Below, piece after piece: positions 1-46,244 of a stretch of DNA of 46,244 nucleotides. Both the position numbers and the translations under genes were made by a program. Source of the DNA: a virus; the IMG/VR virus record IMGVR_UViG_3300009420_000019, positions 1-46,244 of that record. The stretch is one strand, 5' to 3'. The number at the start of each line of letters is the position of its first letter. Positions within the stretch are counted from its first letter, which is position 1. The notes beneath the pieces are model-generated. The model searched no databases, was not told the DNA's origin, and saw only the letters and a list, made by a program, of their open reading frames with translations.

Positions 1-108
1 ATGTGGGTAATGGGCGGTAGTAGGACAGGAGATGAAATGACTCATGCCTGGCTTGCTATTACACATTTAGATGATGAAGGTTATAATAATCTTCAAGCTC
101 AACGATGA
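1..108 (+). CDS. C-terminal end of a conserved phage hypothetical protein (partial)
   Basis: The frame is open from the first base to a TGA at 106-108 and gives a 35-residue tail that includes VMGGSRTGDEMTHAWL. The ATG at base 1 may be internal, because the gene probably begins upstream of the window. This style of C-terminus is familiar from small unnamed proteins of T4-like marine phages (memory, not a search), but no function is known to me. The stop overlaps the ATG of the next tiny ORF in an ATGA arrangement, suggesting translational coupling. Confidence 0.5.
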   Translation: MWVMGGSRTGDEMTHAWLAITHLDDEGYNNLQAQR

Positions 109-209
109 TTATGCAAGGTTACATAATGTATGGAATTCTTATCTTTGTTAATATAGCAGTGTATGTAATGATACAGATGTTTTTTGAAGGACACGAAGCT
201 TTTAATTAA
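105..209 (+). CDS. Tiny hydrophobic membrane peptide (34 aa)
   Basis: A 34-residue ORF starts at the ATGA overlap with the preceding gene and ends TAA at 207-209. About residues 8-26 (YMYGILIFVNIAVYVMIQMF) form one hydrophobic segment, followed by a short charged tail, so it would be a single-span membrane peptide. Support comes from the tight coupling and the clear transmembrane segment; there is no homology evidence. Function unknown. It could be a chance ORF. Confidence 0.4.
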   Translation: MIMQGYIMYGILIFVNIAVYVMIQMFFEGHEAFN

Positions 210-249
210 AATAATTCACCCAAAGACTATATGTAAGGCGGTTATGTTG

Positions 250-257
250 TATAAATA
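250..257 (+). promoter_or_regulatory. T4-type late promoter ahead of hsp20
   Basis: TATAAATA matches the T4 late -10 consensus used by the gp55/gp33/gp45-modified host polymerase. It lies 60 bases before the Hsp20 start in a non-coding stretch. A second AT-rich box TATATAAT (279-286) follows but has no good -35 element. The Hsp20 gene itself has a strong AAAGGAG ribosome site at 304-310. Confidence 0.6.
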
Positions 258-317
258 AAACTGTATACGCCGTAAGGGTATATAATTTATTAACTTGCTT
301 ATTAAAGGAGAAACAAC

Positions 318-764
318 ATGGTAGCAGAACATAAATTCAACACATCACATGTGGACGATATTTTTAACAGAATTAGTCCATTCGCAATAGGGTTCGATAA
401 GGTACTAGCAAATCTAAACACAGTTTCAGATATCGCTCATAATTATCCTCCCTATAATATTATCAAACAAGACAAAGATCATTTTTCTATTGAAATAGCA
501 GCAGCTGGTTTCAGAAAAGACGAGTTCAATATTCATCTTGTTCCTGAAGGTAACAAACTGGTAGTTCAAGGTGTACAAAACCGAGAAGAAGATGAACCAG
601 AGTATTATCACAAAGGCATCGGAGCTAGAAACTTCACTCGTACATTTGCATTGGCTGAAGAAGTCAAAGTACTTGGCGGTGAGTTCACAGATGGCATGTT
701 GCTAATTGCACTAAAAAGAGAGATCCCTGAGGAAAAGAAACCTCAAGAGATCAAAATTACATAA
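318..764 (+). CDS. hsp20: Small heat-shock protein Hsp20 (alpha-crystallin family)
   Basis: This 148-residue protein has the alpha-crystallin domain at about residues 45-138, with the typical strands (FSIEIAAAGFRKDEF, NKLVVQGV), the FTRTFAL strand and the late motif with a Gly before the LLIAL strand. The C-terminus (IKIT) resembles the I-x-I anchor used for oligomer assembly. It is IbpA-like: an ATP-independent holdase that binds unfolding proteins in the cytoplasm. Hsp20 is a common accessory gene of T4-like marine phages and is thought to help virion protein folding. A strong AAAGGAG site precedes the ATG, and a late promoter lies upstream. Confidence 0.93.
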   Translation: MVAEHKFNTSHVDDIFNRISPFAIGFDKVLANLNTVSDIAHNYPPYNIIKQDKDHFSIEIAAAGFRKDEFNIHLVPEGNKLVVQGVQNREEDEPEYYHKGIGARNFTRTFALAEEVKVLGGEFTDGMLLIALKREIPEEKKPQEIKIT

Positions 765-782
765 TTAAATAAGGAGAACCCT

Positions 783-1121
783 ATGCCAAATATACAAATT
801 GTTAAACTAACCACAGGCGAAGACATCATTGGCGATGTCGAGGAACTTGAAGTAGAAGGAAGAGCGTTTTTGATTATAAACAAACCCGCTATTATTATGA
901 TGATGCCTAAGCCAGGTAGCGAAACAGACTTTGGTGTAGGGCTCGCTCCTTACGCACCGTTTGCAAAGGATCATAAAGTTCCTGTATTCCCAAATCATGT
1001 CGTATCAATTTACGATCCAGGCAGTGAAATGCTTAAGTCATACAACCAGCAATTCAGTAAAATAATCCAACCCGAATTTATTAACAAAAAAATTCTAAAC
1101 GAGGCCTCGACAAAAATATGA
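783..1121 (+). CDS. Sm-like (Lsm-fold) phage protein
   Basis: The 112-residue protein begins IQIVKLTTGEDIIGDVEEL, which resembles the Sm1 strand pattern (hydrophobic-x-L-x-x-G-x-x-hydrophobic) of small Lsm/Hfq-like barrels, followed by an NKPAIIMMM strand and a conserved-looking LAPYAPFAKD segment. Proteins of this type recur in marine T4-like phages; I do not know a proven role, and RNA binding is only a fold-based guess. AAGGAG at 770-775 gives a good ribosome site. Its stop shares ATGA with the nuclease gene downstream, so the two are probably co-translated. Confidence 0.6.
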   Translation: MPNIQIVKLTTGEDIIGDVEELEVEGRAFLIINKPAIIMMMPKPGSETDFGVGLAPYAPFAKDHKVPVFPNHVVSIYDPGSEMLKSYNQQFSKIIQPEFINKKILNEASTKI

Positions 1122-1600
1122 GTATGAAAAATAACGAATATGACGTAGTAGTAATTAAAGTAGTTGATGGTGATACCGTTGACGTTGATATTGATTTAGG
1201 CTTTGGCGTCAGTTTAAACGATGAACGTGTTCGCATCATGGGTATTGATACTCCAGAGTCACGCACAAGTGATAGAGTAGAAGACGTATTTGGCGAAGCA
1301 GCCAAAGCACGTTTAAAAGAGCTAATGAAGAATGGTGGCAGACTTATTACTACTGAAGACAAACATGGCGAAGATATGAAAGGCAAGTTTGGAAGGATCT
1401 TAGGAGACTTTAAAGTAGAGTACAACGGCGAAATGAAAAAAGTAACTGAGATTCTTACAGAAGAAGGACATTGTGTTCCTTACTTTGGTGGTTCAAAAGA
1501 AGAGACTCAAGCAGCACATGAAGTAAATAGAGCAAGGTTGTTGGCAGAAGGTGTCGTAAGTCAAGAAGACTATGATGCTGCTGTTGCTAAAATGGCATAG
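1118..1600 (+). CDS. Thermonuclease (staphylococcal nuclease family)
   Basis: A 160-residue SNase-fold protein. Visible family motifs are VVDGDTVDVDID (calcium-site aspartates around residues 18-25), the RVRIMGIDTPES segment with the catalytic-type Arg and Glu (about residues 37-48), and a later GKFGRILGDF strand carrying the second Arg. Known family members cut DNA or RNA in a calcium-dependent way. No signal peptide is seen, so it would act inside the cell, plausibly in host nucleic-acid breakdown. It overlaps the Sm-like gene by four bases and ends just before a hairpin/promoter region. Confidence 0.9.
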   Translation: MSMKNNEYDVVVIKVVDGDTVDVDIDLGFGVSLNDERVRIMGIDTPESRTSDRVEDVFGEAAKARLKELMKNGGRLITTEDKHGEDMKGKFGRILGDFKVEYNGEMKKVTEILTEEGHCVPYFGGSKEETQAAHEVNRARLLAEGVVSQEDYDAAVAKMA

Positions 1601-1608
1601 TACCAAAC

Positions 1609-1629
1609 AAGTCTACTTTAGGTAGACTT
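1609..1629 (+). repeat. 8-bp inverted repeat overlapping the polymerase promoter -35
   Basis: AAGTCTAC (1609-1616), a five-base loop, then GTAGACTT (1622-1629). The right arm contains the -35 hexamer TAGACT of the promoter that reads into the DNA polymerase gene. It could be an operator, a weak terminator for the thermonuclease transcript (it is followed by only TTAGCTT), or both. Confidence 0.6.
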
Positions 1630-1651
1630 TAGCTTCGTAAGAGCTTATACT
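1623..1651 (+). promoter_or_regulatory. Sigma70-type promoter for DNA polymerase
   Basis: TAGACT (1623-1628), 17-base spacer, TATACT (1646-1651). The spacer resembles that of the promoter at 10657 (shared GTAAGAG just before the -10). An ACCAAAC box at 1602-1608 sits upstream, as at other early promoters here. The leader to the polymerase ATG is about 26 bases. Confidence 0.6.
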
Positions 1652-1683
1652 TACTTTATATTATTTGAGATGAGACTTTTATT

Positions 1684-4179
1684 ATGAATTTTTACACATA
1701 TGCCAGACATTATGGGGATAAGGTCCTAACTCGAGGAATCCGTAACGGTGAACGTTACACAGAACGCCATGATTTTAGGCCTACCCTTTTTGTTAAATCT
1801 GACAAACCTTCAGAATATAAATCTATATATGGTGAGTTAGTATCACCTGTTAAATTCGAGACTAACAAAGAAGCTACAGAGTTTTTTAACAGATACAAGG
1901 AAGTTTCTAACTTCCCTATATTTGGACAAAACTATTACGCATACCAATATATTACGGAGAAGTTCCCCGCCACTATTGAGTGGGATGCTAAAGATATGTT
2001 GATCTATTCGATTGATATTGAGACATCATCAGAAGGTGGATTCCCTAACGTAGATATGCCCGACGAACGTTTGTTACTTATTACATTACAAGATAACAAC
2101 ACGAAGAAAATAACAACGTTTGGTTGTGGGGATTTTGTCCCAGGCGATGCTACAAAACATCTCGATGTAACCTACATTAATTGCCAGGACGAAAAGAATC
2201 TCATACAAGAGTTCCTTATTTGGTGGGAGAATAATTGTCCCGATGTTATTACAGGTTGGAACTCTAATTTGTTTGACTTACCCTATATTATTGCAAGGAC
2301 AGAACGTGTATTAGGTGAGAACGAACATAAACGTTATTCTCCTTTTGGACTAGTTAATAGACGTCCTATTAAATTTGCTAATCGTGAGATGACAGCATAT
2401 GAAATTACAGGTGTTGCACAGTTAGATTATCTGGACTTATATAAGAAGTTTACTTATGTTACCCGTGAATCCTACAAACTAGACTTTATTGCACAAACAG
2501 AACTAGGACACAAAAAACTAGAGTCTGGCTTTGACACGTTTAAAGAGTTTTATGATGGTGATTGGAATAGGTTTGTAGAATACAATATTATTGATACAGT
2601 CCTTGTTGATGAGTTAGAAGATAAGATGAGACTTATTCAGTTAGCTCTTACTATGGCATACGATGCCAAGTGTAACTTTGGAGATGTATTTTCACCTGTT
2701 AGGTTGTGGGACTCGTTGATATATAATTATTTGTGGAAACAGAAAGTTGTAATTGGACAGGGTGGTGGTAGGAAGGAGTCCCAGATAGAGGGAGCTTATG
2801 TACAGGAGCCTAAGCCTGGGAGTTATGAATGGGTGGCTAGCTTTGATGCTACAAGTCTATATCCTTCAATTATTATGCAGTACAATATGAGTCCTGAGAC
2901 TATATCCCATGAGTTTAGCTATGATGTTACAGTGGACGATCAGTTGGACAGGTATAAGTTAGACAAACTTAAGGAAAAGAACTTGGCAATGGCAGGCAAC
3001 GGTTCCTGTTACACCCGAGACAAGAAAGGTTTTATGCCTGAGCTAGTACAAACCTTCTTTAATGATCGTTTGAAATATAAAAGGTTGATGCAGGAGGCAC
3101 AGAAGAAGTTCCAGGAAACAGGCGCTAAAGTTTATCAGAATGAGATAGCTAAATACAACAACTTCCAGATGGCTCGTAAGATTCAGTTAAACAGTTTATA
3201 TGGCGCCATGGCTAACCAGTACTTTAGATTCTATGATGATAGGATTGCAGAGGGTATTACAATGTCAGGACAGTTGATTATCAGAGACACAGCTAAAGCT
3301 CTTGATGAATACATGAACAAGGTTTGTGGTACTGAGAAAGAAATGTATTCCTTTTATAGTGATACTGACTCTTGTTATATTACATGTAAGACTCTTGTTG
3401 ATAATTTCTTTCCGGATAAATCTACAGAAAAAGTAGTTGGCTTGTTGGATCAGATAGGTACTGATAAGATAGAACCTGCGATAGCTAATGCTATGAGAAA
3501 GTTAGGCAACTATACTAACGCCTTTGAACACAAGATAGACTTTAAGCGTGAGGTTATAGCAGACAAAGGCATATTTGTTGCTAAGAAACGTTATGCACTT
3601 AATGTTCTAGATGACGAAGGCCTGAGACTTAAAGAACCCAAGCTAAAGGTTATGGGGTTGGAGATTGTAAGGTCCTCGACACCTGCTCCTATTAGAGATA
3701 GTTTAAAGGAGGCGGTTCGTCTTATTCTTACTAGTGATGAGGATACTTTACAAGATTACATTTTACAGACACAGACGGATTTTAAAAAGTTTACCCCTGA
3801 GGAGATAGCATTTCCAAGAGGGTGTAATAACCTAACGAAGTATACGAGCCAAGCAGACATATATGCTAAAGGAACTCCTATACATGTTCGAGGGGCGTTG
3901 TTGTACAACAACCTTCTTAAGGAGCAGAAGTTAGGCAAGAGGTATGAGAAGATACAAGAAGGTGACAAGATTAAATTCCTTTACCTAAAGGAACCTAATA
4001 GTCTACATGAGAACACTATTGCCTTTATATCTACTCTCCCTAAAGAGTTTAACGTTTCCAGGTATGTGGACTATGATTTAATATTCCAGAAAGCATTCCT
4101 AGATCCGTTAATTAACATTTTATCACCGCTTGGATGGAACACAGAACCCCAGGCAACATTAGAGGATTTATTTTCATGA
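1684..4179 (+). CDS. 43: DNA polymerase, family B (T4 gp43-like)
   Basis: The 831-residue replicative polymerase has a complete 3'-5' exonuclease: Exo I with D111 and E113 (YSIDIETSS), Exo II around D198 (GWNSNLFDLPY) and Exo III at D304 (YNIIDT). The polymerase domain has motif A with D388 (FDATSLYPSII), motif B (KIQLNSLYGAMAN, about 499-511) and motif C with D560 and D562 (YSDTDS), followed by the KKRYAL motif. All catalytic residues are intact. Length is a little below T4 gp43 (898). No intein or split is seen. It opens the replication block and is driven by the promoter just upstream; its stop overlaps a small coupled ORF. Confidence 0.98.
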   Translation: MNFYTYARHYGDKVLTRGIRNGERYTERHDFRPTLFVKSDKPSEYKSIYGELVSPVKFETNKEATEFFNRYKEVSNFPIFGQNYYAYQYITEKFPATIEWDAKDMLIYSIDIETSSEGGFPNVDMPDERLLLITLQDNNTKKITTFGCGDFVPGDATKHLDVTYINCQDEKNLIQEFLIWWENNCPDVITGWNSNLFDLPYIIARTERVLGENEHKRYSPFGLVNRRPIKFANREMTAYEITGVAQLDYLDLYKKFTYVTRESYKLDFIAQTELGHKKLESGFDTFKEFYDGDWNRFVEYNIIDTVLVDELEDKMRLIQLALTMAYDAKCNFGDVFSPVRLWDSLIYNYLWKQKVVIGQGGGRKESQIEGAYVQEPKPGSYEWVASFDATSLYPSIIMQYNMSPETISHEFSYDVTVDDQLDRYKLDKLKEKNLAMAGNGSCYTRDKKGFMPELVQTFFNDRLKYKRLMQEAQKKFQETGAKVYQNEIAKYNNFQMARKIQLNSLYGAMANQYFRFYDDRIAEGITMSGQLIIRDTAKALDEYMNKVCGTEKEMYSFYSDTDSCYITCKTLVDNFFPDKSTEKVVGLLDQIGTDKIEPAIANAMRKLGNYTNAFEHKIDFKREVIADKGIFVAKKRYALNVLDDEGLRLKEPKLKVMGLEIVRSSTPAPIRDSLKEAVRLILTSDEDTLQDYILQTQTDFKKFTPEEIAFPRGCNNLTKYTSQADIYAKGTPIHVRGALLYNNLLKEQKLGKRYEKIQEGDKIKFLYLKEPNSLHENTIAFISTLPKEFNVSRYVDYDLIFQKAFLDPLINILSPLGWNTEPQATLEDLFS

Positions 4180-4325
4180 TTATAGATGGACATTTTGTAG
4201 TAAGTATGATTAAGAGTTTAATACGAGGAGTCGCTTGTGGTTTCCTAATGGCAGGAGACACTTTTATGGCAGGTGGATTATTAATAGCAGCAGAGACACT
4301 AGGTGTCGTTGAGGAGATGGTATGA
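4176..4325 (+). CDS. Small hydrophobic protein (49 aa), unknown
   Basis: Starting at the ATGA overlap with the polymerase stop gives a 49-residue protein beginning MIIDGHFVVSMIKSL; a longer start at 4134 would lie inside the polymerase gene and is less likely. The middle (IRGVACGFLMAGDTFMAGGLLIAAETL) is Gly/Ala-rich and amphipathic to hydrophobic, possibly membrane associated. It is coupled at both ends, with ATGA again at 4322. Function unknown. Confidence 0.5.
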   Translation: MIIDGHFVVSMIKSLIRGVACGFLMAGDTFMAGGLLIAAETLGVVEEMV

Positions 4326-4696
4326 GTGAACAATGGAGAGACAGTCTACAATCATTAATCAATAATATTGAGAAGTGGCATGTGGACAGGAATTTAATTG
4401 ATGGTGCTACAGACAAGGATCAAGTATGTAAACTAATCCAAGAAGTAGGTGAGTTATCAGATAATGTCTGTAAGAAACAGGACGTAGCAGATGATATTGG
4501 AGACATTATTGTTGTTCTTATCAATATTGCTAAAAGAAACGATCTATCACTCCGAGACTGTTTGGCAGTTGCGTATAATGATATTAAAGATCGAAAAGGC
4601 ACAATGATAGACGGCGTCTTTATAAAGGAAGACACTTCTGCTTGGATTAAGAATTTACAAAAAGAAGACTACACATCACCAGGTGGGATAGGGTAA
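4322..4696 (+). CDS. mazG: MazG-like nucleotide pyrophosphohydrolase
   Basis: This 124-residue protein carries the all-alpha MazG metal-binding motif: an E-x-x-E type helix around residues 41-45 (QEVGEL) and the partner helix DDIGDIIVVL (about 57-66). The family splits NTPs, dNTPs or related nucleotides into monophosphate and pyrophosphate. Phage MazG was proposed to act on ppGpp, but later work on cyanophage MazG favours dGTP/dCTP hydrolysis. It fits the nucleotide-supply theme of this genome (NrdAB, ThyX, HD hydrolase). Coupled by ATGA to the small upstream ORF. Confidence 0.85.
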   Translation: MSEQWRDSLQSLINNIEKWHVDRNLIDGATDKDQVCKLIQEVGELSDNVCKKQDVADDIGDIIVVLINIAKRNDLSLRDCLAVAYNDIKDRKGTMIDGVFIKEDTSAWIKNLQKEDYTSPGGIG

Positions 4697-4702
4697 CCGT
4701 AA

Positions 4703-5470
4703 ATGAAAGTAGCTATCGTTGGGTATGGATTTGTAGGACAAGCAACAGAATACTTTCTGAAATCTTGGTTGGTTGAAAAACTAGAAATAGAGATACATGA
4801 TCCTGTTAAAGGTTACAATGTAACTGATTGGGATAATATTGAATATTCTTTTATTTGTGTTCCAACTAACCTTATTGATGGAAAGTTAGACACTTCTATT
4901 ATAGATAATATACTAGAAACTTTACCCATCGAACAAGCCATAATTAGAAGTACTATTGGGCCTGATCAATGTATAAAATATGCTAACAAAGGACATGTAA
5001 TAATGCCAGAGTTTTTGAGAGAAAGACATTGGAAAGAAGATGTCGATGACTCAGATATTCCTATTGTTATAGGGTGTAATAATTGTGATAATATTTTACA
5101 ATGGATTACTAGGACTAAACATGCCTGGTATGGTAATAAAAAGAAAGTTGTAGTTTGTTCTCCTCTAGAGGCGTCGATGATTAAAATGGCTAGAAACGCA
5201 GCGTTAGCAGTAAAGGTGGGCTTGGCAAATGATTTCAATGAAATTTGCGACAGCCTTAATATGGATTATAGTGTTATTAAAAAGTTTATGCAGGAAGATA
5301 AAAATTTAGGTGGTACACATTGGGACGTACCCGGTCCTGATGGACTCATCGGTTTTGGTGGTACATGTCTCCCTAAGGACTTGACTCATGCATCTACACT
5401 ATGCTATAATACACTTAATATAATGAAAATAGCAATCGAAGCTAACACAAGCAGGAGAAATAATGAGTAA
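4703..5470 (+). CDS. UDP-glucose/GDP-mannose dehydrogenase-like, lacking the C-terminal domain
   Basis: A 255-residue protein with an N-terminal Rossmann NAD motif (GYGFVG, residues 7-12), the MPEFLRE segment (101-107), the central helix containing the conserved Lys (EASMIKMARNAALAVKV) and the catalytic Cys C222 in FGGTCLPKD. Full enzymes are about 390-450 residues; the C-terminal UDP-binding domain is absent and no frameshifted remainder follows, because uvsX begins within eight bases of the stop. The family oxidises NDP-sugars to uronates. Here the catalytic half is kept, so substrate may differ. The link with the glycosyltransferase and cytidylyltransferase is inference. Confidence 0.8.
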   Translation: MKVAIVGYGFVGQATEYFLKSWLVEKLEIEIHDPVKGYNVTDWDNIEYSFICVPTNLIDGKLDTSIIDNILETLPIEQAIIRSTIGPDQCIKYANKGHVIMPEFLRERHWKEDVDDSDIPIVIGCNNCDNILQWITRTKHAWYGNKKKVVVCSPLEASMIKMARNAALAVKVGLANDFNEICDSLNMDYSVIKKFMQEDKNLGGTHWDVPGPDGLIGFGGTCLPKDLTHASTLCYNTLNIMKIAIEANTSRRNNE

Positions 5471-6533
5471 TCTCATAGAACGAATTCAGAAGAATTCAAC
5501 AATTAAACAGACTGATATCCTTACAGGATCTAAGTTCTTTAACGATCAAGACTTAATACAAACATCCGTCCCGGCGGTTAACGTTGCATTAAGTGGAAAA
5601 CTAGATGGCGGGTTGACACCTGGCTTAACAGTATTCGCAGGTCCTAGTAAACATTTTAAAACAGCATTCGGTATGTTGTTAGCTAAAAGTTTTTTAAACA
5701 AATATGAGGACGGAGTAATCTTATTCTACGATTCAGAATTTGGTGCACCTAAGTCTTATTTTGAGACATTTGAGATTGATACAGATAGAGTAGTACATAC
5801 ACCTATCGCAGATATTGAACAACTAAAGCATGACATTATGCAACAGTTGGCAGGTATCGAACGTGAAGACCACGTTATGATTATTGTAGACTCTATTGGT
5901 AACTTAGCAAGTAAGAAAGAAGTAGAAGATGCTTTAGAAGGTAAGAGTGTAGCAGACATGACAAGGGCTAAACAAATGAAGTCCTTATTCAGAATGGTTA
6001 CTCCTCACTTAACTATTAAAGACATCCCAGCTATTGTAATTAATCATACATATAAAGAGATTGGTTTGTTTCCTAAAGATGTTGTTAGTGGTGGCACAGG
6101 TGTTTACTACTCAGCAGATAACATTTTTATTATCGGTAGACGACAAGAGAAAACAGGCACAGAAATTACAGGATATTCCTTTGTAATTAATGTTGAGAAG
6201 TCTAGGTTTGTTAGAGAGAAATCTAAAATCCCTGTAGAAGTATCCTGGGAGAAAGGCATTAGTAAATGGTCTGGGCTATTGGATATGGGAATAGAATCTG
6301 GACATGTAATTAAACCTAGCAATGGTTGGTATCAGAGAGTTAATATGGATACAGGCGAAGTTGTAGAACCTAAAGTAAGAGCTAAAGATTTGCAGAAAGA
6401 GTTTTGGCTACCTATATTACAAGACCCTTCGTTTTCAGAATGGGTTAAAGCTAGGTACACTATTGGTTCAGTTGATATGATTGCTAAAGAAATAAATGAG
6501 GAAGACATTGACAAAGCATATTCCGAAGTGTGA
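5463..6533 (+). CDS. uvsX: UvsX RecA-like recombinase
   Basis: The 356-residue protein shows a Walker A loop GPSKHFKT (residues 60-67), Walker B HVMIIVDSIGNL (D143) and the RecA core around IKDIPAIVINHTYKEIG. UvsX forms filaments on single-stranded DNA and drives strand exchange and recombination-dependent replication. Length is close to T4 UvsX (about 391). It overlaps the upstream dehydrogenase gene by eight bases after an AGGAGA ribosome site, and a zinc microprotein gene begins within its 3' end. Confidence 0.95.
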   Translation: MSNLIERIQKNSTIKQTDILTGSKFFNDQDLIQTSVPAVNVALSGKLDGGLTPGLTVFAGPSKHFKTAFGMLLAKSFLNKYEDGVILFYDSEFGAPKSYFETFEIDTDRVVHTPIADIEQLKHDIMQQLAGIEREDHVMIIVDSIGNLASKKEVEDALEGKSVADMTRAKQMKSLFRMVTPHLTIKDIPAIVINHTYKEIGLFPKDVVSGGTGVYYSADNIFIIGRRQEKTGTEITGYSFVINVEKSRFVREKSKIPVEVSWEKGISKWSGLLDMGIESGHVIKPSNGWYQRVNMDTGEVVEPKVRAKDLQKEFWLPILQDPSFSEWVKARYTIGSVDMIAKEINEEDIDKAYSEV

Positions 6534-6675
6534 TCGTTGCGAGACAAAAATAGATCTGAAGGCAGACAAAGCATATTGCTTTCATACTCCTGAAGGAGAG
6601 ATGTATATTTGTGGACCGTGTGTAGCTATAGTTTATAACCAGCATATTAAGGATTTGCCACCGTATGAAGAATAG
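6496..6675 (+). CDS. Zinc-ribbon microprotein (59 aa)
   Basis: A 59-residue ORF in another frame starts inside the uvsX 3' end and ends inside the helicase gene start. It contains two Cys pairs, KCDRCETKID and YICGPCVAIVY, spaced as in a zinc ribbon, and ends PPYEE. The regular CxxC...CxxC design and its placement in an overlap chain make it credible. T4-like phages often have such small zinc proteins between uvsX and gene 41. Partner or nucleic-acid binding is unknown. The ribosome site is weak (AAAGAA). Confidence 0.65.
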   Translation: MRKTLTKHIPKCDRCETKIDLKADKAYCFHTPEGEMYICGPCVAIVYNQHIKDLPPYEE

Positions 6676-8041
6676 AATAGAACAAGTTATATTAGAAAAT
6701 CTGGTTAAAGACGACACCTATATCAGAAAGGTAATCCCTTTCCTTAAGGAAGAATATTTTTCAGCCCATGAGGATAGAAAAGTATTTAATATAATCTCAG
6801 ATTTTGTTACAAAATATAACAACCCACCTAGCAAGCAGGCTATTATACTTGCCCTAGGTGAGGATAAATCTCTTAACGATGAAAGCTACAAACATTGTAT
6901 GGATGTGGTTAATGATTTGAATGGTACTGTGGTTAACTTGGAATGGCTTATTGATGAGACTGAGAAGTTTTGTAAGGATAAAGCATTGTACAATAGTATT
7001 ATGGAAAGCATACAGATCATAGACGGTAAGAGTACTACTCACACAGCAGATGCTTTACCTCAGATTTTATCAGAGGCATTGTCTGTAGGATTTGATACTA
7101 ACATCGGACATGACTTTATTGAAGATGCAGAAGGTAGGTATGAATATTATCACAGGCTAGAAGAGAAGGTAGAGTTTGACTTAGATATGTTTAATAGGAT
7201 AACAGACGGTGGATTGTCTAACAAAACATTAAACATAGCACTAGCAGGCACGGGAGTAGGTAAGTCCCTGTTTATGTGTCATATGGCATCAGCGGCAATC
7301 TCAAAGGGTAAGAATGTACTCTATATTACACTAGAGATGTCAGAGGAAAGGATCGCAGAACGTATAGACGCTAACATGATGAATATACCTATTGGTGATT
7401 TGAAGGATTTATCTAAGCAGATGTTTGATGATAGGATTAAAAAAATTAATGATAAGATACAAGGTAGACTTATTGTTAAGGAATATCCTACAGCATCAGC
7501 ACATAGTGGACACTTTAAGGCATTAATAAATGAATTAAAACTAAAGAGAAACTTCTCTGCAGATATTATTTTTATTGACTACTTGAATATTTGTTCTAGT
7601 AGCCGATTTAAACCTGGCAGTAGCGCTAACTCTTATACTATTATTAAGAGCATCGCGGAAGAGCTTAGAGGTTTGGCAGTAGAGCAAGACGTTCCTATTG
7701 TAAGTGCTACACAGACAACAAGGGGTGGTTACGATAACAGCGATGTCTCACTAACAGATACTTCTGAGAGTTTTGGACTCCCTGCTACAGCAGACTTAAT
7801 GTTTGCTATTATAAGTAATGAGGAGTTAGAGAATATGGGACAGCTAATGATTAAACAGTTGAAGAATAGATATGCAGATCCTACAACTAACAAAAGATTT
7901 ATGATAGGGGTAGATAGGCCTAGGATGAAATTGTTTGACTTAGACGAATCTGCACAACAGCAGTTAACTGATGCGAATATTGAAATGCCAGTATTCGATC
8001 GTGGGAAAACAGAAGGAAATTACAATGATTTTAAATTTTAA
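6665..8041 (+). CDS. 41: Replicative DNA helicase (T4 gp41 / DnaB-like)
   Basis: A 458-residue DnaB-type helicase: N-terminal helical primase-interaction domain, then the RecA-like motor with Walker A GTGVGKS (residues 195-201), Walker B IIFIDYLNI (about 295-303) and a Q-containing motif 3 region (VSATQTTRGG). It unwinds the lagging-strand template 5'-3' as a hexamer and partners the gp61-type primase encoded at 26681. Unlike T4, where 41 and 61 are near each other, primase is about 19 kb away here. Overlaps the zinc microprotein by 11 bases. Confidence 0.95.
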   Translation: MKNRIEQVILENLVKDDTYIRKVIPFLKEEYFSAHEDRKVFNIISDFVTKYNNPPSKQAIILALGEDKSLNDESYKHCMDVVNDLNGTVVNLEWLIDETEKFCKDKALYNSIMESIQIIDGKSTTHTADALPQILSEALSVGFDTNIGHDFIEDAEGRYEYYHRLEEKVEFDLDMFNRITDGGLSNKTLNIALAGTGVGKSLFMCHMASAAISKGKNVLYITLEMSEERIAERIDANMMNIPIGDLKDLSKQMFDDRIKKINDKIQGRLIVKEYPTASAHSGHFKALINELKLKRNFSADIIFIDYLNICSSSRFKPGSSANSYTIIKSIAEELRGLAVEQDVPIVSATQTTRGGYDNSDVSLTDTSESFGLPATADLMFAIISNEELENMGQLMIKQLKNRYADPTTNKRFMIGVDRPRMKLFDLDESAQQQLTDANIEMPVFDRGKTEGNYNDFKF

Positions 8042-8783
8042 CGACGTAGAATGGGAAGTACTTGATACTCCTATTGCTGAAAGATTTGCTAAGTTCCTAG
8101 TAGCAAACGTACACGAAACAAACGAATTCTTTTTCATGGGAGAGACTTTAAGAGAGATTAAATCTGAGATTGAAAAGATAGCTTATATGGCTGGTTGGCC
8201 AGCAGACTCAGACATGAATAAATTGCATGAGATGTTTGCAGATCATCCAGATCATCCAGACGCTAGCAGACTTAACGACTTGATCCATTACCATGAATTA
8301 CAATCATCTGGGTTTCCTCCTAGGTGGGGACATAGTGTACGGGGTAATGAAAACAACACTAATGCAGAAATTAATGTACGGGAAGAAGACTACAAACATT
8401 TCACCGTGGAGAGAGTCCCTGGACATTTGTATGTAAATTATGCTCATGTTGGTAAACATTTTGCAGAGATCGTATTCTCTGAGGACATTGGTATTAAAAA
8501 GGATCAATATCATCCACAAAGCCTTTGCCGTCCAAGTTTCCATTGTTGGTTAGGACCAGAGATCAATTCGCATACATCACAAGGATTTAAAGCAAGGGCT
8601 AAAGTAATGCACGCCAATCTTAAAACAAGATTAAATCTACCTGATGACATGGAAGCATTAAGGTTGGGGTATATCCCATTTGCTAAGTTAAAAACTGATA
8701 TAAATATAAATGAACTTTCCAACAAACTTTTACAATGTAAAGGAAAGAATAATAATTACACGGAATTATTTCCAAAGGAGTAA
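8025..8783 (+). CDS. Hypothetical protein (252 aa)
   Basis: I do not recognise this protein. The start at 8025 (MILNFNDVEWEV) is preferred over 7971, which lies far inside the helicase gene; an AAGGAA site precedes 8025. It is a soluble-looking, mixed-composition protein with a helical segment (ETLREIKSEIEKIAYMAGW), a His/Asp-rich stretch (MFADHPDHPDASRLNDLIHYHEL) and a C-terminal helical region. No transmembrane segment or clear catalytic motif is seen. It follows the helicase with a 17-base overlap, so it is probably co-expressed with the replication genes. Confidence 0.7.
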   Translation: MILNFNDVEWEVLDTPIAERFAKFLVANVHETNEFFFMGETLREIKSEIEKIAYMAGWPADSDMNKLHEMFADHPDHPDASRLNDLIHYHELQSSGFPPRWGHSVRGNENNTNAEINVREEDYKHFTVERVPGHLYVNYAHVGKHFAEIVFSEDIGIKKDQYHPQSLCRPSFHCWLGPEINSHTSQGFKARAKVMHANLKTRLNLPDDMEALRLGYIPFAKLKTDININELSNKLLQCKGKNNNYTELFPKE

Positions 8784-8785
8784 AT

Positions 8786-9133
8786 ATGGTAGATTCAAAA
8801 AACGATTGGACTGAAGAAGAGGCAGCTAAAATAGCCCACCCAGCCGATACAAACGGCGACGGTAAAGTAAGCAAAGCTGAAGAGAAAATGTTCTTAGAGT
8901 TCAAAAGAAAAGAACTAGAAGATGCTGATGCAATGCGAGATGCACAGAGAAAAATGACATGGTTTGCATTAGCAGGCTTGTTGTTATACCCATTTGCTGT
9001 GGTGTGTGCATCATTAGCAGGATTAGATCAAGCACAGGCAACCCTAGGAGATATGGCACCAACATATTTTGTTGCAGTAGCAGGAATAGTGGCGGCCTTC
9101 TTTGGCGCCCAAGCATACACCAAAGGAAAATAA
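8786..9133 (+). CDS. EF-hand membrane protein
   Basis: A 115-residue protein with one canonical 12-residue EF-hand loop, DTNGDGKVSKAE (residues 21-32, ligands D21, N23, D25, S29, E32), then a charged helix and two transmembrane segments at about 58-78 and 92-112. A lone EF-hand facing the cytoplasm or periplasm suggests calcium binding, but the role is unknown. Similar small EF-hand membrane proteins occur in marine T4-like phages. It sits two bases after the previous stop with AAAGGAG as ribosome site. Confidence 0.7.
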   Translation: MVDSKNDWTEEEAAKIAHPADTNGDGKVSKAEEKMFLEFKRKELEDADAMRDAQRKMTWFALAGLLLYPFAVVCASLAGLDQAQATLGDMAPTYFVAVAGIVAAFFGAQAYTKGK

Positions 9134-9153
9134 TATAATATACAGGAGACATA

Positions 9154-9408
9154 ATGCCCGCTAAATACAGATCAAGTGAAAAGATAAAAGACAGACAAAC
9201 AGGTAAGATTAAAATTAATCATTACTATGTGAAACAAGCAACACCTCAGACATTAATTGATGTCCTAAACAAGGGGAGACCCAAGCAAAGGACTAAGATA
9301 ATAAATGAGTTCACTAGGCGTGGCATTGAAGTAAAGTACACTACAGACGTGCTAGACCCTAAGAAACGTACATATGAGCTAATATCGGCTCTAACAGACA
9401 CCCTGTAA
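9154..9408 (+). CDS. Conserved small basic phage protein
   Basis: An 84-residue basic protein: MPAKYRSSEKIKDRQTGKI, then a helical part (TPQTLIDVLNKGRPKQRTKIINEFTRRGIEV). The Lys/Arg-rich character and the N-terminus resemble short unnamed proteins of T4-like marine phages, but no function is known to me. It has an AGGAGA ribosome site. It is the last gene before a 166-base intergenic region. Confidence 0.65.
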   Translation: MPAKYRSSEKIKDRQTGKIKINHYYVKQATPQTLIDVLNKGRPKQRTKIINEFTRRGIEVKYTTDVLDPKKRTYELISALTDTL

Positions 9409-9536
9409 GGGATTTATTACTCCAAGTAGTACCCTAGGCTACCCTAAAATAGCCCCTTTGTACAGCCCCCTACAGGGATTACCTAAGTAATTGATTTCCA
9501 TAGATAAAAAGATTTGCACCAAAACATAGATAATGC

Positions 9537-9565
9537 TTGACATATGGTCCGCCGCTTGCTATAAT
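9537..9565 (+). promoter_or_regulatory. Perfect sigma70 consensus promoter
   Basis: TTGACA (9537-9542), 17-base spacer, TATAAT (9560-9565). An ACCAAAA box lies at 9518-9524. The -10 runs into TATAATAACGGTATAAT, a string repeated at two other promoters (one with CATAAT). The ATG of the HD-hydrolase gene begins nine bases after the -10, so the transcript would have almost no leader. Confidence 0.88.
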
Positions 9566-9574
9566 AACGGTATA

Positions 9575-10111
9575 ATGAAGAAACAAATAGAAAAAGCCAT
9601 AACATTTGCCACAAAGGCACACGAAGGACAGACCCGTAAATACACGGGAGAGCCCTACATAGTACACCCTTTGGCAGTTATGGAGACAGTTAAAACTGTA
9701 GAACATACGGACGAAATGCTTATGGCAGCTGTATTGCATGACACCGTTGAGGACTGTGATGTAACACTAGATCAGATTGCCTTCCATTTTGGACATTGTG
9801 TAGCAGATTTGGTTGAAGAATTGACTGATATATCCAAGCCAGAAGATGGTAACAGAGCATTTAGAAAGACTATGGACAGAGAGCATTCTGCCCAAGCATC
9901 TTCACAGGGACAGACTATAAAAATTGCAGATTTGCTTGATAACACCAAGTCAATCACCGAACATGATGAGGATTTTGCTAAGGTTTACATGAAGGAAAAG
10001 GACCAATTGGTACAACTCCTTGTTAAGGCTGACAAAACTCTTTTGAAAAAAGCACAGAAAAAGGTTGACATGTGGTTCAATAGAGTGCATAATAACGGTA
10101 TAATTAAGTAA
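9575..10111 (+). CDS. SpoT/MESH1-like HD-domain hydrolase
   Basis: The 178-residue protein (start at 9575, since an earlier ATG at 9533 lies upstream of the promoter) matches the hydrolase domain of RelA/SpoT proteins: GQTRKYTGEPYIVHP (residues 18-32, metal His H31), HDTVED (H55, D56, E59, D60) and KIADLLDN with D119. Family members remove the 3' pyrophosphate from (p)ppGpp, or act on NADPH in animal MESH1. No synthetase domain is present, so it would only lower alarmone levels. It has no Shine-Dalgarno sequence and a consensus promoter immediately upstream. Confidence 0.85.
   Translation: MKKQIEKAITFATKAHEGQTRKYTGEPYIVHPLAVMETVKTVEHTDEMLMAAVLHDTVEDCDVTLDQIAFHFGHCVADLVEELTDISKPEDGNRAFRKTMDREHSAQASSQGQTIKIADLLDNTKSITEHDEDFAKVYMKEKDQLVQLLVKADKTLLKKAQKKVDMWFNRVHNNGIIK
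10065..10093 (+). promoter_or_regulatory. Sigma70 promoter inside the 3' end of the HD-hydrolase gene
   Basis: TTGACA (10065-10070), 17-base spacer, CATAAT (10088-10093), followed by AACGGTATAAT exactly as at 9560 and 44115. It would start transcripts about 25 bases before the next gene at 10126. It is embedded in coding sequence, where the repeat encodes NNGIIK at the protein's C-terminus. Confidence 0.7.
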
Positions 10112-10125
10112 AAGGGATTAAAGAT

Positions 10126-10632
10126 ATGACATACATCAAACTAACAGACTACACTACATTAGAAGCATTTTGTGAGGCTAAGCAGGCTCAGAATTTGGCG
10201 GAATATGGTAGGGTCTCAGAGTTTGATACTGTGGAGTATTACAATGAGGCTGGAGTCTTCACTCTTGAGGACGCCATCAAGTGGGAGATGTACGGTACTA
10301 TATCCGACATCTCGAAGGAAGCTAACGGGTTTAGAGCTCGTTTCGACTGGAAGGCTTGCTCCATTGACGAATTACAAAAAGATATCGAGTACTACTCGAA
10401 AGCAGCCGATGAGACTTGGGAGCGTGAAAATGAAATGGCAAAAGAGGCTAAGACAGCCTGGAAGGCACATTTACGCAACTTAGTTGATATGGGTGCAAAG
10501 GACATCAGAACCGCTCTTAAATGGGACATGGCTGCTGAGGACGTAGAAGGTGACTTAGGTTACTACTGCTACCACAAGGGCTTAAAATACTCAGAAGAGC
10601 GTTTGGTGAAGCGTATCTTAAAGGCAGCTTAA
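10126..10632 (+). CDS. Conserved phage hypothetical protein (168 aa)
   Basis: A 168-residue acidic, helical protein. The segment MYGTISDISKEANGFRARFDW (about residues 51-71) resembles a short conserved motif in many unnamed phage proteins, followed by a long charged helix (SIDELQKDIEYYSKAADETWERE). No catalytic motif is visible. It is the first gene after the promoter at 10065, so it is probably early. Codon use differs slightly from its neighbours (more GC-rich), as in the next gene. Confidence 0.65.
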   Translation: MTYIKLTDYTTLEAFCEAKQAQNLAEYGRVSEFDTVEYYNEAGVFTLEDAIKWEMYGTISDISKEANGFRARFDWKACSIDELQKDIEYYSKAADETWERENEMAKEAKTAWKAHLRNLVDMGAKDIRTALKWDMAAEDVEGDLGYYCYHKGLKYSEERLVKRILKAA

Positions 10633-10656
10633 TTGATGCTTTTGGTACAATAAAGG

Positions 10657-10685
10657 TTGACTTTTACTTAGTAAGAGTTTATAAT
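10657..10685 (+). promoter_or_regulatory. Sigma70-type early promoter
   Basis: TTGACT (10657-10662), 17-base spacer, TATAAT (10680-10685). The inverse of the ACCAAAAG box, CTTTTGGTAC, lies at 10639-10648. The spacer carries an imperfect inverted repeat (CTTTTACT / AGTAAGAG), and its end resembles the polymerase promoter. Confidence 0.8.
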
Positions 10686-10720
10686 AGTGTTAACATTAAA
10701 TGAAAAAAAGGAAAGTTGTT

Positions 10721-11071
10721 ATGAGTAATCAATTATTTAAATATGCAGGATATTCAATGTCAGAGAAAGGCGTGTGTAAAGCACGGTTCGGAAATGATAT
10801 GGTGTCTCGCATCAAGAAACTTACGGCAAAGGGGAACAACGATACGTGGTTCGCTGAGCTGCCGGAAGCCATGACTAAGAAGGCTGCGTCAGAATACTTG
10901 TTGGAGAGGGAAGACATTAAGTCTAACTTTGACGCAAGAGACGCACTCCAAAGAGTCATGTATAGGAATGTACCTAAGACTACAAGAACAGTAAGCGTAA
11001 GCTCAACTGTAATTGTTAACGAGGGTGCAGGCAATTCTGCCAACAACAACATGGAGGCCATCAATGGCTAA
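10721..11071 (+). CDS. Hypothetical protein (116 aa)
   Basis: Start 10721 (MSNQLFKYAGYSMSEKG) is chosen because AAAGGAAA lies about eight bases upstream; the in-frame ATG at 10700 has no ribosome site. The 116-residue product has a basic N-terminal half with a Gly-Tyr-Ser start and a low-complexity Asn/Ser/Thr tail. No known domain is recognised. First gene after the early promoter at 10657, and its stop overlaps a HTH protein gene, so a regulatory or host-takeover role is possible but unproven. Confidence 0.65.
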   Translation: MSNQLFKYAGYSMSEKGVCKARFGNDMVSRIKKLTAKGNNDTWFAELPEAMTKKAASEYLLEREDIKSNFDARDALQRVMYRNVPKTTRTVSVSSTVIVNEGAGNSANNNMEAING

Positions 11072-11321
11072 TCGTAAAGTGAGCGATGCTCAGAAAGTGT
11101 TAAACTTTTTGCAGCAAGGCAAAAGCTTGAGCAATGCAGTAGCAACGCACAAGTTAAAGGTAAATAGACTACCTGCTAGGATCTTTGATCTTAGATCTAA
11201 AGGCTATGCTGTATATACTAACACTAATTCTATAGGTAACCCTACTTATAGACTTGGAACCCCTACAAGGGCTATGGTAGCAGCAGCGTTTTCATCTGAA
11301 GGCGCATCGGTTTTTAGTTAA
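11064..11321 (+). CDS. Winged helix-turn-helix protein (HTH_39-like)
   Basis: An 85-residue protein beginning MANRKVSDAQKVLNFLQQGK (start in the overlap with the previous stop; a longer start at 11013 lies deep in the neighbour). The order helix-helix-wing, with LSNAVATHKLKVNRLPARIFDLRSKGYAVYT, fits small winged HTH proteins, especially the xxRIxDLRxxGY signature of the HTH_39 family of phages. Likely DNA-binding regulator. It precedes a hairpin terminator, so it ends the early transcript from 10657. Confidence 0.7.
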   Translation: MANRKVSDAQKVLNFLQQGKSLSNAVATHKLKVNRLPARIFDLRSKGYAVYTNTNSIGNPTYRLGTPTRAMVAAAFSSEGASVFS

Positions 11322-11332
11322 ACCGTGCTTGG

Positions 11333-11355
11333 GGGGTTGGGTAATACCCAGCCCC
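11333..11355 (+). terminator. GC-rich hairpin, probable terminator
   Basis: GGGGTTGGGT (11333-11342), loop AAT, ACCCAGCCCC (11346-11355): ten pairs with one G-T. It stands out in AT-rich DNA just after the HTH gene. The downstream tract (TCATACTTATT) is only weakly U-rich, so efficiency is uncertain. Confidence 0.6.
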
Positions 11356-11410
11356 TCATACTTATTCCAGGTTATTGGTTGACCTACCCTAATAGGGTTT
11401 AAGAGCCATG

Positions 11411-11418
11411 TATAAATA
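11411..11418 (+). promoter_or_regulatory. T4-type late promoter ahead of tRNA-Thr
   Basis: TATAAATA lies 17 bases before the tRNA 5' end, in non-coding sequence. It would transcribe the tRNA and the small genes from 11530 late in infection. Confidence 0.55.
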
Positions 11419-11435
11419 AATAGCATTAGTAAAAT

Positions 11436-11511
11436 GCTTGAGTAGCTCAGTTGGTAGAGCAGGGGTTTTGTAAACCTCAGGTCGTAGGTTCGACTCCTAT
11501 CTCAAGCTCCA
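11436..11511 (+). tRNA. tRNA-Thr (anticodon TGT)
   Basis: A 76-base cloverleaf can be drawn: acceptor stem GCTTGAG/CTCAAGC, D arm GCTC/GAGC, anticodon arm GGGGT/ACCTC with loop TTTGTAA (anticodon TGT, reading ACA and, by wobble, other Thr codons), a five-base variable loop, T arm with TTCGACT, discriminator T and an encoded CCA end. ACA is a frequent Thr codon in these AT-rich genes, so the tRNA may support translation. It is the only tRNA seen in the window. Confidence 0.95.
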
Positions 11512-11529
11512 TATATCATTGGAGATAAG

Positions 11530-11721
11530 ATGAATACTTCCTTTGGAAACGAATTTTTTAGAGCAGTGGTGGCGCCAGTTAAGAGCGACAGCGAACTGTT
11601 CCAAGTAGAGTTTTTTAGTAAAGATAATTTGATTTTTACAGAAATATTAGGTGATGAAATTTTAGCAATAGAAACAGCACAAACATTCGTTAAACAAAGG
11701 GAGAAACTGCATGGCAAATAA
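11530..11721 (+). CDS. Hypothetical small protein (63 aa)
   Basis: A 63-residue mixed alpha/beta protein starting MNTSFGNEFFRAVVAPVKSD with a TTGGAG ribosome site, immediately after the tRNA. It overlaps the next gene by 11 bases. No recognisable motif. Likely co-transcribed with the tRNA. Confidence 0.55.
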   Translation: MNTSFGNEFFRAVVAPVKSDSELFQVEFFSKDNLIFTEILGDEILAIETAQTFVKQREKLHGK

Positions 11722-12355
11722 CGTATACTCAACAATCAGATTTGAATCTGGTAGTATTGAATCGGAACACGAGTTCTTAAGAGTATTTTCAGAGATTGAG
11801 AATAAAGATGAGCGTGGATTAGAGTATTCGGATATATATACTTTTGGACCATACACACCAGACGAGGGAGAAGAGCGCCAGGCGTTTATGGATATGTTTG
11901 TAGGTCCTAGGGAAGCTAGGATTACAGAGTTCATGGGTACTGCTGTTGAAATAACATCAGCATGGATTGCCCCTGATGTATTCTTTGAGGAGTTGGTTGA
12001 ACATATGATTCAAGTAGATCCGTATTGTGTTCTAAGTATGGTATACGAAGACGAGTTCTATATGTTTGCTGGTGTTTGGGTAACAGACAATCCAGGATGC
12101 GATGATACATATGGATATGCGGGATATAAACAACCCCCCAATTACGAAGATAACCTTGTATGCCAAAGAGAAGAGTCTGGTGGATGGTTCCGAGAACAAC
12201 TAGATGTTGATGGCGTAGATCCAGGCGAATACCAGGACTATGTAACAGACACAGTTAATGCCTGGAGACGAGATTTAACAGATATCATACCAGCCACAGG
12301 GTTTAATGGAACATATGATAGGACATTCGGTTCGGTGTGGCCACAGGATGAATAA
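11711..12355 (+). CDS. DUF1281/YubB-like (ferredoxin-fold) phage protein
   Basis: The 214-residue protein opens MANNVYSTIRFESGS, which is the N-terminal strand pattern of the Api92/YubB (DUF1281-type) proteins found in phages and plasmids, and is very acidic with several Trp/Tyr residues (GVWVTDNPGCDDTYGYAG). The function of these proteins is not known to me. It overlaps genes at both ends (11 and 8 bases). Family placement rests mainly on the N-terminus and is tentative. Confidence 0.6.
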   Translation: MANNVYSTIRFESGSIESEHEFLRVFSEIENKDERGLEYSDIYTFGPYTPDEGEERQAFMDMFVGPREARITEFMGTAVEITSAWIAPDVFFEELVEHMIQVDPYCVLSMVYEDEFYMFAGVWVTDNPGCDDTYGYAGYKQPPNYEDNLVCQREESGGWFREQLDVDGVDPGEYQDYVTDTVNAWRRDLTDIIPATGFNGTYDRTFGSVWPQDE

Positions 12356-12521
12356 GTTGTGGACAATATGGAAACACGCACTAGGATCTTTTGACGAAGA
12401 GGATGGATATGATGTTAATAATGAAAACCGAATTTCATATATCCGAACCTTTATAGTAATGTCTAACCTTGCTTGTGTGTATTTAATAATGCTAAATATA
12501 ATTATAGGATGGATACAATGA
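12348..12521 (+). CDS. Small inner-membrane protein (57 aa)
   Basis: Starting at the overlap ATG 12348 gives MNKLWTIWKHALGSFDEEDGY, an amphipathic acidic N-terminus, then a conserved-looking charged linker (NRISYIRTFIVM) and one transmembrane helix at about 34-55. This layout is widespread among T4-like marine phages as an unnamed membrane protein. Its stop shares ATGA with the cytidylyltransferase gene. Confidence 0.65.
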   Translation: MNKLWTIWKHALGSFDEEDGYDVNNENRISYIRTFIVMSNLACVYLIMLNIIIGWIQ

Positions 12522-13015
12522 GATTAGATTATAAAGATTGTGGCTCTATAGGAATTACCTGTAGCACATTTGACTTGTTACATGCAGGACATGTTGTAAT
12601 GTTAGAAGAAGCTAAACGTCATTGTGATTATCTCATAGCAGCGCTACAGGTTGATCCTACTATTGATCGTGGTGATGTTAAGAACAGACCCATACAAAGT
12701 ATAGTAGAACGACAAATACAATTAGCTGCTGTAAAGTATGTTGATGAGATCGTTATGTACTCTACTGAAGACGAATTGGAAGATTTATTTCTAACACTCC
12801 CATTGAACATGAGAATACTAGGTGAGGAATATAGAAATAAAGAATTCACCGCCAAGCAGATTTGTTTAGATCGCAACATTGAATTATTCTATAACAAACG
12901 AGATCATACTTTTAGTAGTACATCTCTAAGAAATAGAATCGTGGAGGCCGGCCCTAAATTGTCAGCCGAATTATTAATACAAGGCGAACTGCCTTACACA
13001 GAGGAAAGATTATGA
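12518..13015 (+). CDS. Cytidylyltransferase-like protein (TagD/RfaE type)
   Basis: The 165-residue protein has the nucleotidyltransferase signature TFDLLHAGHVVML with H22-x-x-H25 and the C-terminal SSTSLRNRI motif that matches the ISTT(S)xR triphosphate-binding segment. Glycerol-3-phosphate or sugar-phosphate cytidylyltransferases of this size activate small phosphates with CTP. Start 12518 gives ATGA coupling; 12473 would be inside the membrane-protein gene. With the glycosyltransferase at 13476 it hints at synthesis of an activated polyol or sugar, but the substrate cannot be told. Confidence 0.82.
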   Translation: MRLDYKDCGSIGITCSTFDLLHAGHVVMLEEAKRHCDYLIAALQVDPTIDRGDVKNRPIQSIVERQIQLAAVKYVDEIVMYSTEDELEDLFLTLPLNMRILGEEYRNKEFTAKQICLDRNIELFYNKRDHTFSSTSLRNRIVEAGPKLSAELLIQGELPYTEERL

Positions 13016-13209
13016 AAAAACTAGATCAGAACACGCGCAGAGTAGTTAACTGCTTGAACGCAAGCCGTAGAACACTAGACCCTAGCTTTAGAGCTTATTG
13101 GAAAGACACAGCTAAGAAATTAGCTACAAAAAACAGTATCGATTTAAAAGAAATAACTAAAAATTTGGAGTTGTATAATGCAGAAGTTGAAACTAGTAGC
13201 ATCCACTAG
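13012..13209 (+). CDS. Hypothetical small basic protein (65 aa)
   Basis: A Lys/Arg-rich helical protein, MKKLDQNTRRVVNCLNASRR..., coupled by ATGA to the cytidylyltransferase and overlapping the next gene by 32 bases. The DPSFRAYWKDTAKKLA segment looks like a short structured helix pair. No family recognised. Confidence 0.55.
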   Translation: MKKLDQNTRRVVNCLNASRRTLDPSFRAYWKDTAKKLATKNSIDLKEITKNLELYNAEVETSSIH

Positions 13210-13504
13210 GCTATGGACAGCAAAGGGAGAGAAAGACTTCCCCATGTGGGCACCAACTGGTAGCAACGAATACATTCTAGGTAATTTTGATGGTGAGCCA
13301 ACTATATCTGAAATAGGTAGAATGGTTCAGGAGTTCCAGCATATGTTGGAAGGAAAAATGTCAGACTCTTTTGCAGAGGTATATTCAGGCTATGAATTAT
13401 ATCTAACTGAATCCTTGACACACAACGAACACTTTCAACTACAACATGGAGACACTATTGACTTCCCAGCAACAGATGTCAAAGACTTCGAGGGAACCGA
13501 GTAG
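13178..13504 (+). CDS. Hypothetical protein (108 aa)
   Basis: A 108-residue protein with aromatic strands (RLWTAKGEKDFPMWAPTGS, GYELYLTES) and a helix rich in Met/Glu in the middle. Preceded by TTGGAG. It is nested between the basic protein and the glycosyltransferase gene, overlapping both. No family recognised. Confidence 0.55.
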   Translation: MQKLKLVASTRLWTAKGEKDFPMWAPTGSNEYILGNFDGEPTISEIGRMVQEFQHMLEGKMSDSFAEVYSGYELYLTESLTHNEHFQLQHGDTIDFPATDVKDFEGTE

Positions 13505-14234
13505 ATTAACTTTCGGTTTCACATACTTTGACGAGCCCGACAGACTGCGCGAACAGATAGCGCAATGGGAACATTACAGTCAAGGATGTGATATAGTCCT
13601 CGTAGACGATGGCTCCGAACAAACTTCTGCAATGGAAGTTATTGGCGATTGGCGGCCTCCAGAGTGGGGTCCAACGCTACAAGTTTGGAGAGTTACAGAG
13701 AACCTAGGGTTTAATAGTCATGGCTGTAGAAATTTAATAGCTACAGTTGCCCCAACAGAATGGATACAATTTGCAGATATAGATATGATTATCCCCCCAG
13801 GGGAAGTTGCTAGGTTCAGACAAATACGTCCTACTCCTAATAGTGTTTATCATCATATGAGTTATGCTAGGTGGCAACAAAAGCTATTTAGACTAACGAG
13901 TGACACTAGATATTCAGGCCATTTGAATTGTTTTTTGATGTCTAAGACAATATTCTGGGAAGCTGGTGGGTATGACGAGTCCTTCACAGGACACCACCAC
14001 GGGGACAGAGAGTTTATGAATAGAGTAGCAAAATTAGATGTTTCTTTCAGAGACACGCCTATTATTATAGACCATGTCCGTGCTGGAAAGCATGGTAGCG
14101 TAAACAACGCAGTAGATAAGACAGTATATACTAGTGAAGATCATTTTTACGCACCACTAGCACCACCAGAAGTAGAGAAATTACGAGGAACAAAAACAGC
14201 TCGGCTGGACTTTCCGTATGTTCAGGAGTTATAA
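13476..14234 (+). CDS. Family 2-type glycosyltransferase
   Basis: About 252 residues with a GT-A fold: FGFTYFDEPDRLREQIAQW (nucleotide-binding strand/helix), DIVLVDDGS near residue 45, NLGFNSHGCRNLI, and the metal-binding FADIDMIIPP. A later GHHHGDREFMNRVAKL segment fits the acceptor-side ED-like helix. Such enzymes transfer a sugar from an NDP-sugar, in phages often to DNA, LPS or virion protein. Start is uncertain (13446 or 13476; neither has a ribosome site) and both lie inside the previous gene. The last codons overlap a late promoter. Confidence 0.85.
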   Translation: MSKTSREPSRLTFGFTYFDEPDRLREQIAQWEHYSQGCDIVLVDDGSEQTSAMEVIGDWRPPEWGPTLQVWRVTENLGFNSHGCRNLIATVAPTEWIQFADIDMIIPPGEVARFRQIRPTPNSVYHHMSYARWQQKLFRLTSDTRYSGHLNCFLMSKTIFWEAGGYDESFTGHHHGDREFMNRVAKLDVSFRDTPIIIDHVRAGKHGSVNNAVDKTVYTSEDHFYAPLAPPEVEKLRGTKTARLDFPYVQEL

Positions 14235-14237
14235 ATA
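14230..14237 (+). promoter_or_regulatory. Late promoter five bases before a start codon
   Basis: TATAAATA ends at 14237 and the next gene's ATG is at 14243, with CTGAT between. T4 late transcription starts about this distance from the box, so the mRNA would begin at or next to the ATG. An AGGAG at 14224-14228 is too far from the ATG and lies upstream of the start point. Confidence 0.72.
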
Positions 14238-14242
14238 CTGAT

Positions 14243-15418
14243 ATGAGATTTGTAGAATTTTTAAAAGAAGACGCAGAAGAAGATAAACTCAAGCATTTAG
14301 AACATGTTGAGGATCACGTCATCCATGCTGGACACAAAGGTTTTGGACACGCATTCCATACTATTAATGATGTGCATAACGACTTACAAGGCAAAGGGAA
14401 ATCTGATACAGCGACAACGATTAAATATGATGGTAGCCCTGCTGTTGTATTTGGTAAACACCCCGAGAACGGTAAGTTTTTCGTAGCATCCAAATCAGCA
14501 TTCAACAAAACACCAAAGATTAATCACACCCATGAGGATATAGAAAAGAATCATGGACACGCACCAGGGTTAGTAAGTAAGCTCAAAGGTGCCTTAGATC
14601 ACGCTCACAAGATAAAGCCAAACGGTGTATACCAAGCGGACATAATGCACGCAGGCGATGTGAAGCACGATAAGAAGAACAACAGGGTAGACTTTACACC
14701 ACAGTTAATAACATATCACGCACCCGCAGACTCAGACCACGGTAAAGCAGCTAAGAGAGCTAAGCTAGGGTTAGCGATACACACGGAGTACGAGGGTAAG
14801 ACTATAGCGGATATGAAGGCTAAACACGGTGCTATTGACGCTAAGGAGTTCACAAAGCACAAAGATGTGCACCTTATGAGTGCCAACCACGATGTTAGCA
14901 GTCATCACTACACACAGGAAGATCGTAAGCAAGTAGACCATCACTTGGAACAGGCTGTGGCTCACTTCAAAAATACCCCAAAAGAACACCACGAGACAGT
15001 CCAGAAACACGCTGTGGCAATGAAGACTTACATTAATCATACAGTACGGACAGGTGAAGAACACTCGCATGAGGGGTTTGTAGCACATCACAGTAAGAGC
15101 CATCAGAAGAAGATAGATGGTGTTAAGACAGATGCAGCTAAAGCAAGGCACCAAACTACCATGGACAATACTATGGGACATATAAATAAGAATAAGAAAC
15201 ACTTTGAAGGTCCAATGGGTATGCACAAACATTTACAAGCAGCTAAAGATGTTATTACAAAAACAATGTCCCAGAAATCAGAATGGGGACATGAGGTAGA
15301 TGGACAGAAAGTAAAACCAGAAGGCTTTGTAGCCATTAGAGGTGGAAGACCATCCAAATTCGTAGACAGGAAGGAGTTTAGCGCACTAAACTTTAACAAA
15401 AATGACAACAGAAAATAA
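14243..15418 (+). CDS. Putative covalent nucleotidyltransferase (ligase-like, DUF6267-type)
   Basis: A 391-residue, His- and Lys-rich protein. TTIKYDGSPAVVF (K61, D63, G64) matches motif I (KxDG) of DNA/RNA ligases and capping enzymes, where the Lys carries AMP or GMP. Further candidates are FFVASKS (79-85), GVYQADIMH (128-136), LGLAIHTEYEG (175-185), PEGFVAI with E360 (motif IV) and SKFVDRKEF (motif V-like Lys). I recall such proteins labelled DUF6267 in marine phages; activity is inferred. The N-terminus MRFVEFLKED resembles T4 capsid-targeting sequences (MKTYQEFIAE type). First gene of a late operon. Confidence 0.65.
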   Translation: MRFVEFLKEDAEEDKLKHLEHVEDHVIHAGHKGFGHAFHTINDVHNDLQGKGKSDTATTIKYDGSPAVVFGKHPENGKFFVASKSAFNKTPKINHTHEDIEKNHGHAPGLVSKLKGALDHAHKIKPNGVYQADIMHAGDVKHDKKNNRVDFTPQLITYHAPADSDHGKAAKRAKLGLAIHTEYEGKTIADMKAKHGAIDAKEFTKHKDVHLMSANHDVSSHHYTQEDRKQVDHHLEQAVAHFKNTPKEHHETVQKHAVAMKTYINHTVRTGEEHSHEGFVAHHSKSHQKKIDGVKTDAAKARHQTTMDNTMGHINKNKKHFEGPMGMHKHLQAAKDVITKTMSQKSEWGHEVDGQKVKPEGFVAIRGGRPSKFVDRKEFSALNFNKNDNRK

Positions 15419-16178
15419 AGATAAACACATAGTATTTTCATATGGTAGGATGAACCCACCAACTGCTGGACATTCTAAGGTAGTTGACAAGGTTAAATCA
15501 CATGCAGATAAGATTGGTGCTAACCATTCAGTGGTTGTTAGTCATTCACAAAAACCTAAAACAGATCCTTTACATCACAATCATAAGACAGATTATTTAA
15601 AACATGTTCACCCTGATGTAAACTTCTCAAACTCTACTAAAGAACACCCTTCATTTTTACACCAACTTAAAAAATTCAATCAGGAAGGACATACACACGC
15701 AACAATGGTTGTGGGTTCTGACAGAGTAAAACAATTTAAAGCGTTGGCTCATAAGTACAACGGAAAAGAATACGACTATAAGAAAATACATATTCTCTCA
15801 GCAGGACATAGAGATCCTGATGCTGAAGGTGTGTCGGGTATAAGTGGAACAAAGATGAGAGCTCATGCCACTAATAACGATTACAAATCTTTTAAATCTG
15901 GACTACACCCTAACCATTCAGACGAACATGGACAGAAATTATTCAAGGCGACTCGTGAAGGAATGAATCTACAGAAAGAGGAGAGAGGAATGATGGACTT
16001 CTCAAATTTTCTTACTGAGGAAAAGGCAAAAGGATTAGACGGTAAAGCATGTTGGGACGGATACAAGTTACAAGGCTCTAAGAAGAAAGGTAAGAGAACT
16101 GTAGATAATTGTGTTAAGGAAGACGATAAAGGGCGGCCGACTAGAAAGGCCCAATCATTAAAGAGGTGGAGATGTTAA
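15402..16178 (+). CDS. HxGH-type nucleotidyltransferase with a virion-type C-terminal tail
   Basis: The 258-residue protein has an N-terminal cytidylyl/adenylyltransferase domain: FSYGRMNPPTAGHSKVV (T/HxGH motif, H24), a MVVGSDRVKQF strand and GVSGISGTKMRAH (ISSTxxR motif). These enzymes make nucleotide-linked small molecules such as NAD or CDP-polyols. After about residue 195 comes MMDFSNFLTEEKAKG, then DGKACWDGYKLQGSKKKGK and VDNCV, a Cys/Lys-rich tail I associate with structural proteins of T4-like marine phages. So it is a fusion of enzyme and tail. It overlaps the ligase-like gene by 17 bases. Confidence 0.75.
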   Translation: MTTENKDKHIVFSYGRMNPPTAGHSKVVDKVKSHADKIGANHSVVVSHSQKPKTDPLHHNHKTDYLKHVHPDVNFSNSTKEHPSFLHQLKKFNQEGHTHATMVVGSDRVKQFKALAHKYNGKEYDYKKIHILSAGHRDPDAEGVSGISGTKMRAHATNNDYKSFKSGLHPNHSDEHGQKLFKATREGMNLQKEERGMMDFSNFLTEEKAKGLDGKACWDGYKLQGSKKKGKRTVDNCVKEDDKGRPTRKAQSLKRWRC

Positions 16179-16486
16179 TATTAATAAAATTAAGTATCGC
16201 TTGTATAACAGCAGTTTTTGGAAACGCTTTTAGTAAGTGGTTCCTAAGTACAAAGGCAGGAGTATGGTTCCAGGTACATTTGGATAACTTTATGTTTTAC
16301 CTAAGCGAAAAATACGACATAGAAATAGGCAAAAAAGAGGCAAAGTGGAGACAAGATTATCCATTACTTGCCACAAGAATAGACAAGTTAGAGGCACAAG
16401 CACACCCTGCTATAGAGAAGGGTAATGCTAAAGAGTTGGCGGAGAGGATAAGTAAACTAGAAAAGAAAAGGTATAAAAATGAGTAA
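16172..16486 (+). CDS. Membrane-anchored hypothetical protein (104 aa)
   Basis: Start 16172 is chosen over 16166 because AGAGGTGG gives proper spacing only for the second ATG. One N-terminal transmembrane segment (MLILIKLSIACITAVFGNAF) is followed by a helical, charged region ending in a coiled-coil-like tail (IDKLEAQAHPAIEKGNAKEL). Lies immediately upstream of the spanin pair, overlapping it by eight bases, so a role in lysis is possible, for example as a holin partner; a single membrane segment is seen. Confidence 0.6.
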   Translation: MLILIKLSIACITAVFGNAFSKWFLSTKAGVWFQVHLDNFMFYLSEKYDIEIGKKEAKWRQDYPLLATRIDKLEAQAHPAIEKGNAKELAERISKLEKKRYKNE

Positions 16487-16850
16487 AGTATTCTTTGGAA
16501 TGTTCCTGATGATGACGTTAGCATTTGGCACTTATTATTATTTTACTGAAAAGAAGATAACACGACTAACCGAGAACAACGCAGCGTTATCAATCGTTGC
16601 ACAAACTAATCAGGATACGATAGATACGTTATCCGACGACAGAGAACGTTTTCAATCGTTATCAAATGAGCTAAATGTAAAATTACAGGCTTCAGAGGCT
16701 TATGGTAGTGAACTGTCGAAAAAACTAAGAGAACACAATTTAACAGCACTAACCCTAAGAAAGCCAGGGTTAATTGAAACGAGGGTAAACAATGCCGTAC
16801 AAAAGCTTACTACAGAGCTCGAGTCTATTACTTCTACTGATAGTCAGTAG
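16479..16850 (+). CDS. Probable i-spanin (Rz-like)
   Basis: A 123-residue protein with one N-terminal transmembrane helix (residues 4-22, VFFGMFLMMTLAFGTYYYF) and a long periplasmic coiled coil (about 24-115, e.g. ITRLTENNAALSIVAQ). The downstream lipoprotein gene starts inside its 3' end in a different frame. This is the Rz/Rz1 architecture: the inner-membrane subunit that fuses inner and outer membranes at the end of lysis. Identification is by architecture and gene overlap; spanins rarely share sequence. Confidence 0.78.
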   Translation: MSKVFFGMFLMMTLAFGTYYYFTEKKITRLTENNAALSIVAQTNQDTIDTLSDDRERFQSLSNELNVKLQASEAYGSELSKKLREHNLTALTLRKPGLIETRVNNAVQKLTTELESITSTDSQ

Positions 16851-17190
16851 TGGTTGTAGCTTACTTCAAACTCCACCACAGATTGAAGTACAAACCAAAT
16901 TTATAGAAAGAGCAATTCCTATACAACCTAGGCCACGAGGAGTTTCGTTATACCCTACGAAATACTGGGCGGTAACAGAAGCTAACTTTGAAGAGTTTAA
17001 AGAAAAATTTACAACTACTCACGCAGACATGGTATTCTTTGCACTTAGCATCCCAGACTATGAGAACCTGTCATTAAACATGGCAGAGTTAGTCCGTTAT
17101 ATAGAACAGCAAAAGACAGTTATCGTATATTACGAAGATGCTATTGCTAATAAACCTAAAGAACCAGTAGATCCGGAAGTAAAAGATTAA
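16792..17190 (+). CDS. Probable o-spanin (Rz1-like lipoprotein)
   Basis: A 132-residue protein with a lipoprotein signal: MPYKSLLQSSSLLLLLIVSS then GC with the lipidated Cys at C22 and Ser at +2, which favours outer-membrane sorting. A Pro-rich stretch follows (TPPQ, IQPRPRG), as in many Rz1 proteins, then a helical C-terminus. It overlaps the i-spanin gene by 59 bases in another frame. It is longer than classical Rz1 (about 60 residues). No endolysin gene is seen nearby. Confidence 0.78.
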   Translation: MPYKSLLQSSSLLLLLIVSSGCSLLQTPPQIEVQTKFIERAIPIQPRPRGVSLYPTKYWAVTEANFEEFKEKFTTTHADMVFFALSIPDYENLSLNMAELVRYIEQQKTVIVYYEDAIANKPKEPVDPEVKD

Positions 17191-17195
17191 CCGTG

Positions 17196-17203
17196 TATAA
17201 ATA
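17196..17203 (+). promoter_or_regulatory. T4-type late promoter
   Basis: TATAAATA in the 34-base gap after the o-spanin gene. The leader of about 20 bases contains AAGGGAGAG as ribosome site for the GTG-started gene at 17225. This is a normal leadered late promoter, in contrast to the one at 14230. Confidence 0.7.
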
Positions 17204-17224
17204 AGAGTAAGGGAGAGATTAAAA

Positions 17225-18277
17225 GTGCCAGTAACAGACATCGAAAAATCAATAAAACTTATGAGTGAGGACTTAGCTTCTGGTAGGCCAGCTAAAAAAG
17301 CTTTGGTGAAACCAATGGGCGACACACATAACGACAATTCAAAAAACTTTTCAGTAAAGCCACTAAAATCCCTTAAGATGAAAGAAGAAAACATCACAGA
17401 GCTAGAAACTAAGACACTATCCAATTATGTAAGAAAAGCAGTATCACCTCTAAGTAAAAAATCAGTAGGTAATTTGGCTTCTAAAGGAGCTCACAAATTA
17501 GCACACTCAGATGATTTTGACGCAGGCGAGAAAGAAGACATGAAAAGTGTCCAGAGAGCAAAGGGTGTTATTAGAGCAACTAAGAAATTAGCAAAAAGAG
17601 CCACTCAAAATGAAGATTTTAATGATAACGAAAAAAGGCGAGCAAAAGCACTAGCAGGTAGGAAGAAAGCTGTAGTACACAGCACAAAGCCAGACAGTCT
17701 TAAAACAGTTAAGATTAAATACAACGGTCCACCTATTAAAACAAAAGTAACAGACATCGGCCCTGGTGGAAAAGAAACCGTCAGAAAAGATTGGAGTGAA
17801 GGCTACAATATTAAAGATATGGCAGCGGACTTAAAACCTAAATATAAACCTAGTAATAAGCCTATACCTAAGCATTTACAAAATAAAATTGCATCTCAGT
17901 TCAAAGATCCAAAAGATAAACGAATTGGCGAAGACATCCGTGCAAGACAAGTAGGAATAATGAAGAATTTAAAAACAGAGTCTTCTAATGATAATTACGA
18001 TCCAGTTGTTTCAGATTTAAGAACTAAAGAGAAACTTAAGAAAGCAGGCCTACCGAAGGAATCACCTAAGGTAAATGAAGCAAACCATATTGTATTCGAT
18101 TTAAATAATATGGAAGAAAGTTTAGCCAATCTAGTAAGGCGCGGAGTTGATAAGGTTGTCAAAGCAGTTGATTCAGCCAACGAGAAACAACCAGTTTCAC
18201 CTAGTAAGAAGAAGCTTTACAATCCAGTCTCAGGCGAAAATATTAAAAAACGTGTGGACTCTCAAAAAAAAAGGTAG
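17225..18277 (+). CDS. Lys-rich virion-type protein, N-terminal part of a frameshifted gene
   Basis: A 350-residue protein with a GTG start and strong ribosome site. It is very basic and has a helical module around residues 60-125 (LSNYVRKAVSPLSKKS, SVQRAKGVIRATKKLAKRA) of a kind seen repeatedly in structural proteins of T4-like marine phages, plus a second similar segment near 293 (MEESLANLVRRGVDKVVKAV). It ends just after an A9 run, whereas the -1 frame stays open into the next ORF. It is probably the front of one 843-residue protein. Late promoter upstream. Exact virion role unknown. Confidence 0.7.
   Translation: MPVTDIEKSIKLMSEDLASGRPAKKALVKPMGDTHNDNSKNFSVKPLKSLKMKEENITELETKTLSNYVRKAVSPLSKKSVGNLASKGAHKLAHSDDFDAGEKEDMKSVQRAKGVIRATKKLAKRATQNEDFNDNEKRRAKALAGRKKAVVHSTKPDSLKTVKIKYNGPPIKTKVTDIGPGGKETVRKDWSEGYNIKDMAADLKPKYKPSNKPIPKHLQNKIASQFKDPKDKRIGEDIRARQVGIMKNLKTESSNDNYDPVVSDLRTKEKLKKAGLPKESPKVNEANHIVFDLNNMEESLANLVRRGVDKVVKAVDSANEKQPVSPSKKKLYNPVSGENIKKRVDSQKKR
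18264..18272 (+). other. A9 slippery run: probable -1 frameshift site (or homopolymer error)
   Basis: Nine A residues precede GGTAG. In frame 0 the sequence reads TCT CAA AAA AAA AGG TAG and stops at 18277. Slipping back one base gives AAG GTA GTA ATA CCT and continues open to 19755. Poly-A runs allow ribosomal or transcriptional slippage, and they are also a common site of sequencing indels. Confidence 0.65.
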
Positions 18278-18360
18278 TAATACCTAAGTCCGCTCATAAG
18301 GACTTAAAAGCACTCTCCAAAAAAGACGATCATAATTGGTGGAAACACCAAGACGCTTCG

Positions 18361-19755
18361 ATGCAGAAAGAAAATGTAGCTGCAATGTCGGCAGGCAACG
18401 TTCCTAAACCACAAGATAGATTGAAAGCTGGGATAAAAGTAGACAGAAGTAAATTCAAATCTATTAAGGATTACAAAGCTTCCTTCAATAAAAAGATAAG
18501 CTACGATTCGTTAACTACTCAGAAAGAAGGCTACTGGGACGATCGCAATGCCAAACAAAAAGAAACGTTAGCAAAACACGAAAAACGAATGATAGACTCA
18601 GCAAGGAAGTCTGTTAAAAAGAATCCCTCCCCGGTGCCTATTAAAGAAGACGAACGTTACGATCCAACTCCAGGCGGTATGGAATGGGGAACACCTCAAG
18701 GCACAGCATATTTCAAATCTCTAACACCAGGCGAAGGGAAAGTATCTAAACCTCTAAAAACATTGCCTATTAAGGCTAGAAGGCCTCAAGATGAGATTGG
18801 TACAAAGATAACAGAAAAACTGTTAAACAAAAAGAAGAAGTTGATATCACCTCATATGGGGGACATGGATCCTCTTCACCAGGACGCCCCTGTTGTTAAA
18901 GGATACAATGAAACATTTGACTTGATGCGATATGCAGATCCTGAAAACTTTGTAGGTTACGATCACATTGAACCTAATCAAGCAAACCACAGTAAACACG
19001 AGTACCCTGTTAACAATGAGAAAGAGACACATGATACAGGTGATGAAGGCCATTGGTTAACAGGTAAAGACGGCGAGTGGTATATAGAACAAATAGATGT
19101 CGACGAGTTAGATAAAGCAGCAGACAACTTCACATTCAAAGATGCTCTTAATCTAGGTCTTTATGACGAAGAAGAACTAGAAGATGAAGACTTCGATGGC
19201 GATCCAAACAATGATGTAGCTATACACGAAGTACTATCTGTACAAGGACGTATGAAAAGACGTTTTAACGCGAGACGTAACAAACAAAAATTAAAAGTAG
19301 CAAGACGTATTGCTCTAAGACGTGGTTCAACTCCAGACAGATTGAAAAGAAGAGCTACTCGTGGTGCGAGACTTATGGTATACAAACGATTGCTCAGAGG
19401 AAGAGATAGAGGATCTTTACCACCTGCTGAGAAGGCAAGGGTAGAGAAAATGATTACTAGATTCCAACCATTAGTTAATCGTATATCAATTAAACTATTA
19501 CCTCAGATGAGAAAGAACGAAATTAAACGTTTAGGAAGTAGAGGTAAGGCAGGGGCTACTACTAGTAAGAAGTACAAAGCAGCTAAAGCAATACGTGGAG
19601 CAGCTAGTCAGAAGGCTAAGAGATATAAAATTAAGAAGCCTGGCAAGTTTAAAGCACCTAAGGCAAAAGCATTCAAGTCACGAATTAAATCTGGTGGTCC
19701 AACAATTAAAAAGGCTTCCAAGGCTTATAAAGCATTTAGTTATTCAGTAGGTTAA
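18361..19755 (+). CDS. Basic virion-type protein, C-terminal part of the frameshifted gene
   Basis: 464 residues from the first ATG, but that ATG has no ribosome site, and its frame is open upstream to 18271 (KVVIPKSAHKDLKALSKKDD), joining the previous ORF by a -1 slip. The middle is acidic (DEEELEDEDFDGDPNND). The C-terminal third is strikingly basic: SVQGRMKRRFNARRNKQK, TPDRLKRRATRGARLMVYKR, and a KYKAAKAIRGAASQKAKRY-type tail. This Arg/Lys-rich helical module recurs at the end of structural or prohead-type proteins in marine T4-like phages, and may bind DNA inside the head. Role inferred only. Confidence 0.68.
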   Translation: MQKENVAAMSAGNVPKPQDRLKAGIKVDRSKFKSIKDYKASFNKKISYDSLTTQKEGYWDDRNAKQKETLAKHEKRMIDSARKSVKKNPSPVPIKEDERYDPTPGGMEWGTPQGTAYFKSLTPGEGKVSKPLKTLPIKARRPQDEIGTKITEKLLNKKKKLISPHMGDMDPLHQDAPVVKGYNETFDLMRYADPENFVGYDHIEPNQANHSKHEYPVNNEKETHDTGDEGHWLTGKDGEWYIEQIDVDELDKAADNFTFKDALNLGLYDEEELEDEDFDGDPNNDVAIHEVLSVQGRMKRRFNARRNKQKLKVARRIALRRGSTPDRLKRRATRGARLMVYKRLLRGRDRGSLPPAEKARVEKMITRFQPLVNRISIKLLPQMRKNEIKRLGSRGKAGATTSKKYKAAKAIRGAASQKAKRYKIKKPGKFKAPKAKAFKSRIKSGGPTIKKASKAYKAFSYSVG

Positions 19756-19760
19756 ATATT

Positions 19761-20657
19761 ATGAGGCCCAAAGGCAATTGGGGGCTACCCCAGGTAGCAA
19801 GAATCCAGATAGCTTCTATGAAAACTCTGGAATTATTCGATCCTCGATACACAAAAACATTCTGGGACATGCGTAGTCTCGGTGTATTAACTCCCGAACA
19901 GTTAAATTTATTACTAGGCCTGAAAGAAGAGTTCCAAATAAACTCAATATGGCCTGAATGGGAGACCCACCCAGATTGGGACTACACAATAAATAAGTAT
20001 AACTTCCGCGATCAGTTTCCTCTAGGTAGAAAGAAGAACGTTGCTGTATTTGGTTGTAGTGCAACAATGGGTGTTGGTGTAGAGAACTCCTATTCTCAGA
20101 TATTACAAAACAGATTGGGAGATGATTGGGGTGTGTTTAATTTAGGGACACCATCAAATCATATTATTCATATGTACAAGAAGTTTATTGCTACTCTACA
20201 TGTAACTAATCTAGACACGGTTATATTTACATTCCCTCACCTACAACTACTATGTTTCCGAGATAACATGTTTCGTTCACTATCAGCACTATCAGGTATC
20301 AAACCTAACTCAATAGAGTGGATAACATTGTTGGAAAACTTAGCCACCGACGACTACAAGGAATTAAGAGAGGACGTTAGACAAGGTAAGGAACCTATAA
20401 ATCTTAAACAAGCTCTAATGTTTTATATTGATGCTATTGTTAAAATATGTAATGAAAGGAATATTAATCTTATAATGGGTGGGTGGGACTCAGACGTATA
20501 TTTTCATGTATCACAAGCATACCCAGAGTTCACACTTAAAAGATGGGAATGGAGTGATTACGCCTATGATGATGGAAATACCGGGCATCACCCAGGCGTA
20601 AACACTCACTTAGAGTGGGCTGAAGAATGCCTTAAAAGGATAAACCCTACCTTATAA
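19761..20657 (+). CDS. SGNH-hydrolase-like protein 1
   Basis: 298 residues. KKNVAVFGCSATMGVGVENSYSQIL (S100 in the GCS block) fits block I of SGNH/GDSL esterases, VFNLGTPSNHIIHMYKKF supplies the Gly/Asn blocks, and GHHPGVNTHLEWAEE near the C-terminus supplies the catalytic-type His. The NFRDQFPLG lead-in is also seen in the paralogue at 32592. Family members deacetylate or de-esterify sugars and lipids. The start at 19761 has no ribosome site; 19818 is an alternative. Five bases after the previous stop, so re-initiation is possible. Confidence 0.65.
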   Translation: MRPKGNWGLPQVARIQIASMKTLELFDPRYTKTFWDMRSLGVLTPEQLNLLLGLKEEFQINSIWPEWETHPDWDYTINKYNFRDQFPLGRKKNVAVFGCSATMGVGVENSYSQILQNRLGDDWGVFNLGTPSNHIIHMYKKFIATLHVTNLDTVIFTFPHLQLLCFRDNMFRSLSALSGIKPNSIEWITLLENLATDDYKELREDVRQGKEPINLKQALMFYIDAIVKICNERNINLIMGGWDSDVYFHVSQAYPEFTLKRWEWSDYAYDDGNTGHHPGVNTHLEWAEECLKRINPTL

Positions 20658-20659
20658 CA

Positions 20660-20667
20660 TATAAATA
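20660..20667 (+). promoter_or_regulatory. Late promoter five bases before a start codon
   Basis: TATAAATA followed by ACATT and then the ATG of the radical SAM gene at 20673. No Shine-Dalgarno sequence is present, so a leaderless late mRNA is implied. Confidence 0.75.
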
Positions 20668-20672
20668 ACATT

Positions 20673-22247
20673 ATGAACCACGGAATTATATTAGGTGGTG
20701 TGGTTGATTATTATTATGATTCAATCAAACGAGCACCCGGCGCACATAAGATAGCAACACATCTACGGAGAGAAGGGTGGGACGTTGAAGTTCTCGACTT
20801 TGTTCAATCATGGACAGTAGAAGAGCTTAAAGAATTTACTAGACAAAGAGTATCTAAGGATACAAAGTTCCTAGGACTTAGTGCTACATTCTCAATACGA
20901 TTTAAAACATTATATGAATTTACCTATTGGTTTAAAGAAGAATATCCAGACATTCTAATCATAGGTGGCTCTCAAGCATTCCATAATTGTGAAGGTTTTC
21001 CATTAGACTACATGGTACATGGTTATGGAGAGTTAGCTATGAGTGCTATTCTTAGTGGTAATGTTAAATATACAGAACATAAATGGCTAAACGGAAACTC
21101 TTTTAGGCGCGTAGACGCTACCCATGACTACATGGCTGCTAGGATGAAGAACTTGTCCACGCATTACGAAGATAGAGATCATATACAGCCACAGGAGGTC
21201 CTTACAGTAGAGTTTGGGCGTGGTTGTATATTTAACTGCCACTTTTGTACCCTCACATATAGGAACATTAAGGAAGATCACAGCAGGTCTGAGGACAATT
21301 TATATACAGAGATGTTAGAGAACTATGAGAAATGGGGCACAACTAATTACTCTATATCAGATGAGACGGTTAACGATTACACAGAAAAATTAGAAAGGTT
21401 TGCAGGAGCTATAAAGAGACTCCCGTTCAAACCTAATTGTGCAGGTTATATTCGTGGCGACTTGTTAGTATGTAAACCTAAAGACTGGCAAATGATACAT
21501 GACATAGGGTTAAACTCTCAGTTTTACGGTATAGAATCATTTCACACACCTTCCGCAAAAGCTGTAGGTAAGGGTATGCACTCTGGTAGACTACAAGATG
21601 GTTTACTAGCATATAAAGAGTGGGCTAGAGAAAGAGGCCACTTCCAGGCGCATTTAAGTCTGATAGCAGGCCTGCCACATGAGACTTTAGATTCATTAAG
21701 AGAAACAAAAAGATGGATAGTTAATAATTGGGACGGACAAACATCTCAGATTATGCCTTTATGGATTCCAGATAAGACAAGACAGTATGAGGAACAGAGC
21801 AGATTTGCAATGGACCCTCAGAAGTATGGCTATCACAAAACTACAATGGCAGAGTGTAATAATAACAACTCACCTTGGGAAGACGGGCCAAGAGGACAGT
21901 TTAGAAAATTGTATGAGGGGTTAGTTAAACGTGAATCAAACAATGATGAGATAGTATACAATACAGAAGACAGCACATTCCAAGAAGAAATGTCTTTTAT
22001 GAACTGGAAGTCAGATACATTAGATTTATATAAAGTGTTATCATACTTAGAACATGAGTGGTATGATAACGATTTTACAGGTGGGAATCAACCCCCATTA
22101 CCATTTTCATATCACAACTGGTTAATAGACCCTAAGCATAAATGGGAAGATATGTCTAAACGAATGGTTGAACTACCACCACCCGTAGAGTATGCTAAAA
22201 AATTCATTGAAGATTATAAAATTAAAAAATTAAGATCAACTGTATAG
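20673..22247 (+). CDS. Radical SAM protein with B12-binding-like N-terminal domain
   Basis: 524 residues. The radical SAM cluster motif CIFNCHFC (C185, C189, C192) binds a [4Fe-4S] cluster that cleaves S-adenosylmethionine. The N-terminal 170 residues have the Rossmann-like layout of cobalamin-binding radical SAM enzymes (FLGLSATFS, ILIIGGSQAF, YMVHGYGELAM), though no clear DxHxxG cobalamin-ligand motif is seen. Later segments (AHLSLIAGLPHET) match the SAM barrel. Substrate unknown: methylation or ring chemistry on a nucleotide, peptide or lipid are options. Expressed late, beside an SGNH-like protein and virion genes. Confidence 0.88.
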   Translation: MNHGIILGGVVDYYYDSIKRAPGAHKIATHLRREGWDVEVLDFVQSWTVEELKEFTRQRVSKDTKFLGLSATFSIRFKTLYEFTYWFKEEYPDILIIGGSQAFHNCEGFPLDYMVHGYGELAMSAILSGNVKYTEHKWLNGNSFRRVDATHDYMAARMKNLSTHYEDRDHIQPQEVLTVEFGRGCIFNCHFCTLTYRNIKEDHSRSEDNLYTEMLENYEKWGTTNYSISDETVNDYTEKLERFAGAIKRLPFKPNCAGYIRGDLLVCKPKDWQMIHDIGLNSQFYGIESFHTPSAKAVGKGMHSGRLQDGLLAYKEWARERGHFQAHLSLIAGLPHETLDSLRETKRWIVNNWDGQTSQIMPLWIPDKTRQYEEQSRFAMDPQKYGYHKTTMAECNNNNSPWEDGPRGQFRKLYEGLVKRESNNDEIVYNTEDSTFQEEMSFMNWKSDTLDLYKVLSYLEHEWYDNDFTGGNQPPLPFSYHNWLIDPKHKWEDMSKRMVELPPPVEYAKKFIEDYKIKKLRSTV

Positions 22248-22251
22248 ATTG

Positions 22252-22259
22252 TATAAATA
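22252..22259 (+). promoter_or_regulatory. T4-type late promoter
   Basis: TATAAATA five bases after the radical SAM stop. The 24-base leader carries AAGAGAAGAG before the ATG at 22284. It would drive the structural genes 22284-26533. Confidence 0.72.
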
Positions 22260-22283
22260 CAAGAGTAAACAAGAGAAGAGTAT

Positions 22284-24077
22284 ATGGCAGGCGTAGATCA
22301 CAAGAGACTGGACACATTGATAAGACAAGGCATGATGCCAGCTAGTCAATTACCGGTTTTACATAGAGCGTTAGCCAATCTTAAAATGGGTAAGAATTTA
22401 CAACCTATGGAAAGAGAAGCAATTTCAAAGCTTATGGATAAGATGATGGGGTTCCAATTCGGAGACGATATAACTTATAACAGAGCTAAACTACATACTC
22501 AAAGAAATAGATATCAAACCGAGGAGAAAGGAATGGCAGATAATAATATAGAAATCGTTGTTCACGACGGATCGGAAGACCAAGATGACGTTAAAAAAGA
22601 GAAGAAAATGAAAAAACAATCGAAGTCCTCCCTCGTTACGAAAGGCGAACCAAAAGAACCCGGCAAGGAAAGAACCGATGAAGCAGTAGCTCATCGTCCA
22701 GCCGATAAAACAGAAGGCGATACGGAATCACCTGTACAAGGAGGCTCTAAAAAGAACCCCGAAATAACAGATGGACCTAAGCAAATGACTAAACCAGATA
22801 TTAAGGAAGGCTTAATTTCAGATCTAGATTCAGACGGTATGCGAAAGCGTGCTACTAGATTAGCTTCTCGTATGGGAAGAAGGTCTAAAGAAATGAAGCT
22901 TAAAGATATGCCTAAAGAACTCAGAAGAGAGAAAGAGAAAGCAGGCGTAGCAGAAGACTTTATCAAGTTTAATAATCTTTACAAAGAAAATCTACAAAGA
23001 GCATTAGCTAATAATAAAGTAGACAATGTAAGAGATATTCCAGAGTCTATTAAGGGATCACTATTTAAGCATGTTGAAGAGGCTACTTACTCAGACAAAC
23101 AAATTAAAATGGCCAAGGGCATAGCATTTGACCCTAGACATAAAGGTGGAGATTACTCAGGCGCTGCTAAAAAGGCAGAGAAAATTAAGAAAGGATTGTC
23201 AGATCACCCAGATGTTTCAAACGCACTTAGACGAGCGAATGAAGAACTAGAGTTAGGATTAGAAGAGGGATCATTAAAAAACTTTGCCATGGATCATGGC
23301 TATGATTTTGATAACCCACCTAAAGACCCACATAAATGGCTAGATGATAAAGCTAAAAAACATGGCGTAGGACCTAACAAATCAGGTAAAGTAGGATCTA
23401 AGGCAAAAACAGTTACTAAAAGAGCTGATGGTACAAAGACATTTAAAACAGAATCTAAAATTGCTAAGAAAGACCATGACGGTGACGGCAAATTAGAAAC
23501 TAAAAAAGATGAATACTTTGGCTCTAAAGACAAAGCAATTAAAAAGGCTATGGGTAAAGATATCAAAGAGAACGAAGATACACCAGAAGAAACACAAACT
23601 TATAGAACACAAGGCGATAAGATTAGAGATGTACACAAAACTGTAATGGATGTCTTAACAGGCAAAAATAACGTTTCAGAAGTACCTTTAGTAGTAGACC
23701 CTAATGTGGCTCTTCAAGCAGAAACAGACAGACTGTACAACGATGTACAAGAAGGCGCTAAAGAAGATGCAATGAGAGATATTGCCAAAGACAAGGACTT
23801 AGCTAAACCTAAGAAACCTACTGAAGGCAAAGCTAATAAACATGACGGATCAAAAGATAAAGGTCCAGAGCACATTGTGGCTCAGTTAAGAAAGTCTATT
23901 AGTTTAGGTGACAAACATGATGGTGTAAAATTCCAAGATGGAAAAACACATAAAGTATCTGCTCAACATGCACATAAATTTCTTAATAAATATATGAGTG
24001 GGAAGCCAGTAGATAAAGAACATATGCAGTCTCATGGACATGCATCACACAATAATTTTAAAACACATATAGATTAA
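22284..24077 (+). CDS. Large Lys/Asp-rich virion-type protein
   Basis: 597 residues of low-complexity, highly charged sequence built from short modules that I associate with marine T4-like virion proteins: MAKGIAFDPRHKGGDYSGAA with KIKKGLSDHPDVSNALRRAN (about 273-312), a DHDGDGKLETKKDEYFGSKD calcium-loop-like motif (near 395-414), and a C-terminal VAQLRKSISLGDKHDGV plus HAHKFLNKYMSGK module. The N-terminal part includes a helical region (LDTLIRQGMMPASQLP). Predicted to be an internal or structural virion component; exact position unknown. Late promoter upstream. Confidence 0.7.
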   Translation: MAGVDHKRLDTLIRQGMMPASQLPVLHRALANLKMGKNLQPMEREAISKLMDKMMGFQFGDDITYNRAKLHTQRNRYQTEEKGMADNNIEIVVHDGSEDQDDVKKEKKMKKQSKSSLVTKGEPKEPGKERTDEAVAHRPADKTEGDTESPVQGGSKKNPEITDGPKQMTKPDIKEGLISDLDSDGMRKRATRLASRMGRRSKEMKLKDMPKELRREKEKAGVAEDFIKFNNLYKENLQRALANNKVDNVRDIPESIKGSLFKHVEEATYSDKQIKMAKGIAFDPRHKGGDYSGAAKKAEKIKKGLSDHPDVSNALRRANEELELGLEEGSLKNFAMDHGYDFDNPPKDPHKWLDDKAKKHGVGPNKSGKVGSKAKTVTKRADGTKTFKTESKIAKKDHDGDGKLETKKDEYFGSKDKAIKKAMGKDIKENEDTPEETQTYRTQGDKIRDVHKTVMDVLTGKNNVSEVPLVVDPNVALQAETDRLYNDVQEGAKEDAMRDIAKDKDLAKPKKPTEGKANKHDGSKDKGPEHIVAQLRKSISLGDKHDGVKFQDGKTHKVSAQHAHKFLNKYMSGKPVDKEHMQSHGHASHNNFKTHID

Positions 24078-24089
24078 TAGGAGAAAAAT

Positions 24090-24674
24090 ATGTCAAATTG
24101 GGGAGCAACAGACGCGGACGAAAGTAAGCCTAAGTATCTTACAACCGCTCAGAAAAAAGAAATATTTGCTACAGCCCGTGGTTGGGAAGTGGAAGCAGGT
24201 TCTAAACAAACAGGTAACGGTAGAACAACTGCCGACTCTGAGGTTTTAGTAGCTATGTCGTCACTTGCAACTAAAGTAGGCGCAGCGGATATTACACAGA
24301 TTGAATGGATTACAACAGCAGCAGATAAGTCAGCAGGCTTTACGCTTTCAGCTCTAGTAAGATTCAACGAATCAGTAGATGTAACAGGAACACCACAAGT
24401 ATCAGTAACCAACGGCAACGAAGGTACAGGCACAGGTCGTGGACCACACTTACTATCATACGCTAGTGGAACAGGTTCAAATGAACTTACATTCTCATTA
24501 GTAGTAGCAGCAGCAGACGCAGCTACAAACGCAGACGATGTATTAAGCATAGGTGCTAATGCTCTTGGACTAAACTCAGGTACAATTAAAGATAAAGGAA
24601 AAGCTCAAGTTTCTACTATCACAAGTGTAGCGGGTATTGGTACAGCAGCTGGTACATTAACAGTCGTAGCGTAA
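24090..24674 (+). CDS. Virion structural protein with Ig-like repeat region
   Basis: 194 residues. The start MSNWGATDADESKPKYLT and GWEVEAGSKQTGNGR match the N-terminus of a family of small virion proteins in T4-like marine phages. The rest is Ala/Thr/Ser/Gly-rich beta sequence (LVRFNESVDVTGTPQVSVTN), like bacterial Ig-like surface domains. An AGGAGA ribosome site precedes it. Likely a decoration or surface protein; this is family-based inference. Confidence 0.7.
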   Translation: MSNWGATDADESKPKYLTTAQKKEIFATARGWEVEAGSKQTGNGRTTADSEVLVAMSSLATKVGAADITQIEWITTAADKSAGFTLSALVRFNESVDVTGTPQVSVTNGNEGTGTGRGPHLLSYASGTGSNELTFSLVVAAADAATNADDVLSIGANALGLNSGTIKDKGKAQVSTITSVAGIGTAAGTLTVVA

Positions 24675-24683
24675 GGATAAATC

Positions 24684-25130
24684 ATGGCAGACGCTAAGAT
24701 CTCAGAATTAACCGCTGCTACTACAGCAGCGGCAGCTGATCTAACATATCTTGTACAGAGTAGTACTTCAAAGTCTATTACTGTCCAAAATCTGTTTGGC
24801 AATATATCAACGCCAGTTCAGTTTACAAATTCTATCCAAGTTGGCGATCACGATACTATTACAACGATAGGAATTGTGGGAACAACAACAAACGTCACCT
24901 ACATACATAATCCCGACGGCGCCGGCAACCTTACAATAGGTACCGGTCTCGACGGACAAATTAAAATTATTATAATGTCTTCCAATACTGGATCACATAC
25001 TTTGACATTGCAAGGAGCTAACGTACAGAACAATGTGGCTTTCTCAGCAGCAGGTAACTCGGCAACAATGTTGTACGATACAGGCCTTAGCAAGTGGTTC
25101 TTCATTGGAGGAAGCGCAACGGTGAGTTAA
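24684..25130 (+). CDS. Small virion/tail-type beta protein
   Basis: 148 residues starting MADAKISELTAATTAAAADL followed by YLVQSSTSKSITVQNLF. This KISELxxxTxxxxxDLxxV start is typical of phage tail-fibre and virion attachment proteins. The body is beta-rich with a conserved-looking TLTLQGANVQNN strand. Nine bases after the previous gene, in the same late unit. Confidence 0.68.
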   Translation: MADAKISELTAATTAAAADLTYLVQSSTSKSITVQNLFGNISTPVQFTNSIQVGDHDTITTIGIVGTTTNVTYIHNPDGAGNLTIGTGLDGQIKIIIMSSNTGSHTLTLQGANVQNNVAFSAAGNSATMLYDTGLSKWFFIGGSATVS

Positions 25131-25136
25131 AAATAA

Positions 25137-25526
25137 ATGACTGAATTAAATGATGACAATTTTTTGATATTTGCAATTAAGAACTATAGAAATCCCTCAT
25201 GTACAGGGATGGCAGAATTAGAAGATGATTTAAAGAGGTTTAAATACCTCAAACGCTTGTTAAATAGATATACTAAAACAGGCGAGGCTAATGAAAGACT
25301 AGTAATCAATCATTTAGTTTTATTATACAATGTATTTGGTAACGCAACAACAGAAATGTTGTTTTTTAAGTTAGAAGAAAAATATTGGTCCAACTTAAAA
25401 ACATTTTTAGTATTCTTAAATAGACTACCACTGGCAGAGAGTTATACAGCAGGTGTTAGAATTAAAAGAGTTCAAGATGATGTGCATCTTAATGAAGACT
25501 TAATAACAGTACTAAGGAAAATTTAA
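25137..25526 (+). CDS. Conserved T4-like marine phage protein (129 aa)
   Basis: A helical 129-residue protein: NFLIFAIKNYRNPSCTGMAE, DDLKRFKYLKRLLNRYTKTG, ERLVINHLVLLYNVFGNATT. This arrangement is familiar from a conserved but unnamed gene of T4-like marine phages that accompanies the next gene. Function unknown to me. No strong ribosome site, and six bases after the previous stop. Confidence 0.68.
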   Translation: MTELNDDNFLIFAIKNYRNPSCTGMAELEDDLKRFKYLKRLLNRYTKTGEANERLVINHLVLLYNVFGNATTEMLFFKLEEKYWSNLKTFLVFLNRLPLAESYTAGVRIKRVQDDVHLNEDLITVLRKI

Positions 25527-26051
25527 ATGGCATTGCAGGAAGGTAGAGCGTTCGATACTATTGTAGTATATAAGATACTTAAACTCTTATCTACACCAAT
25601 AGAACAGTCTGCCGCTTATAAGCTCGGTATAATCGACGCCAGTGGCAAAAATTTAAAGAAGGCTGTTACTACAACCGAAAAAAACGCATACTCATTCCTA
25701 AATCGTTTTGTATTTAAAGTACAATACGCATTAACCAAATCTTCAGACTTTAAAGGTAGACGTCTTTTATCTTTTGCAGCAGCTCTTGCTCTGTTAAAGG
25801 AATACAAAGAAGAAGATGATAGGGTAGAGATTGGTGCTTTGTTAGAGTTGTATTCTCTAGATGAGAATGTTATACTACATTCTAAATTATTAGAACAAAA
25901 TATTGTTTCATTCAGAAGCTTCATAGACGAGAATAGTGTTGGTGGTGGTGGTATAGCAGGTATAGGAATAGGTCCTCAAGGGGAACCTGGTGTTGATCCT
26001 AGACTTATGCCAATGGCAACAAGACGTAAAAAGAAAAGACTTAAAACATGA
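25527..26051 (+). CDS. Conserved T4-like marine phage protein (174 aa)
   Basis: 174 residues beginning MALQEGRAFDTIVVYKILKLLSTP, then YKLGIIDASGKNLKKAVTT and NAYSFLNRFVFKVQYAL, and a Gly-rich hinge (GGGGIAGIGIGPQGEPGVDP) before a very basic C-terminus (RRKKKRLKT). The gene abuts the preceding one with no gap and overlaps the next by four bases, so the three form a coupled set. The pair is conserved in related phages; function unknown. Confidence 0.68.
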   Translation: MALQEGRAFDTIVVYKILKLLSTPIEQSAAYKLGIIDASGKNLKKAVTTTEKNAYSFLNRFVFKVQYALTKSSDFKGRRLLSFAAALALLKEYKEEDDRVEIGALLELYSLDENVILHSKLLEQNIVSFRSFIDENSVGGGGIAGIGIGPQGEPGVDPRLMPMATRRKKKRLKT

Positions 26052-26533
26052 CAACTAATAATACTACAGCAAAAACTGAAAGAGAATTAGGAACCATTAA
26101 GGCAGATATTGCTGCAATGGGCCATTTGTTTCAGAAATTAGATGAGACTATGGATAGCATTAGTAAGGCGCTTACGTCTAATAGCGCAATCTTAGCAGTA
26201 CATGAAGAAAGACTTATATCAAACGAAACTACAAATCGGGAGAGAGTACGGACTGGCGAATTCGCCGTAAAAGAGCTCCACAGCCGTATATCAACCAGTA
26301 CCCGAGAAAACTTGGAGCAACACAGAAACATGAGCGACAGCATTAAGAAAACAGAAGATAAAATCTTAACTGCCATAGAAGAGTTACGAAAGGAAGTTAA
26401 TGGCGATCAAAGAAACCTTGAAAAACGTATCGACAAATTGGAGCAGTGGAGATGGATTCTCATTGGAGCATTAATAGCTGCTACCATATTTTTTCCACAA
26501 CTAGGAACAGTCTCTGAGTTCTTCACAGGCTAA
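26048..26533 (+). CDS. Coiled-coil protein with C-terminal membrane anchor
   Basis: 161 residues: a long coiled coil (about 8-135, e.g. IAAMGHLFQKLDETMDSIS and LEKRIDKLEQ) followed by one transmembrane helix (about 136-153, WILIGALIAATIFFPQL). The shape resembles XhlA-type hemolysin/holin-accessory proteins of phages, but no functional motif is seen. Last gene of the late unit, followed by a hairpin. Confidence 0.65.
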   Translation: MTTNNTTAKTERELGTIKADIAAMGHLFQKLDETMDSISKALTSNSAILAVHEERLISNETTNRERVRTGEFAVKELHSRISTSTRENLEQHRNMSDSIKKTEDKILTAIEELRKEVNGDQRNLEKRIDKLEQWRWILIGALIAATIFFPQLGTVSEFFTG

Positions 26534-26547
26534 CCACTAATACAACC

Positions 26548-26566
26548 GTTATCTATTCAAGATAAC
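26548..26566 (+). terminator. Hairpin at the end of the late unit
   Basis: GTTATCT (26548-26554), loop ATTCA, AGATAAC (26560-26566). Seven A/T-rich pairs and no U tract, so termination is uncertain; it lies at the boundary between the structural unit and the primase/RNR unit. Confidence 0.4.
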
Positions 26567-26640
26567 AGAATCTAGTATACATATAAGTACAAACATTTTC
26601 CTATAGTGTTTAAAACTAATTAACCCTTTTGGTACCTAAG

Positions 26641-26657
26641 GTGCTTTACTAAAGCAC
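26641..26657 (+). repeat. 7-bp inverted repeat overlapping the primase promoter -35
   Basis: GTGCTTT, loop ACT, AAAGCAC. The -35 hexamer TTTACT (26645-26650) spans the left arm and the loop. The same design, an inverted repeat covering the -35, occurs at the polymerase promoter, suggesting an operator. Confidence 0.6.
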
Positions 26658-26673
26658 TAAAAGGTCGTATAAT
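26645..26673 (+). promoter_or_regulatory. Sigma70-type promoter for the primase/RNR unit
   Basis: TTTACT (26645-26650), 17-base spacer, TATAAT (26668-26673). The last five spacer bases (GGTCG) also precede the -10 at 36356. CTTTTGGTAC lies at 26626-26635. The primase ATG is only seven bases after the -10, so transcription would start at the start codon. Confidence 0.7.
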
Positions 26674-26680
26674 ATGTCTT

Positions 26681-27730
26681 ATGTTACACTTAGATTTGAA
26701 ATATATAAACATGTCTTCCCACCGTTTTCAGCGGTTTGCGAGAAAAGACGACTACCTGTTTAATTTTCGGTGTCCCTTGTGTGGCGACAGCGATAAGAAG
26801 AAAAACAAAGCTCGTGGTTACTTGTATAGGAAGAGTAACGATATGTTCTATAAGTGCCATAATTGCGATGCAGGGACAACTTTTGGTAATCTCTTAAAGA
26901 CAATAGATCCTTTACTACATAAGCAATATGTCTTAGAAAGATACACCGAAGGCAATGCAGGCCACACAGGCAAACAAGGCAACAACAATCCAGAGAAAGT
27001 ATTTGAGTTTGACTTTAAAGCTCCTGACTTCAGTGCTAGGAAGCAGAATAAAGAAAAACTTATAGACAGTATTATGGATAGAGTAGATAAATTGTCTGAG
27101 GCATGTGGTACTACACATACACACATTGCAGTAGAGTACTGTAAGTCGAGGCAAATCCCTGAAGATGTTTGGCATAGACTATATCACATAGACGATATTA
27201 GTACTATATCTCAATTAGCTCCAAAGTACAAAGATAGAATTAAAACTACAGAACCTCGATTGGCTATCCCATTCTTCAGCGAAGATGGTAAACTAACAGG
27301 CCTTACTTTGAGAGATTACGGCAACAGCTCCCTGAGATATATAATGGTGAAAATAGTTGAAGATTCACCTACCATCTTCGGTTTAGATGTTATAAGTAAA
27401 GATACGCCAGTAAAAATAGTAGAGGGTCCTTTAGATAGTTTATTTCTAACAAATAGTATTGCATGTGCTGGCACAGCCTTCGGTAAGATAACACCAGGAG
27501 ATAATGATATTATTATCATAGATAATCAGCCCCATAATGTTGAGGTATGTAATATTTTACTAAAGCATATACGCAATGGGATTAAGGTTGTTATATGGCC
27601 TGAGAGTATAGAGGCTAAAGATATTAATGAAATGGTTATAGCTGGAGTCAACGTTGAAGATGTTATAAGTAATAATACCTTCCAGAATTTAGAGGCAGAA
27701 CTAAAATATACAGCTTGGAGAAAGTGTTGA
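26681..27730 (+). CDS. 61: DNA primase (T4 gp61-like)
   Basis: 349 residues with an N-terminal zinc-binding module: CPLCGDS (about residues 31-37) and CHNC (about 60-63), then a TOPRIM-type segment KIVEGPLDSLFL (about 246-257) and an IIIIDNQPHNVEV metal-site strand. Makes RNA primers for the lagging strand with the gp41 helicase. The start at 26681 (MLHLDLKYINMSSHRFQRF) keeps the LDLKYIN lead seen in marine relatives. No Shine-Dalgarno precedes it. Confidence 0.93.
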   Translation: MLHLDLKYINMSSHRFQRFARKDDYLFNFRCPLCGDSDKKKNKARGYLYRKSNDMFYKCHNCDAGTTFGNLLKTIDPLLHKQYVLERYTEGNAGHTGKQGNNNPEKVFEFDFKAPDFSARKQNKEKLIDSIMDRVDKLSEACGTTHTHIAVEYCKSRQIPEDVWHRLYHIDDISTISQLAPKYKDRIKTTEPRLAIPFFSEDGKLTGLTLRDYGNSSLRYIMVKIVEDSPTIFGLDVISKDTPVKIVEGPLDSLFLTNSIACAGTAFGKITPGDNDIIIIDNQPHNVEVCNILLKHIRNGIKVVIWPESIEAKDINEMVIAGVNVEDVISNNTFQNLEAELKYTAWRKC

Positions 27731-27906
27731 ATAAATTAAATTTAGGCGGCGAACAAGAGACATATAGACAGGCAATTCTAGCCAAAGACATGATAGAAAG
27801 AGCCCTGAGAAATGAAGTATACGAGCTACAGCGACAACTACAAAGTGCGTATATTAGAATAAAAGAATTAAAAACAGAATTAGATAACAAAGAGATAGAT
27901 AAATGA
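27727..27906 (+). CDS. Small coiled-coil protein (59 aa), probable TTG start
   Basis: The ORF overlaps the primase stop. The TTG at 27727 is six bases after GGAG and forms TTGA with the primase stop; a TTG at 27715 and a GTG at 27724 are alternatives. The product (LNKLNLGGEQETYRQAILAK...) is mostly helix with a coiled-coil tail. It couples directly to nrdA (ATGA at 27903). Function unknown. Confidence 0.55.
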   Translation: MNKLNLGGEQETYRQAILAKDMIERALRNEVYELQRQLQSAYIRIKELKTELDNKEIDK

Positions 27907-29699
27907 AGACAGCAGAATACCATGGAGTAACAGTAGACCTAGATAGAGACAATCTTTTTGATATATTAGGAATACAGAGACTTAAAGAAAGTTATATGAA
28001 GGATGAGGAAGTATCTCCACAGGAACGTTTTGCTTATGTAAGTAGCATTTTCGGTTCTGATAAAGCACACGCACAACGACTATACGATTACAGTAGTAAA
28101 CATTGGTTATCATACTCCACACCTATCTTATCATATGGTAGATCTAAACGTGGTATGCCGATATCCTGTTTTTTAAATTTTATTGATGATACAGCGGAGG
28201 GATTAGTTGAAAATTTATCAGAAACAAACTGGCTTAGCATGCTTGGCGGTGGTGTCGGCATCGGCTTTGGTATTAGATCAAGCGACGATAAGTCTACTGG
28301 GGTTATGCCTCATCTTAAGACTTACGATGCCTCATGCTTGGCGTACAGGCAAGGGCGCACTAGACGCGGTAGCTATGCTACTTATCTTGATATTAGTCAT
28401 CCGGATATTATGATGTTCCTCGAAATGAGGAAGGGAACAGGCGATCCTAACATGCGATGCGCTAACCTTCATCATGGAGTAAACATCACAGATGCTTTCA
28501 TGTCTATAATAGAAAGATGTATGGTAGATCCTGATGCAGACGATGGCTGGAACTTAACAGATCCTCATAGTGGATTGATTAAAGACACCGTATCAGCTAA
28601 GGATCTATGGCAAAAGATATTAGAACTAAGAATGGAAACTGGCGAACCCTATATCCATTATATTGATACAAGTAATAGAGCATTGAACCCAGAGCAAAAG
28701 GCATTGGGACTTAAAATACACCAGAGTAATTTGTGTTCAGAGATTATATTACCTACAAACAGGGAACGAACAGCAGTATGTTGTTTGTCCAGTGTAAACT
28801 TAGAATATTACGATACTTGGAGTAAACAACCACAATTTTTAAAAGACGTTGCTGAGATGTTAGACAATGTATTAGAGTTCTTTATTAAGAAAGCACCAAA
28901 GGAAGTAGGGAGAGCTGTATACTCAGCGAAACGTGAACGGAGTATTGGTGTTGGGGCATTAGGATTCCATGCCTATCTTCAGAAGAATAAGCTGGCATGG
29001 GAAACATCTCAAGCAAAGGGCGCTAACATTAGAATGTTCAGACACATTAGAACTAGACTAGATGAAGCTAATCAGATTCTAGGTAAAGAACGAGGAGAGG
29101 CTCCTGATGTTAAAGGCTCAGGTAGAAGGTTTAGTCATGTTATGGCTGTTGCCCCTAATGCTAGTTCTAGTATTATAATGGGTAACACTTCACCTAGTAT
29201 TGAACCTCTAAGGGCGAATGCCTATAGGCAAGACACATTGTCAGGCGCTTACCTTAATAAGAACAAATATCTAGATGCTATTATTAAAGATTATTGTGAG
29301 GCTAACCCTAGGACAAATTATGACGAAATATGGTCCTCTATTATTGGAAACGATGGATCAGTACAACACATAACACATCTAACACCCGAACAGAAAGCAG
29401 TATTTAAAACATCTATGGAAATAGATCAACGTTGGTTAATAGAACATGGAGCAGATAGACAGGAGTTTATAGATCAAGCACAGTCTTTGAATCTATTCTT
29501 CAGGCCAGATGTTAATATACAATACCTACACGCAGTACATTTCCTAGCATGGAAGTCAGGTGTTAAGACACTATACTATTGCCGTTCTGAGAAACTAGGT
29601 AAAGCAGATAGAGTAAGTAAACGAATCGAACGAGAGATTATTCAGGAATTAGATATGGCAGCAATCGCAGATGGCGAATGTTTAGCGTGTGAAGGCTAA
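27903..29699 (+). CDS. nrdA: Ribonucleotide reductase class I, alpha subunit
   Basis: 598 residues. Catalytic features are present: first redox Cys C89 (GMPISCF), the N276-x-C278-x-E280 radical/active-site triad (SNLCSE), the partner Cys C293 (AVCCL), the Tyr pair in TLYYCRSEKLG for radical transfer, and a C-terminal CLAC redox pair. It is shorter than T4/E. coli NrdA (about 755) because the N-terminal ATP-cone is missing, so dATP inhibition at that site should be lost. Reduces NDPs to dNDPs with NrdB (31609). Three genes lie between nrdA and nrdB. Confidence 0.96.
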   Translation: MKTAEYHGVTVDLDRDNLFDILGIQRLKESYMKDEEVSPQERFAYVSSIFGSDKAHAQRLYDYSSKHWLSYSTPILSYGRSKRGMPISCFLNFIDDTAEGLVENLSETNWLSMLGGGVGIGFGIRSSDDKSTGVMPHLKTYDASCLAYRQGRTRRGSYATYLDISHPDIMMFLEMRKGTGDPNMRCANLHHGVNITDAFMSIIERCMVDPDADDGWNLTDPHSGLIKDTVSAKDLWQKILELRMETGEPYIHYIDTSNRALNPEQKALGLKIHQSNLCSEIILPTNRERTAVCCLSSVNLEYYDTWSKQPQFLKDVAEMLDNVLEFFIKKAPKEVGRAVYSAKRERSIGVGALGFHAYLQKNKLAWETSQAKGANIRMFRHIRTRLDEANQILGKERGEAPDVKGSGRRFSHVMAVAPNASSSIIMGNTSPSIEPLRANAYRQDTLSGAYLNKNKYLDAIIKDYCEANPRTNYDEIWSSIIGNDGSVQHITHLTPEQKAVFKTSMEIDQRWLIEHGADRQEFIDQAQSLNLFFRPDVNIQYLHAVHFLAWKSGVKTLYYCRSEKLGKADRVSKRIEREIIQELDMAAIADGECLACEG

Positions 29700-30286
29700 T
29701 GATAAATCCAGTAACCATAACAGCTGAGGCACAAGAGTTCCTCACAAAGATACTTACAGAACACACTATTAAAGATGTTGCAGTAAGAATATTTATTGAG
29801 AATGCAGGCCAGGTACGGGCAGAGACTTGTCTTGCCTTTTCGGCACCTGGTGAAGAACTAGATGATGATTTGTTTGAGCAATACAAAACCTTTAAGGTAT
29901 ACATAGATAAAAAGAGTGTACCTTACTTAGAGGACGCAATAGTAGATTATGCAACACACAATACCAACGCACAACTTACTATCAAAGCTCCACAGGCACG
30001 CACGCCTCAGGTAGGAGAAGACGCTACACTAGTAGATAGAGTTAATTATATTCTATATAACGATATAAATCCTGGTGTCGCTCAACATGGTGGTGAATGT
30101 AATCTGGTAGAGATAACTGAAGACAATATAGTAGTATTAAGTTTTGGTGGCGGATGTCAAGGATGTGCTGGAGTAGACGCAACATTAAAGCATGGGGTTG
30201 AAAGCCAATTGATGGCTGCAATACCTGAGCTTAAAGGCGTAAGAGATGTTACAGATCATAGTATAAAGGAGAACGCATATTATTAA
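29699..30286 (+). CDS. nfuA: NfuA-like Fe-S cluster carrier
   Basis: 195 residues. The C-terminal NifU-like domain contains GGGCQGCAGVDATLKHGVE with the cluster-binding C153-x-x-C156; the N-terminal 95 residues resemble the degenerate A-type (IscA-like) domain of E. coli NfuA. Such carriers deliver [4Fe-4S] clusters to apo-enzymes, especially under stress. Candidate clients in the window include the radical SAM protein. Unusual cargo for a phage. It follows nrdA with a one-base overlap. Confidence 0.9.
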   Translation: MINPVTITAEAQEFLTKILTEHTIKDVAVRIFIENAGQVRAETCLAFSAPGEELDDDLFEQYKTFKVYIDKKSVPYLEDAIVDYATHNTNAQLTIKAPQARTPQVGEDATLVDRVNYILYNDINPGVAQHGGECNLVEITEDNIVVLSFGGGCQGCAGVDATLKHGVESQLMAAIPELKGVRDVTDHSIKENAYY

Positions 30287-30947
30287 GCTATATTACACTC
30301 CTATAAAAGGACATCGCCCTCATTACGATGGACCAGGCGTTGAGTGGGCAGATTCTGTAGCCTTGTACGGTGATTCTTGTACATGGGGCGAGGCAATAGA
30401 TGAAGAAGATAGACTGCACGTACAACTAGAAAATATACAGGCAAAGAAGGTTTATAACTTTGGTTATCCAGCACAGTCTAATGAACACATATTTAAAAAG
30501 TTTGTACGACATGTAACAGAACATGGTTATCCAAAGAAAGTAGTAATAGGATGGACGTCTCCTTGGAGAATGTGTGTTGTGAATGAGCAAAATGCAGATG
30601 TTTTATCAGTAGAGGCAATAGGACATTGGACATCGAATATCACCCCGGAGATGGGTGTGGGAAAAGATATGATTTCGCTATGTCCAAAGACTTTATTAGT
30701 AAGAACATCAGACTATATGATGGCAGTAAGAGAAATGTGTAAAGGTAGAACAGAGATATTTGAATGGTATATAAAACCAGTGGTGCGAGCGCCTGGAGTT
30801 TTAAATCCAACTGCATTAGAAATAGGTTGGTACAAATATAGTTGGGCAAAGGGTTTATATCATCTCGAATTCTTAGACAGAGGCTTTGATAATATGCACC
30901 CAGGGCCAAAGTCAATTAAAAGGTTAGCAGAGGTAATATGCGAATAG
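30279..30947 (+). CDS. SGNH-hydrolase-like protein 2, probable AUU start
   Basis: 222 residues if started at ATT 30279. The core shows DSVALYGDSCTWGEA (GDS block I with nucleophile Ser), YNFGYPAQSNEHIFKKF (Gly/Asn blocks) and FDNMHPGPKS (catalytic D-x-x-H). The only standard start, TTG at 30363, has no ribosome site and would remove the first beta strand. AAAGGAG (30265-30271) lies seven bases before ATT 30279, and no ATG/GTG/TTG/CTG exists between the upstream stop (30264) and 30363. The 5' end overlaps nfuA by eight bases. Confidence 0.75.
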   Translation: MIKLYYTPIKGHRPHYDGPGVEWADSVALYGDSCTWGEAIDEEDRLHVQLENIQAKKVYNFGYPAQSNEHIFKKFVRHVTEHGYPKKVVIGWTSPWRMCVVNEQNADVLSVEAIGHWTSNITPEMGVGKDMISLCPKTLLVRTSDYMMAVREMCKGRTEIFEWYIKPVVRAPGVLNPTALEIGWYKYSWAKGLYHLEFLDRGFDNMHPGPKSIKRLAEVICE

Positions 30948-31597
30948 AAATTCCCCATAATAAGACAATAGGTGTCGTAGTATCGGGCGGGTTTGACAGT
31001 TCAATAATGTGGCACATTATATACGGTGAGTGTTTAACACGGAATCAAAAATGTATACCTTTTACTGTTCCTAAAGTAGACGGTGCATTAACATATGCTA
31101 CTAAAATGTTGGAGGGTAGTTGTAATCATTATGGCACAAAACAATTACACCCAATAGTAGTACATGCAGACTCTGTAGATTGGAATAGAGACGAACCTTA
31201 CCAAGGAGATGAAGTAGCTGCTCAGTTAATGGGTGGTATTAGAGAGATTATTTTAGATGGATATGCAGACATAGTTTACACCGGCGTCAATGCCTATCCA
31301 GACAATTACAAAACATTATGCAGTTATCACATACCAGGAGATAGGAATTTATCTAGGGATAGTGATGCGGTGCACGAAGGAACACCCATAAAAGATATTA
31401 TAAGACAACCATTTGCAGATATGACAAAAGATGAGATAGTTACACTAGCATATAGTCTTGGTATATTAGAAGGCATATCAGAAGTATCCCACTCTTGTGT
31501 AGAGATGATACGAGGCAGATGTGGTGAGTGTTTCTGGTGTAAAGAAAGAGAACAGGGTTTTGCAATAGCAGGACATATAGACAATGGTATAAATTAG
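30938..31597 (+). CDS. QueC-like PP-loop ATPase
   Basis: 219 residues. The ATP pyrophosphatase loop is GVVVSGGFDSS (S16-G-G-F-D-S-S22), and the C-terminus has the QueC-type zinc site C187, C195, C198, C201 (SCVEMIRGRCGECFWC). QueC turns carboxy-deazaguanine into preQ0, the base used for queuosine and for phage DNA deazaguanine modification. No QueD, QueE, FolE or DpdA partner is visible in the window, so it may use host precursor, have partners elsewhere, or do a different amidation/adenylation. It overlaps the SGNH gene by ten bases. Confidence 0.8.
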   Translation: MRIEIPHNKTIGVVVSGGFDSSIMWHIIYGECLTRNQKCIPFTVPKVDGALTYATKMLEGSCNHYGTKQLHPIVVHADSVDWNRDEPYQGDEVAAQLMGGIREIILDGYADIVYTGVNAYPDNYKTLCSYHIPGDRNLSRDSDAVHEGTPIKDIIRQPFADMTKDEIVTLAYSLGILEGISEVSHSCVEMIRGRCGECFWCKEREQGFAIAGHIDNGIN

Positions 31598-31608
31598 TAG
31601 AGGAAGAT

Positions 31609-32595
31609 ATGGTGGCAAAATTAAAATTAACAGATGAACGTAGTTATTTCAAACCGTTCAATTATCCATGGGCTTATGACGCATGGTTAAAACATGAGCA
31701 ATCACATTGGTTGCACACAGAAGTACCTATGGCAGATGATGTCAAGGACTGGAAATCTAGACTAACAGATCCTGAGAAGTCTTTCCTTACAAATATATTT
31801 AGATTCTTTGTACAAGGAGATATTGATGTAGCAGGCGGGTATGTAAACAACTACCTACCCTACTTCCCACAACCAGAAGTCCGTATGATGTTGTCAGGGT
31901 TTGCAGCCAGAGAGGCTCTCCATGTAGCTGCTTACGCACATTTAATTGAGACATTGGGTATGCCTGATAGTACATACAGCGAGTTCCTAGAGTATCAGAC
32001 AATGGCTGATAAGCATGATTACTTCATGGAATTGTCAGCAGCTAACGGAACACCAGCTTCTGTAGCTACAAACATTGCAGCCTTCTCAGCATTTACAGAA
32101 GGTATGCAGTTGTTCTCATCTTTTATTATGTTGTTAAACTTCCCACGTCACGGTAAGATGAAAGGCATGGGACAGATTATTACATGGAGTATTGTAGATG
32201 AGACAATGCACTCAGAGTCAATGATTAAATTGTTTAGAACTTATATTGAAGAGAACCAAGAGCTTTGGAATGATGAGCTAAAGAATGCTATATACACAAT
32301 AGCCGAGAAGATGGTAGAACTAGAAGAGAAGTTTATCGACTTGGCATTTAGCATGGGTGATATGGAAAACTTAACACCTAAAGATGTAAAGACATACATC
32401 AGATATATTGCAGATAGACGACTTATAAGTATGGGGATGAAAGGCATATTTAAAGTTAAGAAGAATCCTTTGTTGTGGGTTGAGGACATGATTAATGCTC
32501 CTACTCACACAAACTTCTTTGAGAATAGATCTACAGATTACGCAAGAGGCGCCTTATCAGGAGACTGGGGTGAGGTGTGGGGAGCAGCTAAATGA
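31609..32595 (+). CDS. nrdB: Ribonucleotide reductase class I, beta subunit
   Basis: 328 residues with all di-iron ligands in place: D71 (QGDIDV), E102 and H105 (REALHVAAY), E164 (FTEGMQ), E198 and H201 (DETMH), plus radical Tyr Y109. So this is a standard Tyr-radical subunit, not a metal-free variant. The C-terminal SGDWGEVWGAAK tail would dock to NrdA. Sequence style resembles alphaproteobacterial-type NrdB. It supplies the radical for nrdA and follows the QueC-like gene by 11 bases. Confidence 0.95.
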   Translation: MVAKLKLTDERSYFKPFNYPWAYDAWLKHEQSHWLHTEVPMADDVKDWKSRLTDPEKSFLTNIFRFFVQGDIDVAGGYVNNYLPYFPQPEVRMMLSGFAAREALHVAAYAHLIETLGMPDSTYSEFLEYQTMADKHDYFMELSAANGTPASVATNIAAFSAFTEGMQLFSSFIMLLNFPRHGKMKGMGQIITWSIVDETMHSESMIKLFRTYIEENQELWNDELKNAIYTIAEKMVELEEKFIDLAFSMGDMENLTPKDVKTYIRYIADRRLISMGMKGIFKVKKNPLLWVEDMINAPTHTNFFENRSTDYARGALSGDWGEVWGAAK

Positions 32596-33503
32596 GTCAA
32601 CAAAGTTTCTTAGATCCTAATGGTTTCATTGTTAAGAATAATGAAAGAAACGTTGCACATGATTGGATGGAACCCGACAATGAGGCATGGTATAATAGAA
32701 TAACTGAAAGGTTTGGTATTGCTTGGAACTATGCGAACACAAAGTCCAAGTTGACATATACATACAATAGCGACGGGTTCAGAGACGACAAGTTATTACA
32801 GGACATACAATACGAACCCTACATTGTAACCCTTGGTAGCAGCCCCATAGAGGGCGGTGGTGTTGCGTATGAGGATACTTTCCAACAAAAACTACAAAGA
32901 ACTATTAACACACCAGTCTACAATATGGGTGTGGCAGGGTTTAGTAACTTAGAACAGATGCATAATTTTGTTAATCTTGTAACTAATTACAACGCCCCCA
33001 AGGCTGTTATAATGCAATCAGTATTACCCCAACTATTTTCAGTACCTGATCCTTCTGAAAAGGATAAGATGGTAACAGTAGGACCATGGACTTTGGCGTA
33101 CCGAGAAGGAATAGAAAGAACGAGAGGGAAAGAGTGGGCTGATAACGCAATCCAGTCACTACATTTAAGAGAAGCAACGGGTGTTGATGAACTCGAACAG
33201 CATATATATTTTAAACTTGCTGAAAATATTTGTAAGGATAAAGGAATACAGCTTATTATATTAGAAATTAGTTCACCAGATCCTATGAAGGATAAAGTAA
33301 ATTGCGATTGGCTTAATATTAGTGGACCATACGATAGAGACATGGAAGTATTTAAACAACAGTTTTTAAAGAGCGTTTTCTACTCTGACGATGAGGAAGA
33401 AAACATATTATTCAATGTGAACAAATACGCAAGAGATTTGTTTCACGCAGGCGATTGGTGGCACACAGAAGCAGCCGATAAACTATCGCAGGTAATTAAA
33501 TGA
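32592..33503 (+). CDS. SGNH-hydrolase-like protein 3
   Basis: 303 residues coupled to nrdB by ATGA. SDGFRDDKL, then YIVTLGSSPIEGGGVAYEDTFQ (S84 in the nucleophile place), VYNMGVAGFSNLEQ (Gly/Asn block) and LFHAGDWWHTEAADKL (late Asp and His) match the SGNH layout. The N-terminus NGFIVKNNERNVAHDW is unlike the other two copies. Three such genes in 14 kb is unusual. Substrate unknown: sugar or polysaccharide esters are the commonest targets of the family. Confidence 0.65.
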   Translation: MSQQSFLDPNGFIVKNNERNVAHDWMEPDNEAWYNRITERFGIAWNYANTKSKLTYTYNSDGFRDDKLLQDIQYEPYIVTLGSSPIEGGGVAYEDTFQQKLQRTINTPVYNMGVAGFSNLEQMHNFVNLVTNYNAPKAVIMQSVLPQLFSVPDPSEKDKMVTVGPWTLAYREGIERTRGKEWADNAIQSLHLREATGVDELEQHIYFKLAENICKDKGIQLIILEISSPDPMKDKVNCDWLNISGPYDRDMEVFKQQFLKSVFYSDDEEENILFNVNKYARDLFHAGDWWHTEAADKLSQVIK

Positions 33504-33679
33504 AGAAGATAAGAGTAGAATGTTCATCATGTGAGGGAGTCGGTTCATTCTTACACGACTTAGACCACACATTTTATAATGTAGAGTTCTGTCCATTTTG
33601 TGGAGAAGAGCTTGAATTGGAAGAGGAGTTTGTCAATGACGAGCCGTTTGAAGGAGAAGAAGAGATTACTGACTATTGA
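33500..33679 (+). CDS. Acidic zinc-ribbon microprotein (59 aa)
   Basis: 59 residues: MKKIRVECSSCEGVGSFLHD, then NVEFCPFCGEELELEEEF and an acidic tail. The C8-x-x-C11 and C31-P-F-C34-G pairs form a zinc ribbon. Coupled by ATGA to the SGNH gene and overlapping the cupin gene. Probably a small protein-interaction or nucleic-acid factor; role unknown. Confidence 0.75.
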   Translation: MKKIRVECSSCEGVGSFLHDLDHTFYNVEFCPFCGEELELEEEFVNDEPFEGEEEITDY

Positions 33680-33992
33680 TGAAATTGGTGGTTATGTCTC
33701 AAAAAAGAGTGAAGTGTATACTGTTAAAGATAACACTACATTAAATAACTTAGTATTAAGCAGCACGTTGCTTAATCCACGCCAGTCTACTAGTGGACAC
33801 AAACATCCAGGCCAAGAAGAAGTTTATCAATTTGTTAGTGGCTCAGGCATATTACAAATAGATGAGGTGTTTCATGTTGTCAAACCTGGTAATGTGGTGT
33901 TAATAAAGGATGGGGAGTTCCATAAGGTTATTAACGATACAGACGATCCTATGTACTTTGTATGTGTGTTCGACGGAAAGAGATCACATTAA
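33636..33992 (+). CDS. Cupin-fold protein
   Basis: 118 residues from the ATG at 33636 (a GTG at 33600 is in frame but would overlap the microprotein further). Cupin motif 1 is seen as GHKHPGQEEVYQFVSGSG (two His and a Glu metal ligands) and motif 2 as KPGNVVLIKDGEFHKVIND with a His. Small single cupins bind metal and act as isomerases, dioxygenases or sugar-binding proteins. No specific assignment possible. GAGGAG upstream serves as ribosome site. Confidence 0.8.
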   Translation: MTSRLKEKKRLLTIDEIGGYVSKKSEVYTVKDNTTLNNLVLSSTLLNPRQSTSGHKHPGQEEVYQFVSGSGILQIDEVFHVVKPGNVVLIKDGEFHKVINDTDDPMYFVCVFDGKRSH

Positions 33993-33996
33993 CACA

Positions 33997-34004
33997 TATA
34001 AATA
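33997..34004 (+). promoter_or_regulatory. Late promoter five bases before a start codon
   Basis: TATAAATA, then CTATT, then ATG at 34010. No Shine-Dalgarno sequence lies upstream; the mRNA would be leaderless. Confidence 0.75.
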
Positions 34005-34009
34005 CTATT

Positions 34010-34384
34010 ATGGCAAAAAGAAAAAAGAAACCAATACAAACACACAGAGTATATTGTACCTATTTCCCAGACGGAAGATACTACATTGGATACTCTTGTA
34101 AGACAGATAAACAGTTCGAGAAATACTTTGGTAGCTCAACTAAGATCAAAGCAGTACTAGCAGAGGCGACAGCTGATTGTAAACCACATGAGGGTGAGGC
34201 ATTACTTACAAAAGAAGTAATAATTGAATACCCTACTAGAGCACCAGCAAAGATGCAGGAGTTCTTATTACAATGGCAACAACGACACGACGAGAAATGT
34301 ATCAACGATATGTTACATGTAAGAATAAGAGCTAGCTTTTTAAAAGACTTTGAACCAATTCAATGGAGTCCTCAAGATGGTTAA
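34010..34384 (+). CDS. GIY-YIG-like small protein
   Basis: 124 residues from the ATG at 34010 (an earlier in-frame start at 33962 is upstream of the promoter). HRVYCTYFPDGRYYIGYSCKT contains a YxG-like pair of strands ending YYIG, as in GIY-YIG nucleases, followed by QFEKYFGSSTKI. The first Tyr block is VYCTYF rather than GIY. Could be a degenerate homing-type or repair nuclease, or only fold-related. Confidence 0.55.
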   Translation: MAKRKKKPIQTHRVYCTYFPDGRYYIGYSCKTDKQFEKYFGSSTKIKAVLAEATADCKPHEGEALLTKEVIIEYPTRAPAKMQEFLLQWQQRHDEKCINDMLHVRIRASFLKDFEPIQWSPQDG

Positions 34385-35966
34385 ACAATCCAACCTATCA
34401 TTTATTATAATGACGCTGTTCTCAGCACTTGCTATATCAGTAGTGGCTGCGTACTTCTCCATTGCAGGCCTTATTGCAATATTTTCTGCTCTCCCTATGG
34501 CCATACTGGCAATGGGTGTAGTATTAGAGATAGCTAAACTAGTAACAGCATCTTGGGTGTATCAGTATTGGGAACGCATAGGCTTCCTAATGAAGACATA
34601 CATGATACTTGCAGTCATTGTGTTATCTATCATAACCTCTGTTGGTATATTTGGATTCCTAAGTAAGGCACACATGGACCAAGCAGCTAGCTCTGGAGAC
34701 GCAGGAGCTGAGGTAGTTAGATTACAATCGTTGGTTGATAGAGAGAAGGAGAAGATAACCACATTAGAAGACAGGATACAAAGAATAGAAGATGGTGGTG
34801 TATTAGATGTTACAGAATCTATACGTCAACAGGAAGAGATACGAGATACGAGCTGGGAAAGAATACAAGGTGACATAGACTACTCAGAACAGCAAATAGA
34901 TAAGATTAGAGCTAGTTTGGACACTGATTTGGCACTACAGCAGTCAAAGGTAGACGGTTTAGACGCTATAGTAGCATCTTATACAAGCCAAGGTACTACA
35001 GGCGGAGCCTTTAATCGTAGAGATAATGTGGCAACAGGCTTAGAAGTACGGGAAGAACAAAAAACTGAGAGAGGTGTTATTGATGATAAGATGACAGAGC
35101 TCAGAGGATACGCAGAACAACAGATATCAGGATATCGTAATCAGATAGTAGAATACAGAACATCCACACAAACAACAATAGACAATGCCAATGCTGAGAT
35201 AAACAGACTAAGAGATAATGAGGGTTCAGCACAATCTAATAGAGACATACAAATCGATGATCTCCAGGGACAAATAGACGCAGTTTATATCTCAATAGAG
35301 GACTATAGCACAGACTTATATGCCAAGAACTCTGTTGTTAGAGAGTTAGAACAAGAGATAGGACCGATTAAATATGTAGCACAACTATTATATGGCGAAA
35401 GTGGTACAGCAGCAGTTGACAAAGCTGTACAATTTGTTATAATGCTACTTATATTTGTATTCGATCCTTTAGCGATCATATTAGTTATAGCAGCTAATTT
35501 AAGTTTAAAGGAAAGACGTGGTGAACGGATATACGCAGTTGCCGTAATGCCTGACAATGCAACGTCAGTGGTTATGGATGATGAAATAGAGGCAGTTGAG
35601 GATGAACCGCAAGAAAGTGTAGAAATTGCACAAGAAGACGTACAAGAAAGTGTACCGGAACTTGAAGCAGGAGAGAAACCAGAAGAAGGTAGTTGGGCTG
35701 CTAGTAGTAGCATAACAACTAAGGATCCTTGGCAACAATATTTTAAACTGAAGGATGAAGTAAAAGTGCGTGAAGATGTTGATATACTCATTGAGTTACC
35801 AGCAGATGGAACCTTAGGACCAGAACATTTAAAAGGTCCTATAATTCTAGCTCACGATGACGATGATGAATGGGTATCAAACAAATATGGAAAAGAGTCT
35901 GCTATGGATCCTAAGAAGGAAGTAGACTTACAATGGTTAATAGACAAAAAGAAAGGTAACAAATAA
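34377..35966 (+). CDS. Large membrane protein with central coiled coil
   Basis: 529 residues. Three hydrophobic N-terminal segments (about residues 7-26, 30-56 and 74-96), a long coiled-coil region (about 108-335, e.g. VVRLQSLVDREKEKITTLED and QIDDLQGQIDAVYISIEDY), then another transmembrane segment (about 355-378, VQFVIMLLIFVFDPLAIILVI) and an acidic disordered tail. Similar proteins are conserved in T4-like marine phages without a known role. Start 34377 overlaps the previous stop by eight bases. Confidence 0.7.
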   Translation: MVKQSNLSFIIMTLFSALAISVVAAYFSIAGLIAIFSALPMAILAMGVVLEIAKLVTASWVYQYWERIGFLMKTYMILAVIVLSIITSVGIFGFLSKAHMDQAASSGDAGAEVVRLQSLVDREKEKITTLEDRIQRIEDGGVLDVTESIRQQEEIRDTSWERIQGDIDYSEQQIDKIRASLDTDLALQQSKVDGLDAIVASYTSQGTTGGAFNRRDNVATGLEVREEQKTERGVIDDKMTELRGYAEQQISGYRNQIVEYRTSTQTTIDNANAEINRLRDNEGSAQSNRDIQIDDLQGQIDAVYISIEDYSTDLYAKNSVVRELEQEIGPIKYVAQLLYGESGTAAVDKAVQFVIMLLIFVFDPLAIILVIAANLSLKERRGERIYAVAVMPDNATSVVMDDEIEAVEDEPQESVEIAQEDVQESVPELEAGEKPEEGSWAASSSITTKDPWQQYFKLKDEVKVREDVDILIELPADGTLGPEHLKGPIILAHDDDDEWVSNKYGKESAMDPKKEVDLQWLIDKKKGNK

Positions 35967-36310
35967 TGGCTAATATAGAAGAAATGAATTTCCACCCAGA
36001 ACGTAACAACGATGACTGGCGAAGAGATATAGAAGAACTACTGAGGACTACATACGGAAGATTTGTATTCCAAAAGGTTAACGGTGATGTCCGCACAATG
36101 TATTGCACATTACGAGTGGAAGAATTGCCTGAAGAATACAACAAAGAGCTATCGTCAAGAGCAAAACCTGGCATACTTGTGGTATACGACTATGAGAATG
36201 ATGGCTGGCGCTCAATGAGATATGATTCAGTCATAAGCTTTGCGTCACTAGGAGACAATAGGAAACAACCAAAAAATCCTAGTACTTTTGTATTAAGCGA
36301 CACCGAGTAG
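35966..36310 (+). CDS. SH3/Sm-like barrel protein (DUF2693-type)
   Basis: 114 residues with a strand pattern YGRFVFQKVNGDVRTMYCTLRVEEL, as in the small phage DUF2693 proteins, then GILVVYDYENDGWRSMRYDSV. The F-x-F-x-K-x-x-G-x-x-R-x-M-x-C-T-L signature is typical. Function unknown; nucleic-acid binding has been suggested for such barrels. One-base overlap with the membrane-protein gene. Confidence 0.65.
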   Translation: MANIEEMNFHPERNNDDWRRDIEELLRTTYGRFVFQKVNGDVRTMYCTLRVEELPEEYNKELSSRAKPGILVVYDYENDGWRSMRYDSVISFASLGDNRKQPKNPSTFVLSDTE

Positions 36311-36361
36311 GACCAAAAGATGAAATGATTTCTTGACTTGTACTTCAATAGGTCGTATAAT
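36308..36361 (+). promoter_or_regulatory. Early promoter with upstream TAGGACCAAAAGATG element
   Basis: TTGACT (36333-36338), 17-base spacer, TATAAT (36356-36361). The 15-base element TAGGACCAAAAGATG at 36308-36322 is identical to that at 43086-43100, both exactly ten bases before the -35. Drives 36392 (AAGGAG site) and RNase H. Confidence 0.85.
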
Positions 36362-36391
36362 TACTACTATTAATACAAAAGGAGTCCTTAA

Positions 36392-37504
36392 ATGGCAAAA
36401 TCTAAAAACAGATCTCAGTACTTAACTACTGAGCCAAATTGGGCAGTGCACTCACTGGCCACAACAGAAGACGAACGATACGCTGCGTGGAGAAGTACGA
36501 ACTACTTTGTACACCAGGAAATATCTGATCGTGAATCTAATAAAGCATTCAGGGATTGGGTTAAAACTTCAGGCTGGACTAAAGACATTCAGACTAGAGT
36601 TTTAGCTGCCCCTGACTATGCTTACATTTCAATTGGACAGCATGCTTGGTTCAGCAGTAAAGTAGGATACATGCCACAACAGTTGAGAGACTTTATTGAA
36701 AAGAAGCTTGAATACTTACTAGAACAAGGTGATAAGAAACTAGCATCTAAAGAGGTTGCAGTATCTAAACCTAAAGTAGTTGTTATAAGGCCTAACCTTG
36801 GACAGTTCCTCACTGCTACTGATGAGAGTTTGGATAATGTACAGACTGGCAAAAAGTATCAATCGATGGAATCCCTACTTAACTCTATAGGCTTAAATGC
36901 TAAGGAAGTTGAAGAGGCACATAAAGAACTATCTGATAACAAACAAGAGTTTGATGAGTTAGCAAGAGTCCGTAAACTTAAAGGTCCGAGGAGTGATTGG
37001 GACGAACAGTTGGTAGAAGGATACGCTTTTATTAATACACCCAATCTAAGGAAGACGTTGAAGTGGTTTGCCGAAGGTCTAGTATCTCTAGAAACGTTTA
37101 AGACTTCTAAGAAAGTAGTCAGACGTAAGAAGCCTCAGGATCCTCGTAAGATAGTATCGCGACTAAGGTACATGAAGGCTGAGAAGGATCTTAAAATTGC
37201 TTCTATAAATCCTGTTGACATACTAGGTAGTACTGAGGTATGGACTTACGATATTAAGCGTAAGAGATTGGGAGTGTATATGTCTTTAGATAAAGGTGGG
37301 CTCACGGTACATGGCACAAGCATACAAGGATATGACGACAAACTCTCATATGAAAAGACTCTAAGGAAGCATGAGGAACAACTCAAAGGCTTTATGAAAC
37401 TAAGCAAGAAGGCAATACAGGATTATGTAGGTAAGATCCGAGGCAAGCAAATGCCTGTTAAGACTCGTATTAATCCTAACATGCTACTATTGAAGGTGCA
37501 GTAA
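36392..37504 (+). CDS. Conserved T4-like marine phage protein (370 aa)
   Basis: 370 residues, soluble and basic. Segments include SDRESNKAFRDWVKTSGWTK, PKVVVIRPNLGQFLTATDES, KWFAEGLVSLETFKTSKKVV and WTYDIKRKRLGVYMSLDKGG. The last looks like a strand pair of an enzyme or nucleic-acid-binding domain, but I cannot place it in a family. First gene after an early promoter and directly abutting RNase H, so a role in replication is plausible. Confidence 0.65.
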   Translation: MAKSKNRSQYLTTEPNWAVHSLATTEDERYAAWRSTNYFVHQEISDRESNKAFRDWVKTSGWTKDIQTRVLAAPDYAYISIGQHAWFSSKVGYMPQQLRDFIEKKLEYLLEQGDKKLASKEVAVSKPKVVVIRPNLGQFLTATDESLDNVQTGKKYQSMESLLNSIGLNAKEVEEAHKELSDNKQEFDELARVRKLKGPRSDWDEQLVEGYAFINTPNLRKTLKWFAEGLVSLETFKTSKKVVRRKKPQDPRKIVSRLRYMKAEKDLKIASINPVDILGSTEVWTYDIKRKRLGVYMSLDKGGLTVHGTSIQGYDDKLSYEKTLRKHEEQLKGFMKLSKKAIQDYVGKIRGKQMPVKTRINPNMLLLKVQ

Positions 37505-38407
37505 ATGATAGTTATAGATTATAATCAAGTAGCAATTGGTGCCTTCATGGCTGAGGTCCGTGGCAGATCTGATGTGGATGTTAATGTACCTTTACTTAGA
37601 CACATGATCCTCAATACCATACGAGCTTACAATAAGAAGCACAGAGAAGAGTTTGGTGAAATGGTAATAGCCTGTGATAACAGACATTACTGGAGACGTG
37701 AAGTGTTCCCTCAGTACAAAGCAGGACGTAAGAAGACTAGGGATAACAGTGGCATGGACTGGGGTACTATATTTGATGCTCTTAACTTAGTAAGAGACGA
37801 GTTAGATGAGGTGTTTCCGTACCCTGTGATTAACGTAGAGGGTGCTGAGGCTGATGATGTTATAGGCACACTCGCTAGGTATAGTCAGACTAGCGGTGGC
37901 ACACCAGAGGATAACGGCATGTTAGATTTTGGCGATAACGTGTCTGAACCTTACCTCATTATATCTGGAGATCACGACTTTCAACAGTTACAGAAATGGC
38001 CCAACATTAAACAGTTTGCACCCGCACAAAAGAAGTGGGTGAAGATTTCTGTACCAGCAGAGCAGATACTACTTGAACACATTATTATAGGTGACAAGGG
38101 AGATGGCGTACCTAACATGCTATCACCAGACAACTGTTTTGTAGATGGTATTAGACAAACTCCTATCCGTAAGAAACTATTAGCAGAGTGGGTAACACAA
38201 AGACCAGAGCATTTTGTTAATGGCGACATGGCACATGGCTATAATCGTAATAAAGAACTAGTCGATCTAACCAGATGTCCACAGGAGATACAAGAAGGTA
38301 TTATACATAGTTATACAGCTCAACAAGGTGGAGATAAGTCTCACTTGTTGAATTATTTTATTAAGCATAAGATGAAACATATGATTGATGTCATCGACGA
38401 ATTTTAG
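37505..38407 (+). CDS. rnh: RNase H / 5'-3' flap exonuclease (T4 Rnh-like)
   Basis: 300 residues of the FEN1/T4 RNase H family: IVIDYNQVAIGAF (first metal Asp), EMVIACDNRHYWRREVFPQYKAGRK (DxxxxWRxxxxPxYKxxR motif), VEGAEADDVIGTLARY (E-x-D-D metal cluster), LIISGDHDFQQL (second metal site) and IIGDKGDGVPNMLSPD (helix-hairpin metal/DNA site). It removes RNA primers from the lagging strand. All acidic residues look intact. Abuts the unknown gene without a gap. Confidence 0.96.
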   Translation: MIVIDYNQVAIGAFMAEVRGRSDVDVNVPLLRHMILNTIRAYNKKHREEFGEMVIACDNRHYWRREVFPQYKAGRKKTRDNSGMDWGTIFDALNLVRDELDEVFPYPVINVEGAEADDVIGTLARYSQTSGGTPEDNGMLDFGDNVSEPYLIISGDHDFQQLQKWPNIKQFAPAQKKWVKISVPAEQILLEHIIIGDKGDGVPNMLSPDNCFVDGIRQTPIRKKLLAEWVTQRPEHFVNGDMAHGYNRNKELVDLTRCPQEIQEGIIHSYTAQQGGDKSHLLNYFIKHKMKHMIDVIDEF

Positions 38408-38416
38408 GAATACAAT

Positions 38417-38968
38417 ATGAGCACAAAGAAAAGCAATGAGATCCCTGGTTTGAATAACCTCGGTACGAAGTTTAGGCAATTAGATGAGGCACTTGATTGG
38501 GTCTTTGAAATAGATGAGAAAGAAGATCAAGTTGAACGTCTTAAAACTATTGCAGCTAAAAACCAGACAGTGGTTCCTTTAGTCAGATTAGGTGTAGGCG
38601 CTGATAAAGCAGACTGGGGTTTACCTCATGGTATGCCAGATAGTGTAAAGATCAAAGATGATACACCCCCTGGTATGGGTGAGACAACTATTGCCTTAGA
38701 GTATAGACGTATTAAAACATTCATGGATCAACAGTCTAACATGAAAAATCTTCCAGCATGGAAACAGGAAATGAATTGGATGTCCACGTTAGAAGGACTA
38801 CATTTTAAGGAAGCTCATTTAATAACAGCAATTAAAGATGTGCAGTTGTTAACAATATATCCTAAACTAGAAGGCATTCTAAGCCTGCTTGGTATCACAG
38901 ACTATGTGAAGCCAGTTAAAGCTAAGAAGAAACGCGCCCCAGCTAAAAAGAAAACAGCCACCAAGTAA
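38417..38968 (+). CDS. DUF6433-like phage protein
   Basis: 183 residues with an acidic helical N-terminal half, LPHGMPDSVKIKDDTPPGMG, then an IALEYRRIKTFMDQQSNM helix and a Lys/Ala/Pro-rich tail (KAKKKRAPAKKKTATK) that could bind DNA. Its position right after rnh and its sequence resemble a conserved T4-like protein that I recall as DUF6433. Role unknown; the basic tail and context suggest a replication accessory. Family name is from memory. Confidence 0.6.
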   Translation: MSTKKSNEIPGLNNLGTKFRQLDEALDWVFEIDEKEDQVERLKTIAAKNQTVVPLVRLGVGADKADWGLPHGMPDSVKIKDDTPPGMGETTIALEYRRIKTFMDQQSNMKNLPAWKQEMNWMSTLEGLHFKEAHLITAIKDVQLLTIYPKLEGILSLLGITDYVKPVKAKKKRAPAKKKTATK

Positions 38969-38984
38969 TCCTAAAGGATCGACG

Positions 38985-39665
38985 ATGAAGACTAAACTAA
39001 TTAGTTACACCCAAGCACGCCCTGGACCAACAGATTTTCAAGTAGGCTCAAAGCCAGGGGAAATATCAATGCTAGATCTTGTAGCATATTGTGCTAGAGT
39101 TAGTAACCCAGACAATCAGAACAATTCAGCAACCAACGAGAAGCTGGTTAAATATCTAATTAAACATAAACACTGGTCGCCACTTGAGATGGTTAGTGTG
39201 TGCATGGAAGTGGAGACAACTAGAGACATAGGAAGACAACTTCTACGACACAGGAGTTTTAGCTTTCAAGAATTCAGCCAGCGGTATGCAGATCCTACAA
39301 AGGATTTAGAGTTTGAGATTAGAGAACCACGTTTACAAGATCCAAAGAACAGGCAAAATTCTATTGTATGTGATGATGGTGTATTGTATGATGAATGGGC
39401 TAACAAGCAATCAGCAGTAATAGAGACTGCAAAGATGGCTTACGACTGGGCTATTGAGAACGGCATTGCTAAAGAACAAGCAAGAGCAGTACTACCCGAA
39501 GGAAATACAATGAGTAGACTGTATGTTAATGGAACGTTGCGTAGTTGGGTTCACTACATTGAGCTCCGTAGGGCTAATGGCACGCAGCTAGAACATATTC
39601 AACTAGCTGAGAGTATAGCTGAAGCTATTGTTAAGATATTTCCTGTGGATCTGGCAACTGAATAG
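38985..39665 (+). CDS. thyX: Flavin-dependent thymidylate synthase
   Basis: 226 residues. The ThyX signature RHRxxSxxxxSxR is exact: R88-H89-R90, S93, S98, R100 (RHRSFSFQEFSQRY). An HKHWSPLEM lead and EQARAVLPEGNTMSRLYVNG are also diagnostic (nucleotide- and FAD-binding). Makes dTMP from dUMP with methylene-tetrahydrofolate and NADPH, completing the dNTP supply with NrdAB. Its last 35 bases overlap the minus-strand NUMOD3 gene tail. Confidence 0.96.
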   Translation: MKTKLISYTQARPGPTDFQVGSKPGEISMLDLVAYCARVSNPDNQNNSATNEKLVKYLIKHKHWSPLEMVSVCMEVETTRDIGRQLLRHRSFSFQEFSQRYADPTKDLEFEIREPRLQDPKNRQNSIVCDDGVLYDEWANKQSAVIETAKMAYDWAIENGIAKEQARAVLPEGNTMSRLYVNGTLRSWVHYIELRRANGTQLEHIQLAESIAEAIVKIFPVDLATE

Positions 39666-40179
39666 GATCAGGCCTGTATTTGTCGTAGAACCTACCCCAT
39701 TGCCAGCCTTCTGGTAGTGGTTCACTAACAGGGATTGTTGTTGTTACTTGCTCAGGTGATACACACCATCTACGACGCTCCTTAAAGAAAGAGGCTTGGG
39801 ACATTTTAATCCTAGTCTCTTTTCTATGAGCCTTACCATACATTGGATTGTTATTACCTCTCCTAGTACCCGTCATCGTTCTTGATACCTTATCTCTAAA
39901 CTCAGCATCCCTGCCATTCTTACGAGCAGGATGATTGTCGCCCAGTTTAGCCAAGCGTATCCTTTCTATACCTTCAGGTGTGTGATGTTTTGTTCTTTCT
40001 CTCGCTGTATCGTTAGCGATCTCTAATCCTAAGTGTAGCGCGTGTTGTCTTATTTGTTCAATAGTAGAGAACCTTCTAATAAGTTCACGAGGCTTTGGTA
40101 CATCCTGGACTTGGGTGTTGTCCACGATATACAATGTATTCTTATGATTGAATAAGAAAAATAACGAAGCTTTACTCAT
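39631..40179 (-). CDS. NUMOD3-containing protein, homing-endonuclease relative
   Basis: 182 residues from the ATG at 40179 (a GTG at 40194 is in frame). RGNNNPMYGKAHRKETRIKM (about 107-126) matches the NUMOD3 DNA-binding motif of homing endonucleases, and KLGDNHPARKNGRD upstream looks like a diverged second copy. The N-terminus (SLFFLFNHKNTLYIVD) does not show an obvious HNH or GIY-YIG catalytic centre, so the nuclease half may be lost or diverged. It lies directly after the minus-strand nuclease-like gene (ATG just past its TGA) and converges on thyX with a 35-base overlap. Confidence 0.68.
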   Translation of the reverse strand: MSKASLFFLFNHKNTLYIVDNTQVQDVPKPRELIRRFSTIEQIRQHALHLGLEIANDTARERTKHHTPEGIERIRLAKLGDNHPARKNGRDAEFRDKVSRTMTGTRRGNNNPMYGKAHRKETRIKMSQASFFKERRRWCVSPEQVTTTIPVSEPLPEGWQWGRFYDKYRPDPIQLPDPQEIS

Positions 40180-40180
40180 A

Positions 40181-41518
40181 TCAGAGTTTAACACCTAATA
40201 GGTTTGTAAATGCTTTCTTCTTCTCAAATATGTTTCTGTAGTAAGGTAATCCGTCAGCCCCATAATCACCACGTTTAACTCTTATATCAATAAATAGATC
40301 ATCAGGCCGTTTCCTCTTATCAACATATATAGACATAAGAGGTAAGTCTTCACTAGATCCTCTACCTTTACTTACGCCTATAACTGAATAAAAGTCTAAG
40401 CCTTCCATCATGTCATGAATTTTATCAAAATTATAGTTAATAGCAGCGCCTCCCTTCAAGTCTACGAGTGAAACATAATCCTCATTTAATGTAAGGTGTT
40501 TTATTATAGATTTAGCCAACACTCTCTTTCCTTCCTTACCAGACAGTGATGTTGCCACACTATTAGCTACTTGTTTGTAACTGTACATAAGCGCAACAGC
40601 AGCATCCTTTTCGTGTGCTAAACTACCAAGCTTAGAGTTGAACATAGACTTAGAGAACGGCAAGCTTACATTAAAGAACTCTTTCCAAAGTGTCTTTTGT
40701 ACCTCATATGTTACACCTCCCATCTGTCCAAACTGTCCTACGCCACCAATCTTAAGTGATACGTTAATGTTAACTGGTATAGTCTTTCCTTCATGGTCTG
40801 TTGCTAAAACTCTTACGTCTACCTTTGTACCTGTTTGGTCTGTTTCACCGTCTGCTAGTACTGTTATCTCATTCTTAACATTATTGACATAAAACAAATC
40901 CGCCCACTCTTGTACGATAGTGCTGTTGGCATAGTCTACAGCGCCGCTAATTTCACTGGAAAAGGCTGACCAAAGAGACATATCCTTAACAGCCCTGTAG
41001 TTATTAAGAGCAAGTCCATATTGAAGACACACAGTATCGAGTATTGTTACATCCTTATTCTTAGATTCCCAAGACTTCTTACCAGTATTGCTAGCGCCCA
41101 AGGATCTTATCATACTCTTTATGTTGTTCTCGGTAACGTTTTGTTCCTTACTCTTGAACCTACAAGCTATGGCAGCGGCAAATATTAATTCAGCAACGTT
41201 GCCTTTGTTGAATGTCTTTTTCCCCTCACCTTCACCGCCTTTGTACTCATCACTCTTGAATAAAGTTGTTTTCCCATGCTCACCGCCAGACTTGTCTATG
41301 AATTTGTACTCTTTAGCTGACATGCTTAAAATTTTGGTTAATTCAGATAGACTCATACGACCTATGTTCCTGGTGGCTGTTTTTGTCTGTATCTTCTCTA
41401 GTACTATCGGTGTGGCACCTTTGACACGTTCATGTGGAGCGCCATTCTTACACTTGGATTGAAATATAGCAATTCTCATGTCGCCGTATCTATTTACATT
41501 AAAATCTAATTGACTCAT
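40181..41518 (-). CDS. Putative PD-(D/E)xK-like nuclease (445 aa)
   Basis: 445 residues from ATG 41518 (AGAGGT ribosome site; a longer start at 41566 lies in the promoter). Possible core: TGTKVDVRVLATD, then VNINVSLKIGGVGQFGQMGG, which resembles the D...(S/E)xK active site of restriction-type nucleases with a QFGQ-like Gln/Gly block. A front segment NVAELIFAAAIACRF may be the E-containing first helix. Family not certain. It is one of only two minus-strand genes here and has its own promoter. It could be a defence, exclusion or mobile-element nuclease. Confidence 0.55.
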   Translation of the reverse strand: MSQLDFNVNRYGDMRIAIFQSKCKNGAPHERVKGATPIVLEKIQTKTATRNIGRMSLSELTKILSMSAKEYKFIDKSGGEHGKTTLFKSDEYKGGEGEGKKTFNKGNVAELIFAAAIACRFKSKEQNVTENNIKSMIRSLGASNTGKKSWESKNKDVTILDTVCLQYGLALNNYRAVKDMSLWSAFSSEISGAVDYANSTIVQEWADLFYVNNVKNEITVLADGETDQTGTKVDVRVLATDHEGKTIPVNINVSLKIGGVGQFGQMGGVTYEVQKTLWKEFFNVSLPFSKSMFNSKLGSLAHEKDAAVALMYSYKQVANSVATSLSGKEGKRVLAKSIIKHLTLNEDYVSLVDLKGGAAINYNFDKIHDMMEGLDFYSVIGVSKGRGSSEDLPLMSIYVDKRKRPDDLFIDIRVKRGDYGADGLPYYRNIFEKKKAFTNLLGVKL

Positions 41519-41548
41519 AACTGTTACCTCTTTATTATTTAAAACAAT

Positions 41549-41577
41549 ACAATACACTCTAAACAACCATTTGTCAA
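41549..41577 (-). promoter_or_regulatory. Sigma70-type promoter for the minus-strand island
   Basis: On the minus strand: TTGACA (41572-41577), 17-base spacer, TATTGT (41549-41554). It lies 30 bases before the ATG at 41518. It lacks the ACCAAAA box and faces away from the late promoter at 41627. Confidence 0.75.
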
Positions 41578-41626
41578 CATATGTGTGTTTAAAGTACCTA
41601 TATTGTAATGTGTACCTATTAGTATT

Positions 41627-41634
41627 TATAAATA
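41627..41634 (+). promoter_or_regulatory. T4-type late promoter
   Basis: TATAAATA in the divergent intergenic region. A 30-base leader with AAAGGAGAG precedes the DUF1353 gene (ATG 41665). Leadered type. Confidence 0.75.
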
Positions 41635-41664
41635 AGAATAGAACAGTTAATAAAAGGAGAGATT

Positions 41665-42186
41665 ATGTCTAAATTTAACAGGCTACTAGATGCCAAATTC
41701 ACCCCACCTAAAACGTGGACTTTAGATTCTAGTTTAGTTTTTGATAGTGATAAGTTATCGGAAGATGACAGAGCTGCCTTAAAAGCAGTTGGCGCCACCA
41801 TTAACAGAGCTGGTAAAATCACAGCTAAAAAAGGATTTAAAACAGACTTAGCATCTGTACCTAGAATTGCTTGGGTAGTAATAGCACCGTTTGACGTAGC
41901 GAGAGCTGCTGTTATACACGACGCTTTATACTCAGCAATACGACAAAACAGAATTAAAAATGGATATCCCATTGGTTCTGATGGTAAAGATGAAACAGTC
42001 GAATCTAAACAATCAGCAAAGCAAGCAAAGCTTGTAGCTGATAAAGTCTTCTTAGAGGCTATGTTGGAAGCAGATGTTCCAACAGCTAATTGGAAAGCAT
42101 ATCCCGCCTATTGGTCTGTAAGACTATTTGGTAGATGGAGTGTTATTCCTAGAGAAGATGACAAACAACAACCAAAATCTAAATAA
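41665..42186 (+). CDS. DUF1353 family protein
   Basis: 173 residues. KKGFKTDLASVPRIAWVVIAPF and ARAAVIHDALYSA match the DUF1353 phage family (G-F-x-T-D-x-A-S-x-P-R ... H-D-x-L-Y). The conserved Asp, Ser and His-Asp suggest an enzyme or metal site, but function is not known to me. The late promoter and ribosome site suggest a virion or lysis-time role. Confidence 0.8.
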   Translation: MSKFNRLLDAKFTPPKTWTLDSSLVFDSDKLSEDDRAALKAVGATINRAGKITAKKGFKTDLASVPRIAWVVIAPFDVARAAVIHDALYSAIRQNRIKNGYPIGSDGKDETVESKQSAKQAKLVADKVFLEAMLEADVPTANWKAYPAYWSVRLFGRWSVIPREDDKQQPKSK

Positions 42187-42199
42187 CAAGGAGATAGAA

Positions 42200-42649
42200 A
42201 TGGCTATTGAATCAAACAAAGAAGTATTTGAGATACTTTTTAATATCAAGGAACAAATCCTAGAGTTGGAACTTGCACTATATGAAGCAGGGGAAACAGA
42301 TGGGTTTACACCACCTGCACCGGGCGACTACCAGCATCCAGAAACACCAACACACGAAATGCCGGTAGAACTTGAAGGTACTAGTTCGTATTGGAGTGCT
42401 GTTACTCAAACATGGCTTTCACCAACGCATGAAGATACACATGATGTATTCTACAATGCTGATACAAACATGGAATGGCTACCTGGCGAAGGGTGGACTA
42501 ACACTGGTGTATCTGATTGGTCTAACAACTTTGCTCCTAGAGCAGGTTGGGACGAGGCTAAATACCTAGAACTTGCTAATAACCCAGAGTATGTATTTCA
42601 AGAAGGCGCTGAAGAGACAACACCGGACGTCGATCTAGATACACAATAA
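42200..42649 (+). CDS. Hypothetical acidic protein (149 aa), possibly virion-associated
   Basis: Start 42200 (MAIESNKEVFEILFNIKEQIL) follows AAGGAG; an earlier start lies inside the DUF1353 gene. An N-terminal helix is followed by a Pro/Thr/Glu-rich, Trp-rich region (SYWSAVTQTWLSPTHED, MEWLPGEGWTNTGVSDW). Composition suggests an extended surface or structural protein. No family recognised. Confidence 0.6.
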   Translation: MAIESNKEVFEILFNIKEQILELELALYEAGETDGFTPPAPGDYQHPETPTHEMPVELEGTSSYWSAVTQTWLSPTHEDTHDVFYNADTNMEWLPGEGWTNTGVSDWSNNFAPRAGWDEAKYLELANNPEYVFQEGAEETTPDVDLDTQ

Positions 42650-42670
42650 ATTATCATTATGGAGAACAAT

Positions 42671-42844
42671 ATGACACATGAAGTATTAGTAGAAGCATTT
42701 GCTATTTACATTGCAGAGTCTGAAAACTTTGAAACAAAAGGTGTAAAAGCCTCAGCAGCTAGAGCCCGTAAAGCTCTTATGGAACTAACCAAAGCAGCTA
42801 AAACCCGTCGAGGAGAGATCCAAGACAAAAAGAACAGCCTTTAA
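42671..42844 (+). CDS. Small histone-H1-tail-like helical protein (57 aa)
   Basis: Start 42671 (MTHEVLVEAFAIYIAE) has GGAG at good distance; 42659 is an alternative. The second half (KGVKASAARARKALMELTKA) is Lys/Arg/Ala-rich, as in short histone-like proteins that recur in many phages. May bind nucleic acid; role unproven. Confidence 0.6.
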   Translation: MTHEVLVEAFAIYIAESENFETKGVKASAARARKALMELTKAAKTRRGEIQDKKNSL

Positions 42845-42860
42845 ACCTTTAGGAGGAGAT

Positions 42861-43028
42861 ATGGTAGACTATATTAAAGATAGATTATTTGAGAGAACCT
42901 CATGGGATGGTGTAACCATCGTATGTATCTCATTGTTAGTTATTGTAGCCGCGCCTATTGTTAAACTATTAGCCTGGCCAGCATTGGCTTATGGCATCTG
43001 GACCGTTTATACAGCGGAAAAGGGATAG
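42861..43028 (+). CDS. Small membrane protein (55 aa)
   Basis: 55 residues with a very strong ribosome site (AGGAGGAG). MVDYIKDRLFERTSWDGVTI is followed by two hydrophobic stretches (IVCISLLVIVAAPIVKLLAW, PALAYGIWTVY). This short membrane protein with the RLFERTSWDG lead occurs widely in marine T4-like phages. It ends the unit before a strong terminator. Confidence 0.7.
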   Translation: MVDYIKDRLFERTSWDGVTIVCISLLVIVAAPIVKLLAWPALAYGIWTVYTAEKG

Positions 43029-43045
43029 TTACAATCCGACGAGAA

Positions 43046-43077
43046 ACGGGTTGCAGTCATCTGTAACCCGTTTTTTT
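43046..43077 (+). terminator. Strong intrinsic terminator
   Basis: ACGGGTTGCAG (43046-43056), loop TCAT, CTGTAACCCGT (43061-43071): 11 pairs with one G-T, followed by a T7 run (43071-43077). The clearest Rho-independent terminator in the window, ending the late unit from 41627. Confidence 0.95.
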
Positions 43078-43085
43078 ATCTGTGA

Positions 43086-43139
43086 TAGGACCAAAAGATG
43101 TATATAACTGTTGACATAAGCTCCACAAGAACTTATAAT
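43086..43139 (+). promoter_or_regulatory. Early promoter with upstream TAGGACCAAAAGATG element
   Basis: TTGACA (43111-43116), 17-base spacer, TATAAT (43134-43139): perfect consensus. The 15-base element at 43086-43100 is identical to that at 36308-36322, ten bases before the -35. Drives 43163-44141 after a terminator. Confidence 0.92.
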
Positions 43140-43162
43140 GTATATAGAAATTGAGGAATAAC

Positions 43163-43417
43163 ATGACAGAATATAATGATGTAGTCGAGAATCAGAAAAA
43201 TATAATACTAGCAGAGAAATGGGCCGGTGAGGTAAACTATTTACTAGGACAAGATGGTTATATTGAAACAGCATATAACTCAGGCCTTGTTACTAGAGTA
43301 TACCACAGAGGACCAAAAGAAGGAACCACTGAAGTACTAGAACCTAGGATGTCTAGGGATCAAATTCTAGGCGGATTTGGAGCAGTAGAAGCAGATATGT
43401 TGAGGAACAACAGATGA
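43163..43417 (+). CDS. Hypothetical protein (84 aa)
   Basis: Start 43163 (MTEYNDVVENQKNIILAEKW) is preferred over 43151 (TTG) because GAGGA lies six bases upstream. Small acidic alpha/beta protein. First gene after an early consensus promoter, so perhaps a host-takeover factor. Coupled to the next gene by ATGA. No family recognised. Confidence 0.6.
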   Translation: MTEYNDVVENQKNIILAEKWAGEVNYLLGQDGYIETAYNSGLVTRVYHRGPKEGTTEVLEPRMSRDQILGGFGAVEADMLRNNR

Positions 43418-43608
43418 AATATGTAAAAGAAAAGTTAATGTCGCCAGTACAAATAGCAGAGACTATTAGACGGCTGACATCTGTAGAGATAAGTCAATTA
43501 GCAGACGCACTAACAAACGACAACATGGGCGATAAGCTACAGTTTGCGATCGCTAGTGAAATACAAGACAAACACAACCCAGAACAGCAACGACATATAG
43601 ACTGTTAA
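43414..43608 (+). CDS. Hypothetical small helical protein (64 aa)
   Basis: 64 residues; a helical core LMSPVQIAETIRRLTSVEIS and QLADALTNDNMGDKLQFAIA. Such short helices resemble DNA- or protein-binding accessory proteins of T4-like phages, but no match is known. Coupled by ATGA upstream; 11 bases before the peptidase gene. Confidence 0.55.
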   Translation: MKYVKEKLMSPVQIAETIRRLTSVEISQLADALTNDNMGDKLQFAIASEIQDKHNPEQQRHIDC

Positions 43609-43619
43609 GGATACTCGCT

Positions 43620-44141
43620 ATGCACCCAGGTAACTGGTTACACCTTGAAGGCGGACGTAAAAATCAAAGAGAACTAGCATTAGATGTGATGGTATATTGC
43701 ATAGACAAAATGCTACCACGTTTTAGCACACTTGATCTAGACGTACACATAGGCAATTATACAACAACTGAAGGTATAATGGGAAGTTGTATGCACCAAC
43801 ACGATAACATTTGTGAAATAAAACTAGACAAACATCAGGACCATTACAATCTCATACGAACTACATGCCACGAAATGGTACACGTCAAGCAATATGTACG
43901 CAAAGAGTTGACTGATAAACGCCTCGGATATCCCCCATATTTGGTTAACATGTGGAAAGGTAAACAACACACAGACAGACGTTGTGAGCCATGGGAACGT
44001 GAAGCGTGGGATATGGAGACACTATTAGCACATGATTACATTAAAAATCATACAAATCACACAATAAAGGCGATAAAAGCTATAAAAATGCTTGACAAAA
44101 GGTCCTTAGGCTGCTATAATAACGGTATAATAAAGGAATAA
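43620..44141 (+). CDS. Zincin-type metallopeptidase
   Basis: 173 residues. IRTTCHEMVHVKQYVRKEL contains the HExxH zinc motif (H84, E85, H88), and CEPWEREAWDMETLLA supplies a third acidic ligand downstream, as in SprT-like or related zincins. No signal peptide, so cytosolic. Early expression under the promoter at 43111 suggests it could target a host protein; this is inference. Its 3' end contains the next promoter and encodes NNGIIKE from the shared repeat. Confidence 0.8.
   Translation: MHPGNWLHLEGGRKNQRELALDVMVYCIDKMLPRFSTLDLDVHIGNYTTTEGIMGSCMHQHDNICEIKLDKHQDHYNLIRTTCHEMVHVKQYVRKELTDKRLGYPPYLVNMWKGKQHTDRRCEPWEREAWDMETLLAHDYIKNHTNHTIKAIKAIKMLDKRSLGCYNNGIIKE
44092..44120 (+). promoter_or_regulatory. 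Perfect sigma70 promoter inside the peptidase 3' end
   Basis: TTGACA (44092-44097), 17-base spacer, TATAAT (44115-44120), then AACGGTATAAT as at 9560 and 10088. Drives the HAD gene at 44149 with a short leader carrying AAAGGA. Lies within coding sequence. Confidence 0.87.
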
Positions 44142-44148
44142 CTGATAT

Positions 44149-44754
44149 ATGATGTACAATAAAGATAAGATAATTTTAACAGACTGTGATGGCGTATGCC
44201 TAGATTGGGAGTTCGGCTTCCACACTTGGATGTCGTCAACAATGGGCATGGAGATTAAGACACCACATATGTATGATGTGGGTGCTACTTACGGCATAAC
44301 CAAATTAGAGTCCAGAGAGTATGTTGAGAGGTTTAACTCTTCAGCTGCCATGGGATTCCTCCCACCCTTGAGAGACGCTCAATATTACATGAAGTTAATC
44401 GCTGAGGAGTTAGGTTATAGATTTATTGCTGTAACTAGTTTATCAACTGATGAGTCAGCACAAAAGCTAAGGACATGTAACTTAAAGAAACTATTTGGTA
44501 ACGACACATTTGTTGAATACCACTACCTAGGCTGTGGTGATGATAAGAATGAGATCCTAGTTGAACTATCCACTAGGTTCGAAGGAAGTATGTGGGTTGA
44601 GGACAAGTATGTAAATGCTGAGGTAGGCTTAGAAATAGGTTACGATGCTATTCTCATGGAACACGGCCACTCTCTAAATTATGTAGGTGATGCCAAAGTA
44701 ATGAAAAACTGGAAAGAGATTTATGAGTACACAAGAGACAAAGCAAAAGTTTGA
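44149..44754 (+). CDS. HAD-superfamily phosphatase
   Basis: 201 residues. IILTDCDGVCLDW carries the HAD nucleophile motif DxDG (D12 and D14). A second motif region (FIAVTSLS, with the motif II Thr/Ser) and WVEDKYVNAEVG (motif IV acidic pair) complete the site. Substrate unknown; phage HAD enzymes of this kind include nucleotide and sugar phosphatases. First gene after the promoter at 44092; overlaps the next gene by 32 bases. Confidence 0.85.
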   Translation: MMYNKDKIILTDCDGVCLDWEFGFHTWMSSTMGMEIKTPHMYDVGATYGITKLESREYVERFNSSAAMGFLPPLRDAQYYMKLIAEELGYRFIAVTSLSTDESAQKLRTCNLKKLFGNDTFVEYHYLGCGDDKNEILVELSTRFEGSMWVEDKYVNAEVGLEIGYDAILMEHGHSLNYVGDAKVMKNWKEIYEYTRDKAKV

Positions 44755-45031
44755 ACCAGAGGAGTTAAAGAACTCCACTAGGATCTACAAATCAGCAACA
44801 CCCAAGTACACACTTGATTGGTATCTAAAATGGGTAGCCAGTGCATTTGTATTGTCCTCAATGTCTATTCGTGGTGTAGAAGGTATGCAAGTATACGACT
44901 TGTATCTATCATTTGTTGGCATTAGTTTGTGGTTAACTGTATCACTGATATGGAAGGACCGAGCATTAATACTACTTAATGGTGTTGGTTTATTATTTTT
45001 AATGAGAGCAATAGCAGAGAGGTTAATATAA
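44723..45031 (+). CDS. Conserved small membrane protein (102 aa)
   Basis: 102 residues with the motif LDWYLKWVASAFVLSSMSIR, then LYLSFVGISLWLTVSLIW and DRALILLNGVGLLFLMRAI: three transmembrane segments. This DWxLKWxAS...WKDRAxIxLN arrangement is common in T4-like marine phages as an unnamed membrane protein. Overlaps neighbours at both ends. Confidence 0.72.
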   Translation: MSTQETKQKFEPEELKNSTRIYKSATPKYTLDWYLKWVASAFVLSSMSIRGVEGMQVYDLYLSFVGISLWLTVSLIWKDRALILLNGVGLLFLMRAIAERLI

Positions 45032-45291
45032 TGATAGCAGAACTACTATGTGTTACCGAGCAGGAATGTAACGGCGGAGTGGCAAAACAATACAAATTTA
45101 CTAATGGCTATGGTGCAAGTGTTATACGACACAAGTTTTCATATGGTTGGGATAAAGGCCAATGGGAGCTAGCAGTAACTGAAGGTGATGATAACGAACT
45201 ATGTTACACCACTGACATCACAAACGATGTGCTTGGATATCTAAGTGATGAGCAGGTAGATGACTACCTAAAACAGATCAGTTTGCTATAG
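45031..45291 (+). CDS. Conserved small phage protein (86 aa)
   Basis: 86 residues. A strand-rich start (IAELLCVTEQECNGGVAKQY, YKFTNGYGASVIRHKFSYGW) and an acidic C-terminal helix (VLGYLSDEQVDDYLKQISLL). Similar short proteins occur in T4-like phages; no function known. One-base overlap with the membrane-protein gene. Confidence 0.6.
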   Translation: MIAELLCVTEQECNGGVAKQYKFTNGYGASVIRHKFSYGWDKGQWELAVTEGDDNELCYTTDITNDVLGYLSDEQVDDYLKQISLL

Positions 45292-45292
45292 G

Positions 45293-45300
45293 TATAAATA
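45293..45300 (+). promoter_or_regulatory. Late promoter five bases before a start codon
   Basis: TATAAATA immediately after the previous stop, then CAGGT and ATG at 45306. The AGGT touching the ATG is too close to act as a ribosome site. Predicts a leaderless late mRNA. Confidence 0.75.
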
Positions 45301-45305
45301 CAGGT

Positions 45306-45512
45306 ATGAAACATTTAAAAGAAGTTAAATCAAGCTATTTAAACCATTTTGTCTATGCAATATTCTTTAGTTTTGTTGCATTGGCAGTATTTGTAACAGG
45401 CATTATACATGCCTTCTTCCCTTGGTGGTTTGCTGTTACGCCATACAAGTTATCTAAGTATATCGTTGATGAGACAGAAAAACAATTTGGATTAGGAGAT
45501 AAAGATGAGTGA
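45306..45512 (+). CDS. DUF6356-like membrane protein
   Basis: 68 residues with one long or two short transmembrane segments (YAIFFSFVALAVFVTGIIHA, FFPWWFAVTPY) and a charged tail. The HLKEVKSSYLNHFVYAI start and IHAFFPWWF match the small DUF6356 family found in phages and marine bacteria (from memory). Role unknown. Late promoter directly upstream. Confidence 0.7.
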   Translation: MKHLKEVKSSYLNHFVYAIFFSFVALAVFVTGIIHAFFPWWFAVTPYKLSKYIVDETEKQFGLGDKDE

Positions 45513-45759
45513 TTTAGAAATAACATTTGCATTTATATACATTGCTTGCTTAGCTGGGTGTGCTTACACATCATACAGGTTAGGTTTTCGAGAGGGAACA
45601 ACGAAGATGATAGAGTTTTGTGCCTCAAAACGAGACAAACATGGCATGACATTGATGAAGTTTGAGGGCGACAACATAGAGTTTCTTGATGTATTAGAAT
45701 ATAACAAGCTGGTGCTTGATGCGTTGGCTAAGGTGACGCACGTAGATGAACGGGCCTGA
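45505..45759 (+). CDS. Small membrane-anchored protein (84 aa)
   Basis: 84 residues: one N-terminal transmembrane segment (ITFAFIYIACLAGCAYTSYR) and a soluble tail with GFREGTTKMIEFCASKRDKH. Overlaps the previous and next genes. This shape (single anchor plus short cytosolic domain) is common among unnamed phage membrane proteins. Function unknown. Confidence 0.6.
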   Translation: MSDLEITFAFIYIACLAGCAYTSYRLGFREGTTKMIEFCASKRDKHGMTLMKFEGDNIEFLDVLEYNKLVLDALAKVTHVDERA

Positions 45760-46244
45760 AAGATATAGAGATGATGGTGTCTTGTCTACATATGCTGAGA
45801 CACAGAACGTTACAATATATTGTCATGGTCCAATAGGTACTTCACCATTTGAACCATTCTTTAACAACCTAGGCACACGCACAACATTAGCTTATGTCAA
45901 ACCATTTCATTGGAAAGCGCTTTGTAATGATTATATCGAACACACGCACATCCTCATATTGAGAGATCCTGAGGAAGCACACAGACACGCAGCCTATCTC
46001 CATGGTACTAGCATGCGTGAAGTACACGCAAAACGTGAGAACATGTTTTATCAGACACATTTACAACCATATCTCAGCACATTAGCAGATGCAGACTTTG
46101 ACTTTTACATTCCCTTTGACAAACTATCTAAGTTTCTATTATCATACGAAACACCAAAGACTACTAAAGAGTTATTTGGTGAGGCATATGAAGGCCCTAT
46201 CATGTTTGATATAGAAGAGGAACGAATGGCTTATAAGTATATTA
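45746..46244 (+). CDS. Hypothetical protein, possible sulfotransferase-like fold (partial at window end)
   Basis: Open from ATG 45746 (14-base overlap with the previous gene) to the last base; at least 166 residues, and the stop is outside the window. NVTIYCHGPIGTSPFEPFF has a Gly/Ser loop after a strand, and HILILRDPEEAHRHAAYLHG resembles the LRDPxxR-type PAPS-binding segment of sulfotransferases. The loop lacks the usual basic residue, so the placement is weak. Function unproven. Confidence 0.55.
   Translation, partial: MNGPERYRDDGVLSTYAETQNVTIYCHGPIGTSPFEPFFNNLGTRTTLAYVKPFHWKALCNDYIEHTHILILRDPEEAHRHAAYLHGTSMREVHAKRENMFYQTHLQPYLSTLADADFDFYIPFDKLSKFLLSYETPKTTKELFGEAYEGPIMFDIEEERMAYKYI

Follow-up and report, generated by a model that had tools for sequence, protein, structure and literature searches.

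Organization of the locus

The stretch of DNA analysed here (the window) is a 46-kb viral contig (46,244 nt, IMGVR_UViG_3300009420_000019), whose gene order parallels that of Pelagibacter phage HTVC008M. The surroundings of the locus under study are as follows.

1684: DNA polymerase (family matches)
5463: UvsX (family matches)
6665-8041: helicase (family matches)
14243: DUF6267 (family matches)
15402: cytidyltransferase (family matches)
16479-17190: overlapping Rz-like spanin gene pair (starts 16479 and 16792), directly 5′ of the locus
20673-22247: radical-SAM protein with a B12-binding-like domain (no match by tblastn in the phage collection)
26681-27730: primase (family matches)
27903 and 31609: ribonucleotide reductase (family matches)

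A 255-aa ORF at 4703-5470 also matched UDP-glucose/GDP-mannose dehydrogenase, mainly over the central domain, and is possibly truncated. A T4 Gp23 capsid gene is present on the 170-kb contig of a relative.

Immediately after the spanin pair lie two ORFs that meet, out of frame, at a run of nine A residues:

17196-17203, plus strand: TATAAATA, a match to the -10 element of T4-type late promoters, just 5′ of ORF1
17210-17217, plus strand: AGGGAGAG, likely ribosome binding site for ORF1 (GTG at 17225)
17225-18277, plus strand: ORF1 (0 frame), GTG start, 350 aa, the predicted short product, a lysine-rich mosaic protein
18264-18272, plus strand: A9 slippery run, unique in the record and kept across the clade
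18265-18271, plus strand: -1 heptamer A_AAA_AAA in 0-frame phase, within A9
18275-18277, plus strand: 0-frame stop TAG, one codon past A9 (six of seven lineages have TAG or TAA at this position; in L039 the stop comes later)
18271-19755, plus strand: ORF2 (-1 frame), 494 codons counted from the slip, encoding the C-terminal portion of the predicted 843-residue product
18361-18363, plus strand: first ATG of ORF2, its Met conserved in the clade
19216-19539, plus strand: predicted basic all-helical C-terminal domain, conserved and phrog_23027-like (P0002 316-423)

The initial annotation had described an ORF that ends five bases after nine A residues, which is exact, and a -1 frame open from the run to 19755, which was confirmed by translation of that frame. 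The codons around the run read CAA AAA AAA AGG TAG in the 0 frame, and a -1 slip would join 349 and 494 residues, giving the 843-residue product proposed earlier. The slippery heptamer pattern X_XXY_YYZ is present at the junction as A_AAA_AAA in all lineages, a weak test since any A9 contains such a heptamer in any phase. A first-order Markov model predicts about one A9 per 46 kb; given its occurrence at the same place and with the same frame offset in all relatives, the run at the junction is best read as more than chance.

The ATG at 18361 had been described as lacking a ribosome site. The 20 nt 5′ of it (GGAAACACCAAGACGCTTCG) indeed hold no Shine-Dalgarno-like motif, none was found before the ORF2 ATG in five lineages, and no ATG, GTG or TTG occurs in the -1 frame between A9 and 18361. 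The residues before this ATG, which had been judged coding-like, include the conserved peptide IPKSAxKDL..NWWxHQD in the -1 frame, and the 30 codons from the run to the ATG differ between the window and its relative L005 by seven synonymous and two nonsynonymous changes. By this measure these codons evolve as -1-frame coding sequence. The peptide, the synonymous bias and the missing Shine-Dalgarno-like motif argue against two separate genes, with ORF2 starting at 18361 and the conserved stretch before it a relic or untranslated; that arrangement also gives no reason for A9 to persist as the only long run of the genome. It draws on the conserved Met at 18361 and on the own start of the C-terminal gene in L039 and L040-L043, and we regard it as improbable.

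Since TATAAATA stands at 17196, the gene is probably expressed late. The motif is strongly strand-biased in the window (11 on the plus strand and 1 on the minus strand) and in the 170-kb relative (40 and 7), where 13 nt separate it from the ATG of the corresponding gene. Similar motifs were found at 14230, 20660, 33997 and 45293 of the window and in the 170-kb relative (L018-L026), several of them about 13 nt before an ATG. At this spacing transcripts are expected to start at or next to the start codon, and leaderless late mRNAs from such motifs are possible.

Conservation of the junction among relatives

Searches brought in twelve further loci of the same clade. With near-identical copies counted once, these and the window (W) form seven lineages: W/L002/L003/L004, L005, L006, L007, L008/L009/L010, L033/L037 and L039. 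Over the -1 part the other six lineages share 75, 70, 66, 66, 58 and 49% amino acid identity with the window, and no match was found in bacterial or archaeal genomes. All 12 related loci have at least nine consecutive A and two ORFs in different frames. The separate assemblies W, L002, L003 and L004 all carry A9, as do L006-L010, L033/L037 and L039. In L005, which is 71% identical to the window in the best segment, the run is an A10 that arose by substitution rather than insertion, so that the offset is unchanged. The codons flanking the run vary (CAA or GAA before; AGG, AGA or AAT after). In six of the seven lineages a single codon separates the run from the 0-frame stop, and the -1 frame leads on, at the same offset, into the same C-terminal ORF. 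The overlapping ORFs are conserved with a single shift direction, -1 in every lineage.

The initial annotation had left the choice between programmed slippage and a homopolymer error, and the conserved run and offset speak for the former. Homopolymers are error-prone, and an assembly artefact would make the true gene a single frame; the same offset in separate samples and in divergent relatives, one with A10 by substitution, refutes this explanation, to which we assign virtually no probability. Run lengths that would restore one frame had been proposed as something to look for. Exact searches of the viral collection found no A8 or A10 version of the site, which counts against both an assembly error and a phase-variable gene, switched when replication slips on the run. 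A homopolymer within a mosaic protein gene would suit such a switch, but none of the twelve related loci has the two halves in one frame and four near-identical assemblies share the same state. Phase variation was rejected on these grounds and is very improbable.

In a tree of the C-terminal domain all A9 loci form one clade (support 98/96). Relatives with one uninterrupted gene, another outcome considered at the outset, do not occur within it; in the sister clade (L044-L063) the domain does sit on a single continuous gene, about 620-810 codons long, which lacks an A run and has a kinase/zeta-like N part. L040-L043 have a C-terminal gene that starts independently. Relatives with two separate genes had also been envisaged. 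Most of the clade does not fit this description, and L039 fits it in part: the A9 is kept, and the -1 frame stays open for 49 codons, up to a TAG in overlap with the start ATG of the C-terminal gene (L039:2943-3099). This locus shows that the run can be retained even without the fusion. Slippage there could extend the protein by a small module and deliver ribosomes to the following start, and the layout suggests frameshift-coupled reinitiation. A second A run, an A8, lies inside the -1 ORF of L033/L037 (L033:3400-3407), where other members avoid such runs.

RNA structure downstream of the run

Downstream RNA structure is the usual stimulator of -1 ribosomal frameshifting, though it is not strictly required. 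Three elements were predicted 3′ of the run:

18273-18284, plus strand: hairpin GGUA-GUAA-UACC, directly 3′ of the A run (W, L007 and L008 have a GNRA loop; L005 and L006 do not form the hairpin)
18285-18306, plus strand: stem-loop UAAGUCC(8 nt)GGACUUA, candidate frameshift stimulator
18336-18351, plus strand: stem-loop UUGGUG-GAAA-CACCAA, stem invariant in five lineages

The last of these is far from the slip site, and its invariance may only reflect the WWxHQ peptide. For six of the seven lineages, which are related to one another, the 42 nt past the run exceeded synonymous recodings in stability (z -5.2 in W, then -2.7, -2.9, -3.1, -1.7 and -2.3; L008 is marginal, with 7% of recodings as stable). 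None of 1004 other positions in the window reached a z of -5 or beyond. In L039 the structure is absent (z 0). Covariation gave pair counts not above shuffled or slid controls, so that the case for structure comes from the recoding test. The absence of structure and the early closure of the -1 frame in L039, together with the covariation result, are among the points that stand against a programmed frameshift.

Avoidance of long A and T runs

In each of seven records scanned (up to 170 kb), neither strand has an A9 or T9 other than this run (the A10 of L005 counts twice in a pattern search), and in the 170-kb T4-like relative it is the sole run of at least eight A or T. Within the ORFs of this relative, synonymous shuffling predicted 87-90 runs of at least seven A, 31.9 of at least eight and 14.2 of at least nine, against 9, 1 and 1 observed; for runs of at least seven T, 1 was observed and about 21 were expected. 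Runs of at least seven A were depleted equally in all three phases (0.07-0.09 of expectation). This equality and the depletion of T runs point to a genome that avoids slippage by the polymerase rather than by the ribosome. The heptamer A_AAA_AAG, on the other side, stands at 0.15 of expectation in the slippery phase and at 0.78 and 0.42 in the other phases. HTVC008M shows no run of at least nine A in ORFs of at least 100 aa, against 19 expected; since this phage also avoids long runs, background avoidance is general, with the single run exempt in this clade.

These counts bear on which machine slips. RNA polymerase may slip on A9, so that some mRNAs gain one A (or lose two) and normal translation yields the long protein. 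This explanation differs from ribosomal slippage in who slips, not in whether the frameshift is programmed. As in transcriptional realignment, the junction has a conserved run of at least 8-9 A (12 of 12 loci) and runs are avoided elsewhere, here for A and T runs of at least seven in every phase; the run persists at nine or more in all seven lineages despite varied flanking codons, including L039 with no structure. Nine is the usual length at which selection against transcriptional slippage appears in many bacterial genomes (PMC1088944), and tssM1 offers a precedent, with 20-25% slippage at an A11 (PMC4256274). Against it, a polymerase-only mechanism would not need the downstream structure that in six of seven lineages exceeds what synonymous recoding predicts, and the invariable -1 direction speaks for the ribosome under the rule that a single conserved direction favours ribosomal frameshifting (PMC3711429), one clade being a small sample. 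Transcriptional slippage is thus a serious contender, with somewhat less than an even chance.

Ribosomal -1 slippage on A_AAA_AAA, helped by structured downstream RNA, is slightly favoured, at roughly an even chance. It gains from the scarcity of A_AAA_AAG in the slippery phase, from the stable 42 nt and from the window z lying beyond all 1004 background positions. The two mechanisms are inseparable by sequence, and both could contribute.

Predicted protein products

The N part is rich in lysine (18%) and is a mosaic in which short modules recur in different order among relatives; the ORF1 product had no family match. In the N-terminal ORFs of the window (17225-18277), L033 (507-3065), L005, L006 and L039, which span 350 to 852 codons, lysine-rich modules are shuffled in order and number. 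The sole family match of the gene product is phrog_23027, a family of unknown function. The predicted structure of the -1 part is confident at about residues 315-425 only (mean pLDDT 58.8), and there the C-terminal domain is modelled as a basic helical bundle. This structure had no PDB match below E 0.001; its viral matches were uncharacterised or cytidyltransferase-linked phage proteins, as well as Sinorhizobium phage phiM12.

The initial annotation had called the ORFs virion-type, a label that finds no support, as no family with a virion function is among the matches of either product. T4 prohead-protease-like [LIVM]xE sites show a slight excess in the mosaic part of most members and a clear one in L033 alone (z 2.6). 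Any assignment to the head, to DNA handling or to the timing of lysis would be guesswork.

Discussion

Taken together, these results make it very probable that in a T4-like marine phage a late gene, split over two frames at A9, is joined by programmed -1 frameshifting. Probably one gene gives a short and a long protein. We infer that both are made and in what proportion: most expression would end at the stop just past the run, giving the 350-residue lysine-rich mosaic protein, and a fraction would slip one base back on the A run, giving the 843-residue protein with the conserved basic helical C-terminal domain. The assignment of the slip to ribosome or polymerase is likewise inferred.

The mechanism class is already known. 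In dnaX and IS3-type -1 ribosomal frameshifting (A_AAA_AAG, A_AAA_AAA) there is also an A-rich heptamer in the right phase, an early 0-frame stop, a downstream stem-loop and a pair of products with a common N terminus, the last two being predicted here. The present case differs in the gene, a phage late mosaic protein, and in a run of nine rather than seven, and no conserved upstream Shine-Dalgarno-like element that could act as a stimulator was found. Transcriptional realignment at A9-A11 (Thermus dnaX, Citrobacter tssM1, IS elements) likewise joins two ORFs through a long uninterrupted A run that is avoided elsewhere in the genome; our case adds the constant -1 direction and the downstream structure.

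Among tailed phages, the best-known programmed frameshifts are those of tail chaperones and of a few capsid or tail proteins. In lambda gpG/gpGT, the tail assembly chaperone, a -1 frameshift yields two late phage proteins, one short and one long, as predicted here, but our proteins are much larger and unrelated, and the gene lies beside spanins between the helicase and primase genes, not between tail tube and tape measure genes. HTVC008M carries the same C-terminal domain (AGE60476.1, 123 aa, about 30% identity) within the same order of DNA polymerase, UvsX, helicase, domain gene, primase and ribonucleotide reductase. There it is a stand-alone short gene with neither A run nor frameshift.

In the open-access literature we found no report of a frameshift in this gene family or in T4-like marine phages. 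Gene callers would split the gene in two and miss the 843-residue protein. It is also conceivable, if on balance doubtful, that the clade purges long A and T runs and spares the single A9, which would serve as a dedicated switch by transcriptional slippage and set the ratio of the two late mosaic protein forms; if so, a tailed phage would use programmed polymerase slippage in one of its genes. Whichever machine slips, the predicted frameshift affects a modular late gene, unannotated so far, in marine T4-like phages; it is fixed across the clade and marked by the only long homopolymer of the genome, and one retained A9 against genome-wide avoidance would make a clean natural case for telling ribosomal from transcriptional slippage.
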